Shown piece after piece: positions 1 to 44,504 of a DNA stretch of 44,504 bases. Each line of letters starts with the position of its first letter. The stretch's first letter is position 1. The notes under the pieces were generated by a model. That model worked only from the letters and a program-made list of their open reading frames with translations. It was not told the DNA's origin and did no database searches. Made by a program: the position numbers and the translations under genes. Location of the stretch: positions 1 through 44,504 of the IMG/VR virus record IMGVR_UViG_3300009528_000020. One strand, 5' to 3'. Source of the DNA: a virus.

Positions 1-716
1 AAGACCCTTATTTTGCCAGTTGCCAATACATGAACCAGCCCGTTAACCCTGCATCGACCATGTTTGATAAGGATGATATTGAGTGGTACGAGGATGAGAA
101 GGAACTACCAGAAAGATTAACTAATTATATCACCGTTGATCCAGCAGGACACGAAGGCTCAGTGGGAGACAACACCGCCATAATTATCGCTGGAGTTGAT
201 CGAGATGAAAGTATTTATTTTTACGAGCCATATTTTGATAGATTCAAGCCCGATGAGATTGTAAAGCACATATTTGATGAGTACCTAGCTCGGAGAGTGA
301 GAAGAGTCGGGATTGAGCAGAATTATTACCGGGGAGAACTGGCCAAGAATTTTGAAAGGAAAGGTAGGGAATGGGGCACCAAGGTCAGAGTAGAGCTGTT
401 GAAACATTACGGCAGAAAGGAGCGAAAACAAGATAGGATTAGAGCACTACAGCCGTGGTTTAAGGATGGCAAGATTTTCCTTAAAGGGAAGAAAGTTAGC
501 TATCGGGATGGACAAAAGACGGTAACTAAATGGGTTCCCGTAGGCAAGAACATGAACCATCTTTATAAACAGATAATTTCATACCCGAGGGCGAAAATGT
601 CGGATGATTTAATTGATGCAGCTTCTATGTTTTTGGAGATTATAAAGCCCAGCGGTGGGTTTGATAAAAGCAAGGTAAAAGTTGCCAAGCCAGTAGATGC
701 AATGTTTGGAGCTTAA
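1..716 (+). CDS. terL: Terminase large subunit, C-terminal nuclease part (partial, 5' end outside window)
   Basis: The reading frame is open from base 3 (GAC CCT TAT...) and has no start inside the window, so the gene enters from the left edge. The text DPYFASCQYMNQP is the junction that normally follows the ATPase domain of large terminases. The RNase H-fold nuclease follows: Asp in ITVDPAG, Glu in RRVGIEQNYY and Asp in SDDLIDAASM supply the expected acidic triad. Known role: nicks and translocates concatemeric DNA into the prohead through the portal. The ATPase domain (Walker A/B) is absent here. The gene's N-terminus appears to be at the opposite edge (44411-44504, same strand). Very likely terminase. 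Confidence 0.93.
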   Translation, partial: DPYFASCQYMNQPVNPASTMFDKDDIEWYEDEKELPERLTNYITVDPAGHEGSVGDNTAIIIAGVDRDESIYFYEPYFDRFKPDEIVKHIFDEYLARRVRRVGIEQNYYRGELAKNFERKGREWGTKVRVELLKHYGRKERKQDRIRALQPWFKDGKIFLKGKKVSYRDGQKTVTKWVPVGKNMNHLYKQIISYPRAKMSDDLIDAASMFLEIIKPSGGFDKSKVKVAKPVDAMFGA

Positions 717-905
717 ATGAAAGCCGTAAAAGTCATAAAGGAATTCGAATTCAAACGAATCATGGGAGAATTGGAGTATTTTCCTTATCAATGGGCTTTT
801 GGTGTAAGCATTAGATACCTTGAGTGTGACGGAATGGGTTGGATGTTCAGATTCTATTTTGGCCCATTTAAAGTTTGGTTTAATTTGGGATTAATTATTA
901 AGTAA
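717..905 (+). CDS. Small hypothetical protein (62 aa)
   Basis: Starts at the base after the terminase stop (TTAAATGA context) with TTTGGAGC just upstream. The product is rich in aromatic residues (FPYQWAFG, GWMFRFYFGPFKVWF), has no signal peptide and resembles no family I can name. Its position between terminase and portal suggests a small packaging- or virion-associated protein, but that is only context. Confidence 0.6.
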   Translation: MKAVKVIKEFEFKRIMGELEYFPYQWAFGVSIRYLECDGMGWMFRFYFGPFKVWFNLGLIIK

Positions 906-940
906 AGCAAGGTGAGTCAAGTAAAGTAAAGGAGAAAAAA

Positions 941-1267
941 ATGTCCGAAAAGAGTAAAGAAGATTTAGTTAGAGAATGGAACAAGTTGAAAGAAGAGGAA
1001 GAAAAAAAACGATTGAAGCAACTAATCAAAGAGAAGAAATTTGGGGTTCCCATTAGAAAAAACATTCCTAAAGAAAAGAAAAGTCCAATTGACCAAATTT
1101 TTGACAAACTAACAGCGAGAGAACACATAATCCTAGAGGCTCTGGGGTTTTTGAATGATGATAGTGAATATAAGGGTTTTGCAGTGCATCAACTTATTTG
1201 TGGACAGATAAGAAACGCACAAGATGAACTGAAAGAACAATATCCAAGACTTAAAGAGTTAAAGTAG
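941..1267 (+). CDS. Charged hypothetical protein (108 aa)
   Basis: Preceded by AAAGGAG at a good spacing. The first half is very rich in Lys and Glu and likely helical or coiled coil; the second half (EHIILEALGFLNDD...) is a compact helical segment. I do not recognise a family. It lies between terL and the portal in the packaging operon. Confidence 0.65.
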   Translation: MSEKSKEDLVREWNKLKEEEEKKRLKQLIKEKKFGVPIRKNIPKEKKSPIDQIFDKLTAREHIILEALGFLNDDSEYKGFAVHQLICGQIRNAQDELKEQYPRLKELK

Positions 1268-1268
1268 A

Positions 1269-1291
1269 AAAAAGGCTCACCTTGCCTTTTT
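1269..1291 (+). terminator. Weak hairpin between small genes
   Basis: AAAAAGGC (1269-1276) pairs with GCCTTTTT (1284-1291) around a 7-base loop. The stem has only three GC pairs. It could be a weak attenuator or an mRNA-processing hairpin just upstream of the SD of the TTG-started gene. Confidence 0.25.
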
Positions 1292-1304
1292 AGAGGAGGT
1301 AAAA

Positions 1305-1475
1305 TTGCCACCCAAATCGAAGGCTCAAGCACGTTTTATGGGTGCAGTAATCGCAGGTAAAGCGAGAAAAAAGGGCCCAACCAAAAAGCAAGCCAGGGAG
1401 TTTTTAAGGGGGCATAAGATTAAGGGATTACCGAGGAAAGTTAGAAAGAAGAAAAAGCGCAAGAGAAAGAAATGA
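1305..1475 (+). CDS. Small basic phage protein with TTG start (56 aa)
   Basis: A TTG start at 1305 follows a strong GAGGAGGT at 1293-1300, and the stop overlaps the portal start (ATGA at 1472-1475). The protein begins PPKSKAQARFMGAV and ends in an almost pure Lys/Arg tail (RKVRKKKKRKRKK). Short proteins with this KSKAQxRxMG opening are common beside portal genes in phages, and their role is not known. The basic tail suggests nucleic-acid contact. Confidence 0.8.
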   Translation: MPPKSKAQARFMGAVIAGKARKKGPTKKQAREFLRGHKIKGLPRKVRKKKKRKRKK

Positions 1476-3193
1476 CACCAAAAGAAGAGAAAAAAGTCAA
1501 AGAAGTTAATGAAAAATACACTCTAGCACAGAACAAAAAAAGTGAGGATGACCGCCATGTCGATTTCGATAAATGGGAGAACTATTACGCTGGCACATCT
1601 AAGGAGCTGGAGGAGCGTGCAGACAGGGGCTTATCGGCTCTTATGCCTGCATGGGCTCAGGCAGGGGTTGATTATGTTTTAGCTAAAGAAGTAGCAGTTA
1701 TCTTTGGGCAAAAGCCTTACTGGAGCGTGGGCGCAACTAGAAAGAAATGGGAAGGTGCAGCTAAGTTGCAGCAGGAGCTTTTAACTTGGCACTTAGATAA
1801 TCCTAAAGAGTTCTTAAATTGTGTTCAGTGGCTTCAGACAAAGGGGGTTTACGGCACATCAATACGAAAGCCCATGTGGGATCGCCAGCAGAATGAATTT
1901 GCCCTCGAGGAGATTGATAATAAGAATTTCTATCCTTCTCCTGACGGTACGAGCATTTTTAAAATTCCCTGGACTATACAGCGCTCTTTACGAACCAGGA
2001 AATATATTTTGGCTATGGGTAGACCCTGGAAGGGCTCTAGGAAATCTACCTACATAAATACTAAGGAACTGCTCTCTAAAGATGGTGGGCAGTTTATCAT
2101 GGAGCACGCTGAAGAGCAAGGAACACGCTGGACGGACGAAGAGAAAAAGAACTTATACGAGATTCTTGAGTGCTGGAATAGAGTTACTGACCAAGTTATA
2201 ACTATCGGGGAAAGAAGGGTGCTTCTTAGGGATAGCGAGAGGCCCTATAAGAAGATGACCAAGCATAGACTTCCTTTTATCGTAATGATTGACTGGCCCA
2301 GGCCCAAGTCATTCTGGGGTATCGGAAGAATCGAGGCTATCGAACTTCACTTGAGGGAATTAGCCCATATAAAGAACCAGCGCTTTGATAATGTTAATCT
2401 TGTTCTTAATCCTCCGCTGAAGTATGACAAGGGAGCTGGTATAGACTTGGCGGGGCTTCCTCTTAAACCCAATGCTCTCATCGGAATGGATGATTTAGAA
2501 TCGTTAAAACCGTTCTTTGATGCTGGTTGGCCTTTTGTTACCCAGAATGTTTATGCAGAAACAGCCGAGATAGAGAAAGAAATCCAAAACAGACTCGGCT
2601 TACAGGAACCCTCAATGGGGCGCAGGCCAGAGCAAAGGGAAACTGCAACTGCATTAGTAAGGCTTCAGCAAGCGGGAAATACCATATTCCAGTTTATGAA
2701 CATGATGTCTCTCTGGCTGGGAATGAAGGAGTTGGCTGCCTGGACTTCGGCTATAGATCAGCAGTATCTAAAGGATACCATCGAAATTCCCTGTCTCTAT
2801 GACTCTGAGCACAGGGGAGATTACTTAACTATAACCAGGGAGCGTTTGAAAGGAGAATTTTATTTTACTCCTAAAGTAGCACCCCTTGATCCTGACGTTA
2901 TTAAAGATGTGGAACGAGGACAATTTGTAACCGCAGTTCAGCATATATTGGCTTCAGGAGCAAGACTAAGAATGGAGAAACTGGCAGAGGTAATGCTGAG
3001 GAAATTTGACATACCACAAGAGGACATTGACCAGATATTGCCAGAAGAGGCAAAAATGCCACGTGGTGGAGAAGAAGCGGTAAGACGAGAAATGGGGCCA
3101 AAGGGAAAAGCACCAGAGGAACTGGGTAGGCTTATATCAGGAGAAGCGGGTAAAGCGATGGCAGTGACTCCGGAAAGACCGAGGGGTAGATAA
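1472..3193 (+). CDS. Portal protein
   Basis: 573 aa, of typical size for a podovirus portal. The N-terminal half has the usual portal pattern: helices around DRGLSALMPAWAQAGVDYVLAKEVAVIFGQKPYWSV, then a beta-rich wing. The central stretch RIEAIELHLRELAHIKNQRFDNVNLVLNPP is characteristic of the stem and clip of P22/SU10-like portals. The C-terminus is charged and probably a short barrel. Known role: dodecameric DNA gate at one capsid vertex, docking terminase during packaging and the adaptor afterwards. Gene order (terL, portal, scaffold, capsid) supports the call. Confidence 0.9.
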   Translation: MTPKEEKKVKEVNEKYTLAQNKKSEDDRHVDFDKWENYYAGTSKELEERADRGLSALMPAWAQAGVDYVLAKEVAVIFGQKPYWSVGATRKKWEGAAKLQQELLTWHLDNPKEFLNCVQWLQTKGVYGTSIRKPMWDRQQNEFALEEIDNKNFYPSPDGTSIFKIPWTIQRSLRTRKYILAMGRPWKGSRKSTYINTKELLSKDGGQFIMEHAEEQGTRWTDEEKKNLYEILECWNRVTDQVITIGERRVLLRDSERPYKKMTKHRLPFIVMIDWPRPKSFWGIGRIEAIELHLRELAHIKNQRFDNVNLVLNPPLKYDKGAGIDLAGLPLKPNALIGMDDLESLKPFFDAGWPFVTQNVYAETAEIEKEIQNRLGLQEPSMGRRPEQRETATALVRLQQAGNTIFQFMNMMSLWLGMKELAAWTSAIDQQYLKDTIEIPCLYDSEHRGDYLTITRERLKGEFYFTPKVAPLDPDVIKDVERGQFVTAVQHILASGARLRMEKLAEVMLRKFDIPQEDIDQILPEEAKMPRGGEEAVRREMGPKGKAPEELGRLISGEAGKAMAVTPERPRGR

Positions 3194-3588
3194 TGAATGA
3201 GGAACCATTTTACTCTAATGGAGAACCTGAATACGGGGTTCCTTTGGGCCAAACAATACTTGAGAGTAGACAAGTGGCAACCAGAGGACTTTATCAGGAT
3301 ATAAGAGAATACATAATGCGAAAGTACTGGACTCAAAGAACGAATTCTCCATCTTATGGCGATATAGAAATACTTGAAGAGGAACTTAGAAACATGATTG
3401 ATCCGCAGGAATTTGAAGCGTTAGAGTTTTATGTCTATGAGCTATATATATCGGCACTACCAACTTTGGGTGAACGCAGTCGGAAACCTGGTGATATACA
3501 TGAAGGCCCAATTCCATATAGAGAAATGGAACCAATGTTAGCGGAAATAGGTGGTGCTCAATATGCCGATATTTTGAGGGAGATGTAA
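3193..3588 (+). CDS. Hypothetical head-module protein (131 aa)
   Basis: The start overlaps the portal stop (TAATG). The acidic protein is rich in Tyr and Glu (DIREYIMRKYW, EALEFYVYELYISALPTLGE) and looks helical. It is located between portal and scaffold and translationally coupled on both sides, so it is probably made with the prohead proteins. No family recognised. Confidence 0.7.
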   Translation: MNEEPFYSNGEPEYGVPLGQTILESRQVATRGLYQDIREYIMRKYWTQRTNSPSYGDIEILEEELRNMIDPQEFEALEFYVYELYISALPTLGERSRKPGDIHEGPIPYREMEPMLAEIGGAQYADILREM

Positions 3589-3866
3589 TGACCGACAAAG
3601 AGAAAGAGAGACAGGATAATATTCTAAAAGTGGCTAGAGCTTATGAGCAAATGCAACGGACTGAAGGTTGGAAATATGTCCAAAAACATATTCAGGACAG
3701 AATAGCTGGAGCAAAAGGTAAACTTTCCAAAATTGATTTAGATAAAGAACGGTTTGAGGCTGCGAAGACCCAAGGAGAAATTAAGGCATTTTATTCGTTA
3801 TTTAATGTTATAAGCAATAAACTTAAAGATGCAGAGAGAATCAAGAAAGAAAAAAAGGAGAAATAA
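3588..3866 (+). CDS. Hypothetical helical protein (92 aa)
   Basis: The start overlaps the previous stop (TAATG at 3586-3590). Highly charged helical protein (MTDKEKERQDNILKVARAYE... ending KKEKKEK). Small helical proteins in this position, directly before scaffold genes, are common in podovirus-like head operons. Function unknown. Confidence 0.7.
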   Translation: MTDKEKERQDNILKVARAYEQMQRTEGWKYVQKHIQDRIAGAKGKLSKIDLDKERFEAAKTQGEIKAFYSLFNVISNKLKDAERIKKEKKEK

Positions 3867-3867
3867 A

Positions 3868-4611
3868 ATGGCAGATGAGAAACTCAATAATCCCGCTTCC
3901 GGCTCCAAGAAGGAACAACCTGAGAAGGGGACTGGGTTAGACGAGAAAGACAAGGGAGGAGAAAAGCTTTTAGCAGGTAAGTTCAAATCACCAGATGAGC
4001 TAGTCAAAGCCTATCAAAACCTTGAGGCTGACAGCACTCGAAAGAGTCAAGAGGCTTCTAAGGTTGGCGAAAGAGTAGCTAAGCTCGAAGGGATGCTGGA
4101 GATGCAAAAGCAAGCTCAGAAAGCACCCCAAATTTCGGCTGAAGAATATCAAAAGATGGAGCGACTTTTCAAAGACGACTTCACCGAGGATTCACTGAAA
4201 GCTCTCGCTAATTTCAACCGCCCATTAAGCAACGAGGTTGAAAGAACTAGGGAAGAGCTCCAAGCGCTCAGGGATGAAATTCGTGGCGAAAGAGAGCGAA
4301 GGGGTGAGCTTGTTGGCCTAGCTGACAAAGCTCGCAAAGAGGATCCAGAACTTTTTGATACATTGAAGCCCGAAATCGAAAAAGAGCTTAGAGAAGATAC
4401 GAACTTAGGTAGGTATGAAAATCCCTATGCGGCTGCCTTTTGTAAAGTTAGAGGTAAATCGTATAGGAGTCTAGCTAAAGGCACCGATGCCGAGATAGAG
4501 TCCCATGTAGAGGGATCATCTCCAGTACCTCCAGAGGTTAAGGGCAAAGAGGCCCTCAAAAAGAAATATGTGAGTGAAGTCCTTAAAGCAACGGACGACA
4601 CTCGATTATAA
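3868..4611 (+). CDS. Capsid scaffold protein
   Basis: The start is placed at 3868 (MADEKLNN...) because AAAGGAG lies 8 bases upstream; an in-frame ATG at 3829 lacks such a site. 247 aa, strongly charged and almost entirely helical. It carries the hallmark GKFKSPDELVKAYQNLE near residue 40, common in phage scaffold proteins. Coiled-coil segments follow (ERVAKLEGMLEMQ; EREELQALRDEI). Known role: temporary internal core for capsid assembly. The gene lies directly before the capsid gene, as expected. Confidence 0.85.
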   Translation: MADEKLNNPASGSKKEQPEKGTGLDEKDKGGEKLLAGKFKSPDELVKAYQNLEADSTRKSQEASKVGERVAKLEGMLEMQKQAQKAPQISAEEYQKMERLFKDDFTEDSLKALANFNRPLSNEVERTREELQALRDEIRGERERRGELVGLADKARKEDPELFDTLKPEIEKELREDTNLGRYENPYAAAFCKVRGKSYRSLAKGTDAEIESHVEGSSPVPPEVKGKEALKKKYVSEVLKATDDTRL

Positions 4612-4630
4612 TAAACGGAGGTGAGAAAGA

Positions 4631-5812
4631 ATGGCTTCAGCATATAAACAATTATCGGATTTAACTACTGAACGTTTAGAAATGGATTTTACTGAAGAGA
4701 TAAATAAGCTCGATGCTAAAATCAATCCTCTTACAGTATTGACCAATCAAATTAAGAGCCGAGGTACTACTAATAGTGTGTATCACTACTGGTATCAAGA
4801 GGAACTGGATAACCGCTGGGATACTATTAATACAGCAGCTTCAGGGGATGCGTATATCACTGTCTATAACAGTGCTCGATTCCATAAGCATGATGTTTTA
4901 TACATTCCCGAGGAAGGTTCGATTTTGATTGCTACTGGTGATATGTCGGCAACTAAATCAATCGCTGTAACCGAAATTGCAGTGGGAAGTGGTGACTCAG
5001 ACGATGGTGATAACATCCTCGTTTTAGGGCCTTCCATTGAGGAAGGTTCTCCTGGAGTGGATGCCTATCAGGGTTCACTTACTCCTAGATCTAACTATAC
5101 GGTTACGCTGCAAAGAACGTTTGGGGTAACTCGTGAGCAAATGGTCAATGCTATGCACGGAGGAAGCGAGCTTGCTAGGCTTACTAACAAGAAAGGAAGA
5201 GAGCACGCAAGAGACATAGAGCTACATCTTTGGTGGGGAGTTCGTGATGAGGATACCACTGGAGTTACGGGTGCTTATGCCCAAAGATGGATGGGTGGAA
5301 TTCAGTATTTCTTAACTGGCTCAGGTGACTCAAACGCTACCAACACCAATATTGGTGGAGCATTAACTGAATCTGCTCTCCAGAGCTGGCTCTTCGATTG
5401 TTTCAAATACACTGATACGCTCTATCTTTTCTGTGGTGAGTATGGACTTCAGGCATTTGATAACTGGGCAAGAGGAAAATTAAAGATGGTTCCTGCAGAT
5501 AGGAGCTATGGACTTAACATAAGCGAATATCCTCTGGCCGGAAGAATGGCTTATATCGTAGATGCTACTCGTATCTTAGAAGCAGGGCCACAATCAGGCG
5601 GAACTGATTTTCAGGATGAGATATGGGCACTCGATCTGGCTGACATCAAATTCCTCTGGTACACAGGTGGAGGGACTAAGCTTACCACCAATGTCCAGAA
5701 TCCAAAGGCAGGTGTCAACAGACGGGAAGACTTATATCAAAGTCAGTTTACTCTTGAAGTTGGCAACGCTAAGAGACATGGGAGAGCTTACGGTATTACT
5801 GGAGTAGGCTAA
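4631..5812 (+). CDS. Major capsid protein (HK97-fold, SU10-like)
   Basis: 393 aa, the usual size for SU10/DUF5309-type capsid proteins, with SD GGAGGTGAG just upstream. The N-terminus MASAYKQLSDLTTERLEMDFTEE, the segment around NPLTVLTNQIKSRGT and the ending RREDLYQSQFTLEVGN AKRHGRAYGI fit that family. Position after the scaffold and the presence of a downstream hairpin (high-expression gene) support it. The HK97 fold is inferred from family knowledge, not seen directly. Confidence 0.87.
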   Translation: MASAYKQLSDLTTERLEMDFTEEINKLDAKINPLTVLTNQIKSRGTTNSVYHYWYQEELDNRWDTINTAASGDAYITVYNSARFHKHDVLYIPEEGSILIATGDMSATKSIAVTEIAVGSGDSDDGDNILVLGPSIEEGSPGVDAYQGSLTPRSNYTVTLQRTFGVTREQMVNAMHGGSELARLTNKKGREHARDIELHLWWGVRDEDTTGVTGAYAQRWMGGIQYFLTGSGDSNATNTNIGGALTESALQSWLFDCFKYTDTLYLFCGEYGLQAFDNWARGKLKMVPADRSYGLNISEYPLAGRMAYIVDATRILEAGPQSGGTDFQDEIWALDLADIKFLWYTGGGTKLTTNVQNPKAGVNRREDLYQSQFTLEVGNAKRHGRAYGITGVG

Positions 5813-5827
5813 AAAGTATGACAATCT

Positions 5828-5856
5828 GGGGGAGCATCTTTTTCTGGTGCTCCTCC
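5828..5856 (+). terminator. Hairpin after capsid gene
   Basis: GGGGGAGCA (5828-5836) pairs with TGCTCCTCC (5848-5856), nine pairs with one G-T, loop of 11. No T-run follows, so it is probably a partial terminator or RNA-stability hairpin that reduces expression after the capsid gene. The true start of the next gene lies downstream, behind its own SD. Confidence 0.6.
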
Positions 5857-5871
5857 TTCAAAGGAGAAATC

Positions 5872-6357
5872 ATGACTGAGATGAAAAAAGTCGTGTTTAT
5901 GTCCAAATTCAAAAACTTAAATATCTTTCTGGATAAAGGGGGACTGGTAGTCACTCCAGTTCCAGGAGGGTCAGTAAGTAGGATGCAGGCAGCCAGGATG
6001 ATTAAGTTTCGGAACTTTGGATATGGAAGTGCTAATGCTAAAGAGATAGAGGAAATCAGGCAATATCTTCTTGAACATCCAGAAGACGGGATACACGAGG
6101 TCGTGCCAGTTACCGCCGAAGAAATCCTGGTGAAGAAAGAAGCTAAATTGGCTGCAATGGTAGCAGAAGTTGCCAAGGCAAGGGAAGTGGTAGGAGCAGT
6201 ACCCAAAGAGACTCCAGAGCCAGTTGAGCTTCCAGAGGAAAAGAAGGTTTATGCTGAAAAATGTCCTGACTGTGACTGGGTAGCTGAATCATTTGTCAGT
6301 GAAGCACAGATGAAGAATAAGCTCCGAGGTCACCGAGCAGGCAAGCATAGGAAATGA
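5872..6357 (+). CDS. Head-associated protein with C-terminal zinc finger (161 aa)
   Basis: The start at 5872 follows AAAGGAGAAATC; an earlier in-frame ATG (5818) would translate the hairpin and is rejected. N-terminal part: small domain containing IKFRNFGYGSANAKEIEEIR. The middle is Ala/Glu-rich and helical. C-terminus: CPDC...H...H, a C2H2-like zinc site (KCPDCDW ... LRGHRAGKH). The N-terminal domain is repeated in the next gene, so the two are probable paralogues. Role unknown; probably a minor head protein. Confidence 0.75.
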   Translation: MTEMKKVVFMSKFKNLNIFLDKGGLVVTPVPGGSVSRMQAARMIKFRNFGYGSANAKEIEEIRQYLLEHPEDGIHEVVPVTAEEILVKKEAKLAAMVAEVAKAREVVGAVPKETPEPVELPEEKKVYAEKCPDCDWVAESFVSEAQMKNKLRGHRAGKHRK

Positions 6358-6557
6358 GAGTAACCTTTACCTGTGGGCCTAAGACTCTCAGTTTTAATGT
6401 ACCGATAGCACATTTTAAGGAGGGGAAGCTTATAAACCCGAATCCTCGAATTCGCTTTCGGAATCATAGGTATGAAACTGAAGATGTTTGGGAAATAAAA
6501 CAGATAAGGGAATGGGGTAAGAAATATCCCAGAGATGAAATAAAAGAATTAAAATAA
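6354..6557 (+). CDS. Small head-module protein, paralogue of its neighbour (67 aa)
   Basis: The start overlaps the previous stop (ATGA). RIRFRNHRYETEDVWEIKQI aligns without gaps to IKFRNFGYGSANAKEIEEIR of the preceding gene, with shared I, FRN, Y, EI and IR and the same spacing to a Pro. It is essentially the N-terminal domain alone, without helix or zinc finger. Function unknown. Confidence 0.7.
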   Translation: MRVTFTCGPKTLSFNVPIAHFKEGKLINPNPRIRFRNHRYETEDVWEIKQIREWGKKYPRDEIKELK

Positions 6558-6597
6558 CAAGTCCGGGTAGGAGCCTGGGACTAAATAGGAGAAAATT

Positions 6598-8001
6598 ATG
6601 TCTACAGCATTAAGATTTGTTGATTATTTTCGTCATTACATAAGAGCAAAAAGAGTTGCATTTGATACAAATTGGGATAGAACGAGCGGAGAAGGAGCTT
6701 ATCTTTTAGGCAAAAGGGAACACTACTCTGGACTGCCCATAGGTATGGCTACGCCTGCCGACTGCGAGGGTATCAAGATGGAGTTTAATTATGGAGTAGC
6801 ACCAAGCAGTGTAACTGGCAATGGCAAAATGGTTCATGGCCTGGATGTTAAAATGACTATGGATCAAGATTGGGATTTCACTCTAAAGCCATATAATGCC
6901 ACAGTTAGAGGAGCTAGGATTCAAGCCATTAGTCAAAAGGACGTTAGTGGTAGGGTAATGGGTGCCTATATAAATGCACGGGCAGAGGGAACCTACGAAA
7001 TCGAGGGATACATTTCAGGTGCAACCGGCCCTGGAATGATTGGGATAGAGGCGAGAACTGAACTTGCTACCAGTGCTCAGATCACGACTACTTCGGCTGT
7101 GGGTGTATTGATATTTCACCGAAACCAACAAGATGCTGATATTATCACTGGAGGGTACAGAGGTCTTCAAGTTGAAGTCCCTCTTATGGGGACAGGTGCT
7201 TCAATAGAAGGCACTACATATGGAATTTATATCGCTGACGAGTGGGGTGGAGGAGATGATTTCGACTGTGGTATGTGCATAGACGATGACGTTTGTACTA
7301 CTGGTATTCAAATTGGTAACTGTACTACTGGTATTACTCTTGATGGGACTATGACTACTGGTCTTAACATTCCCACTGGCTGTACCACTGCTATCCAGAC
7401 TGGTGCCGATGCTTCTGATGGCGGGGATGTCAAGTTCTACGGAGCTACAACGGGGGAAATTTGCGAGTGGGATTCTAGTGCGGCCACTCTTAAGATTCAG
7501 TCTACACATACCTTGAGTGGCTCCACACCAGTGAATATACTAAGGATAAACAACTATCCTACTATGGCTGCAAGTGGTAGCACTAGGGGACTGTTAGTTT
7601 TAAGTGAGGCTCTAGCTGGCACGGAAGGTGCATATTTGGTAGGTATTGCAGCTATTGCTGAGCAAGATTCAACCTTACGTGTTCATGGTGTTATGAGTGC
7701 CATATGTGCTTCGCTTATCAGTGGGACAGATGATCCTCAGACTATGTGTTGCGTAGAGATGACATATAAGAATACTGGTGCCAGTAGTTCAAGCTCCCAG
7801 AGTTATATGTTGCTTAGAGAATACAGCACCGGGACTCCCTGTTGTGTTTTCCTTAATATGCCTGACCATGATACTGGTTCTGCTGACCGTATGAATCTTT
7901 TCTGTGAGAATGGTGCTGCAACTACTTGTAGCCACACGCTTCGGTGTTTAGTGGGTGGCAACCCTTACTGGATTATGCTCTGTAGTACACCACCAGCATA
8001 A
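6598..8001 (+). CDS. Beta-rich repeat structural protein (467 aa)
   Basis: SD AGGAG upstream. The protein is rich in Gly, Thr, Ser and Cys. Around residues 235-265 it contains near-repeats of the form TTGIxIGxC TTGIxLDG TTGLxI, suggesting stacked beta turns or a beta-helix. The C-terminal third is unusually rich in Cys (MCCVEM, PCCVFL, LFCENGAATTCSHTLRC). No enzyme motif is visible. Its place directly after the capsid proteins suggests a head decoration or fibre protein. Family not recognised. Confidence 0.7.
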   Translation: MSTALRFVDYFRHYIRAKRVAFDTNWDRTSGEGAYLLGKREHYSGLPIGMATPADCEGIKMEFNYGVAPSSVTGNGKMVHGLDVKMTMDQDWDFTLKPYNATVRGARIQAISQKDVSGRVMGAYINARAEGTYEIEGYISGATGPGMIGIEARTELATSAQITTTSAVGVLIFHRNQQDADIITGGYRGLQVEVPLMGTGASIEGTTYGIYIADEWGGGDDFDCGMCIDDDVCTTGIQIGNCTTGITLDGTMTTGLNIPTGCTTAIQTGADASDGGDVKFYGATTGEICEWDSSAATLKIQSTHTLSGSTPVNILRINNYPTMAASGSTRGLLVLSEALAGTEGAYLVGIAAIAEQDSTLRVHGVMSAICASLISGTDDPQTMCCVEMTYKNTGASSSSSQSYMLLREYSTGTPCCVFLNMPDHDTGSADRMNLFCENGAATTCSHTLRCLVGGNPYWIMLCSTPPA

Positions 8002-8033
8002 GAACTGAAATGAACTGTGATTTATGTAAATTA

Positions 8034-8063
8034 GCGGCAGGGAAAGATATTATTCTCTGCCGC
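8034..8063 (+). terminator. Strong intergenic hairpin
   Basis: GCGGCAGGGAA (8034-8044) pairs with TTCTCTGCCGC (8053-8063), 11 pairs with one G-T, loop of 8. No clear T-run follows. It marks the boundary between the decoration-like gene and the next operon segment, probably as a partial terminator or RNase III-type processing site. Confidence 0.6.
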
Positions 8064-8083
8064 ATCTAAGAAAGGAGAGCTAA

Positions 8084-8395
8084 ATGAAGCTCAACGTATT
8101 AGACCGTCTCCTGCTTCTAAACATTTTGCCACAAGAGGCAAATTTTATCACATTGAAGATAGTGAGAAACTTGAGGAATGATCTCAGTTTCTCAGAAGAG
8201 GAGCACAAGAAGTATAAGTTTGTGGAAACCGAGGGAAGAGTAAACTGGAATCCAGCGGAAGACCAATTCAAGGAAGTCCACGTTGGAGAGAAGGCAACGG
8301 ATATTATCGTAGAGGAGCTGGAGAAGCTAGATAAGGATAAAAAGCTAACTATGGAGCATCTTTCACTATTTGAAAAATTCATTGAGAAAAAGTGA
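8084..8395 (+). CDS. Conserved small phage protein (103 aa)
   Basis: AAAGGAGAG precedes the ATG. The product starts MKLNVLDRLLLLNILPQEANFITLKIVRNL and continues with a Lys/Glu-rich helical half. This type of small helical protein is frequent in phages and prophages, but I know no established function. Overlaps the next gene (GTGA). Confidence 0.72.
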   Translation: MKLNVLDRLLLLNILPQEANFITLKIVRNLRNDLSFSEEEHKKYKFVETEGRVNWNPAEDQFKEVHVGEKATDIIVEELEKLDKDKKLTMEHLSLFEKFIEKK

Positions 8396-8901
8396 AATTA
8401 CATCTCGGTTGTGGCACACAGATCTTTGAAGATTATATAAATGTGGATTTTAAGCGACTGGATGGTATTGATGTTCAGGCTGATATAAGATGGCTGCCGT
8501 TCAAAAGTAACTCATTTGAACTCATAGAGACCTATCATGCGATTGAACATATACCCAGACAACAAATAGAGTCTGCTCTGGAAGATTGGTTCAGGGTATT
8601 GAAACCAAACGGAGAATTGATAATTGAGTTGCCTGACTTCAACCAGAACTGTAGAGATTATCTCAAAGCCATAGAAAAAAAAGATTGGGACTCTGCAAAT
8701 ATACACCTTATGTTCATATATGGTGGTGACATGGCAAATCCAGAAGACGGCCATCGTTGGGGATATGTTTTTCAGGGACTCGGTTTTCTATTAGACAAGG
8801 CTGGCTTTACTCAAATTGCACAAACACCAGCACGTGATTTTCATACTAAAATGGCTGCGTGCATAAGGATTAAATGTAAAAAACAATGGGTAAAATTATA
8901 G
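8392..8901 (+). CDS. SAM-dependent methyltransferase (class I, type 11-like)
   Basis: GTG start overlapping the previous stop. 169 aa. SAM-binding motif I is LHLGCG at residues 3-8; NVDFK supplies the acidic residue at the end of strand 2; IETYHAIEHIP and LKPNGELIIELPD match the later motifs of the family. No target-recognition domain, so the substrate is unknown. The next two genes are glycosyltransferases, so methylation of a glycan or of a virion protein is plausible (inference). A short class I methyltransferase core. Confidence 0.85.
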   Translation: MKLHLGCGTQIFEDYINVDFKRLDGIDVQADIRWLPFKSNSFELIETYHAIEHIPRQQIESALEDWFRVLKPNGELIIELPDFNQNCRDYLKAIEKKDWDSANIHLMFIYGGDMANPEDGHRWGYVFQGLGFLLDKAGFTQIAQTPARDFHTKMAACIRIKCKKQWVKL

Positions 8902-9632
8902 TACCTGGACTAAGAGGATTAGGTAAGTTTCCTGTTCCTGATTTAAGACCAAAGCCAGTAGCGATGAGCTTAACACCGAATAGAATCAAAATCCTAATTG
9001 GGATGCCTTTTGGTAGACCAATGGATTTACTACCAATAGAGTCATGGGTGGCTCTGTTTATTAAGGCAGTGACTAATCCTTGCTATTTCATTTCAGGTAA
9101 ATATGTGCGCACTGCCTATCTGGATGTGAATCGGGATACTATTGCCGCAGAAGCACTGAAGCAGAAAACAGACTTTGTGCTGATGGTAGATACCGATATG
9201 GATTATCCCGACACTACTCTCGATACTTTGGTATCCAGGGATAAGGATGTGGTTGGAGTGGCTTATTACACGCCTCGATGGAATCCAGAGGAAAAGAAAT
9301 CTGAAGAAGTATGGCCGCAAATCTATGACTATAACATAAAGGCAAAACTTTGGAGTCAGTGGCCAATGATTAAAGAGACGGAACCCTTCAGAGTAGATGC
9401 AGTGGGAACAGGGATAATGCTAATAAAGACTAAGGTATTTAAGAAGCTAAAAAAACCCTGGTTTCCATTCTTTCGGACTGAGTATAAGGGGGATCCTAAA
9501 GTAATGGGTGAGGACTTGGGTTTCTGTCTTAAATGCCTGGCTAACGGAATTGAAGTCTGGGTAGATCCCACAATTGATGTGGGTCATAATAAAGCCTATA
9601 GATATAGCAAGAAGGATTGCACTACAAAATGA
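8886..9632 (+). CDS. Glycosyltransferase, GT-A fold (248 aa)
   Basis: Overlaps the methyltransferase end. It has a nucleotide-sugar binding DxD signature in MVDTDMDYP (about residues 98-103) and an acidic catalytic-type motif GEDLGFCLKC near residue 210. VDPTIDVGHN is typical of the end of such domains. The N-terminal strand KILIGMPFGRPMDLLPIESW fits this family. No membrane segment, so cytoplasmic. Probably modifies virion proteins or phage/host glycans together with its neighbours (inference). Confidence 0.8.
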   Translation: MGKIIVPGLRGLGKFPVPDLRPKPVAMSLTPNRIKILIGMPFGRPMDLLPIESWVALFIKAVTNPCYFISGKYVRTAYLDVNRDTIAAEALKQKTDFVLMVDTDMDYPDTTLDTLVSRDKDVVGVAYYTPRWNPEEKKSEEVWPQIYDYNIKAKLWSQWPMIKETEPFRVDAVGTGIMLIKTKVFKKLKKPWFPFFRTEYKGDPKVMGEDLGFCLKCLANGIEVWVDPTIDVGHNKAYRYSKKDCTTK

Positions 9633-10393
9633 GTAACGACGTAGTGAATATTCTCGTTCCTACACGGGGAAGGGCAAAGCAACTAAAGAGGAATATGCAC
9701 CTTCTCAGAGAGAATACTCGTTACCTAGCTTATGAGTTAATTATAATTGCAGATGCGGATGATAAGGAGACTTTAAGGGTCTGTGACAAAGAAAGATTAG
9801 ATTACCTAGTTATGCTGGATCGAAGCTACTTTGCTACCAAGATAAATTTTGCTTTCTTCAAGGCTGGCGGTAACTACTTAGTCTGTCTTTCAGATGATGT
9901 GGAAGTCAAGGCTGATTGGCTAGGAATAGCAGTTGATTCTTTTAGAAAAGCATTTAGCGATGATACGGGTGTTCTTTGTTTTGATGATGGAGGAGAATGG
10001 GAATTTGTAATCGCTCCTCATCCCTTCATTTCTCGCAGGTGGATAGATAGATTTCAACATGGCAAATGGGTCTTATGGCCAGAGTATTGGCATAACTACG
10101 GAGATACCGAGATTAGTATGGTCTCTCATGCCATAGGTAAATTTCTCTGGTGTCCAGAGTCCAAAGTAATTCATCACAGACCACAAAATTGGAATGAGGC
10201 AGATTCAACCTGGAAAAAGGTAGTGGATGAGATACATCCAAGAGATTATGAAATATATCATCAAAGGGTACTTGATTGTTTTCCAGGGTATGGGCCAGAG
10301 GAGATTAAAATACCGTTCTCACAAATTGAACTCCACAATGGGGCTCTAAGATTGAAAATGGCCGAATGGAATGAAAAAAGAAAAAAGTCTTGA
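9629..10393 (+). CDS. Glycosyltransferase family 2-like (254 aa)
   Basis: Start placed at ATG 9629 (ATGA overlap) rather than the upstream TTG. N-terminal NILVPTRGRAKQLKRNMHLL is the standard GT2 beginning. The DD motif is in CLSDDVEVKADWLG (the usual DxD place) and NYGDTEISMVSHAIG is the acceptor/catalytic segment. No transmembrane segment. Forms a three-gene glycan-modification cassette with the preceding two genes inside the structural operon. Confidence 0.85.
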   Translation: MSNDVVNILVPTRGRAKQLKRNMHLLRENTRYLAYELIIIADADDKETLRVCDKERLDYLVMLDRSYFATKINFAFFKAGGNYLVCLSDDVEVKADWLGIAVDSFRKAFSDDTGVLCFDDGGEWEFVIAPHPFISRRWIDRFQHGKWVLWPEYWHNYGDTEISMVSHAIGKFLWCPESKVIHHRPQNWNEADSTWKKVVDEIHPRDYEIYHQRVLDCFPGYGPEEIKIPFSQIELHNGALRLKMAEWNEKRKKS

Positions 10394-10550
10394 ACATATA
10401 AAAAAAGTATGTGGGGGAGGAGAAGAGGCAGATTTTAAGAAGCATCCCCCTACAGAGGAAGAAATATTTGAGTGTGTGCAACGATTAGGCTGTGTAAGCC
10501 TGGAAGAGATAGCGTTTCATAGAAGAAAAATAATAATAAGGAGGGAATAA
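10371..10550 (+). CDS. Small hypothetical protein (59 aa)
   Basis: ATG at 10371 lies inside the end of the glycosyltransferase gene, and the stop (TAA 10548-10550) abuts the next ATG. Product: MKKEKSLEHIKKVCGGGEEADF..., with three Cys and a helical C-terminus. It fills an otherwise empty 157-base gap with an open frame and fits the operon spacing. No family recognised. Confidence 0.5.
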   Translation: MKKEKSLEHIKKVCGGGEEADFKKHPPTEEEIFECVQRLGCVSLEEIAFHRRKIIIRRE

Positions 10551-10847
10551 ATGGCAACGGCGGCAGTATTTTGTGGATATGCAGTAATAGCAGACGATGG
10601 AGTAGCTGTACAGTTACGGTCAACAGGTAACACCATTAAGGGTGGAAATATAATGGCTCCAAAGACTAACCTGGGTTATGTTGTACTGGGGCACAGCACG
10701 GTTACTGATGACAAAGATACGACTACGGGGGGCTATCCATTAGCACCAGGAGCTGTTTATCCAATAAATGGACAAACGGAAACTAACATTTGGTATATAA
10801 ATGGTAAGGAGGGGCAAGAAGTCTATTTTGCATTCTTCTCTAGCTAA
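10551..10847 (+). CDS. Small beta-sandwich virion protein (98 aa)
   Basis: SD AAGGAGGG. Sequence pattern VVLGHSTVTDDK...GYPLAPGAVYPINGQTETNIWYINGKEGQEVYFAFF. This is the pattern of small phage proteins in which an LxPG turn is followed by a strand naming the local environment (I/V-W-Y-I). Usually regarded as head or fibre decoration. Role inferred only from position. Confidence 0.7.
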   Translation: MATAAVFCGYAVIADDGVAVQLRSTGNTIKGGNIMAPKTNLGYVVLGHSTVTDDKDTTTGGYPLAPGAVYPINGQTETNIWYINGKEGQEVYFAFFSS

Positions 10848-10857
10848 GGAGCTATAA

Positions 10858-11535
10858 ATGACCTTTACAGTAATGAAAGCTATGGTGCTAGACCTCATTG
10901 CGGAAGAAAATAATGACCGCTTTGATGATACATTCGTGGGCCGAGCCGTCAATTTGGGATGTGTGGATTTCCTCGACAAATGTGAGGCTATAGATACTCA
11001 CTGGACTATTGACACGGTAGCAGATCAGATGTGGTATCTTTCTCCCACTAATTGTTTTGAGCTAACCAGAGTAGAATGGGTGGATGATTGGGTGGGTTCT
11101 ACTGATTTTGGCCAGAGACTTAAGCTAGAGAGAAAAACCTTTAAGGAAATGGATGATGAATATCCTCTTGATACTTCCCGTGCTGAAGATAACACTAGCT
11201 GGCAGGAGATAACTGGCGACCCTGTGGTCTGGATTCCTAAAGAGCATGATGTTATAGGAATATACCCAGCTTGCGATACGAGTGATGATAAGCTCTTTCT
11301 CTATGGAAGAAAAAAGCACGTGGATATGGATGAAGATGCTAATACTCCTGGATTTGCTGACCAATGGCATATTATACCCTGTATTTATGCAGCTAGGATG
11401 TTGCTACGAAGCGATAACGATGAGAAGGCAGCGGGCTTTGAGAGATGGTATAAGGAAGAAGTAATGATGGCTAAACGCACTATAATGGAGAGAAAGAAGC
11501 ATATGCCATCAACGTGGAGGATGTACGCATACTAA
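10858..11535 (+). CDS. Head-tail adaptor protein (SU10/P22 gp4-like)
   Basis: 225 aa. The N-terminal helices MTFTVMKAMVLDLIAEENNDRFDDTFVGRAVNLGCVDFLDK, the central beta segment (PTNCFELTRVEWVDD, VVWIPKEHDVIGIYPACD) and the terminal helices with DQWHIIPCIYAARMLLRSDNDEKAAGFERWYKEEVMMAKR are the standard architecture of podovirus adaptor proteins. Known role: ring of 12 under the portal that joins the tail. Its location after the glycan cassette and before the fibre genes fits. Confidence 0.8.
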   Translation: MTFTVMKAMVLDLIAEENNDRFDDTFVGRAVNLGCVDFLDKCEAIDTHWTIDTVADQMWYLSPTNCFELTRVEWVDDWVGSTDFGQRLKLERKTFKEMDDEYPLDTSRAEDNTSWQEITGDPVVWIPKEHDVIGIYPACDTSDDKLFLYGRKKHVDMDEDANTPGFADQWHIIPCIYAARMLLRSDNDEKAAGFERWYKEEVMMAKRTIMERKKHMPSTWRMYAY

Positions 11536-11789
11536 TGGTCTGGACAGAGCGAACGAAACCTACGGATAGTGCAACAGAAAGGGTGCGAGTTGGTGGCCCT
11601 GGATATGATTTTTCTATGGTAAATATTTTCTGGGATAGGACTGATATTTATTTTGATAACACTGCAAGGCACGTCACCGAGAGAACCAAACCCAGTGATG
11701 GCGAAGTAGAGCGAACTAAGCCCACAGATAGCTGGACGGAACGCACCAAACCCACGGACACAGCTACGGAGCGAACTAAACCAACATAG
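11535..11789 (+). CDS. ERTKPTD-repeat protein (84 aa)
   Basis: ATG 11535 overlaps the adaptor stop (TAATG); a GTG at 11514 is possible. The C-terminal third is a 10-residue tandem repeat with consensus ERTKPTDxxT (four full or partial copies from about 11683 to 11786), and two related copies flank the N-terminal part. Small proteins with SWTERTKPT-type repeats occur beside phage adaptor genes; role not known. The repeats suggest an extended fibrous or clamp-like element. Confidence 0.75.
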   Translation: MVWTERTKPTDSATERVRVGGPGYDFSMVNIFWDRTDIYFDNTARHVTERTKPSDGEVERTKPTDSWTERTKPTDTATERTKPT

Positions 11790-11799
11790 GAGGTTATAA

Positions 11800-12012
11800 A
11801 TGGAAGATATATCTAAGCAAAACAAGGTTGCATTGGTAGAACGGCGACTTACGGAAGTTAAGAATGGCCTCTATGATTTAAGCATACAGGCACGTGTTGC
11901 CGACAAAGTTGGGGATAAAGCGACTAAAGACCGGGCTGTGGAACAGATGAAAAGATTCGAGAAGATGAAAGACGAGTATGACAAGATACTGGCAGAGCTA
12001 GATAAGGAATAA
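11800..12012 (+). CDS. Small helical protein (70 aa)
   Basis: SD AGGAGGT. Charged and entirely helical (VERRLTEVKNGLYDLSIQARVADKVGDKATKDRAVEQMKRFEKMKDEYDKIL). Ends four bases before the fibre start. Possibly a chaperone or an attachment peptide for the next gene; not recognised. Confidence 0.68.
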   Translation: MEDISKQNKVALVERRLTEVKNGLYDLSIQARVADKVGDKATKDRAVEQMKRFEKMKDEYDKILAELDKE

Positions 12013-12015
12013 CAT

Positions 12016-14028
12016 ATGGCACATTTGACCGATTTAGACCTTACTGCACCGGCAGATTCACTCTTTTCTGGCGGTACTGTTTTAAATACTTGGCGAACTA
12101 GAATCGATGCCCTCAATGATATCTTGGGTGATATTACCACAGCTGAGGCTAATCAGGTAGAGAATATAGCAACTACCACTATATCTGCAGCTCAATGGGG
12201 ATACCTCGGAGCTTGCACCGCAGGTGGTGGTCAATTATTAGCCGCTTTGACTGCTGGTGAGAGTACACAACTAGAGGCCATTGGAAGCACTACAATATCC
12301 TCAACGCAATGGGGTTATTTAGGAGCATTAAATCAAGGACTCACCACAACTAGCACAGTGACTTTTGGGACAATTAACGCTTTTACTCTCGGGGGCAAAC
12401 TTACCGCAGGAGCTTCAGAGATAGAAGGTACTGGTTTTGATATAAACGGTGGAACGATAGGTGGAGTGACACTAGATGGCGCTATAGCTGGAGGAGACCA
12501 AGGCATTACTGGCGTAGGGGATATGACTTTTACTGCCGGTAGCATTCTTGCAGCTGCGGCGGCAGATACTAGCACGTTGTTAATCAAGGCAGGAGGACTT
12601 GCTGGAACTTCGGTAATTACGATAACTTCGTTGGATGCAGGAGATACTATCGCTTTTGCTAATATAACTGCACTTGTTGCCTCAGGTAATCTTGATATTG
12701 GGGCGCATGGATTCACGGCGAATACTCTTACTGCTGATGGACTAACTCCAGGACAGGTAGTTATTGCTGGTGCTGGCGGCTTACTCGGTGGTGATACCGA
12801 TTTGACATTTAGTGGCGATACCTTGACTGTTACTAAACTTGGCGCATTCCAAGCCGCTGGAGTAATTAACTTCGATTCGCAGAATATGACCAATGTGGAT
12901 ATCGATAGTGGCACTATTAACGGAATAACTGATCTTGCAGTCGCTGATGGAGGGACGGGCGCATCTAATGCAACGAATGCTAGGAGTAATCTCGGTCTTG
13001 TAATAGGAACTAATGTATTAGCACAGCAGACTATAGGAATAGCCAACGACAATCTCCTTGAAGTAGATCATGCTTCTCCAGCTGATGATGATTATGCTAA
13101 GTTTACAGCGAATGGGTTGGAAGGGCGCAGTTATACCGAAGTTGTATCAGATTTAAGTCTGGATACACGAAGATTATTTAATCTCTGTCGCAATGCTGCC
13201 TTTGCTTCTCGTAGCGGAGGCACATCGGCAAAGCCAGATGAGTGGGAATTAGAAGGTAGTCCTACTGTTGCTTATGATACTGTAGACCCTAGTTATGGCG
13301 ACTACGCAGTTAAACTTACTGCTACTGGGGCAGGTGATGAGGGACAAAAACAGACTTTAACTCATCTTAAAATCAGCACTAAATATCAAATATTCGCTAG
13401 AGTTAAGGTTGATGCAGGAGATACGGCCTCTCTTATCACAACTGGAGCGACTACTAATATCAATGTAGATTCAACTTCAGAATCTTGGGAAGATATAACT
13501 GGGGAGTTTATTACAGATGGTTCTGCTACCGATGTAGTAATAAAGTTGGTAGCCTCAGCCAATACAGATGTTGCCTATTTCTGTGGAGTGACCTGCGTAG
13601 AAGGTAATATACCTCCCGCTAATTTCATAAGGAGAGTGAATGAGACGATTTATCTTACTACGCCAATTACTGATACAAGTTGGGATAGCGATGGTTATAG
13701 TAGTGCCGAGGCGGATTTAGATTTGTCTGCTTTTGGAAATGGTTGCCCGCCTAAAATTAAGGCTGTTTTTGTATCTACAGTAGGTAGAGATTCAGCAAGC
13801 TCAAGCGGAGCTGCCTACTTTTGGCTGGGAGTAGGCGGTGTTGCTCTCACAGTTTCTAATGTCGTTGGTGGAGTAAATTGCACTAATCAGCCAGATGATA
13901 CTCCACTATATGGTTATGCAACAATTCCCTGTAATGGTAACGGAGACATTCGGTATAAAATAGCCGCAAGTGGTGCGAATACATTTGATTGTTGGCTTGC
14001 TATTTGGGGCTATGTTTTAGGAGAATAA
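12016..14028 (+). CDS. Tail fibre / receptor-binding-type protein (670 aa)
   Basis: N-terminus: two copies of a block containing TISxxQWGYLGA (about residues 54-65 and 94-105), common in phage fibre shafts. Residues 110-330: Gly-rich beta repeats (TFGTINAFTLGGKLTAG, GGTIGGVTLDGAIAGGDQGI). Around residues 385-535 lies a jelly-roll domain like CBM4/9-type carbohydrate-binding modules (LCRNAAFASRSGG...PDEWELEG; later SWEDITGEFITDGSATDVVIKLVAS). The C-terminal ~135 aa form a beta domain. Probably binds host surface glycan. Extended structure is inferred. Confidence 0.78.
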   Translation: MAHLTDLDLTAPADSLFSGGTVLNTWRTRIDALNDILGDITTAEANQVENIATTTISAAQWGYLGACTAGGGQLLAALTAGESTQLEAIGSTTISSTQWGYLGALNQGLTTTSTVTFGTINAFTLGGKLTAGASEIEGTGFDINGGTIGGVTLDGAIAGGDQGITGVGDMTFTAGSILAAAAADTSTLLIKAGGLAGTSVITITSLDAGDTIAFANITALVASGNLDIGAHGFTANTLTADGLTPGQVVIAGAGGLLGGDTDLTFSGDTLTVTKLGAFQAAGVINFDSQNMTNVDIDSGTINGITDLAVADGGTGASNATNARSNLGLVIGTNVLAQQTIGIANDNLLEVDHASPADDDYAKFTANGLEGRSYTEVVSDLSLDTRRLFNLCRNAAFASRSGGTSAKPDEWELEGSPTVAYDTVDPSYGDYAVKLTATGAGDEGQKQTLTHLKISTKYQIFARVKVDAGDTASLITTGATTNINVDSTSESWEDITGEFITDGSATDVVIKLVASANTDVAYFCGVTCVEGNIPPANFIRRVNETIYLTTPITDTSWDSDGYSSAEADLDLSAFGNGCPPKIKAVFVSTVGRDSASSSGAAYFWLGVGGVALTVSNVVGGVNCTNQPDDTPLYGYATIPCNGNGDIRYKIAASGANTFDCWLAIWGYVLGE

Positions 14029-15483
14029 ATGGCTATACGAAATCACGCATTAACTTCATTTCTGGGACTAAACACTGAGGTATCTGATTTCCTGCTCAAG
14101 GATAATGAAGCGACAGCTATATCTAATGTGGATGTGGATTATAGAGGGTATCTCAGGAATAGAGCTGGTATAGATAAGGTTAACGATGATGCTATTGCTG
14201 AGAATGCAACTGTCAAGGATGTATTGGGCTTGTATGGATTCTACAAAGATGGAGTGGCTAGCTACAAGAAGATATGTGCAGCAGGGACTAAGCTACTTCA
14301 ATTTGATGGAACAGATTGGCAGGATTTAAAGACTTCTTTGGTTACTGGGGGTAGGTGGAACTTTATAACTCATCTAAATGTCTGCTATGGAGTGGATGAG
14401 AAAAATACTCCGCAAAAAATTACTGAGTCTGGAACAGATTATTCATCGGCAAACTGGACTGGTTTGGCTAATAATGACCCTCCTGATTTAGCTCCTTTCA
14501 TTATTGAGCATAGAGATAGGGTATTCATAGCGGGCGATCCTGATAATGCTTCTACAGTGGTATATTCAACTATGAATGCCACCCCTGATTTTAGTAATAC
14601 AGGCATAACAGGAATTCCCATTCTTAAAGGTGACGGGCAAAAGGTTACTGGGTTGTCTAAGCTAGGCTTTAATTTAATTGTCACCAAGAAACACCAGATA
14701 CATCATATCTCAGGGTGTACTTCGGCTGATTTTGTCATGCGTATGCTTGTGCCGGGTAAGGGCTGTTTTGCTTATAGGAGCTTGGTCAATACTGGCAACA
14801 CTATAATTATGCTTCACGATAGTGGAATCCTTAACTTTAATGGACAAACAATTCAAGATATGTCCCTCAATTTCAAGAGCAAGATCGACGCAATACTCAG
14901 TAGCTATATCCAGAACGCCTGTGCAGTTTATAAAGATAAGCGATATTGGCTTTCTTATACTTCTAGCGGAACGAGCAATGATAAGACTTTGGTGATTGAT
15001 TCAGTTTCAGGGGCTTGCACCGAGTATGACTACGGTGTGAATGCTTTTTATCTTGACTTAGCTAATAATTTATATGGTGCGTGCAACTCAGGATTTGTAA
15101 GACAACTTGATACGGAGACTGACGATGATGGCTCTGACATAGATTCTTACTGGCAAAGTAAATATCTTGACTTTGGAGCACCCAATGTAACCAAAAGAAT
15201 TAAAGAGTGCATAGTCTATTGTTCTTTGGCAACGGAGGATTTGAGCTTTAGATTTGATATTGACCATAAAACTGGTGGAACTGGAAGGCAAGACTGGACT
15301 AAAACGGTTGCCCCCACTTCAACCACAGTAACCGAAGTGAGGTTTTCCTGCTCAAAGGAGTTAGTGGGAAAAAGATTTAGACTAAAGATTTCTCACAATG
15401 GCAGTGAGACTTTCAAGGTTTATCAGGTTATCTTTAGATACGAGCCCATTGCTCGCAGGGGAGATATAGCCAGTGTCAAGTGA
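14029..15483 (+). CDS. Tail nozzle / beta-propeller stabilisation protein (484 aa)
   Basis: The start abuts the fibre stop. Opening MAIRNHALTSFLGLNTEVSDFLLKDNEATAISNVDVDYRGYLRNRAGIDKV is typical of podovirus tail nozzle proteins, where loaded samples of the form NVDVDxRGxLRxRxG begin a propeller. Later WNFITHLNVCYGVDEKNTPQKI and IEHRDRVFIAGDPDNASTVVYSTM are repeated propeller blades. Known role in P22/SU10-like phages: forms the narrow tail tube below the adaptor. Confidence 0.75.
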   Translation: MAIRNHALTSFLGLNTEVSDFLLKDNEATAISNVDVDYRGYLRNRAGIDKVNDDAIAENATVKDVLGLYGFYKDGVASYKKICAAGTKLLQFDGTDWQDLKTSLVTGGRWNFITHLNVCYGVDEKNTPQKITESGTDYSSANWTGLANNDPPDLAPFIIEHRDRVFIAGDPDNASTVVYSTMNATPDFSNTGITGIPILKGDGQKVTGLSKLGFNLIVTKKHQIHHISGCTSADFVMRMLVPGKGCFAYRSLVNTGNTIIMLHDSGILNFNGQTIQDMSLNFKSKIDAILSSYIQNACAVYKDKRYWLSYTSSGTSNDKTLVIDSVSGACTEYDYGVNAFYLDLANNLYGACNSGFVRQLDTETDDDGSDIDSYWQSKYLDFGAPNVTKRIKECIVYCSLATEDLSFRFDIDHKTGGTGRQDWTKTVAPTSTTVTEVRFSCSKELVGKRFRLKISHNGSETFKVYQVIFRYEPIARRGDIASVK

Positions 15484-16618
15484 AGCAGGGCACGTTCAAA
15501 TTACTGAGTTTAGCAAAGAAGTTATCCCTATGATTAACTGGCAGATGGAGGATTTATTCTGCCAGTATGGCGTAGCTATGCCTTACTTTATGCTTGACTT
15601 TGATTTCCCTGACTACTTTCAACGTCCAGATTGGGTTAGCGGCTATAACTTTAATCTTGACTGGGGGCCGTGGGGATACTGGCTTGTTTGGTTTAATGAG
15701 CTTCTGGGGTTCTTGTTTGATGAGGCTCATCTACCACGCTGGCAAATGCCAGATATGTCAGAATGGAGTTGGGCTATGTTTAATGATTATATGAGTGAAT
15801 TATATGACAATATGCAGAGACACTATGTATATGGACAGTCGGGAACTTTTACTAAAGATGAAGTGATAGAGGGAGAAACATCAGGTATTACGGGTTGGTA
15901 TAAATGGAAAGATGGTGATGGCTATATTCACGTAGCTAAGAAACGGGATGCGGCGGGTGAACCTGTGGTAGATTTCGAGGAGGAGAAAATAGTAGGGCAA
16001 ACTTCCGGAGCTTACGCTTGGACTTATGAAGATTACTGGCAAGATTATACACTTTCAAGAGTGGCAGGCAATAATGTAATATGTCGCCACAGTGACTATC
16101 CTTACACTGAGACTACCTATGAGGAGGCGCAAGCTAACTATGAGGATGACCCAACTTGGGAGATAGAGACTAAAGGTGATGATTTATATGTGCGATGGGG
16201 TGCTTCACAGCCATATATTTATTATACAATATGGGTTAGGAATACTTATATATCTTTCAATACAACATCTATATCAGAGGTTCAAACTGCACAGATTTTT
16301 CTGGATTATGTAACTTGTCCAGGGCTAGATTCGGGCTCTCCCATACTCTATATTTATAAGCATGATTTTGGAGACACACTAGAGTCTGGAGATTGGACTG
16401 GAGGCACGCTGATTGCCCAGAGAACGTTTACAACCGCTGATAATCTACAAGATGTTACGATAGATATTGACCCTGCTGATGTTACACCTGGGGGATATTC
16501 CAGATACAGATTTGCATGGAAACGGACAGTAGATTTTGATTATTTTGCCGAAGAGGATTTACCTGCTCAAGATCTTCTTGCTGCCGATTACGTCAAATTA
16601 AAATTGTCAGCTACATAA
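15473..16618 (+). CDS. Aromatic-rich tail protein (381 aa)
   Basis: GTG start overlapping the nozzle stop by 11 bases. The first ~110 residues are extraordinarily rich in Trp, Tyr, Phe and Met (GYNFNLDWGPWGYWLVWFNELLG; MSEWSWAMFNDYMSELY). The second half is a beta domain (IYYTIWVRNTYISFNTTSIS..., ADVTPGGYSRYRFAWKR). No enzymatic motif. Position suggests a tail tip or fibre component; unusual N-terminal composition, family unknown. Confidence 0.7.
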   Translation: MSSEAGHVQITEFSKEVIPMINWQMEDLFCQYGVAMPYFMLDFDFPDYFQRPDWVSGYNFNLDWGPWGYWLVWFNELLGFLFDEAHLPRWQMPDMSEWSWAMFNDYMSELYDNMQRHYVYGQSGTFTKDEVIEGETSGITGWYKWKDGDGYIHVAKKRDAAGEPVVDFEEEKIVGQTSGAYAWTYEDYWQDYTLSRVAGNNVICRHSDYPYTETTYEEAQANYEDDPTWEIETKGDDLYVRWGASQPYIYYTIWVRNTYISFNTTSISEVQTAQIFLDYVTCPGLDSGSPILYIYKHDFGDTLESGDWTGGTLIAQRTFTTADNLQDVTIDIDPADVTPGGYSRYRFAWKRTVDFDYFAEEDLPAQDLLAADYVKLKLSAT

Positions 16619-16635
16619 CATAAAGGAGGATTATT

Positions 16636-17877
16636 ATGCCTAAAATACCTAAATTTCCTACATATCAACCATACGGTACAGACGCTGGTACACATTGGAG
16701 AGGGGCTGAAGAACTGGCTGGATTTGGTTATCAGTATCCTGGTAGGCAAGCACCCATGCCTACTTTTCCTACAGCTGAGATGCCTACTATGGAGGAATAT
16801 CCCGAAGTAACTCCTATGCCTACATACGAGCCAGGGGTGGGGGCCTATCCTATTACGCAGCTCCCTGCTTATAAATCTACGCCAGAAGCTTATCCAGAAT
16901 ATCGAGCACCTGCAGATGAAGTATCTCGGGAGCTAATGACTAGCATCCGAGAAAGAATGGCAGGTGAGGGCACCGCAGGAGCAGAATCAGCTATATATGA
17001 GAGGGGAGAGGATAGAGTCCAGATAGAATACGAGGAAGGCTTAAAGAGAATTGATGAGCAGATGGCAGCCAGGGGCTTAACCGGCTCAGGCATACACGGA
17101 GAGGCGGTAGAAAAGCTGGAAACAGAGAGACAGAGAAGTTTAGCGGATTTATCTAGGCAAATTACTATTTATGGACAGCAAGCAATAGAGTCTGCTATGG
17201 CTAAGGGGCAGCAATATGTAGCCTATCAATCGGCTGAAGCGCAAAGGGAATTAGTATCAAGAGAAAGAGGTTGGGCTGGAAGGACACAGGAAAGAATTAG
17301 GGGGTTTGAGTCTGAAGCCAGGGCAGCAGAAGCTAGAGGAGCATCAGAGCAGGCAGCCTATAATACTGCTATAGCAGAAAGGGTAAGGAGTTATGAAGCT
17401 CAAGCTAGAGCCTGGAGTGCCAAGACTGAAACTCAGAGAACCAAATGGACGGATAAAGCCAATCTAGCTATACGGAAATATCAAATAGAAATGGAAAAAG
17501 CTCAATTGCTACAGCAAGCTAAAATGACAAGCTGGCAAGTGGGGAGAGAGGAATACAGAAGAGTTTATGAGTCTCGGTATCAAGCTACCAGAGATACATA
17601 CATAGCACAAAGGGACGCAGAGGAAGCGGCTCGGCAAAAAGAAAATGATGAATGGAGAAGAGAAAAGGAGAGAATAGAGCTACAGATTAAAAGAAGAACG
17701 GCTCGGTATGAGGAGTTTAAGGGAGGTCTGCCTGATATGGCTGGCTTTGGAGGAGGAGAACCTATGTTTGGTGGATTTGGTGGCGGTGGCGAGCCTGAAC
17801 CTTATTATGAGGGCTATAAAGCCCCGCCTGGTGGATTCAAAGCCCCGCCTGGTGGATTCTATGGTGGAGGTACGTAA
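16636..17877 (+). CDS. Pro-rich / coiled-coil / Gly-rich virion protein (413 aa)
   Basis: SD AAAGGAGG. Three segments: a Pro/Met/Tyr-rich N-terminus (residues 1-90: TFPTAEMPTMEEYPEVTPMP), a long Arg/Glu/Ala coiled coil (about 95-360), and a Gly-rich end with a perfect tandem KAPPGGF. Candidate first member of an internal ejection complex, as three long helical genes in tandem after the tail genes are the arrangement of podovirus ejection proteins (gp7/gp20/gp16-like). No sequence homology claimed. Confidence 0.7.
   Translation: MPKIPKFPTYQPYGTDAGTHWRGAEELAGFGYQYPGRQAPMPTFPTAEMPTMEEYPEVTPMPTYEPGVGAYPITQLPAYKSTPEAYPEYRAPADEVSRELMTSIRERMAGEGTAGAESAIYERGEDRVQIEYEEGLKRIDEQMAARGLTGSGIHGEAVEKLETERQRSLADLSRQITIYGQQAIESAMAKGQQYVAYQSAEAQRELVSRERGWAGRTQERIRGFESEARAAEARGASEQAAYNTAIAERVRSYEAQARAWSAKTETQRTKWTDKANLAIRKYQIEMEKAQLLQQAKMTSWQVGREEYRRVYESRYQATRDTYIAQRDAEEAARQKENDEWRREKERIELQIKRRTARYEEFKGGLPDMAGFGGGEPMFGGFGGGGEPEPYYEGYKAPPGGFKAPPGGFYGGGT
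17818..17859 (+). repeat. 21-bp tandem repeat encoding KAPPGGF twice
   Basis: Two perfect copies of AAAGCCCCGCCTGGTGGATTC in frame at the end of the preceding gene. Unequal exchange could change copy number. Confidence 0.85.
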
Positions 17878-20529
17878 ATGAATGGAAACGAACTAGCTAA
17901 TGTATTGAGATGGCCCAAAGGAGAAGAGTATCAACACGAATGGTATGCTGGTCAGCAATTACCAAAGGAATGGTGGAAGACAGATTTTCCTTATGGAGAA
18001 GCTGAAAGAATGGGATATAGATTATCTGGTCAAGAATTAGAAACATTTAGAAAACGACAAGGAGAGCAAAGAGAACCAAAATCTCTCTCTGATGAGCTTG
18101 CCGATATACTTAGAAGACCCGAAGTTAAAATGCTCGATCCTCTTCAGAGAGCAAACCTCATAGAGACAATACAAAAAGCTCAGGCAGCTATAGCAAAACG
18201 GGAAGAGGAGAGGGAAAAGCACGAAACAGAGATGCTGACAATAGGTAAGGAAACACAACTACGGGAGAGAGTTCAAGCTATACTTCAGAGCGATAGAGTG
18301 CCAGCACAAAAAGTAACTGCACTTACTATGGCAGGTGTGCCGCTCTCAGACGCTCGGGATATGGTATGGGGAAAAAGAGCACCCGAGGCTGAGGAAAGAC
18401 CCGCTAGAGAAGCAGCTCCCAGAGCTAGAGCAGCACCAACAGGGGAAGAACTCGTTGAGGGACTTAGACCAGAGAGAAGGGGAGTTCAGTTTAGAATGGT
18501 GGGAGGAGAGTTGATAAAGGAGCGTGCTGGGATATGGGAAGAAGAAAGGCTTACCCCTGAACAGAAAATCGCTAAACGAGAAGCGGGATTAAAAGAAGCT
18601 GAATATTATAGAGGACGAGCCTTGGAAAGAGAGGGGGTTGTAGAGAAAGAAGAAATCAAAAAACAAAAAGTTGAAAATGCTAGAAAAATACGAGTTATCA
18701 ATGCTGTAGCTAGTGCCGTAGAAGGCACTATGTCCTTGCCAGTATTAGCGACTATTCTTGAAGGGGAGGGTTACTCAACTGATATTATAGCTGACTATAT
18801 TGGAAAACCTCTAACTGAGCTTGAAAAAGCAGATCTCACAGGTAAAAAATTAGAAAATGCTATAAGATTTGCTGATTATCATAGAGAGTTAGCTGTGAAA
18901 AGAGAACGTCCAGAAATGTTTGTTCCTTTAGAAGAAAGAAAATTTGATGAAGAAGTAAGGCAAGCGCACGAAGATTATGAGAAATGGGAAGTAGAGCGGG
19001 GAGATGAACAGGCTCAAGCTCTACTTGATAATGCAATTAAATTAGCTCAAGAGAAAAGGGATGCTAGAAAAGCCGAAAGGGAAGAGTCCGCAGAAGCAAG
19101 AGGTTTAGCTGTAAAGAGAGCTTATCCTGAGTTATTTATTCCTTTGGAAGAACGACAGCAATGGTGGGAAGAGGATAAATGGAAGGAAGAAGTCAAAGAA
19201 GATAAGAGACGATGGGAAAAAGATTTTGGTGCTGAAAGAGCACAGGAAATGTTCGATAATTTAATGACAGAGCGAGAATACTTTGATGGTATTAGACAGA
19301 TAGAAGCAGAATGGAAAAGAGATGCGGAAAAATACGGAGATGAGAGAGCTGATAAAATGAAGGAGTGGCGACTGAAAGAATGGGAAGCGGTGAATGCTCA
19401 CAAAAAAGACCTATGGGATATGGGATTTAAGGATAGGGATTTCGTAGAAACAAAAGCTCAATGGTGGGCGGATTTCTACAAAACAAAAAAGGACAAGAAA
19501 GAAGAAGCAAGACAATTTAATGTGACAGAGGAGCGCCTTCTAAAGGAAGAGGCCAATAGAGTAAGAGAATTCGAGGAGAAGTTAAAAAAGCAATATAAGG
19601 ATCTTGATCTTGAAGTTAAAAAATATGGATTGACAAGGGATGTAGAAGCTCGTATAGCAAAAATGGCACTCTGGAACTTCGTATTAGATTGGCAGAAACT
19701 AGGACATGATGGAGCACTATTGAAATGGGAAGAAGCAAAAGAGGAAAAGAAATACTGGTGGAAAGAAAAAGAAATAGGACTAAAGAATCTACAAGCATTC
19801 ACCAGCTTCATGGGAGCAATGGATAAAATCATAGGTAATGCCAAGACCAGTGATAATCTGTGGGAATTGGTAAATAAGGTACTAGGAGATTCACTTGGTG
19901 AAGATTATGTTGGTTTGATTAAGGTATTAAACAAAGAAGGGAAAGCACAGATAGAAATTCCTGAAGAACTCTCTGTAGCATTAGATGATTTACCATCGGG
20001 GCAGAAAGATAATGTGATGGAATGTTTTAAAGCTGCGTACAACACAAAGACTGGAGAGTGGCACATACCAAATCAAAGCCGAATGAAAAATATAGGTGCA
20101 TTTTTCTTGGGTGAGGTAGGTATAGAGCCCAAAGAATTAAAATTGGATAAGCTCGGATGTAATCTCTCCTTTGAAGAATTTTGTGATAAAGTATTGCAGG
20201 AACCATTCTGGTCTGATGCAGATAAGGGTGCAGTAATTAGAATGAGAGTGGATCCGCAAATTGCACAAGGATTGCTAGCTAAGGCCAAGGAAAAGGGCGT
20301 ATTAATATCGCCAGCGGATGTAACAAAACCAAGCCTATGGGATAAAATTACTGGATGGTGGCCTTTTGGTAAGGGGAAGAAAGAACCAACTGAAATTGAT
20401 TTTCCTGCTATGAAAGCTGAAGTTGACCGAATTTATGACGAGACTGGTAGCATTAGACCAGTAACAGAATACTTAGAAAGTATGGGGATAACTCTTGATA
20501 AGTATAAAGAATGGTTACGAGGAAAATAA
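17878..20529 (+). CDS. Long coiled-coil virion protein, probable ejection protein (883 aa)
   Basis: Starts at the base after the previous stop. The central ~500 residues are a dense Lys/Glu/Arg coiled coil (WKEEVKEDKRRWEKDFGAER, NVTEERLLKEEANRVREFEEK). The N- and C-terminal ends are more globular (ELANVLRWPKGEEYQHEWYAGQQLP; FGKGKKEPTEIDFPAMKAEV). Two related blocks begin YHRELAVKRERPEMFVPLEERK and ARGLAVKRAYPELFIPLEERQ, an internal duplication. Candidate second member of the ejection trio. Confidence 0.7.
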   Translation: MNGNELANVLRWPKGEEYQHEWYAGQQLPKEWWKTDFPYGEAERMGYRLSGQELETFRKRQGEQREPKSLSDELADILRRPEVKMLDPLQRANLIETIQKAQAAIAKREEEREKHETEMLTIGKETQLRERVQAILQSDRVPAQKVTALTMAGVPLSDARDMVWGKRAPEAEERPAREAAPRARAAPTGEELVEGLRPERRGVQFRMVGGELIKERAGIWEEERLTPEQKIAKREAGLKEAEYYRGRALEREGVVEKEEIKKQKVENARKIRVINAVASAVEGTMSLPVLATILEGEGYSTDIIADYIGKPLTELEKADLTGKKLENAIRFADYHRELAVKRERPEMFVPLEERKFDEEVRQAHEDYEKWEVERGDEQAQALLDNAIKLAQEKRDARKAEREESAEARGLAVKRAYPELFIPLEERQQWWEEDKWKEEVKEDKRRWEKDFGAERAQEMFDNLMTEREYFDGIRQIEAEWKRDAEKYGDERADKMKEWRLKEWEAVNAHKKDLWDMGFKDRDFVETKAQWWADFYKTKKDKKEEARQFNVTEERLLKEEANRVREFEEKLKKQYKDLDLEVKKYGLTRDVEARIAKMALWNFVLDWQKLGHDGALLKWEEAKEEKKYWWKEKEIGLKNLQAFTSFMGAMDKIIGNAKTSDNLWELVNKVLGDSLGEDYVGLIKVLNKEGKAQIEIPEELSVALDDLPSGQKDNVMECFKAAYNTKTGEWHIPNQSRMKNIGAFFLGEVGIEPKELKLDKLGCNLSFEEFCDKVLQEPFWSDADKGAVIRMRVDPQIAQGLLAKAKEKGVLISPADVTKPSLWDKITGWWPFGKGKKEPTEIDFPAMKAEVDRIYDETGSIRPVTEYLESMGITLDKYKEWLRGK

Positions 20530-23500
20530 TGCCTTTGAGTGAACTAGATAGATTGCTGTTGGAAGAGGAACCAGAAGAAGAAAGACTAAGCGGTTTGGAT
20601 CAAGCACTGTTGGGTGTTCCTGAAGAAGTGCCTACTGAGGAGCCTCCCTGGTGGGTGAGTGGATGGAGAGAATATGAAGAAAGAATGGGATTACCCGCCG
20701 AGAGACCCTGGCACGAAAGACTTGGAGCAGTAGCCAAAACTTTTACTCCCTGGGGAATAACTGGTGAAGACATTGAGAGAATATCTGTTGCTCCAGAGTG
20801 GCAAGGCATACAACAGAAAATCAAATCTGGCACAGTTCTCACAGAAGATGAAATAAGTTTTGTAGATAACTATTTAGCAGGACACGCAACTAGACCTCCT
20901 GGATTCACAGCCGAGCAATGGTTAGCTCAACCGAAGGCCCTACAGACAGGTTATAATGTTGCTACCACCATAGCGATAATAATGGGTGTAACTGCGCCCA
21001 TTTGGACTCACCCCAGCTTTCCTAGAATGACAAAAGCTACTGCGTTAAAACTCTATCGAGGAAAACTACCTGAAAGAATTCCTGTAGAGGCTGAAAGAAT
21101 GGTAGTCAAAAAAGGGAAATTTCTTGGGGTTGAGCCTGTAATTACAATGCGACCTCCATCTATGAAGATTAGTGCACCTTCGGTAGCAAGAGAATTTGCC
21201 ACAATAAAGCCTGCTATTGTCAAGTCAATGAACGCACTTCAATTCAAGGATACTATTCATAAACAACTTTATGAATTGGTATCGAAATATAAGCCAAATC
21301 CGAGCACAGTAGACATGAAACCTTTTTATCAAACAGCAGACCATATTACAGGCCCATCGTTGATAGCAGCAGCAAAGGTTTTAGCACCAGGTTATTTAGA
21401 TACTACTTATAGCCAGATAAATCAGGTTCTTCCTTTTATGATTAATCAGCTTGTAACGAGTGGTACAGCTATTCCTCAAATAAGAAAGGAACTTGAAGCA
21501 GAAGAAAAAATTGTAGACGAGGAAATGGTGAGACCACTCACTCCCACACCAGAGGAATATGCCGCTCCTGAAGTAGCACTAAAGGCTGTGGTGCCAGAGG
21601 AGAAAATTCCAAAGGAGGTCGTACCCAAGGAAGAAATTGAGCTTATCCCTGAACAGGAACAAAGTTTAGCTGGTGGGCCAGTATTGGGTAAGGGATTTGA
21701 TATAGTTAAGGGCTGGCCTATAATTCCAGAACCAGAGAAAGGCACTTTAGGCAAAGCAATTGATAAAACCCTCAAGACTTTTTCCGTATATACCCGAATA
21801 AAAAAAGAAGAGCCTGAAATGTATTTCAGACTTAGGGAATTCAAGGGAGGGGAGGGTGTAGCTTTTACAAAAGCGAAACAAACGAACGAGAAAATTTGGG
21901 GCAGGATAACTCAGAATGAAGCTCTAGCCATACAGAGATATAGACAGATACCAGAGAAATACCCCTTGGAAAAATTAGCAGAAAAATTGAGACCCGCAGC
22001 AGGCAGACTAGATGCAGTTCTTGAAGAAGAGTTAGAAGATTTTATCGCTATGGAAAAGATGACAGTTGGTTGGCCTTATTCTCGAATAAATGAATTGAAT
22101 GAAGAAAAAGAAAAATTATTAGCAGAAATACCTCTTTTAAAACAAGAGCCAGCAATTCAAAAACGACAAGATAGAATAGCTGAAATAGATGAATTAACGG
22201 ATATGTTAAAGAGTCGCAGATTTTTTCCAGGAAGATATACAAAAACTCCAGAGACTCAATCTTCAGTATTAAAATTCCTACCTGAAGGCGTGTTCAGAGG
22301 TTCTCGACTGAGGGAAAAATGGATAAGTGGTAAGACTATACCCGATATAGATGCTGCAATTGAAGTAGGATTGGAGCCCCTCGACCCTAGAGCAGCCATG
22401 CTTCGCCATCTTTTTTGGGCAGAGCTTGAAAAGAACAAATGGATTTTACATGAAGGAATTAAGAGCAATCCCAATCTAGCAATTCCAGAGGAATATGCTC
22501 CCGAATGGTGGGATGATTATCCAGCAATCAAAGGATATAAACTTAATCCTTTAATTACTGATGTACTAAGAGAATTTGATATGTCCACCAGAACAGAAGG
22601 GGTAGAAGCAGCCTATCGAAAATTTGCAGCAATAGGCAAAAGAGCAGTATTCTGGAACTTTATCATTATGGGAGGAGTATATGATCCACAGCAGGGATTT
22701 AGGGCTGCTGGTTGGGGTGCTATAAATCCTGTTTCCTATGCAAGAAATATAAAATCAGTCATAACTAAAGATGAAGGATATAAATTTTGGTCAGGACTTG
22801 ATCTTTTCTCCAAACCTGTTGATATTCAACCCCAAAGAGATGTTAAGCAACTAATAGAATCAGCAATAAGACAGATGGATGAAACAACCCCTAAATATAG
22901 TCAGCTCATTGAAAGACTAACTGATGGAGAGTGGAATTTCAAGGACACCACAAAAATACAAAAGGTCGTCAAAGCCGTTAAAGGATTATCCAGTCTTGAG
23001 TGGAATCTTGCTTGGGGACTTGATGCGGCTTCCCGAAAAACTACTGCTGAAAGACTTGTTGCGATAGGTCTCTCACCCAGAGAGGCTGCTGAACAAGCCA
23101 GATTTCATCATGCAGATTATGGGGATGTGCCTGGTAAAACCAGACGTTTTTTGAATCTGGGTATGCTGACACCAACATATCAAATTGCTAGTGGTAAAGT
23201 TTATCTTAATATGATGCGCCATCCCGTGAAGGAACGAGGCCCAATAGCTCGCACTATCGGTTTTCAGATACTTATGGCAATTGGAATGGGCATACTCGGA
23301 TATAGATGGACACGGGGTAATGTCTTCGTTAAAAAAATTGATAAAACCAAAGAGGATGTGATAAGTAACCCTGGGCCATTGTACTGGTTAAACAAGCAAA
23401 TCAGAGATCCTCGTGTCAGTGTTTATTGGCAATCCTCCGTTCCTTTAAATATACTTCTTTCTGTTGTTACTAATAATGATGGTTTGGGTGGGAGAGTATA

Positions 23501-23708
23501 TGACAGAAAAGCCAGTAAGGAATGGCAATATACACAGACGGCAGAATTTGTTATAAAGAGATGGCTTCGTCCTTTGGAGTCTGCTGGAAGATTAACAGAT
23601 GAGTCAAGATTGCTATTGGATAGGTTGCTATCGCTGGTGGCTATAACTAAGTATCAGAGAAAGCCGTGGAAAGAGAAAAAGAAAATATCCAAATACTGGT
23701 GGCGCTAA
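20529..23708 (+). CDS. Very large virion protein, probable ejection protein (1059 aa)
   Basis: ATG 20529 overlaps the previous stop (TAATG), which is why it is preferred to the ATG at 20511. N-terminus has two copies of LDxxLLxxxPEE. Hydrophobic helices: NVATTIAIIMGVTAPIW near residue 150 and IGFQILMAIGMGILGYRW near 910. No lytic transglycosylase or peptidase motif found by eye. Largest gene of the window and last of the structural operon, as expected of a DNA-ejection protein that penetrates the membrane. Function is inferred from place and architecture. Confidence 0.72.
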   Translation: MPLSELDRLLLEEEPEEERLSGLDQALLGVPEEVPTEEPPWWVSGWREYEERMGLPAERPWHERLGAVAKTFTPWGITGEDIERISVAPEWQGIQQKIKSGTVLTEDEISFVDNYLAGHATRPPGFTAEQWLAQPKALQTGYNVATTIAIIMGVTAPIWTHPSFPRMTKATALKLYRGKLPERIPVEAERMVVKKGKFLGVEPVITMRPPSMKISAPSVAREFATIKPAIVKSMNALQFKDTIHKQLYELVSKYKPNPSTVDMKPFYQTADHITGPSLIAAAKVLAPGYLDTTYSQINQVLPFMINQLVTSGTAIPQIRKELEAEEKIVDEEMVRPLTPTPEEYAAPEVALKAVVPEEKIPKEVVPKEEIELIPEQEQSLAGGPVLGKGFDIVKGWPIIPEPEKGTLGKAIDKTLKTFSVYTRIKKEEPEMYFRLREFKGGEGVAFTKAKQTNEKIWGRITQNEALAIQRYRQIPEKYPLEKLAEKLRPAAGRLDAVLEEELEDFIAMEKMTVGWPYSRINELNEEKEKLLAEIPLLKQEPAIQKRQDRIAEIDELTDMLKSRRFFPGRYTKTPETQSSVLKFLPEGVFRGSRLREKWISGKTIPDIDAAIEVGLEPLDPRAAMLRHLFWAELEKNKWILHEGIKSNPNLAIPEEYAPEWWDDYPAIKGYKLNPLITDVLREFDMSTRTEGVEAAYRKFAAIGKRAVFWNFIIMGGVYDPQQGFRAAGWGAINPVSYARNIKSVITKDEGYKFWSGLDLFSKPVDIQPQRDVKQLIESAIRQMDETTPKYSQLIERLTDGEWNFKDTTKIQKVVKAVKGLSSLEWNLAWGLDAASRKTTAERLVAIGLSPREAAEQARFHHADYGDVPGKTRRFLNLGMLTPTYQIASGKVYLNMMRHPVKERGPIARTIGFQILMAIGMGILGYRWTRGNVFVKKIDKTKEDVISNPGPLYWLNKQIRDPRVSVYWQSSVPLNILLSVVTNNDGLGGRVYDRKASKEWQYTQTAEFVIKRWLRPLESAGRLTDESRLLLDRLLSLVAITKYQRKPWKEKKKISKYWWR

Positions 23709-23923
23709 TTAGTTCGTTTAGATATGGTGAGCATTAACATTCCACCAATGAGTACTGGAATAATTGAAAGTCTAAAGTAATTAACGGTATAGTAGTAGCG
23801 TCGCCATTTGGCCCAGCCTGACCTGACTGTCTTGTAATGTTGAGTTACACTACTTATAGACACAAGAGCAGAGACGATTAACACAACAATCCACATAACT
23901 ACTAACTGTTTCTTATTAAACAT
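23705..23923 (-). CDS. Two-span membrane protein (72 aa)
   Basis: Minus strand, convergent with the structural operon and overlapping its last four bases. Two hydrophobic segments: VVMWIVVLIVSALVSI (about 8-23) and LSIIPVLIGGMLMLTI (about 52-67), joined by a basic-aromatic loop. Coupled to the upstream minus-strand gene (starts within its end). With its own promoter it may be a host-modifying or superinfection-exclusion protein; this is inference. Confidence 0.5.
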   Translation of the reverse strand: MFNKKQLVVMWIVVLIVSALVSISSVTQHYKTVRSGWAKWRRYYYTVNYFRLSIIPVLIGGMLMLTISKRTN

Positions 23924-24059
23924 TCTTCTTTCTCAACATAGTATCTCTTACGTCAACGAGAAGTTCTAGCATTAATCGCTTGAAGGCTATATCTTGAATT
24001 GAATCCTCTAGCGATTCGTTGAACTCTTTTATAACTTCTTCTTTCGCTTTCATTCTCAT
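23916..24059 (-). CDS. Small helical protein (47 aa)
   Basis: Frame MRMKAKEEVIKEFNESLED...RKKNV, stop at 23916, overlapping the start of the membrane protein. A second ATG lies at 24053. It sits just after a consensus promoter, whose predicted transcription start (about 24063) leaves almost no leader and no SD, so translation may be leaderless. Amphipathic helix; no family recognised. Confidence 0.5.
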   Translation of the reverse strand: MRMKAKEEVIKEFNESLEDSIQDIAFKRLMLELLVDVRDTMLRKKNV

Positions 24060-24069
24060 TGCGGGAGAC

Positions 24070-24097
24070 ACTATAGCATAATTTACAGATTTGTCAA
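24070..24097 (-). promoter_or_regulatory. Consensus sigma-70 promoter for the minus-strand island
   Basis: On the minus strand: TTGACA (24097-24092), 16-base spacer ending TGC, then TATAGT (24075-24070). Identical in design to four other minus-strand promoters of this phage (CTTGACAA ... TATGCTATA). Confidence 0.8.
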
Positions 24098-24109
24098 GGG
24101 GCAGGTAAA

Positions 24110-24280
24110 ATGAAACCAGAATTTAAGGATGCAGAACACAACTTAATATGGCAAAAAATTGAGAATGTCGAGAAGATACTTAATAATCATATCGTCTCCC
24201 GACTCAATAGACTCGATAAGAGATTCTGGTGGATAATAGGACTTATTATAACAGGCATTCTTCTTAATAAACTTTTTTAG
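24110..24280 (+). CDS. XhlA-like holin/lysis protein (56 aa)
   Basis: GGGGCAGG precedes the ATG. Helical N-terminus (AEHNLIWQKIENVEKILNNHIVSRLNRLDKRF) then one membrane helix WWIIGLIITGILLNKLF at the end, the layout of the haemolysin XhlA family. Known role: membrane-associated partner in phage lysis. First gene of the plus-strand lysis region. Two small TM genes further on are other holin candidates. Confidence 0.65.
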   Translation: MKPEFKDAEHNLIWQKIENVEKILNNHIVSRLNRLDKRFWWIIGLIITGILLNKLF

Positions 24281-24318
24281 GACTTGCTTTTTTAGCTTAA
24301 ATATTTCACACTAATGAT

Positions 24319-24615
24319 ATGAAGAAAGAATGTTATTTATGCACGGAGGAATTAGAGGTTGACGAGAAGTGCGAAGAAGTAATTTGTGATGCTTGCCTTC
24401 TCGCGGGACAACCCCCGGTTGGGACTAAAAATGGTATCATCTACTACACTCAGGAAGCGTTTGACAGAATTTTGGGCGAATATAAGCCTGAAATAGAGAC
24501 TTGGGAAACTGCTCAAAAAATGAGAGATCAAGGACTCTCTCTTCGGAAGATAGCAGAGCGATTGGAGACATCTAAGGACTCAATTCAAAGGCATACTGTC
24601 TCATCAAACGTATAA
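24319..24615 (+). CDS. Zinc-ribbon plus HTH protein (98 aa)
   Basis: N-terminus carries CYLC ... CDAC, a four-Cys zinc site. C-terminal part ETAQKMRDQGLSLRKIAERLETSKDSIQRHTV has the shape of a resolvase-like helix-turn-helix. No good SD (short AT-rich leader). Could be a regulator of the adjacent lysis genes; target unknown. Confidence 0.6.
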   Translation: MKKECYLCTEELEVDEKCEEVICDACLLAGQPPVGTKNGIIYYTQEAFDRILGEYKPEIETWETAQKMRDQGLSLRKIAERLETSKDSIQRHTVSSNV

Positions 24616-24652
24616 TCATACCCCTAAGCAAAAATGAGACACTGAAATACCG

Positions 24653-24832
24653 ATGAATAAAGGCACTAAAAATCCAAAATCGGGGGGTCTGAGGAAAAGT
24701 CAATTTCTGTTTGAGGATTTTTTATCACCAGAGATGAAACTTTTACTCAGACAGCAAGTTTTACCAAGGAGGCAAAATGTCAAAAGCAAAAGTTATACAA
24801 AGCGCAAAGTTGTATCTTCAAAAAGAGGGTGA
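24653..24832 (+). CDS. Possible small basic protein (59 aa)
   Basis: ATG 24653, MNKGTKNPKSGGLRKSQFLFEDFLSPEMKLLLRQQ..., overlapping 56 bases of the next gene. No convincing SD. The coherent N-terminus is the only support. Confidence 0.3.
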   Translation: MNKGTKNPKSGGLRKSQFLFEDFLSPEMKLLLRQQVLPRRQNVKSKSYTKRKVVSSKRG

Positions 24833-25763
24833 GAAAGAGATGAGGCACATAACTAATTGGCCTACCTTCCTCAAAGTATGTAAGGACTTACAGATAAGCA
24901 AGGACTGGAAGGATAGGACATTCCTGGATGATGAGGCTTTTCCTCCCAAAGGTAAGCCCATCACTGAATGGCCGGAAGGAGGAGGGGAATTACCCGAACC
25001 CATTTCACCAAGCGGACAGCGCAACATCTCTATTCTCTGGATGGGAGATGAACGATGGCTAAATGAGTTTGGGGGCACGCATATCGTTGGCTTCCATGAG
25101 CCATGCAGACCCCAATGGTATCCTCCCCATAAAATAAAGCTCATATCCTATCTTAAGATAGATTCATTTGATAACGATAGGATTAGAGCTAGGGTCAGGG
25201 AAGCAAGAGATCATCCCAATAATGGTGGTTACTGGCTAATCTCTGGACACGAGCCCGATATAACAGGGAATGAGCCTAGTGTCCAAGCTCATAAACAGAG
25301 AAGGATCGAGCAGTATAACATTATCCGAGCTGAGGATCCTGATATATGGAATCACCCTGTGGTTACTTTCTATGATATGACTTCAACCTTTGCTCATTAT
25401 CCTGGCTGGCAACAGGCTTTTACTGGTGAGGATCACGATGTGTTCCTAATTGACTGCTACGCTGGAAAGCATGAGGGTGGTCTAGACGTTCCAGGAATGG
25501 AAGCGGGGGCAAAGCTAGTAGAAATTGGACTAGGCCGCAGTAAGGGACAATTCATCCCTTGCATAGATGCTTGTTATAAAACGGGTGGTGAGGTTCCTCC
25601 CGTTGTCGAACAGTTCGAGTGGTGGAACCAACGTTTTGGGCCACTTGAAGCCTGTGCGTTCTGGAATAGCGGAATAGGGACTACAGTTGTGGGTGCCTAT
25701 GAAGATGAGCGGATAGGAGAGCAATGTAAGGAAGTAAATAGAATTTTAGGATTGTTAAAATAA
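24777..25763 (+). CDS. Probable TIM-barrel glycosyl hydrolase-like protein (328 aa)
   Basis: SD AAGGAGG. N-terminal ~90 residues are helical with a Pro/Gly linker (ELPEPISPSGQ). Then strand-helix alternation: ISILWMGDERWLNEFGG, THIVGFHEPCRP, IKLISYLKID, GYWLISGHEPDITGNEP, VVTFYDMTSTFAHYPGW, HDVFLIDCYAGKHEGG. The acidic residue in SGHEPD sits at the end of a strand, as in hydrolases of this fold. Could be an endolysin or a virion-associated glycosidase; the catalytic pair is not certain. Located in the lysis region. Confidence 0.5.
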   Translation: MSKAKVIQSAKLYLQKEGEKEMRHITNWPTFLKVCKDLQISKDWKDRTFLDDEAFPPKGKPITEWPEGGGELPEPISPSGQRNISILWMGDERWLNEFGGTHIVGFHEPCRPQWYPPHKIKLISYLKIDSFDNDRIRARVREARDHPNNGGYWLISGHEPDITGNEPSVQAHKQRRIEQYNIIRAEDPDIWNHPVVTFYDMTSTFAHYPGWQQAFTGEDHDVFLIDCYAGKHEGGLDVPGMEAGAKLVEIGLGRSKGQFIPCIDACYKTGGEVPPVVEQFEWWNQRFGPLEACAFWNSGIGTTVVGAYEDERIGEQCKEVNRILGLLK

Positions 25764-25775
25764 AGGAGGCCATAA

Positions 25776-25970
25776 ATGGCTAAAGTAAAAGTACGTCTCA
25801 AGGAAGTAGTTCAACTGGATGAAGATTCAGTTGGGGTGATGTTGGATTTCGATAAGGTTGCGAATCCTGGGAAAGTTGTGGAAACCATAGAGAAGGCAAA
25901 AGAATACCACGAAGGCAGTCTCACATTCTGGCAGGTAATTGGGATTATCATTAAGATTTGGAATGGATAA
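25776..25970 (+). CDS. Small hypothetical protein (64 aa)
   Basis: SD AAAGGAGG. Lys-rich beta/helical N-terminus, hydrophobic end TFWQVIGIIIKIWNG. Translationally coupled to the next gene (TAATG). Possibly part of a holin-type set; not recognised. Confidence 0.65.
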   Translation: MAKVKVRLKEVVQLDEDSVGVMLDFDKVANPGKVVETIEKAKEYHEGSLTFWQVIGIIIKIWNG

Positions 25971-26203
25971 TGGCTGTACCCATAGTTTATATACTCTTGG
26001 GGCTCTTGGCTGGACACCATCTAAAGAAGCTAATCCGAAAGCACTTGAACATTAAAGATTTTGAGACTGAGTTGGGACAACTCGTTCTGGAAGTGGTTAA
26101 GGCTCGGGAAGACGGAAAAATAACCTTAAAGGAAGCAAAAGACATTTGGAAAGAAGCAAAAGAAGCTGGTTTAGCTAAACTTTTAGATATATTTTTTAAA
26201 TAG
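25970..26203 (+). CDS. Single-span membrane protein (77 aa)
   Basis: Start chosen at 25970 (TAATG overlap). N-terminal membrane helix MAVPIVYILLGLLAG followed by a basic amphipathic region and a charged helical tail. N-terminal-anchor topology fits small holin-like lysis proteins. Function inferred from place. Confidence 0.6.
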   Translation: MAVPIVYILLGLLAGHHLKKLIRKHLNIKDFETELGQLVLEVVKAREDGKITLKEAKDIWKEAKEAGLAKLLDIFFK

Positions 26204-26212
26204 GAGGATAAA

Positions 26213-26344
26213 TTGGGAGAAAAATCAGAGGCAAAATGGAGTACTACAACGAATGTTACCAAGGATACGCCAATTATGTATGTTGAACCGTTTGATAATC
26301 GTGATTGGAGTAAACCAATGAAAATGATTTGTCATCCAGGATAG
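26213..26344 (+). CDS. Small hypothetical protein with TTG start (43 aa)
   Basis: TTG preceded by TAGGAGGATAAA. MGEKSEAKWSTTTNVTKDTPIMYVEPFDNRDWSKPMKMICHPG. The strong SD and tight packing between genes support translation; no family. Confidence 0.5.
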   Translation: MGEKSEAKWSTTTNVTKDTPIMYVEPFDNRDWSKPMKMICHPG

Positions 26345-26353
26345 GAGGATAAT

Positions 26354-26563
26354 ATGTCTAACAATAGTTTAAGAGCAAAGGTGAGGGAAAGACTTGCCTA
26401 CGCTTTTGCTGCTGGTCTTCTCGGGGAGACTGCGGCGATCATCATTGGAAAGTTTGTGGGGATTGAGGTTGCTTCAACTGAAGTACTTATGCTCGCAGGC
26501 CTCATGGGGATGATTCTCGTGTTCTACTTTGGAGGCGAGCAGAGCAGAGAGAAACCCGAATAG
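26354..26563 (+). CDS. Two-span membrane protein, holin candidate (69 aa)
   Basis: SD TAGGAGGATAAT. Two hydrophobic helices (AYAFAAGLLGETAAIIIGKFV and STEVLMLAGLMGMILVFYF) with short charged ends. Size, topology and position just before the lytic transglycosylase fit a class II-like holin. Confidence 0.6.
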   Translation: MSNNSLRAKVRERLAYAFAAGLLGETAAIIIGKFVGIEVASTEVLMLAGLMGMILVFYFGGEQSREKPE

Positions 26564-26584
26564 TCGAGTCTATTTTCCAAACCT

Positions 26585-27226
26585 GTGAAAGTTAGTCAAA
26601 CATCATTAGTGATACAAAAAGCGCTAATTAGTGTCATTATGATGAGAAAAATGACATCTTTTATAATCGTTATGGTGATGCTATTTGGTATGTTTTTGTT
26701 ACATGTGTCACATAAAATTACCATGCAGAAACAAGATAGGTTCGATTCACTCTTTCGGTATTACACACAGGGGACTTGCTTTGATTGGAAGCTATTCAAA
26801 TGGATGGCTCTGGTTGAATCAAGTATGAATCCCCGTGTAATAAGTGATGTTGGTGCAATGGGGCTTATGCAGTTAATGCCGGGCACTGCCGAGGAGATGA
26901 AGGTTATCTATCCCTTCGATGTTGAGGAGAATATCAGGGGAGGTACTGATTATTTTCGCATCCAATTCCAGCACTTCCCCGAGATCCCCGATGGTATGGA
27001 GAGGATTAAGTTTTCTTTAGCTGCTTATAATGGGGGACGAGGCTATATTAATAAAGCTATTTCTCTTGCCAAACATAGCAAGGTTGACTGGCAAAAATGG
27101 GATGTAACGAAAAAGTATCTAGCCTTCCCGAGTTGTAGAGTGAGGGGGAAAGTGCCCGACCATAAACAGATTACTAACTACGTTAGAAAAGTGATGGAAT
27201 TATGTGAATACGAGAAGTCTGTCTAA
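26585..27226 (+). CDS. Membrane-anchored lytic transglycosylase
   Basis: Soluble lytic transglycosylase (SLT, lysozyme-like) fold. The catalytic Glu lies in FKWMALVESSMNP (Glu78 in the GTG-started form), followed by GAMGLMQLMPGTAEEM and SLAAYNGG, the three signature motifs. A hydrophobic signal-anchor (FIIVMVMLFGMFLLHV) sits at about residues 26-41. The start is uncertain: GTG 26585 or ATG 26639/26642; none has a strong SD. Known role: cleaves the peptidoglycan glycan strand. Forms part of the lysis set. Confidence 0.88.
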   Translation: MKVSQTSLVIQKALISVIMMRKMTSFIIVMVMLFGMFLLHVSHKITMQKQDRFDSLFRYYTQGTCFDWKLFKWMALVESSMNPRVISDVGAMGLMQLMPGTAEEMKVIYPFDVEENIRGGTDYFRIQFQHFPEIPDGMERIKFSLAAYNGGRGYINKAISLAKHSKVDWQKWDVTKKYLAFPSCRVRGKVPDHKQITNYVRKVMELCEYEKSV

Positions 27227-27262
27227 TATATTAAACAACTGTAAGGAAAACTGAACAGTAGA

Positions 27263-27391
27263 ATGAGTGATTACATACAATTAATTGTATTATTTTTCAC
27301 GCTCTACGCTACCATCGTAAATATTGTAAATTTTCATACAATAGCGTCTAAATCCTCTACACTTCTTAAGAAGTGTATATACTTGCGGTGA
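27263..27391 (+). CDS. Possible small membrane peptide (42 aa)
   Basis: MSDYIQLIVLFFTLYATIVNIVNFHTIAS... with one membrane helix. No SD, and its end overlaps an inverted-repeat region. Weakly supported. Confidence 0.3.
   Translation: MSDYIQLIVLFFTLYATIVNIVNFHTIASKSSTLLKKCIYLR
27359..27376. promoter_or_regulatory. 18-bp perfect palindrome (ACACTTCTTAAGAAGTGT)
   Basis: Perfect inverted repeat with no spacer, 40 bases before the protease start. A dimeric regulator site or a stem near an RNA end; no T-run. Confidence 0.7.
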
Positions 27392-27416
27392 TAATATTAT
27401 CACTAATGGTGATAAA
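27388..27416. promoter_or_regulatory. Perfect 16-bp palindrome plus third half-site at the protease start
   Basis: GTGATAATATTATCAC is self-complementary. A third GTGATAA half-site lies at 27410-27416 and reaches the protease start codon, so it overlaps the ribosome-binding region. Operator for a dimeric repressor is the simplest reading. Confidence 0.65.
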
Positions 27417-27994
27417 TGAAAAAACTTTTAATAGTCTTAGTATTAGTTATGGTCTTAGCTGTCGCTGGACTGGCGGAGGTTCAGCATTTACAGAATATAA
27501 CAGTAAAACTACCAACAGGCACAGGATTCCATATTGGGAATGGGAGGATCCTAACGGCAGCTCATCTCATTAAACCCTATATGGAGAATGCTATCTGGGT
27601 GAAAAATGGTGAACATGGGATGGTGGCTAGGCTAATAAAAATAGACAGAGAGTTAGACTTGGCTCTTTTGGGGGTAGAGAAGACAAACTATCCTGAAATA
27701 CTTCTTAAGCTAGAGACTGAGGTTGATGAAGGAGTCATCTCGGTAGTAAACTTTGGGTTGTTTGAGGACATTTTCCTGCGAGGAAAGGTGGTAGGCTATG
27801 GCTATTATAAGGATAGGGAATACATAGTAATAGATATGACAATTATCCCAGGGATGTCTGGTGCGGGTGTATTTAGCGGAGGAAAGCTCATTGGCATCGT
27901 GCGCCTTCTCTATGGTGATACAGGAAGAAAAGTGGGAGACTTCGTTGCCCTGATAATACCAGCTAAGACAATCAAGAAATTTTTGGAGGAATAA
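27416..27994 (+). CDS. Secreted trypsin-like serine protease
   Basis: 192 aa. A cleavable or anchoring signal (KKLLIVLVLVMVLAVAGLA, residues 2-20) is followed by a chymotrypsin-fold protease. Catalytic triad: His50 in LTAAHLI, Asp81 in RELDLALL, Ser148 in PGMSGAGVF. The oxyanion GxSG motif and the VGYGYY strand fit HtrA-like enzymes without PDZ domains. Exported by the host. A peptidoglycan-associated, S-layer or envelope protein may be the substrate; in the lysis region, so it may aid release (inference). Confidence 0.85.
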   Translation: MKKLLIVLVLVMVLAVAGLAEVQHLQNITVKLPTGTGFHIGNGRILTAAHLIKPYMENAIWVKNGEHGMVARLIKIDRELDLALLGVEKTNYPEILLKLETEVDEGVISVVNFGLFEDIFLRGKVVGYGYYKDREYIVIDMTIIPGMSGAGVFSGGKLIGIVRLLYGDTGRKVGDFVALIIPAKTIKKFLEE

Positions 27995-27995
27995 A

Positions 27996-28088
27996 ATGAT
28001 ACCTGACGATATGTTATGTGGAATTTGTCAAAACTTTGACGAAGAAAAAGAAGAAAATGAATGTAGATATTGCGAGCCGGAGGAATAG
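27996..28088 (+). CDS. Zinc-ribbon miniprotein (30 aa)
   Basis: SD TTGGAGGAAT. MIPDDMLCGICQNFDEEKEE then CRYC: two CxxC pairs 13-15 residues apart, a complete zinc ribbon. Highly acidic. Confidence 0.6.
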   Translation: MIPDDMLCGICQNFDEEKEENECRYCEPEE

Positions 28089-28089
28089 G

Positions 28090-28137
28090 ATGAGAAAAGG
28101 ATGGCCACCTAAGGATGATGCAGTTGAACTCCCATAA
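28090..28137 (+). CDS. Possible 15-aa peptide
   Basis: ATG 28090 with CGGAGGAATAGG upstream, encoding MRKGWPPKDDAVELP. The good SD is the only support. Confidence 0.25.
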   Translation: MRKGWPPKDDAVELP

Positions 28138-28139
28138 CA

Positions 28140-28355
28140 ATGGGCATCTATAGGGAGTGGGACAAGTTCTGTGCGATGGCTAAGGAGAGTGCTGGAACAG
28201 CAGGCTCAACCCTACCCACTCCTGCTTCGTGGAAGAATGACATACCATCGTATCTTGACGCAGGTAAGATATTCATTGAAGTTTGCTTACTCATGCTTCT
28301 ATACCTTTGGAACTTTTACCTTTGGTTGGACATAATTATACTTTTAGGGACATGA
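28140..28355 (+). CDS. Possible small membrane protein (71 aa)
   Basis: Opens MGIYREWDKFCAMAKESAG and ends in a hydrophobic segment (FIEVCLLMLLYLWNFYLWLDIIIL). No SD. A second frame over part of this region (GTG near 28173) is also open, so the coding frame is uncertain. Confidence 0.35.
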   Translation: MGIYREWDKFCAMAKESAGTAGSTLPTPASWKNDIPSYLDAGKIFIEVCLLMLLYLWNFYLWLDIIILLGT

Positions 28356-28356
28356 A

Positions 28357-28506
28357 ATGTATCCCAACATCCATATAACAAGAATAGGAGAGAAGTATCC
28401 TGTAAGGATTGAGTGGAAAGGAGATGGATACCAATTAGTTAAGTCTTTCAATGATTTGATTGAGCTACTTAGAAAGGAATTCGGAGAGAAAGATGGGCCG
28501 AGGTAA
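28357..28506 (+). CDS. Small hypothetical protein (49 aa)
   Basis: MYPNIHITRIGEKYPVRIEWKGDGYQLVKSFNDLIELLRKEFGEKDGPR, a compact beta-beta-alpha small domain. Overlaps the start of the next basic peptide. No family recognised. Confidence 0.6.
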   Translation: MYPNIHITRIGEKYPVRIEWKGDGYQLVKSFNDLIELLRKEFGEKDGPR

Positions 28507-28576
28507 CAATAATAGAATCAAACATAGAAGGAAACGCAGATGGAGAAGCAAAAGGGCACAGCACAGGAGAAAATGA
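28493..28576 (+). CDS. Arg/Lys-rich peptide (27 aa)
   Basis: MGRGNNNRIKHRRKRRWRSKRAQHRRK preceded by CGGAGAGAAAG. Almost entirely basic and could bind RNA or DNA. ATGA overlap with the next gene. Confidence 0.5.
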   Translation: MGRGNNNRIKHRRKRRWRSKRAQHRRK

Positions 28577-28734
28577 ACCTTGATTACGGCAGATGCTTCC
28601 ATTGTCGGCGAGTTATGTCTATCAAGTATTTGACGCAGATACGCTATTATATTGGGCATTTAATAAAAGGAAAATTTCATCATAAGTTAATGTGTAGGGC
28701 TTGTTTGAAGGCCGCTGGGCAAATAAAATGTTAG
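28573..28734 (+). CDS. Zinc-ribbon miniprotein (53 aa)
   Basis: Start at 28573 (ATGA overlap; SD CAGGAGAAA). CFHC ... CRAC gives a zinc ribbon. Last gene of the plus-strand lysis region before the convergent minus operon. Confidence 0.6.
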   Translation: MNLDYGRCFHCRRVMSIKYLTQIRYYIGHLIKGKFHHKLMCRACLKAAGQIKC

Positions 28735-28780
28735 AGCTAGACTTTGTGGATTGCGAGGAGTCTAATTCCAACCCTCCTTA

Positions 28781-28816
28781 GTTGTCATTTAGGTTGTCAA
28801 TTGGGTTGTCGTTTCC
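28781..28816. repeat. Three 12-bp units beginning GTTGTC at the convergent operon end
   Basis: GTTGTC starts at 28781, 28793 and 28805, exactly 12 bases apart, in the gap between the converging operons. No hairpin terminator is visible in 28735-28815. Confidence 0.6.
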
Positions 28817-29874
28817 TAATAATCCTTCTCTATAGGCTTATAAAACGGAACCCATTCAAATTTCATTCTCGCTAGATTGTCTTTCCTTCCTTTGTCATTA
28901 ACGAAGAACTCCACAATTAGCCCTCCTATTTCTGGATACAAACCTTTCCTTCGTAAGTAAGGCGTTTGACTTTCAAAACAAGGAAGGCTAAAAGCGGTGA
29001 CATTTCTATACTGGAATAGAGCACAACTTTTATGAAGATGCCCCATGAAATATATATCTGGCTTGGCATCAGGGGAAAATTGCTCTATGTTTTTTTGCAA
29101 GCGATAAGAAAGCGCATAGGGGACTCCGCCAGAGGTATGCTGGAGATAAACTTTTAACCTTGGTAGAATAGGGTAGGCACCATAAGCACCCCAATACTCA
29201 ATGTCTTCTCGTTTGTCAGCTATATTTTCTACGATGTCACATCCAGCCTCTTTAACAAAGGAGTAATCGTGATTACCGGCTATCATTATAGTTTTCCCGC
29301 CATTTTCCATTCTCGGATAGTGCTCAATAACATACTCCCTCTGGGCTTTCTCACCGTGTAAGAAAAGTTCGTATTCCTGTCCTCTATAAACCCTAATGCC
29401 AGCTGTCACATCTCCAGCATGAAGAACAAGTTTAACTCCTCGCTCCTGAGCATAAGTATAGAATGTCCTGAGATGAGTGAGTTGCTGATATTTACTGGCA
29501 GAATGAGTGCAGCTTATTACTGCAAATATTATTCTTTCCCCTTCAAACATGGATGCATCCACTCTTTTCTTGATGTCCATTTTATCGGGAGTAAGTTTTT
29601 CAACCCGATAGCCTTTTTCAGAAAGAAGTTGCCGAAGGTCTTGCTCGCTTATATTACTAGGACTTTCACTCTTTTGAGGATTTTCAATGGTTGGTGAATT
29701 CCCTTTTTTCCATCCCTTGCTACGCCTTAAATTTCTTATCCCCTCCGAGTCTATGTCAAGTTTGAAGCGTTCCTTAATTGTCCTACTTAAAGCAAAGTCC
29801 TTAGCACTTTGATAGTTGTCTTTGATGTAGTTATATACTTCGCTATGCTCTTTCCAGAACTGCTCATTTCTCAT
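28816..29874 (-). CDS. Calcineurin-like metallophosphoesterase with N-terminal HTH
   Basis: 352 aa. The N-terminal 100 residues include a helix-turn-helix-like region (LSRTIKERFKLDIDSEGIRNLRRSKGW), then the metallophosphoesterase core. Motifs: AVISCTHSAS (residues 118-126), LHAGDVTAG, IAGNHDYS, a His in LQHTSGG, and FMGHLHK. All but the first are canonical. In the first, the usual Asp of SDxH is Cys122. Known family activities include phosphodiester cleavage. Last gene of the minus-strand operon. Its job could be nucleic-acid processing. Confidence 0.87.
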   Translation of the reverse strand: MRNEQFWKEHSEVYNYIKDNYQSAKDFALSRTIKERFKLDIDSEGIRNLRRSKGWKKGNSPTIENPQKSESPSNISEQDLRQLLSEKGYRVEKLTPDKMDIKKRVDASMFEGERIIFAVISCTHSASKYQQLTHLRTFYTYAQERGVKLVLHAGDVTAGIRVYRGQEYELFLHGEKAQREYVIEHYPRMENGGKTIMIAGNHDYSFVKEAGCDIVENIADKREDIEYWGAYGAYPILPRLKVYLQHTSGGVPYALSYRLQKNIEQFSPDAKPDIYFMGHLHKSCALFQYRNVTAFSLPCFESQTPYLRRKGLYPEIGGLIVEFFVNDKGRKDNLARMKFEWVPFYKPIEKDY

Positions 29875-30053
29875 TTGCTTTTTCCAACTTTTTTCTCTAA
29901 TTTATTTACTCTATCAACAAGCCCCGATAGACTTTTTGCCCACGTTTCATTTATTACATACTCAACATAGCGGGCAATCGCCCCTCTTTTGTGACTACTT
30001 ATCTCATCACGTAATTTTTCCAATTGAATTTTTTGTTTTGGCTTCATTACCAT
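29871..30053 (-). CDS. Small helical protein (60 aa)
   Basis: Start chosen at 30053 because AGAGGA lies upstream; an upstream ATG (30077) is possible. Stop overlaps the phosphoesterase start (ATGA). MVMKPKQKIQLEKLRDEISSHKRGAIARYVEYVINETWAKSLSGLVDRVNKLEKK: one long coiled-coil type helix pair. Confidence 0.55.
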   Translation of the reverse strand: MVMKPKQKIQLEKLRDEISSHKRGAIARYVEYVINETWAKSLSGLVDRVNKLEKKVGKSK

Positions 30054-30270
30054 CTTTTTTCCTCTTCGCTTGCTCAAGTAATTTCAATTTCTTCTCTCTC
30101 TCGTAAAAGTTTATTGGTATTGGCTTGTGTAATTGCTTTTCATGCTCATTTATCCACTTAACTACCTCATTTATTTTATCCTGGTTCTCATATATTTGCT
30201 GTAGTAAACGGGTACACCAGATATTTACACCCGCTGAGGATTCATAGACTCTTCTAGCTATTTTCTCCAT
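30007..30270 (-). CDS. Helical hypothetical protein (87 aa)
   Basis: SD AGGAGGGAGAG at 30281-30271 directly in front of ATG 30270. MEKIARRVYESSAGVNIWCTRLLQQIYENQDKIN... then a Lys-rich tail. The SD is preceded by a strong 72-nt RNA hairpin (30285-30356) that ends only a few bases before it, so expression could be regulated at the RNA level. Family unknown. Confidence 0.6.
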   Translation of the reverse strand: MEKIARRVYESSAGVNIWCTRLLQQIYENQDKINEVVKWINEHEKQLHKPIPINFYEREKKLKLLEQAKRKKDGNEAKTKNSIGKIT

Positions 30271-30284
30271 CTCTCCCTCCTAGT

Positions 30285-30356
30285 AGCCCCACCAGATTAA
30301 GACTGAGCAGGAGAGTTGCCACGATTTAGGTCTCTATGCTCAGTGCTGATGGGGCC
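30285..30356 (-). ncRNA. Structured RNA hairpin upstream of the SD of the 87-aa gene
   Basis: On the minus strand three stacked helices: (i) GGCCCCAUCAG (30356-30346) with CUGGUGGGGCU (30295-30285), 11 pairs including U-G and G-U; (ii) ACUGAGCA (30344-30337) with UGCUCAGU (30309-30302), 8 perfect pairs; (iii) AGAG with CUCU. Apical loop of 16. The two wobble pairs would be mismatches (A-C) on the plus strand, so transcription is on the minus strand. Could be a leader/riboswitch for the following gene, or the guide (bridge-like) RNA of the DEDD recombinase just upstream. Confidence 0.65.
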
Positions 30357-30388
30357 GCGTGAACTATCTTAACCTAAAATTACTTTGC

Positions 30389-30436
30389 GGAAGCGAGCAC
30401 AGCATTGATAAGAAAGCAGGGCTTAGCATCGCTTCC
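30389..30436 (-). ncRNA. Second hairpin of the recombinase 3' region
   Basis: GGAAGCGA (30436-30429 minus) pairs with TCGCTTCC (30396-30389), 8 perfect pairs closing a 32-base loop that carries four TGCT elements. With the previous hairpin it fills the 213-base non-coding stretch 30271-30483. Between the hairpins, ACCUAAA-type text at 30372-30378 is complementary to the apical loop (30325-30331), a possible pseudoknot. Confidence 0.5.
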
Positions 30437-30483
30437 ATAAAAGGAAAGTAAGCAGTTTAGCAATAAATAACTTCTTTCTAGCA

Positions 30484-31470
30484 TCACTTCCCATTTTTGC
30501 TATAGTTATAGTATTTATCCAAAAACTTAGTCTCAATGAATTTTGTTGCCCAGTTATCAAGTTTGGCTTTTGTCCACTCTTTATGTTTATTCTTATAATA
30601 TCGCTTCATATCAAGATATAAGGAATACCATTCTTCGTTTTTCTGTCGGATAACTCCTTTAGCAAAGAAATACAAAGCACGCTTCAGCGAATGACAAAAA
30701 TTCTGATTTCCCTTTTTCTTTTTCATACCACCATAGGAGCGTAAATTAAACTTATGGGGAAAACGACCTATGTTTTTTATGCTTCCCATTATACCTCCCG
30801 CTGTTCTCTCACCACAACCTTTAATTGGTTCAAAAAACTCAGTCCATTCCTTGGTACTATGGATTATCTTTTTAAGAAGATTAAACTCTGTCTTAAACTT
30901 GTTTTGTAAGCTCTTAACCAATTCAGTTTGTCGGTCAATCAGCTTTTTCTCAAAGCCATCTAAGGATAACAATTCAATCTGATTAGTGAGAGCAAAAAGC
31001 CTGTTTTTCTCCTGGACTAAATTTGCTTCTGTCTTTTCTAATCCTTTGTAAATAAGGTAGATTTTAGCCGTAACCTCATCGGATTCCGTGAAAGCTCTAA
31101 AACTGAAACCATTTCCTATCATGCTTCGGAGTATCAGAGCATCAGTTTCATCGTCTTTTTCTAAACCCATACGATTACGTTCTCTTTTGACTTCAACCCC
31201 TGGGATGGTAAAAATCTTGTGTTTGAGTTTTCTAGCAAGCAATTTGAAACTATCGCCCCCGCCCTCTTCTAGATAAAATTCACAAGGGGAAAGCACGAGA
31301 TCGGTAGATAATATTTCTTTAGCACTTCCCCTTTTATTTAACTTCTTAAACCATTTTCGCCAAGCGTCAATTTGATTGGGCAACGATTCTACCTTGCCCG
31401 TCTTGACATTACAAATCTTAATGTCCTTTCTGGTAGCCCAGTCAACGGCATATTGCATTTTTACTTTCAT
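30484..31470 (-). CDS. DEDD recombinase/transposase (IS110/Piv family)
   Basis: Start at 31470 (MKVKMQYAVD...) chosen from the ATGA overlap and AAGGAGAA upstream; an earlier in-frame ATG would overlap the preceding gene by 40 bases. N-terminal RuvC-like DEDD domain: Asp10 in YAVDWATRK, acidic residues in SPCEFYLEEG, and Asp107/Asp110 in DDETDALIL. Middle coiled coil. C-terminal Tnp_20-like domain: FEPIKGCGERTAGGIMGSIKN...RFPHKFNLRSYGG, then HSLKRALYF. Known family: DNA recombination, RNA-guided in IS110. No element ends seen. Could be a phage integrase or invertase. Confidence 0.82.
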   Translation of the reverse strand: MKVKMQYAVDWATRKDIKICNVKTGKVESLPNQIDAWRKWFKKLNKRGSAKEILSTDLVLSPCEFYLEEGGGDSFKLLARKLKHKIFTIPGVEVKRERNRMGLEKDDETDALILRSMIGNGFSFRAFTESDEVTAKIYLIYKGLEKTEANLVQEKNRLFALTNQIELLSLDGFEKKLIDRQTELVKSLQNKFKTEFNLLKKIIHSTKEWTEFFEPIKGCGERTAGGIMGSIKNIGRFPHKFNLRSYGGMKKKKGNQNFCHSLKRALYFFAKGVIRQKNEEWYSLYLDMKRYYKNKHKEWTKAKLDNWATKFIETKFLDKYYNYSKNGK

Positions 31471-31802
31471 TTTCCCTTCTCCTTCTTTCTCTTTCTTCTT
31501 AACCACTTCTTATGGCTCCTTTTAAGCCCCTCCCACCAATCCTGTCCTTCTTGACCAAGTAAGATACCTTTACTCATCACCTGCACTCCGTTGATCCAGA
31601 TACTAGCACCGCCACCCCATTTATGTGCTTTATAGTTATCCATTATAGCTTTAGATAAGTCCTTTTTCGGAGTTTGTCTTTGCGCATTCCTAATCCTCTG
31701 ATATTCGCTACAGCACTTCTTACAGGTATTACCGCTACCCCTGTAATACTCGGTAGGTGCTTTGAGTTGCCCGCATTTAATGCACTTTTTAAATTCGCTC
31801 AA
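31467..31802 (-). CDS. Zinc-ribbon protein (111 aa)
   Basis: N-terminus has CIKCGQL...CKKC, a zinc ribbon followed by basic helix. C-terminus is strongly basic (WLRRKRKKEKGK). Directly upstream of the recombinase and overlapping it by 4 bases; might be a DNA/RNA-binding partner (inference from place). Confidence 0.68.
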   Translation of the reverse strand: MSEFKKCIKCGQLKAPTEYYRGSGNTCKKCCSEYQRIRNAQRQTPKKDLSKAIMDNYKAHKWGGGASIWINGVQVMSKGILLGQEGQDWWEGLKRSHKKWLRRKRKKEKGK

Positions 31803-31965
31803 AAGCTATGTCTCTCCACGCTTTAGATTGGTCATCCAGCACATCAACACCAGATGCCCAGCGTTTGTAACCTAGACTTTTTAACATCTCTTCAAACTTA
31901 TTATCCAACTCTGTTATTATTTCGCCCCCGTCGTACTCAACTTTAATATTCTCTGGTAACTTCAT
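31789..31965 (-). CDS. Small hypothetical protein (58 aa)
   Basis: ATG 31965 follows AAGGAGAGAAA. Product: MKLPENIKVEYDGGEIITEL...WRDIAFERI, a small alpha/beta protein. Overlaps its neighbour by 14 bases. No family. Confidence 0.6.
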   Translation of the reverse strand: MKLPENIKVEYDGGEIITELDNKFEEMLKSLGYKRWASGVDVLDDQSKAWRDIAFERI

Positions 31966-32171
31966 TTTCTCTCCTTACTACGACTTGGTGCATGTTGATC
32001 TGGCATTGATTTCACTTCTGTTCTTGCTATGAACGCATCAAGGCAACAACAGACATCCTCTAGTTTTTGGTAGAGTCTTACCCATTCAGGGCTAGTCCCC
32101 TTTACTTCGCTTAGGTATCGAGCCCTTGACTTGATTTGCTGTAATTCATCTCGTGTGAAAGGGTTAAACAT
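31962..32171 (-). CDS. Small hypothetical protein (69 aa)
   Basis: Start at 32171 has GGAGGGAGGCTAAA; the longer frame start (32225) is rejected. MFNPFTRDELQQIKSRARYLSEVKGTSPEWVRLYQKLEDVCCCLDAFI..., helical. ATGA overlap with next gene. Between it and the ATPase gene (32172-32295) I see no certain gene, only a startless zinc-ribbon-like frame with CLRCNYRW. Confidence 0.6.
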   Translation of the reverse strand: MFNPFTRDELQQIKSRARYLSEVKGTSPEWVRLYQKLEDVCCCLDAFIARTEVKSMPDQHAPSRSKERK

Positions 32172-32295
32172 TTTAGCCTCCCTCCTTTTTTTTCGTCCAG
32201 CGATAATTACATCGAAGACACACAAGCTCGTGATCTTTGCTAAAGAGACTACTATATTGATCTATTTGGACAAATCATATTAGGCATACTTTTTT

Positions 32296-33189
32296 TCACT
32301 TTCTCTCTACCTCCTCCGTTATATCAATAAAATTAGCTCCCCGGTTACACAGATGAAATCCCCATGTCTTACCTACCGGGTCAACCTCGCTAATCGCCCT
32401 CTCTCTCGCCTTGACTACCTTGAGTTTGCCTGGATCGCCTTTCCTTTTCCCCTTATCCATCGCCAAATATAACGAGGCACTTTTAACAGAGTATCCCGCA
32501 CCATAGCCCAAATCTCGCCCCTCGGGTTTCTGTATGGCTACGATAGCCACCCCCTTGTTTAGCTTCTGGATTATCTTTTTCAGCTCATAGCCAATCATAA
32601 AAACCTCGTTATCGAGATCCAAATAGTCAATTACATTAATAGCGTCTGGTTTAATTACATCAGCGTAGTTATCCTCCCTGCGCCAGACCTCAAAGGGAAG
32701 AGACTCAGGAAAATCGGGGTCAATGGCAAGGAATCTCTCGTCCATTTGCCCGTCCCCCATCTCACTATTACTAAAAAGATGGATCGGAAAATCATACATA
32801 TTCATATACACTATGTTATATAACAGGGCTGTTTTACCCGCACCTGATGAACCTGCCAAGATTATCAAACTCTTGGGCAAAATCCTGATCAATTTTTCTA
32901 ACTCGAAGGGGAATCTCAATGGTATGCTCGTTTTATCCGCACCCCGAAAGTTTATCTTTGGTGCTTCATCGTCAACAAGACGGTAGAGTCCGTCCCTTTT
33001 GCCTACGGCTACAACTATGCCCGCTTCTTTAAGGCGTTTCATACATACTCGCACATACGCCTTGTCTTCAGGAAAGGGTGCTGGAAGTTCGCTATATATG
33101 TTCCTGAGACTAAATTGCCCCGCAGTTCCTTTAACCCATTCTTCTACGGCTGTTTTAGAAGGTTTATTCTTATCTTCTGGTTTGCCCAT
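32296..33189 (-). CDS. RecA/DnaB-fold ATPase with N-terminal winged helix
   Basis: 297 aa. N-terminal domain (1-85): winged-helix (YVRVCMKRLKEAGIVVAVGKRDGLYRLV). P-loop AGSSGAGKT at residues 112-120. A Walker B-like acidic strand (AINVIDYLDLDNEVFMIGYELKKI) and motif GVAIVAIQKPEG complete the core. Resembles RAD55/DnaB-type phage ATPases such as AAA_25. Likely replicative helicase or recombination loader; the N-terminal domain may bind DNA. No CXXC or primase module. Confidence 0.75.
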   Translation of the reverse strand: MGKPEDKNKPSKTAVEEWVKGTAGQFSLRNIYSELPAPFPEDKAYVRVCMKRLKEAGIVVAVGKRDGLYRLVDDEAPKINFRGADKTSIPLRFPFELEKLIRILPKSLIILAGSSGAGKTALLYNIVYMNMYDFPIHLFSNSEMGDGQMDERFLAIDPDFPESLPFEVWRREDNYADVIKPDAINVIDYLDLDNEVFMIGYELKKIIQKLNKGVAIVAIQKPEGRDLGYGAGYSVKSASLYLAMDKGKRKGDPGKLKVVKARERAISEVDPVGKTWGFHLCNRGANFIDITEEVERK

Positions 33190-33199
33190 ATTTTAGCTT

Positions 33200-33349
33200 T
33201 CAAGCTATCCAAATCTCAGGTCTTTTTGTGTTTTGGTCTGCCTCTCTTTGGCAAGCTGGACACGCAGATTGGTCTCCAACTTGATGAGGATACACTCTGT
33301 ATAACTTTTTGCATAACGGACACCTAACTACTTTTCCATTTCCGGGCAT
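33200..33349 (-). CDS. Zinc-ribbon protein (49 aa)
   Basis: ATG 33349 after GGGGGTGAAG. MPGNGKVVRCPLCKKLYRVYPHQ...CPACQREA: CPLC and CPAC, complete zinc ribbon. Confidence 0.7.
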   Translation of the reverse strand: MPGNGKVVRCPLCKKLYRVYPHQVGDQSACPACQREADQNTKRPEIWIA

Positions 33350-33367
33350 TTTCTTCACCCCCTCGTC

Positions 33368-33463
33368 TTAAATAAGTAGGAGCGTTATTGTAACTCCCAA
33401 TATGACACCCATCGCTAAACCAGTGAGGAATATTATAATTACCCACTCACCCACCTGTGACAC
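33368..33463 (-). CDS. Small membrane peptide (31 aa)
   Basis: GTG 33463 after GGAGGAGTAA. MSQVGEWVIIIFLTGLAMGVILGVTITLLLI is one membrane helix of about 24 residues. Confidence 0.5.
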   Translation of the reverse strand: MSQVGEWVIIIFLTGLAMGVILGVTITLLLI

Positions 33464-33477
33464 TTACTCCTCCTTTC

Positions 33478-33594
33478 TTATACTTTAATCTTAAAAGAGC
33501 CAATGCTAAGATCCATTTCTATGATAGTTCCTTTGGGTGATTCCTCTACTAAATGTTCCGCCACCTTCAAAACATCTTTGTCGTGTTTAGTCAT
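33478..33594 (-). CDS. Small hypothetical protein (38 aa)
   Basis: ATG 33594, GAGGAGGAG upstream. MTKHDKDVLKVAEHLVEESPKGTIIEMDLSIGSFKIKV. No family. Confidence 0.5.
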   Translation of the reverse strand: MTKHDKDVLKVAEHLVEESPKGTIIEMDLSIGSFKIKV

Positions 33595-33750
33595 TTACTC
33601 CTCCTCAACTCCGCTCAATGTGCTACAACCACAGACTGGACAAAGCTCTAGTTTATCCGTTGTTACTCCAGCCGGTATGGTTATAGACACTACACTATGA
33701 CAATTACTGCAAATCCGTTTACATTGTTCTACGTTATCTACTCGTCCCAT
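33595..33750 (-). CDS. Zinc-ribbon protein (51 aa)
   Basis: ATG 33750, AAGGAGGTGAG upstream. CKRICSNC... and CPVCGC: Cys pairs of a zinc ribbon. Stop overlaps the next gene's SD. Confidence 0.65.
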   Translation of the reverse strand: MGRVDNVEQCKRICSNCHSVVSITIPAGVTTDKLELCPVCGCSTLSGVEEE

Positions 33751-33770
33751 TCTTTCTCACCTCCTTCAAT

Positions 33771-33815
33771 GTATCTTTTGTATCATTAGTATCTTTTATG
33801 ATACTTCGATGATAC
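33771..33815. repeat. GTATC/GATAC repeat cluster (operator or iteron-like)
   Basis: GTATC at 33771, 33780 and 33789 (9-base period), then the inverse GATAC at 33800 and 33811 (11 apart). Lies directly upstream of the 33750 gene on the minus strand, in the only AT-rich gap of this part of the operon. Confidence 0.6.
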
Positions 33816-33824
33816 ATTCACGAT

Positions 33825-33941
33825 TCAAGCCCCTTTCGCTGTCCATCTTTCAAACGTACAGGAAATCAAATTGCACCCACTAAATTCCAACGTCCACCAT
33901 TCCTCATTATAGTTGTAAATCATATAAAACTCGTCTGCCAT
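33825..33941 (-). CDS. Small aromatic-rich protein (38 aa)
   Basis: SD AAAGGAGATAAG. MADEFYMIYNYNEEWWTLEF... followed by two Cys. No family. Confidence 0.45.
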   Translation of the reverse strand: MADEFYMIYNYNEEWWTLEFSGCNLISCTFERWTAKGA

Positions 33942-33955
33942 AATCTTATCTCCTT

Positions 33956-34267
33956 TCAACTCTCTGCCGTTACATATCGCCCGAGTATCTTTACCTTTTT
34001 TTCTCGCACCACCGCTTTAACTTTCACTATCTTTGGCCTCTTCACGCTTGAATCAAAGTTGCTAATCAGCAATCCCTTAGCCAATGCTTTCTTCTTCTCT
34101 GTGTGGAACGCTGGTAGAGCCTTGCCATCCTGCAGGTAAGTTATGGTAGTGTGCTTGCGGACCAAGTGATACTCACTCCTTCTGGTTATTATTTTGTCCA
34201 GGATATAGCCGTTGCACGTAACAATCCACTCAACATCTAACCCCTTTGCTGTGAATGATGCTTGCAT
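33956..34267 (-). CDS. Hypothetical protein (103 aa)
   Basis: SD AAAGGAGAAAT. MQASFTAKGLDVEWIVTCNGYIL..., a beta-rich N-terminus and a basic C-terminal end. No family recognised. Confidence 0.55.
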   Translation of the reverse strand: MQASFTAKGLDVEWIVTCNGYILDKIITRRSEYHLVRKHTTITYLQDGKALPAFHTEKKKALAKGLLISNFDSSVKRPKIVKVKAVVREKKVKILGRYVTAES

Positions 34268-34268
34268 A

Positions 34269-34403
34269 TTATTTCTCCTTTGTTTGTATTGAGTCAGTAT
34301 TTGTTTCGCAACCCACTGGTTCTATTATCCAGTAGTTATCTAATTTCATTGTATGAAAACAATAAGGACATCGAGCATAGATTATTTTGCTGGTTGCCTC
34401 CAT
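34269..34403 (-). CDS. Zinc-finger miniprotein (44 aa)
   Basis: ATG 34403 after AAGGAATAAG. MEATSKIIYARCPYCFHTMKLDNYW...GCETNTDS: CPYC and one downstream Cys. An upstream TTG (34535) in the same frame lacks an SD. The 34404-34522 gap between this gene and the annealase holds no clear gene. Confidence 0.55.
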   Translation of the reverse strand: MEATSKIIYARCPYCFHTMKLDNYWIIEPVGCETNTDSIQTKEK

Positions 34404-34522
34404 CTTATTCCTTCTTCGTCGCCCGCCCTGCCCCAAGCATTCAGGTGTTCTTGCCACGCACCAAGAACTTTTTAACATGGATTTGCCTGTTCTTGAGTTG
34501 GCCCACAGGGCAGGCTTATAAA

Positions 34523-35686
34523 CTATTCCTTGCAAAACTCTTCTTTGAGAATTTTATCTAGCGTTTTACCGTCTAGCGAAACTAGCTGGTCAAGGTTGAA
34601 GATATTGCGATTGTAAGTTTGAAGCATTTTAGTTACTTCGGGGGAGTTTTCCTTCCACTCGAGGTCTTTAACCTTATCCTTAATTAGCTTAATCTTTTCC
34701 GCTTTAGTTAGCTTCTTTAGCTCTACCTTCTCGGGTTCATTAGCCAATGGGAGTTTTTTAAGTGCGTCTATCATATCCCTTAGTCGCTGTGGTGCTACAC
34801 GGTGCAATTCATTCCAAGATGAGATACCATATCCGCTTAAAAACTTCTTCTCAACCGAGACAGTCTTAGTTAGGCTAGTTCCAGTTAAAGTCTCTGCGGT
34901 AGTTCTTTCTTCACATAAAGCTTTAACCTCAGTGATTAGCTCTTTCATCTTCTTAAATACTTGCATATCCTCGTAATAGGCTTCGGGGTGTTTGCTGTAT
35001 GTAGCTAAGCCCAGCTTCTTATACCCTATCTCCCTGGCTAGCTTTTTAATCTCATCCATTTGCGTTGGCGTGATCTGCTGGAATTGCTTCTCCCCTGTAT
35101 TCTTATCGGGCTCTATCTTTCCATTCTCAATATCCAGTTTCTTTATTGGCTTCCTTTCCAGTTCCACGTCCCCAGTAGGCATTTCCTCCTCAGCGTATAA
35201 CCCTTCAAAATCCTCTGGGAATGCTTCTCTCAATGCCTGAGCCAAAGCTACTTTTCTAATCATAGTCTTGGGCTTATTCTTCCACATTCGGTTGTCCTGA
35301 TTGTATTCCTCAAAGTCCACCACTACCCGTATTGGCACTTGGTAATCCTTGATATATACCTCAGCCCAAGCTCCCGTAACCTTTCCGTCTTTATCCTTTG
35401 TTGCCTCAGCCTTGTGTCCCTGAAACTTAGGGTTATGAGAAGCTCTTTTTAAGAATACATCCTTACCCACCACCATACTGGCAGCATGCTTGGGATCGTA
35501 TTTAATTAGATAGGCTTCCCTTAACCACGGGTTTAGCTTCTGGTAGAAACACATTTTTATAAAGTGCATGACTTCGGCATCCGTAACTAGATTCTTCTTA
35601 CCGCTTATTAAGTAATCCTTTACCTCTTGCGGTGTCAGTTCAAGTGCACCTTTAGTTGTTTTATACTCTGTTAATTGTTTGTTCAT
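34523..35686 (-). CDS. bet: Single-strand annealing recombinase, Bet/RecT family
   Basis: 387 aa. Residues 40-170 match the Redbeta/Bet core: FIKMCFYQKLNPWLREAYLIKYD..., MVVGKDVFLKRASHNPKFQGHKA, and YNQDNRMWKNKPKTMIRKVALAQALREAFPEDFEGLY. The C-terminal half is an extra, helical extension (QMDEIKKLAREIGYKKLG...). Known role: anneals complementary ssDNA during phage recombination and replication. Encoded with an ATPase and an HNH nuclease but I see no matching exonuclease (alpha) gene. Confidence 0.87.
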   Translation of the reverse strand: MNKQLTEYKTTKGALELTPQEVKDYLISGKKNLVTDAEVMHFIKMCFYQKLNPWLREAYLIKYDPKHAASMVVGKDVFLKRASHNPKFQGHKAEATKDKDGKVTGAWAEVYIKDYQVPIRVVVDFEEYNQDNRMWKNKPKTMIRKVALAQALREAFPEDFEGLYAEEEMPTGDVELERKPIKKLDIENGKIEPDKNTGEKQFQQITPTQMDEIKKLAREIGYKKLGLATYSKHPEAYYEDMQVFKKMKELITEVKALCEERTTAETLTGTSLTKTVSVEKKFLSGYGISSWNELHRVAPQRLRDMIDALKKLPLANEPEKVELKKLTKAEKIKLIKDKVKDLEWKENSPEVTKMLQTYNRNIFNLDQLVSLDGKTLDKILKEEFCKE

Positions 35687-35864
35687 GTTTCACCTCCTTC
35701 AATCCCTCTTTTTTCTCTATGTCATCAAATCTATCTCTTATACACAGAGGACAGTAGGCTCTGTTGCTTGGTGTTTCTAACCAGCCAGCCTCTAAGTCTT
35801 GAATGGCTGTATCAATGAAGTCCACTTGTTCGCTGGTTCTTTTGCATAAAGCGCATTTACTCAT
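35661..35864 (-). CDS. Zinc-ribbon protein (67 aa)
   Basis: Start at 35864 has GGAGGCCGGG; overlaps the annealase start by 26 bases. MSKCALCKRTSEQ...AYCPLCIRDRF: two CxxC. Confidence 0.6.
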   Translation of the reverse strand: MSKCALCKRTSEQVDFIDTAIQDLEAGWLETPSNRAYCPLCIRDRFDDIEKKEGLKEVKHEQTINRV

Positions 35865-36042
35865 CCCGGCCTCCTTGCATTTCCTCTTCGCAAGCTGTCC
35901 AACCATCTTTATACGCTTCATCGTGTAATATTTCCGTTGCTGCTGTTACCATTTCTTTAATAGTTTTAAGTTCTAGGCGTATAAACGTTAGTTCTTTATT
36001 AATGTTTTTAAGCCCGTTGTCATTAAAATCATCACCATTCAT
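35857..36042 (-). CDS. Small helical protein (61 aa)
   Basis: SD AAGGAGGTAGG. Acidic/basic helical sequence MNGDDFNDNGLKNINKELTFIRLELKTIKEMVTAATEIL. No family. Confidence 0.55.
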   Translation of the reverse strand: MNGDDFNDNGLKNINKELTFIRLELKTIKEMVTAATEILHDEAYKDGWTACEEEMQGGRDE

Positions 36043-36053
36043 TCCTACCTCCT

Positions 36054-36230
36054 TTAATCTCTATGCTTGTCTCGAAATTGTTCGTCATCTTCTAATACCC
36101 ATTGTAATAATTTTATTTTATCTTTGTATTCCAGCATCGCTTGCGTATTATTCTCAATTAATTCCTCTCGTCTTTTTAAGCACCCCTTGTAAAACTCTAA
36201 TTCTTGTTCAATCTTTTCCTTGCTTCTCAT
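36054..36230 (-). CDS. Small coiled-coil protein (58 aa)
   Basis: ATG 36230, GGAGGATCGAAG upstream. MRSKEKIEQELEFYKGCLKRREELIENNTQAMLEYKDKIKLLQWVLEDDEQFRDKHRD, one long charged coiled coil. Confidence 0.55.
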   Translation of the reverse strand: MRSKEKIEQELEFYKGCLKRREELIENNTQAMLEYKDKIKLLQWVLEDDEQFRDKHRD

Positions 36231-36345
36231 CTTCGATCCTCCATTTTTGCTCCTCGTTATAAATGAACATTGCCTTACTGTGTTGCTCACACAGCCCACC
36301 CGTTATTGTAGGCTTACCGCATATAGAACACAATTGTATTCTCAT
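36208..36345 (-). CDS. Zinc-finger miniprotein (45 aa)
   Basis: MRIQLCSICGKPTITGGLCEQHSKAMF...: CSIC and CEQH give a CCCH site. Overlaps the next start by 23 bases. Confidence 0.55.
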   Translation of the reverse strand: MRIQLCSICGKPTITGGLCEQHSKAMFIYNEEQKWRIEDEKQGKD

Positions 36346-36635
36346 TTTCCCCTCCATCCATGTGTAAACCACCAAAAGTCACCATAAAATAACGCTTGTA
36401 TTTGATAAAATAATGACACGATCAAGCCAATCCAATTTACATTACGAATATCAGATAGAGACTCTGCTTGAGCACCACAAATACAAGCATCGAACCTCAT
36501 AAAACCGCAACTACATTCTGACCATCTACCTCCGCAGAATAAACAACGACCTTCCCAACCACCGCAGTAAGGTGTGGGGCATGACAACCAACCACTATAA
36601 CCTCTCCTAACCTTATCACCTTCCCAATTTTTCAT
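36342..36635 (-). CDS. Cysteine-rich protein (97 aa)
   Basis: SD GGAGGTAA. Contains CPTPYC, CLFCGG, CSCGF and ACICGA: eight Cys in the first 55 residues, possibly two metal sites, then a hydrophobic part (NWIGLIVSLFYQIQALFYGDFWWF). ATGA-coupled to its neighbours. Confidence 0.6.
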   Translation of the reverse strand: MKNWEGDKVRRGYSGWLSCPTPYCGGWEGRCLFCGGRWSECSCGFMRFDACICGAQAESLSDIRNVNWIGLIVSLFYQIQALFYGDFWWFTHGWRGK

Positions 36636-36823
36636 TTACCTCCTCCCGTAGCCTTCTTTAGCGCTCTGAACGGCTGTTTCCCCTGGTAATTCTCTATAGC
36701 AATCTTAAGCTCCTGGAGTTCGTGCCGTGCCAATACTATTCTATGAGTAAAACCATAGGGACTACTAGTTATCCTTAACATTACATCTGCACCACCAGGA
36801 GAAGGATAAAACTCAGTCTTCAT
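36632..36823 (-). CDS. Small hypothetical protein (63 aa)
   Basis: SD in GGAGGTAAATG of the preceding stop region is for its successor; this gene is coupled by ATGA. MKTEFYPSPGGADVMLRITSSPYGFTHRIVLARHELQELKIAIENYQG..., a beta-alpha fold. No family. Confidence 0.6.
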   Translation of the reverse strand: MKTEFYPSPGGADVMLRITSSPYGFTHRIVLARHELQELKIAIENYQGKQPFRALKKATGGGK

Positions 36824-36987
36824 TTAAAGTCCTCCTCGTCTCCACAAGTTCCATTCATCACAATCAGTCGCACACTATTATCGGGAAACTTCGCAAAGGT
36901 AAAATTCTTGTGCTTACCATATCTGGCTCGAGCCTTCTTGATAATCTCCTCTGGCGAGTCAAAATAGCGTATGCGTAGTGCTTTCAT
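36820..36987 (-). CDS. Small hypothetical protein (55 aa)
   Basis: Start at 36987 with GGAGGATAAC. MKALRIRYFDSPEEIIKKARARYGKHKNFTFAKFPDNSVRLIVMNGTCGDEEDFK. No family. Confidence 0.55.
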   Translation of the reverse strand: MKALRIRYFDSPEEIIKKARARYGKHKNFTFAKFPDNSVRLIVMNGTCGDEEDFK

Positions 36988-36988
36988 G

Positions 36989-37135
36989 TTATCCTCCATT
37001 AACTTTGGTATATTGCCCGCAATTAGCACAGTAAAACGTCTCTCTAGCTGGATTCTGTGCTAACGAGCCAGGTATCCATATCTCCCTGTTACACCATTGA
37101 CATTTTATCTTGGTAGCTAGTGCTTCTTCACTCAT
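36989..37135 (-). CDS. Zinc-ribbon miniprotein (48 aa)
   Basis: ATG 37135. MSEEALATKIKCQWCNREIWIPG...FYCANCGQYTKVNGG: CQWC and CANC, a complete zinc ribbon. Confidence 0.65.
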   Translation of the reverse strand: MSEEALATKIKCQWCNREIWIPGSLAQNPARETFYCANCGQYTKVNGG

Positions 37136-37138
37136 TTT

Positions 37139-37288
37139 TTATCCCTCCACTTGTGTATCATCTCTAATATCTTTTAGAGCAGTAATATAACCACTCCAAA
37201 AACCCTTCTTGGCTACCGTCGATTTGTCGAATACTTCTTCTGCACTCTCTATTCTCTCCCTCAATTGAGAGCTATACCTGTAGTTCAT
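37139..37288 (-). CDS. Small helical protein (49 aa)
   Basis: MNYRYSSQLRERIESAEEVFDKSTVAKKGFWSGYITALKDIRDDTQVEG. Follows the riboswitch-controlled leader region of the operon. No family. Confidence 0.5.
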   Translation of the reverse strand: MNYRYSSQLRERIESAEEVFDKSTVAKKGFWSGYITALKDIRDDTQVEG

Positions 37289-37305
37289 TGTTTCTCACCC
37301 CCCTC

Positions 37306-37605
37306 TTAAACTCTCGAAATTAACTTCCTAACTAAATCTCCAAAATACGGATAATCAGCATCCAGCCCTCCTAGCTTCTCCTGAATATAGCTATCCGTTA
37401 GCAATCCTTTCTCTTGGAATAGATACGCCAGTCTGGTATTACAGTTAATTACCAGAAACCCTCCTGGGTCAATGCTTCCCATAGCATTAAAGTCTTGACC
37501 TGACATCCAGCGGATAGCAATCGCTTTATAGCTTGTCCCTTTTATTTGTTGATATTCTCCAACCAGAGCACCTCCCAATGGATATATCATAATTTCTTTT
37601 TTCAT
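37306..37605 (-). CDS. Hypothetical protein (99 aa)
   Basis: SD GGAGGTGAGA... in front. MKKEIMIYPLGGALVGEYQQIKGTSYKAIAIRWMSGQD..., a compact alpha/beta domain. Coupled to the HNH gene (ATGA). No family recognised. Confidence 0.6.
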   Translation of the reverse strand: MKKEIMIYPLGGALVGEYQQIKGTSYKAIAIRWMSGQDFNAMGSIDPGGFLVINCNTRLAYLFQEKGLLTDSYIQEKLGGLDADYPYFGDLVRKLISRV

Positions 37606-38066
37606 TTGTTCTCACCTCCCAACTCTATAATTCTCATTCCCGGCTCCACGAATATAAGCTCTCTTCCGCCATTACCAGGGTAACGTATCCAGAACGCCTT
37701 GCTTTCAGGCGTGGGTAGATTATCAACTATGCCCCCCACTTCCTTACCACTAGCAAACACAACCTTGATGTGCATTGACTTCACCTCCTTGGGAAAGTCT
37801 ATATATGCTACTCTAAGTGCCAGGTACTCGGGAGCGGTAAACTCTTCTTTTTGTCTCCGACAGTCTTCGCAGCACGCAAGAAGATTACTAACCTCAGTCT
37901 TTCCCCCACGACACTTAACTACATCGTGGCATAACATCTTGGTTTCCTTACCACAGAATTGACAAGAATTACTATCTCGTCTCAAAGTTTCCCGCCGAAG
38001 GATGAGGGGAATGTAAGAGGATTCGTAGCCCGTATGATGAACAATCTGCGATGTAGATATGTTCAT
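37602..38066 (-). CDS. HNH endonuclease-like protein (154 aa), first gene after the riboswitch
   Basis: Start chosen at 38066 from GGGAGGTCGATC. HNH core: CQFCGKE, then LCHDVVKCRGGKTEVSNLLACCEDCRRQ, with zinc-binding CxxC pairs on both sides and the metal-binding His/Asn positions. The usual last His is replaced (CEDCRRQ), so cleavage activity is not certain. C-terminal half is a separate beta/alpha domain (MHIKVVFASGKEVGGIV...). Directly downstream of the promoter-riboswitch-terminator unit, so it is the head gene of the riboswitch-controlled operon. Confidence 0.72.
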   Translation of the reverse strand: MNISTSQIVHHTGYESSYIPLILRRETLRRDSNSCQFCGKETKMLCHDVVKCRGGKTEVSNLLACCEDCRRQKEEFTAPEYLALRVAYIDFPKEVKSMHIKVVFASGKEVGGIVDNLPTPESKAFWIRYPGNGGRELIFVEPGMRIIELGGENK

Positions 38067-38098
38067 GATCGACCTCCCAATGGCCCCCGGATTTCTCA

Positions 38099-38135
38099 TA
38101 AAAAAAGCCCAATCTTTACCTCAAAAGAATGGGCT
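38099..38135 (-). terminator. Intrinsic terminator of the c-di-GMP riboswitch
   Basis: On the minus strand AGCCCATTCTTT (38135-38124) pairs with AAAGATTGGGCT (38117-38106), 12 positions with one T-T mismatch, loop of 6, then a run of T (about seven, 38106-38100). The left arm CCCATTCTTT is complementary over 10 bases to AAAGAATGGG of the aptamer P2 (38209-38200), giving a possible antiterminator. Confidence 0.85.
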
Positions 38136-38146
38136 AACGGAAATTC

Positions 38147-38237
38147 GGGATGTAAGCTCGGCAACCCAGCTACCATCTGACAGGTCTGTGGTTTTGCGTC
38201 CCATTCTTTCGAATGGTTTGCCTTTGTCGGTCATACC
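38147..38237 (-). ncRNA. Cyclic-di-GMP class I (GEMM) riboswitch aptamer
   Basis: Minus-strand sequence contains the full class I core: AAAGGCAAACC, hairpin P2 CCATTC-GAAA-GAATGG (GAAA tetraloop), GGGACGCAAAACC, a short P3 (ACAGACCTGT), then GGTAGCTGGGTTGCCG, as in the Vc2 aptamer. P1: GGTATG (38237-38232) with CATCCC (38152-38147). The position equivalent to Vc2 G20 is G, which selects c-di-GMP rather than cGAMP. Known role: binds c-di-GMP and switches transcription or translation. Lies between its own promoter and an intrinsic terminator, upstream of the HNH gene. Confidence 0.93.
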
Positions 38238-38275
38238 GGTAAAAATCGAGCAAATGAGAAAGAGCCAATCCCACC

Positions 38276-38304
38276 ATAATAGCAAAAAAATGTTGGTGAG
38301 TAAA
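38276..38304 (-). promoter_or_regulatory. Promoter of the riboswitch leader
   Basis: Minus strand TTTACT (38304-38299), 17-base spacer ending TTGC, TATTAT (38281-38276). Weaker -35 than the other promoters here, but with the same TGC directly before the -10. Predicted start about 38269, so the leader up to the HNH ATG is about 200 nt. Confidence 0.65.
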
Positions 38305-38668
38305 ATTGCGGAAAGTAAAGCTAGATGAAGGTTTAGATTCGGGGCGAAAAACTGCGAGTTGGACTTGAGATTAGGCCCGGGAAAAGCAGTAGAGACGGAA
38401 TCTTGAGAACGGAGGAAAAAAACGTATGCCCCCCATTTGGTTGACATAATATCTCTTATCAAACGATAAACGATGCAGTTATAGAAAGAGTAAGGGTTTG
38501 GGAAGGTTAAAATTTTAAGGTCCGATAATGGGAGAATTGTAATACATCCCTCTCCATCAACTATACCAGCGATGTATGCTCTTTGTGTTTCGATTGCGAG
38601 GCCAGACTTAATTAAATTGTAGAATGGACAATGATTGGATGAGTTTATTTCGGATGGGTTACATAACA

Positions 38669-39142
38669 TTAAATTCTCCAAGCCATATAACGAGCTATGG
38701 GAGCAAAAACTCTCTGTCTTTGTGGCACTCTTTCTAATAAGGCATCAATAAGTTGAAGTTCTCTTTTGGGAATTCCTCGTCTGCGGCGAGCACTTAAAAA
38801 CCAGATTTGTTCATCAATTTTGAAGAGTTCCCAGATAGTGTCTATAAAAATATCGAATTTAAGACCAGATGTTTTAAAGACTTCATATAATACTGCTTGA
38901 TTGAAAGGCGACATTTTGCATTTAAAATAAGCATCTTTAATGATTTCTTTTTTCTTAGGGTTAGACGAGATACAATTGGTAGATTCACATAAAATATTGC
39001 GCCCCGGAACTAGGCCAATCCCCGACACCGGGGGCTGAGGAGTTAAAACGAGCCTCTCCCTTTCACGAAATTCGTTCCCTTCTGAGGGAACTGCAAATGC
39101 AACTTGTCTTACAACTTTGACGAGGTTGGTATTGAAGCTCAT
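38669..39142 (-). CDS. Hypothetical protein (157 aa)
   Basis: ATG 39142, GAGGATGATAAA upstream, promoter at 39161-39189. MSFNTNLVKVVRQVAF..., with a basic Arg-rich segment (SARRRRGIPKRELQLIDALLERVPQRQRVFAP). Contains a coding hairpin CCCCG...CGGGG near 39020. No family recognised. Confidence 0.6.
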   Translation of the reverse strand: MSFNTNLVKVVRQVAFAVPSEGNEFRERERLVLTPQPPVSGIGLVPGRNILCESTNCISSNPKKKEIIKDAYFKCKMSPFNQAVLYEVFKTSGLKFDIFIDTIWELFKIDEQIWFLSARRRRGIPKRELQLIDALLERVPQRQRVFAPIARYMAWRI

Positions 39143-39160
39143 TTTATCATCCTCAGAAAT

Positions 39161-39189
39161 ATACTAGCATAATTCTATTTATTTGTCAA
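39161..39189 (-). promoter_or_regulatory. Consensus promoter (CTTGACAA cassette)
   Basis: Minus: TTGACA (39189-39184), 17-base spacer ending ATGC, TAGTAT (39166-39161), then an SD and the ATG at 39142. Overlaps the end of the preceding gene. Confidence 0.75.
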
Positions 39190-39358
39190 GTCTAGTTGCT
39201 CGATTATCTAACGAGTCTGCAATTTTTATGATAGCTTCGGCTAAATAATCTTGATCCGCCTCGTCATAATTATAAACTATCGCATCCTGATCAACGCTTC
39301 TTCGCACAAGTGTTGCACTAACATATAAAGCTTCAATGTGTGCTTGGCGTTTAGTCAT
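39179..39358 (-). CDS. Small hypothetical protein (59 aa)
   Basis: MTKRQAHIEALYVSATLVRRSVDQDAIVYNYDEADQDYLAEAII..., overlaps the RHH gene stop (ATGA). Helical. No family. Confidence 0.6.
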   Translation of the reverse strand: MTKRQAHIEALYVSATLVRRSVDQDAIVYNYDEADQDYLAEAIIKIADSLDNRATRLDK

Positions 39359-39522
39359 CTCTCCTCCTCCTTATGCTCCCGAATATATCGCTCCACGATC
39401 ATACTTATTTTGGTAGAGCGTGGGAGATAGCGAGTGCCCCCGACCTCAATTGCGTCAAGCTTCTCAATTAGCTCGGGAGACATCGTTATACCGATTGATG
39501 CTTTGCGTCCTCTGGTTCTCAT
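39355..39522 (-). CDS. Ribbon-helix-helix DNA-binding protein (55 aa)
   Basis: Start at 39522 from AAAGGAGCACCA. Strand MRTRGRKASIGITMSP then helices ELIEKLDAIEV and STKISMIVERYIREHKEEE: the standard RHH (Arc/CopG) length and pattern. Probably regulates phage promoters; the CTTGACAA-type promoters and palindromes here are candidate targets. Confidence 0.72.
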   Translation of the reverse strand: MRTRGRKASIGITMSPELIEKLDAIEVGGTRYLPRSTKISMIVERYIREHKEEER

Positions 39523-39562
39523 TGGTGCTCCTTTTTTCCAGTAATCTCTTTCCTTACTTCTC

Positions 39563-39727
39563 TCAAAGCATAAATATAACCACTCCACTCTTTTTTGTTC
39601 CAAAGTAGATCTTAAAACATGCTCCACATTTGATACAATAACAATTGTCATAACAACCGTTGTTGTCTATTCCCCAAACCCTACGCTTTACCACTAACTT
39701 ATTTGATTTATAATGAGAACATGTCAT
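39563..39727 (-). CDS. Zinc-finger miniprotein (54 aa)
   Basis: ATG 39727, ATGA overlap with the previous stop. MTCSHYKSNKLVVKRRVWGIDNN...CYCIKCGACFKIYF: a CSH then CIKCGAC zinc site. Confidence 0.55.
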   Translation of the reverse strand: MTCSHYKSNKLVVKRRVWGIDNNGCYDNCYCIKCGACFKIYFGTKKSGVVIFML

Positions 39728-40008
39728 TTCTTGTTCTTCTTTACTTTACGGTGTTTTTCGCAATACAGCACAAATTTGGTTTGTCGTGAAACACAATACC
39801 AATTTATTTCGGCATCGGTTAGTTCTTTGCTACACTTATCACATTTGACTCCTTGACACTCGTATGAGTAGTTTAATGTTAACAACTTTTTATTACGTAC
39901 TTTTAAAAAATGTTCTTGGCACAAACCATATTTCCAATCTCCTTCCCTTATAATTACTTCAGCTTCTTGCTCGCAGGGATCCACACAAGCATTAAATAAG
40001 CACCTCAT
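39724..40008 (-). CDS. Zinc-binding protein (94 aa)
   Basis: ATG 40008, AGGAGGAG upstream; promoter at 40039-40066. C-F-N-A-C...CEQ then CDKCSKELT...YCVSR...YCEKH: several Cys/His pairs suggesting two zinc sites. Confidence 0.65.
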   Translation of the reverse strand: MRCLFNACVDPCEQEAEVIIREGDWKYGLCQEHFLKVRNKKLLTLNYSYECQGVKCDKCSKELTDAEINWYCVSRQTKFVLYCEKHRKVKKNKK

Positions 40009-40038
40009 TTTACTCCTCCTTTTATCAAAGATGTGACT

Positions 40039-40066
40039 ACTATAGCATAAACTCATATTTTGTCAA
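40039..40066 (-). promoter_or_regulatory. Consensus promoter (CTTGACAA cassette)
   Basis: Minus: TTGACA (40066-40061), 16-base spacer ending ATGC, TATAGT (40044-40039), leader ACATCTTTGATAA, SD AGGAGGAG, ATG 40008. Confidence 0.82.
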
Positions 40067-40070
40067 GCGT

Positions 40071-40084
40071 GAGAAAGAGCAAAT
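40071..40084. repeat. 14-bp repeat copy A (GAGAAAGAGCAAAT)
   Basis: Identical 14-mer at 40839-40852. Copy A lies five bases from a promoter -35. A related text (GAGAAAGAGC) occurs upstream of the riboswitch. Confidence 0.6.
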
Positions 40085-40091
40085 TACCCAT

Positions 40092-40364
40092 CTAGTTCTT
40101 TTGTTCTGGCTCAACGACTGCAATTTGTGCAGCCTTTTTTAAGTAACCCAAAATCTCCAAGTATATTTCTTTCCCTACTTGTGGCTCTTTTATGAAAATC
40201 CACCTAGTTTCTGCTTCAACTTCATTGTCTTGAAACAGCGTTAAAATAACTTCTGCTTTTCCCATTACTTTTTTCTCCTTACTTTTTGTAGCTTCTCCCC
40301 CACCCCCATAAGTATATGGCATGAATCTACCCGGATGGTCTTTCCGTAATCTCTCCCAAGTCAT
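40092..40364 (-). CDS. Hypothetical protein (90 aa)
   Basis: ATG 40364 has AGTAAGGAGAAATAG; a second in-frame start, MGKAEV at 40265, has its own AAGGAG. Beta-rich C-terminus. Possibly two products from one frame. Confidence 0.55.
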   Translation of the reverse strand: MTWERLRKDHPGRFMPYTYGGGGEATKSKEKKVMGKAEVILTLFQDNEVEAETRWIFIKEPQVGKEIYLEILGYLKKAAQIAVVEPEQKN

Positions 40365-40379
40365 CTATTTCTCCTTACT

Positions 40380-40517
40380 TTAGGTATTTGTCTTTACCTC
40401 GTTTATAGGCACATGCGGAGCCCATGTACTTGTAATGCGGATTTTTAGTTCATTGTCATAAACCTTCTCGACTCGTGCTTTAAAACCTCTCCACTTAACT
40501 ACTTGGTTTCTTTTCAT
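40380..40517 (-). CDS. Small hypothetical protein (45 aa)
   Basis: ATG 40517 after GGAGGTAGTAAG; promoter at 40547-40574. MKRNQVVKWRGFKARVEKVYDNELKIRITSTWAPHVPINEVKTNT, a small beta-barrel-like fold. Confidence 0.6.
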   Translation of the reverse strand: MKRNQVVKWRGFKARVEKVYDNELKIRITSTWAPHVPINEVKTNT

Positions 40518-40546
40518 CTTACTACCTCCATTATCAAGGATGCTTG

Positions 40547-40574
40547 AGTATAGCAGAAAGTAGCAACTTGTCAA
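40547..40574 (-). promoter_or_regulatory. Consensus promoter (CTTGACAA cassette)
   Basis: Minus: TTGACA (40574-40569), 16-base spacer ending CTGC, TATACT (40552-40547), leader GCATCCTTGATAATGGAGGTAG, ATG 40517. Confidence 0.82.
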
Positions 40575-40601
40575 GTCAATAAAAGGGTTTCCCCTTAACA
40601 A

Positions 40602-40897
40602 TCCTCTTCCTAAAAAGAAACAAAGAAAACAAACAAACCTTTAAGAGTACTAGTGCACTAACTATGTTAGTACGTTCTTTCTTTGTTTACTCTTATTAGT
40701 TAGCAATTTCCGTGCCAAAGTTTAAATAGCGTCAACGCAAGGTATGAACGAGCTAAGTGCGCTTATCTAAAATAGATAGCACGCTCTGTATTGCGCTTTA
40801 TATGATAGAACATAGTTTAGTGTTCACAAAATAGCATTGAGAAAGAGCAAATAGTCTTACTACGAGGCCCGGTTAAAGGCCCCGGATGTAAAACTAC
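40602..40897. other. Non-coding control region (about 300 bp)
   Basis: No gene seen. It contains a long inverted repeat: AAACAAAGAAA (40618-40628) with TTTCTTTGTTT (40678-40688), enclosing GTACTA/TAGTAC (40647-40652/40668-40673) and the palindrome AGTGCACT. Further a hairpin TATCTA-AAA-TAGATA (40764-40778), the second 14-bp repeat copy (40839-40852) and GGCC...GGCC at about 40866-40884. It resembles an origin or an early control region between divergent modules. Confidence 0.5.
40839..40852. repeat. 14-bp repeat copy B (GAGAAAGAGCAAAT)
   Basis: Same 14-mer as at 40071-40084, in the non-coding control region. Confidence 0.6.
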
Positions 40898-41053
40898 TTA
40901 ATAATATAACTTCTCTTCTTCCCGTTGTCGTTCTACTAATTCGTCGAAGTCTGTGTCCACAAAAAAGAATTTGTTTCCGTCGGTGTCTTCAATTGTGATT
41001 GTATCCATAGAGATTGGTCTGTTGTGCTGGACTGTGATCTCTTTAATTCTCAT
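40898..41053 (-). CDS. Small acidic protein (51 aa)
   Basis: ATG 41053 after GGAGGTAGAACG; own promoter at 41084-41111. MRIKEITVQHNRPISMDTITIEDTDGNKFFFVDTDFDELVERQREEEKLYY, a small beta-alpha protein. First gene of the minus-strand module. No family recognised. Confidence 0.65.
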   Translation of the reverse strand: MRIKEITVQHNRPISMDTITIEDTDGNKFFFVDTDFDELVERQREEEKLYY

Positions 41054-41083
41054 CGTTCTACCTCCATTATTTAGGATGCCCCT

Positions 41084-41111
41084 ACTATAGCATAATCTAG
41101 CAGTTTGTCAA
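41084..41111 (-). promoter_or_regulatory. Consensus promoter (CTTGACAA cassette)
   Basis: Minus: TTGACA (41111-41106), 16-base spacer ending ATGC, TATAGT (41089-41084), leader GCATCCTAAATAATGGAGGTAG, ATG 41053. Divergent from the packaging promoter at 41217. Confidence 0.85.
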
Positions 41112-41216
41112 GTATGAGTACAATAATACTCAAAAGAGAGTATAAAAAGTATTTAAGGTATAATTCCTGCAATAATAATGCCTTAGATGTGCATGGTTAA
41201 GGGATAAGGAGGAGGC

Positions 41217-41243
41217 TTGACAACAAAGGAGGATGTATATAAT
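41217..41243 (+). promoter_or_regulatory. Probable promoter of the packaging operon
   Basis: CTTGACAA gives a perfect -35 TTGACA (41217-41222); TATAAT lies at 41238-41243 with a 15-base spacer (slightly short). A start at about 41250 would make the ATG-led message leaderless. The same region holds two SD-like sequences, so promoter and start region overlap. Confidence 0.5.
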
Positions 41244-41249
41244 AGGAGT

Positions 41250-41696
41250 ATGAAGAAGAAAAAAGGCAAATCCCCCAGGAGGATATTAGCGGAGAAGACA
41301 TTTAAAGATCCGAAAAGCCCAGCGTTTTTGAGTAAGGTTAAGAGCTTGAAATTGGCAGGTTATAGTGATAAAGTAGCGGAACATAAGAGTAGTGAATTGT
41401 TGAGAAATGTTAATTTCACAGACGCAGACATCGAAGAATTCAAGTCTTTCGCCCAACAAGATAGCAAAGTTGACCAACTTTTATGGCGCAAGCTCGAACA
41501 ACTAGCAAAAGAAGACAAGATAAGCGCAAAAGACTACGCTAATTTGCTTCATCAGAAGGAGTTAGACGCAAAACTCAAGGGTAAGATGATACAGCTCATT
41601 GAAAAGAAGGTTGCTATAGTAAATGTTGGTATTCCTCGGCAGAAATGCCCTGAGTGTGGCCATACAATGGATTACCTGAAGGAAGGAGAGGAGTAA
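41250..41696 (+). CDS. Terminase small subunit candidate (148 aa)
   Basis: ATG 41250 used; a TTG at 41217 with AAGGAGGAGG upstream would add 11 residues. Basic N-terminus, then the small-terminase pattern FLSKVKSLKLAGYSDKVAEHKSSELLRN (helix-turn-helix), a helical middle and a C-terminal zinc ribbon with CPECGHTM. Known role: recognises the packaging site and regulates the large subunit. No sequence match proven; position at the head of the packaging operon fits. Confidence 0.6.
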   Translation: MKKKKGKSPRRILAEKTFKDPKSPAFLSKVKSLKLAGYSDKVAEHKSSELLRNVNFTDADIEEFKSFAQQDSKVDQLLWRKLEQLAKEDKISAKDYANLLHQKELDAKLKGKMIQLIEKKVAIVNVGIPRQKCPECGHTMDYLKEGEE

Positions 41697-41810
41697 ATGT
41701 ATATGAAAATAGGTGATAGGTGGTGGGAACGAATAACAACGGCGGAGATAGATGTTAATGCTATTGGTGTTTGTGAGGCTTCTGAAGCGGAAGAGAAAGA
41801 CGGTGGTTAA
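41697..41810 (+). CDS. Small acidic protein (37 aa)
   Basis: Starts right after the previous stop with GGAGAGGAG as SD. MYMKIGDRWWERITTAEIDVNAIGVCEASEAEEKDGG. No family. Confidence 0.5.
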   Translation: MYMKIGDRWWERITTAEIDVNAIGVCEASEAEEKDGG

Positions 41811-41892
41811 CATAAATACTGTTATAGGAATAACATATGTTAGCACGTGTCCTGGGGAGAGGGATAATAATGCTTGAAAGGAGCGTGGGTAA

Positions 41893-42030
41893 ATGCTTAG
41901 ATACATTTTGATTGCTGTGTTGGTTGTCTCGGTGGCTCTTAATGTGTGGCTTCGGATACAGATAAATAAGAGTTGGTCAACAAAGGATTTAATTGATAGA
42001 GCTAAAGGAAAGATACGTGGATATAGATGA
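41893..42030 (+). CDS. Small membrane-anchored protein (45 aa)
   Basis: ATG 41893 after AAAGGAGCGTGG. MLRYILIAVLVVSVALNVWLRIQINKSWSTKDLIDRAKG..., one N-terminal membrane helix and a charged tail. The stretch 41811-41892 and 42031-42132 holds no certain gene, only a TGA-interrupted frame (42051-42167). Confidence 0.5.
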   Translation: MLRYILIAVLVVSVALNVWLRIQINKSWSTKDLIDRAKGKIRGYR

Positions 42031-42132
42031 GCAACAAGCCAGGGGGGGGAGCATGACCCAGATCGGAAGTCCAAATATATAAGAAAGGTCACTTCTACGA
42101 TATAACAAAAAATCAAGAGTTGGGAGGACACC

Positions 42133-42378
42133 ATGTGGTTATCACAAAAACTAAAGAGCAGCAAAGATTATGAAGCTGATTACCACTTTGAAATGGTTGA
42201 GCTTATAGCCGAAAAGAGTCCGCTTCTCGATTTATTAGAACAAGTAAGAAATGAACAAACGAGTGCCATAGAAAATTATCTAAAGCTAAGAATAAAATCA
42301 AAACCATTTTATTTACCTCGCTTTTTATGGAAATTTATATTATCAAAATTAGTTTATTTACAGTATTTCGAGGCTTGA
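42133..42378 (+). CDS. Hypothetical protein (81 aa)
   Basis: SD TTGGGAGGAC. MWLSQKLKSSKDYEADYHFEMVELIAEKSPLLDLLEQVRNEQTSAIENYLKLRIKSKPFYLPRFLWKFILSKLVYLQYFEA, helical. Contiguous with the next gene. Confidence 0.55.
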   Translation: MWLSQKLKSSKDYEADYHFEMVELIAEKSPLLDLLEQVRNEQTSAIENYLKLRIKSKPFYLPRFLWKFILSKLVYLQYFEA

Positions 42379-42576
42379 ATGAAAGTAGAGTTTTGTGACA
42401 ATTTAATTTCCTTTAAAGCTTATCAAATCACCATTGAGACGATTGAAGATGCCCAGAAACTTGAAGACATAATTGATAACTTACGAGCTATCCCATTACC
42501 AACAGGACTTCGTAGTTTTGTGAATGAGTTGGATTCCAGATTAAATAAAATTAGAGAAAGATATGGAAGTTTGTAG
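42379..42576 (+). CDS. Small hypothetical protein (65 aa)
   Basis: Begins after the previous stop. MKVEFCDNLISFKAYQITIETIEDAQKLEDIIDNL..., alpha/beta. No family. Confidence 0.6.
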   Translation: MKVEFCDNLISFKAYQITIETIEDAQKLEDIIDNLRAIPLPTGLRSFVNELDSRLNKIRERYGSL

Positions 42577-42622
42577 GTCACTCATGCTATACAGCAAAAA
42601 ATTACATCTCAGGAGGTGTAAA

Positions 42623-42835
42623 ATGAAGTTTATTATCCTCAATGAAAAAGGGGATGAAACTTTGGTAGTTTCGCCTAATCGGGTAGCTACTGAGTTTCAG
42701 AAGCAAAAGGAAAAGGGTAGATATGCAGTTAATCCAAAAACTGGTGAAGAGTATAAAACGGCTGAGGAAATCCCGGACACAGTTGATGAACTGCTTTGGG
42801 GTAAACTCGAACACAGAGGAGAGCATGGAAATTAA
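42623..42835 (+). CDS. Small hypothetical protein (70 aa)
   Basis: Start at 42623 has AGGAGGTG; the longer frame start (42563) is rejected. MKFIILNEKGDETLVVSPNRVATEFQKQ.... The C-terminus overlaps the next start. Confidence 0.6.
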   Translation: MKFIILNEKGDETLVVSPNRVATEFQKQKEKGRYAVNPKTGEEYKTAEEIPDTVDELLWGKLEHRGEHGN

Positions 42836-43376
42836 CAATGGCTGTTTCTTGGGAGCTCATTTCAATTTTATTGCTATTGATGATGTAGTGGAGACTGGCG
42901 CTCCTTTGACCGAAGAGACATTTCGTGAATGGTTACGAGAAATATTTGTAGAGCGGAACACGGGAACTAATAGTTATACTACTTCGGGTTTTGGCGACTG
43001 GATGACACCTGATAATGAAGTAGCTACTAACACTAAACGAAGAGTTAAAAAGCAAGCACTTAACCTTCTCAGACGCTTTATTACTCCCTCACAGTGGCAA
43101 GACTATAATTCTTTAGGATACTTTTCTCAAAAGGATGGCAAGGGTAGAACTTGGAAATTCAAGAAGGATCACCATTATCCCATCGAGTGCGATGGCCAAC
43201 AAATTTGTATTGATCCAGAGCTAGGAGCACCTGATGAGGATTTACTTCTACAGGTTTGGCTAGAGATAATTGGGGGTAGGGCGGAAGAGATTCTCCCAAC
43301 TGCTCAAGAATGGGTTGTACAATATCTTACTATTGACTACCCCAGGCATCATGGAGTGGTATATGAAATTACATAA
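42825..43376 (+). CDS. Hypothetical protein (183 aa)
   Basis: Start at 42825 (AGAGGAGAGC upstream). Mixed alpha/beta protein with DHHYPIECDGQQICIDPELGAPDEDLLLQVW near the middle. No family recognised. Position between small and large terminase genes may suggest a packaging accessory role (weak). Confidence 0.6.
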   Translation: MEINNGCFLGAHFNFIAIDDVVETGAPLTEETFREWLREIFVERNTGTNSYTTSGFGDWMTPDNEVATNTKRRVKKQALNLLRRFITPSQWQDYNSLGYFSQKDGKGRTWKFKKDHHYPIECDGQQICIDPELGAPDEDLLLQVWLEIIGGRAEEILPTAQEWVVQYLTIDYPRHHGVVYEIT

Positions 43377-43390
43377 TAAAAGAGGCATAA

Positions 43391-43570
43391 ATGACCCATA
43401 AACAACTCCAGCAAATACTATTTCTTCTCCGTGAGCAAGCCGATAAGAATCCCTATTTTATCTTCGTTTACGACTGGGGTATAGTGAACTTATCGGATAG
43501 GGTTGTAACAGCTAGAGAAATAGCGCAGTGTGTTAATGGAGCGAGATTCCCGCCCATTGGGAAAAATTAG
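43391..43570 (+). CDS. Small hypothetical protein (59 aa)
   Basis: MTHKQLQQILFLLREQADKNPYFIFVYDWGIVNLSDRVVTAREIAQCVNGARFPPIGKN, ending at the next TTG. Good alpha/beta composition. No family. Confidence 0.55.
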   Translation: MTHKQLQQILFLLREQADKNPYFIFVYDWGIVNLSDRVVTAREIAQCVNGARFPPIGKN

Positions 43571-43828
43571 TTGAAAAAAAATAAACTGAGTCCAATTCAA
43601 AAATTAACTGGGGAGAGGGGAAATGTTTGTAAGTTGCCCTTTGATTATTTTAACTTGTGGTGCTGTGATTGTAATTTAAGACATCAAGTTTTTATTGAGA
43701 AAGTGGATATGAATACAATACGAATTTGCATGGTGAGAGATGAAACAGCAACTATGGAGCGGCGAGAATTGGGAAAATTGAAGAAAAGATATAAGAAATT
43801 AAAAAAAGGGGGGGGCTTGACACCTTAG
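43571..43828 (+). CDS. Cysteine-containing protein with TTG start (85 aa)
   Basis: TTG directly after the previous TAG. MKKNKLSPIQKLTGERGNVCKLPFDYFNLWCCDCNLRHQVFIEKV...: C(x)nCCDC...RH, a possible zinc site. Its 3' end overlaps a plus-strand promoter (43817). Confidence 0.5.
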   Translation: MKKNKLSPIQKLTGERGNVCKLPFDYFNLWCCDCNLRHQVFIEKVDMNTIRICMVRDETATMERRELGKLKKRYKKLKKGGGLTP

Positions 43829-43845
43829 CTTAAATATGTTAATAT
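43817..43845 (+). promoter_or_regulatory. Plus-strand consensus promoter
   Basis: TTGACA (43817-43822), 17-base spacer, TAATAT (43840-43845). Reads towards 43881. Confidence 0.72.
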
Positions 43846-43880
43846 AAATGTGTAATAATAGTGAAGTTAAAAAGAACTTA

Positions 43881-44009
43881 ATGGCGCAAATCTCCGAGGC
43901 TCTGAATATTGTATTAGAGCCGGGTTTCGGGGAAATTAGAATAGTCATAGATAAAAAGCGGGGGATTTATGATGTTATTCCCTCTCCCCGAATTCGAGTG
44001 AAGAGTTGA
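43881..44009 (+). CDS. Small DUF2292-like protein (42 aa)
   Basis: ATG 43881. MAQISEALNIVLEPGFGEIRIVIDKKRGIYDVIPSPRIRVKS resembles the short DUF2292 pattern (GFGxIxIxIxxxxxIYDVIPS). An earlier in-frame ATG (43848) lies before the predicted transcription start. Confidence 0.5.
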   Translation: MAQISEALNIVLEPGFGEIRIVIDKKRGIYDVIPSPRIRVKS

Positions 44010-44092
44010 ATAAGGATATAAGTTGGGGAATTGTAATAGTCTTATTGAGCTATATAGCTGTAGTTTGGTTAATAATTATTTCAGTTGGTTGA
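44006..44092 (+). CDS. Small membrane peptide (28 aa)
   Basis: TTG 44006 overlapping the previous stop. MNKDISWGIVIVLLSYIAVVWLIIISVG is one membrane helix. No clear SD. Confidence 0.4.
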   Translation: MNKDISWGIVIVLLSYIAVVWLIIISVG

Positions 44093-44125
44093 CAACTTAA
44101 TATAGTCTGACCTACTCTGAACTTG

Positions 44126-44197
44126 AGCGGTCAATTTAGTCTCTAGGTGGATAGGGGTGTCTCCCTGTCGCTAGTGGCTAAGTTGGCCGCTTTTTTT
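44126..44197 (+). terminator. Long structured hairpin with T-run (terminator / small RNA end)
   Basis: AGCGGTCAATTTAG (44126-44139) pairs with CTAAGTTGGCCGCT (44178-44191), 14 pairs, the two U-G pairs valid only on the plus strand. Inside are CTAG/CTAG and AGGG/CCCT helices; TTTTTTTA follows. A TTGACA at 44089-44094 upstream could be the -35 of a dedicated small-RNA promoter, though the -10 is weak. Confidence 0.7.
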
Positions 44198-44222
44198 ATT
44201 GATATTATAGTTTATCTTCTCA

Positions 44223-44259
44223 TTTACCGAAGTTTAACTATTTTTACCGAAGTTTAACT
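44223..44259 (+). repeat. Two 17-bp direct repeats (TTTACCGAAGTTTAACT), 20-bp period
   Basis: Copies at 44223-44239 and 44243-44259; a partial third copy (ACCGGGGTTTA) at 44272. The 20-base period is close to two DNA turns, so this fits a binding-site array for a regulator, in front of terL. Confidence 0.7.
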
Positions 44260-44355
44260 GAAAAGGTATCAACCGGGGTTTATCTCGGATATGAACTCCC
44301 CATAACTTTTATGATGGGGATAAAATCTAAAGCCAGGTCGCTCTTGGCGAAATAG

Positions 44356-44393
44356 ACGCTCTGACTGCCGGCAGGCGCTCAGGGCGTTTTTTT
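44356..44393 (+). terminator. Intrinsic terminator in front of terL
   Basis: ACGCTCTGA (44356-44364) pairs with TCAGGGCGT (44379-44387), nine pairs with one T-G, then seven T. The loop contains the palindrome CTGCCGGCAG. It lies only about 18 bases before the terL ATG, so it limits or controls read-through into terL. An upstream leader (about 44265-44355) has a CCCCAT/ATGGGG helix. Confidence 0.78.
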
Positions 44394-44410
44394 ATTATGT
44401 GCAAAAAGAT

Positions 44411-44504
44411 ATGGAAGAAAATAGAAGCGACGTTGAGAGACTCAAAGCCAAGGCATTATCATCTCTTTATGAGTTTAATTACCTAATTTTAGGGTTTAAC
44501 GCAG
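44411..44504 (+). CDS. terL: Terminase large subunit, N-terminal part (partial, 3' end outside window)
   Basis: ATG 44411 (a GTG at 44399 is possible) opens a frame to the last base: MEENRSDVERLKAKALSSLYEFNYLILGFNA. The LYEFNYLILGFN helix is like the start of terminase large subunits (LYFFxKxVLGxx). No SD is evident, because a terminator stem ends close by. The C-terminal end is at 1-716. One base is left over at the right edge and two at the left, so the frames would join in phase. Confidence 0.6.
   Translation, partial: MEENRSDVERLKAKALSSLYEFNYLILGFNA

Follow-up and report, generated by a model that had tools for sequence, protein, structure and literature searches.

A class I c-di-GMP riboswitch in front of the recombination and replication operon of a phage, predicted to act as a transcriptional OFF switch

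C-di-GMP is a bacterial signal, and the class I riboswitches for it are common in bacteria and known from a few phages; the paper in which the class was identified in 2008 reportedly also found a match in a phage genome. The locus studied here raises the question of whether the level of this signal in the host could control the recombination and replication genes of a phage. It lies on the minus strand of the window, that is, the whole 44,504-nucleotide stretch of viral DNA that was analysed (IMG/VR record IMGVR_UViG_3300009528_000020). An earlier note, made from the letters of the DNA, had described there a promoter, a class I GEMM aptamer, a terminator and an HNH gene, and had proposed that the operon that follows is gated by host c-di-GMP.

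The results of our Rfam search showed that a complete class I c-di-GMP riboswitch is located at positions 38231-38156 of the minus strand; no match besides this aptamer was found in the window.

38156 to 38231, minus strand: c-di-GMP-I aptamer (P1, P2 and P3; Rfam RF03167 and RF01051), with the GAAA loop of P2 at 38210-38207

The aptamer was recognized by two covariance models, RF03167 (74.0 bits, E 8e-16, gathering cut-off 59) and RF01051 (71.9 bits, E 6e-16, gathering cut-off 35), the latter over model positions 1-87, which is its full length. The RF01051 search was the check that the earlier note had proposed, and it bore out the claim of a class I GEMM aptamer with all its core elements, since those that were named are all present (GGCAAACC, the GAAA-capped P2, GGGACGCAAA and GGTAGCTGGGTTGCCG). 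The riboswitch is complete and real. Its nearest cellular aptamers, which are 80-88% identical, are spread across Desulfobacterota, Bacillota and others.

The ligand was then read from the bases that determine its choice, which are G20 (38222), A47 (38195) and C92 (38161) and correspond to the c-di-GMP set. Position 20 was mapped with the anatomy of the cGAMP riboswitch, in which J1/2 is A9-A14 and P2 starts from C15 (PMC6274999), the selectivity base being located directly 5' of the first P2 pair. The A20G change converts a cGAMP switch into a c-di-GMP switch (PMC6456294). The scaffold of the window aptamer is similar to that of the GEMM-Ib cGAMP riboswitches of Geobacter, but position 20 is a guanine in the window and an adenine in GEMM-Ib, which excludes the GEMM-Ib (3',3'-cGAMP) type. 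A ligand other than c-di-GMP, either 3',3'-cGAMP or another ligand of the GGC variant, is highly improbable, even though the top-scoring model, RF03167, is that of the c-di-GMP-I-GGC variant and has the J1/2 consensus AAAGGCAAACC in common with the window. The GGC signature, as read off the RF03167 consensus, is G20, G47 and C92, whereas an adenine is present at position 47 of the window (GACGCAAA in this region, compared with GACGCGAA in the consensus), which excludes a true RF03167 variant. Moreover, RF01051 scored just 2 bits below RF03167, and cellular aptamers with the A47 pattern (L120, L137, L037 and L081) likewise scored best with RF03167, so that the rank of this model is not diagnostic. 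Judged by these bases, the ligand of the aptamer is very likely c-di-GMP.

The expression platform consists of a terminator and of two strands that can compete with it.

38100 to 38135, minus strand: intrinsic terminator, with arms 38135-38124 and 38117-38106 and six U's at 38105-38100
38238 to 38251, minus strand: 5' leader strand GCUCGAUUUUUACC, first part of the antiterminator, which forms 14 bp (three of them G-U) with the terminator 3' arm
38200 to 38209, minus strand: P2 3' strand AAAGAAUGGG, second part of the antiterminator, which forms 10 bp with the terminator 5' arm CCCAUUCUUU

The intrinsic terminator with a T-run that had been described here was confirmed; its 11-bp stem has one mismatch and folds alone at -14.3 kcal/mol, and its end is 34 nt from the HNH start codon (38066). 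The terminator 5' arm and the P2 3' strand are perfectly complementary, and their pairing and P2 are mutually exclusive. Comparison with shuffled sequences showed that the duplex between the leader and the terminator 3' arm (-20.1 kcal/mol) was equalled in none of 2000 shuffles, and that between the aptamer and the terminator 5' arm in 22 of 2000. The 176-nt RNA starting from 38269 folded at -59.3 kcal/mol, better than 200 of 200 shuffles (z -4.9), and a 165-nt RNA gave -55.6 kcal/mol for the antiterminator versus -37.9 kcal/mol for the aptamer plus terminator. The mean pairing probability of the terminator increased from 0 in the unconstrained RNA to 0.33 when P1-P3 were locked and to 0.97 when only P2 and P3 were locked. 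When the leader strand was removed, the terminator formed (0.97) whatever the constraint. The leader strand is therefore required for switching, and a functional transcript would begin upstream of approximately position 38251.

Class I aptamers serve both senses of regulation: Cd1 of C. difficile is an OFF switch established by experiment, in which the aptamer and the terminator coexist and compete with an antiterminator, and pilM is an ON switch, in which the aptamer and the terminator are mutually exclusive (PMC9262584). Our computations gave the Cd1 arrangement for the window, with a terminator that is compatible with the aptamer and a competing antiterminator that breaks it, so that OFF is predicted at high c-di-GMP; the earlier note had named no direction. 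The window differs from Cd1 in that its antiterminator takes the P2 3' strand and a 14-nt strand located upstream of the aptamer. We infer that the element is probably a functional class I c-di-GMP riboswitch, bound by its ligand in vivo and working as a transcriptional OFF switch in front of the HNH-RecT-ATPase operon. When the ligand is absent, both arms of the terminator would be occupied, the 3' arm by the leader strand and the 5' arm by the P2 3' strand, and this antiterminator would let the RNA polymerase continue into the HNH gene and the operon. At a high level of c-di-GMP in the host, P1, P2 and P3 would be locked during transcription and the P2 strand would be withheld from the antiterminator, and the terminator hairpin with its U-run would form before the HNH start.

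The opposite sign, in which the ligand-stabilised aptamer would favour the pairing of the leader with the terminator 3' arm and lead to read-through at high c-di-GMP, is unlikely. This pairing does not clash with the aptamer, it reached 65% in equilibrium folding with P1, P2 and P3 locked, compared with 33% for the terminator, and an ON switch has a precedent in pilM. However, the aptamer and terminator of the window do not overlap, whereas those of pilM exclude each other, and the probability of the terminator is already 0 without ligand, so that the ligand cannot lower termination further. The OFF sign that we favour depends on kinetics, with the local hairpin forming first, because the equilibrium with P1-P3 locked gives only this 33% of terminator. 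Three other points count against a functional OFF switch. The equilibrium gap of about 17 kcal/mol likely exceeds what ligand binding alone would pay, the start site and the local promoter are putative, and the element was absent from all the close relatives examined.

Two promoters could feed the riboswitch.

38276 to 38304, minus strand: candidate local promoter TTTACT-17-TATTAT, with a TG before the -10 (9/12 matches)
39161 to 39189, minus strand: conserved early promoter TTGACA-17-TAGTAT (10/12 matches), upstream of the gene at 39142-38669

The local promoter, which had been presented as directly visible, reads as it was written, but its grade is at chance level, with six such sites found in the region compared with 4.3 expected. 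The early promoter is conserved in L013 and L143. No minus-strand terminator was found between it and the riboswitch by a terminator scan, and this silence is weak evidence because the riboswitch terminator, with its internal mismatch, escaped the scan too. Since a conserved and better-matching promoter is located about 0.9 kb upstream, and may read through into the riboswitch, the latter may act as an attenuator both within a transcription unit and downstream of a start of its own.

The genes behind the riboswitch are closely spaced and run leftward in the order HNH, small genes, RecT/Bet, DnaB-like ATPase, IS110/TIGR-Tas-like protein and metallophosphoesterase.

37602 to 38066, minus strand: small HNH endonuclease of 154 aa, first gene after the riboswitch, with the SD GGGAGG at 38078-38073
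34523 to 35686, minus strand: RecT/Bet single-strand annealing protein (Pfam RecT, 121 bits; NCBIfam bet_lambda, 119.8 bits, above cut-off)
32296 to 33189, minus strand: DnaB-like ATPase
30484 to 31506, minus strand: IS110/TIGR-Tas-like protein
28816 to 29874, minus strand: metallophosphoesterase

The HNH gene matched PHROG HNH families (E 1e-9) and, below cut-off, the NCBIfam IscB HNH region (32.8 bits). The start at 38066 and the SD given in the earlier note were correct, and a homologue in L013, which is 54% identical over the alignment, agrees with this start. The protein at 30484-31506, previously called a DEDD recombinase, scored higher with the NCBIfam TIGR-Tas RNA-guided endonuclease (62.1 bits, cut-off 100) than with IS110 (32 bits), and no TIGR-type tandem array was found near it. 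The best NCBIfam similarity of the metallophosphoesterase was to the archaeal DNA polymerase II small subunit (60.4 bits, cut-off 445).

The proposal that this operon is gated by c-di-GMP stands in so far as a riboswitch and a terminator are located directly before the HNH-RecT genes, but it is weakened by the conserved promoter upstream and by the chance-level grade of the local one; dependence of the whole operon on the riboswitch is our inference. A lifestyle choice of the phage is speculative, because neither an integrase nor a CI-type repressor was identified among the genes searched.

We compared the locus with three related phage contigs: L013/L019 (one 11-kb contig), L142 (in a 40-kb contig) and L143 (in a 26-kb contig). 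The portal and terminase genes of L013/L019 are 84-86% identical in DNA to those of the window, and L142 and L143 have blocks that are 71-87% identical. The L019 contig bridges both ends of the window (1 and 44504) and shows that about 0.7 kb is missing between them in the region of the terminase gene; the window is therefore an almost complete genome whose ends lie within the gene for the large terminase. The promoter, the first gene and the HNH gene are retained in order in all three relatives, and RecT relatives are present on the contigs of both L142 and L143; a single-protein scan of viral contigs gave no RecT relative. No c-di-GMP-I match at E <= 1 was found over the whole records of the three relatives, and the riboswitch was not found in L013/L019, L020, L021, L142 or L143. 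Because relatives share the promoter, the first gene and HNH, and two of them also RecT, without the riboswitch, the latter is an accessory control rather than a requirement of the operon.

38669 to 39142, minus strand: first early gene, whose N-terminal part, with the strongly conserved SGIGLVPGRNILC motif, is common to L013, L142 and L143

The C-terminal part of this gene in the window is unrelated to that of the relatives. A conserved RNA element within it (39000-39040) was rejected, since nearly all differences between the phages are synonymous and the conservation is thus coding.

A block of about 0.9 kb, from approximately 38965 to 38075, stands in the window in place of the relatives' sequence and contains the riboswitch, the divergent end of the first early gene and a LAGLIDADG-like motif that lies outside any intact gene. 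The motif (AYIAGIVDGEGCI, 38535-38579, minus strand) is a 20-residue match to phrog_5046 (E 0.003) and could be what is left of a homing endonuclease a short distance upstream of the riboswitch. The riboswitch was either gained in the lineage of the window or lost in the others; gain would be the simpler course, as judged from three contigs of which two are near-identical here. These observations bear on whether the cassette is an incidental or non-functional passenger that arrived with a decayed mobile element, the operon being driven mainly from 39189 or from internal promoters. The phage-specific block, the motif with no intact gene around it (38579-38535) and the lack of the riboswitch in three relatives would all agree with such an origin. 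We nevertheless consider a passenger improbable, as the checked ligand-contact bases, P2, P3, the GAAA loop, the terminator and the two independent antiterminator pairings are intact, which is unexpected in a decaying relic, and transcription from the upstream promoter still has to cross the terminator. A functional OFF switch is the reading that we retain.

Among 2.9 million viral contigs, 15 stretches were picked up by two pattern scans, and 14 of them were confirmed by Rfam as RF01051 (L017 was unconfirmed); these counts are a lower bound, as the patterns were strict. Several of the 14 seem to be located in host flanks or in secreted-protein contexts. A riboswitch before a recombination operon was found in none of the 11 viral contigs whose neighbours were read (L015, L016 and L018 were left out). 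Among known phages, there was no nucleotide match to 37600-38700, no HNH match, and no match to the aptamer beyond a 19-nt chance hit.

Phage-borne c-di-GMP-I riboswitches are already known: Cdi1_4 and Cdi1_5 are located in the C. difficile prophages phiCD630-1 and -2, before an antitoxin RNA (PMC3649979, PMC7699646), and their read-through is reported to fall at high c-di-GMP (PMC7699646). They resemble the window element in being phage-borne class I aptamers followed by a transcription terminator. They precede an antitoxin antisense RNA close to the lysis genes, in a PhiCD119-like lysis region, whereas the window riboswitch belongs to an unrelated phage and precedes an HNH-RecT-ATPase recombination/replication operon. 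We found no report of such a riboswitch before an operon of this kind.

Two other arrangements were observed in the viral contigs. In L003, L006, L007 and L010, a small XRE/HTH regulator gene lies downstream of the riboswitch in convergent orientation, with its 3' end 79-117 nt beyond the aptamer, and read-through would therefore yield an RNA antisense to a phage-type repressor; one antisense arrangement of this kind has been reported for a Paenibacillus XRE gene (PMC9943018). A dinG RNA (RF03082) is located within about 1.5 kb of the c-di-GMP-I riboswitch in two viral contigs, and a pemK RNA (RF02913) in two others.

L015, 2693 to 2793, and L018, 6610 to 6710: dinG RNA
L008, 4107 to 4185, and L016, 3601 to 3681: pemK RNA

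The portal protein was used to look for a host. Its alignment against genome contigs gave no relative, and distant portal relatives were found in 6 of 398 sampled genomes of the phylum of G010 (a Bacillota record), 1 of 395 of the phylum of G007 (Syntrophaceae) and 0 of 400 of the phylum of G008 (Chloroflexi), which is a weak hint of a Bacillota host.

Only tentatively, and with more doubt than confidence, do we suggest that host c-di-GMP is a checkpoint on the recombination and replication genes of this phage, through a switch recently gained in one lineage and an antiterminator in two parts, one of which is located upstream of the aptamer. If this were true, the operon would be attenuated and replication delayed in sessile cells with high c-di-GMP, while the operon would be open in motile cells with low c-di-GMP. 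If the element is ligand-responsive, it would connect a bacterial lifestyle signal to phage DNA recombination and replication genes directly and without a protein, where the known prophage-borne c-di-GMP riboswitches control toxin-antitoxin RNA instead. Its presence or absence among close relatives provides a natural comparison between phages that have the switch and phages that lack it.
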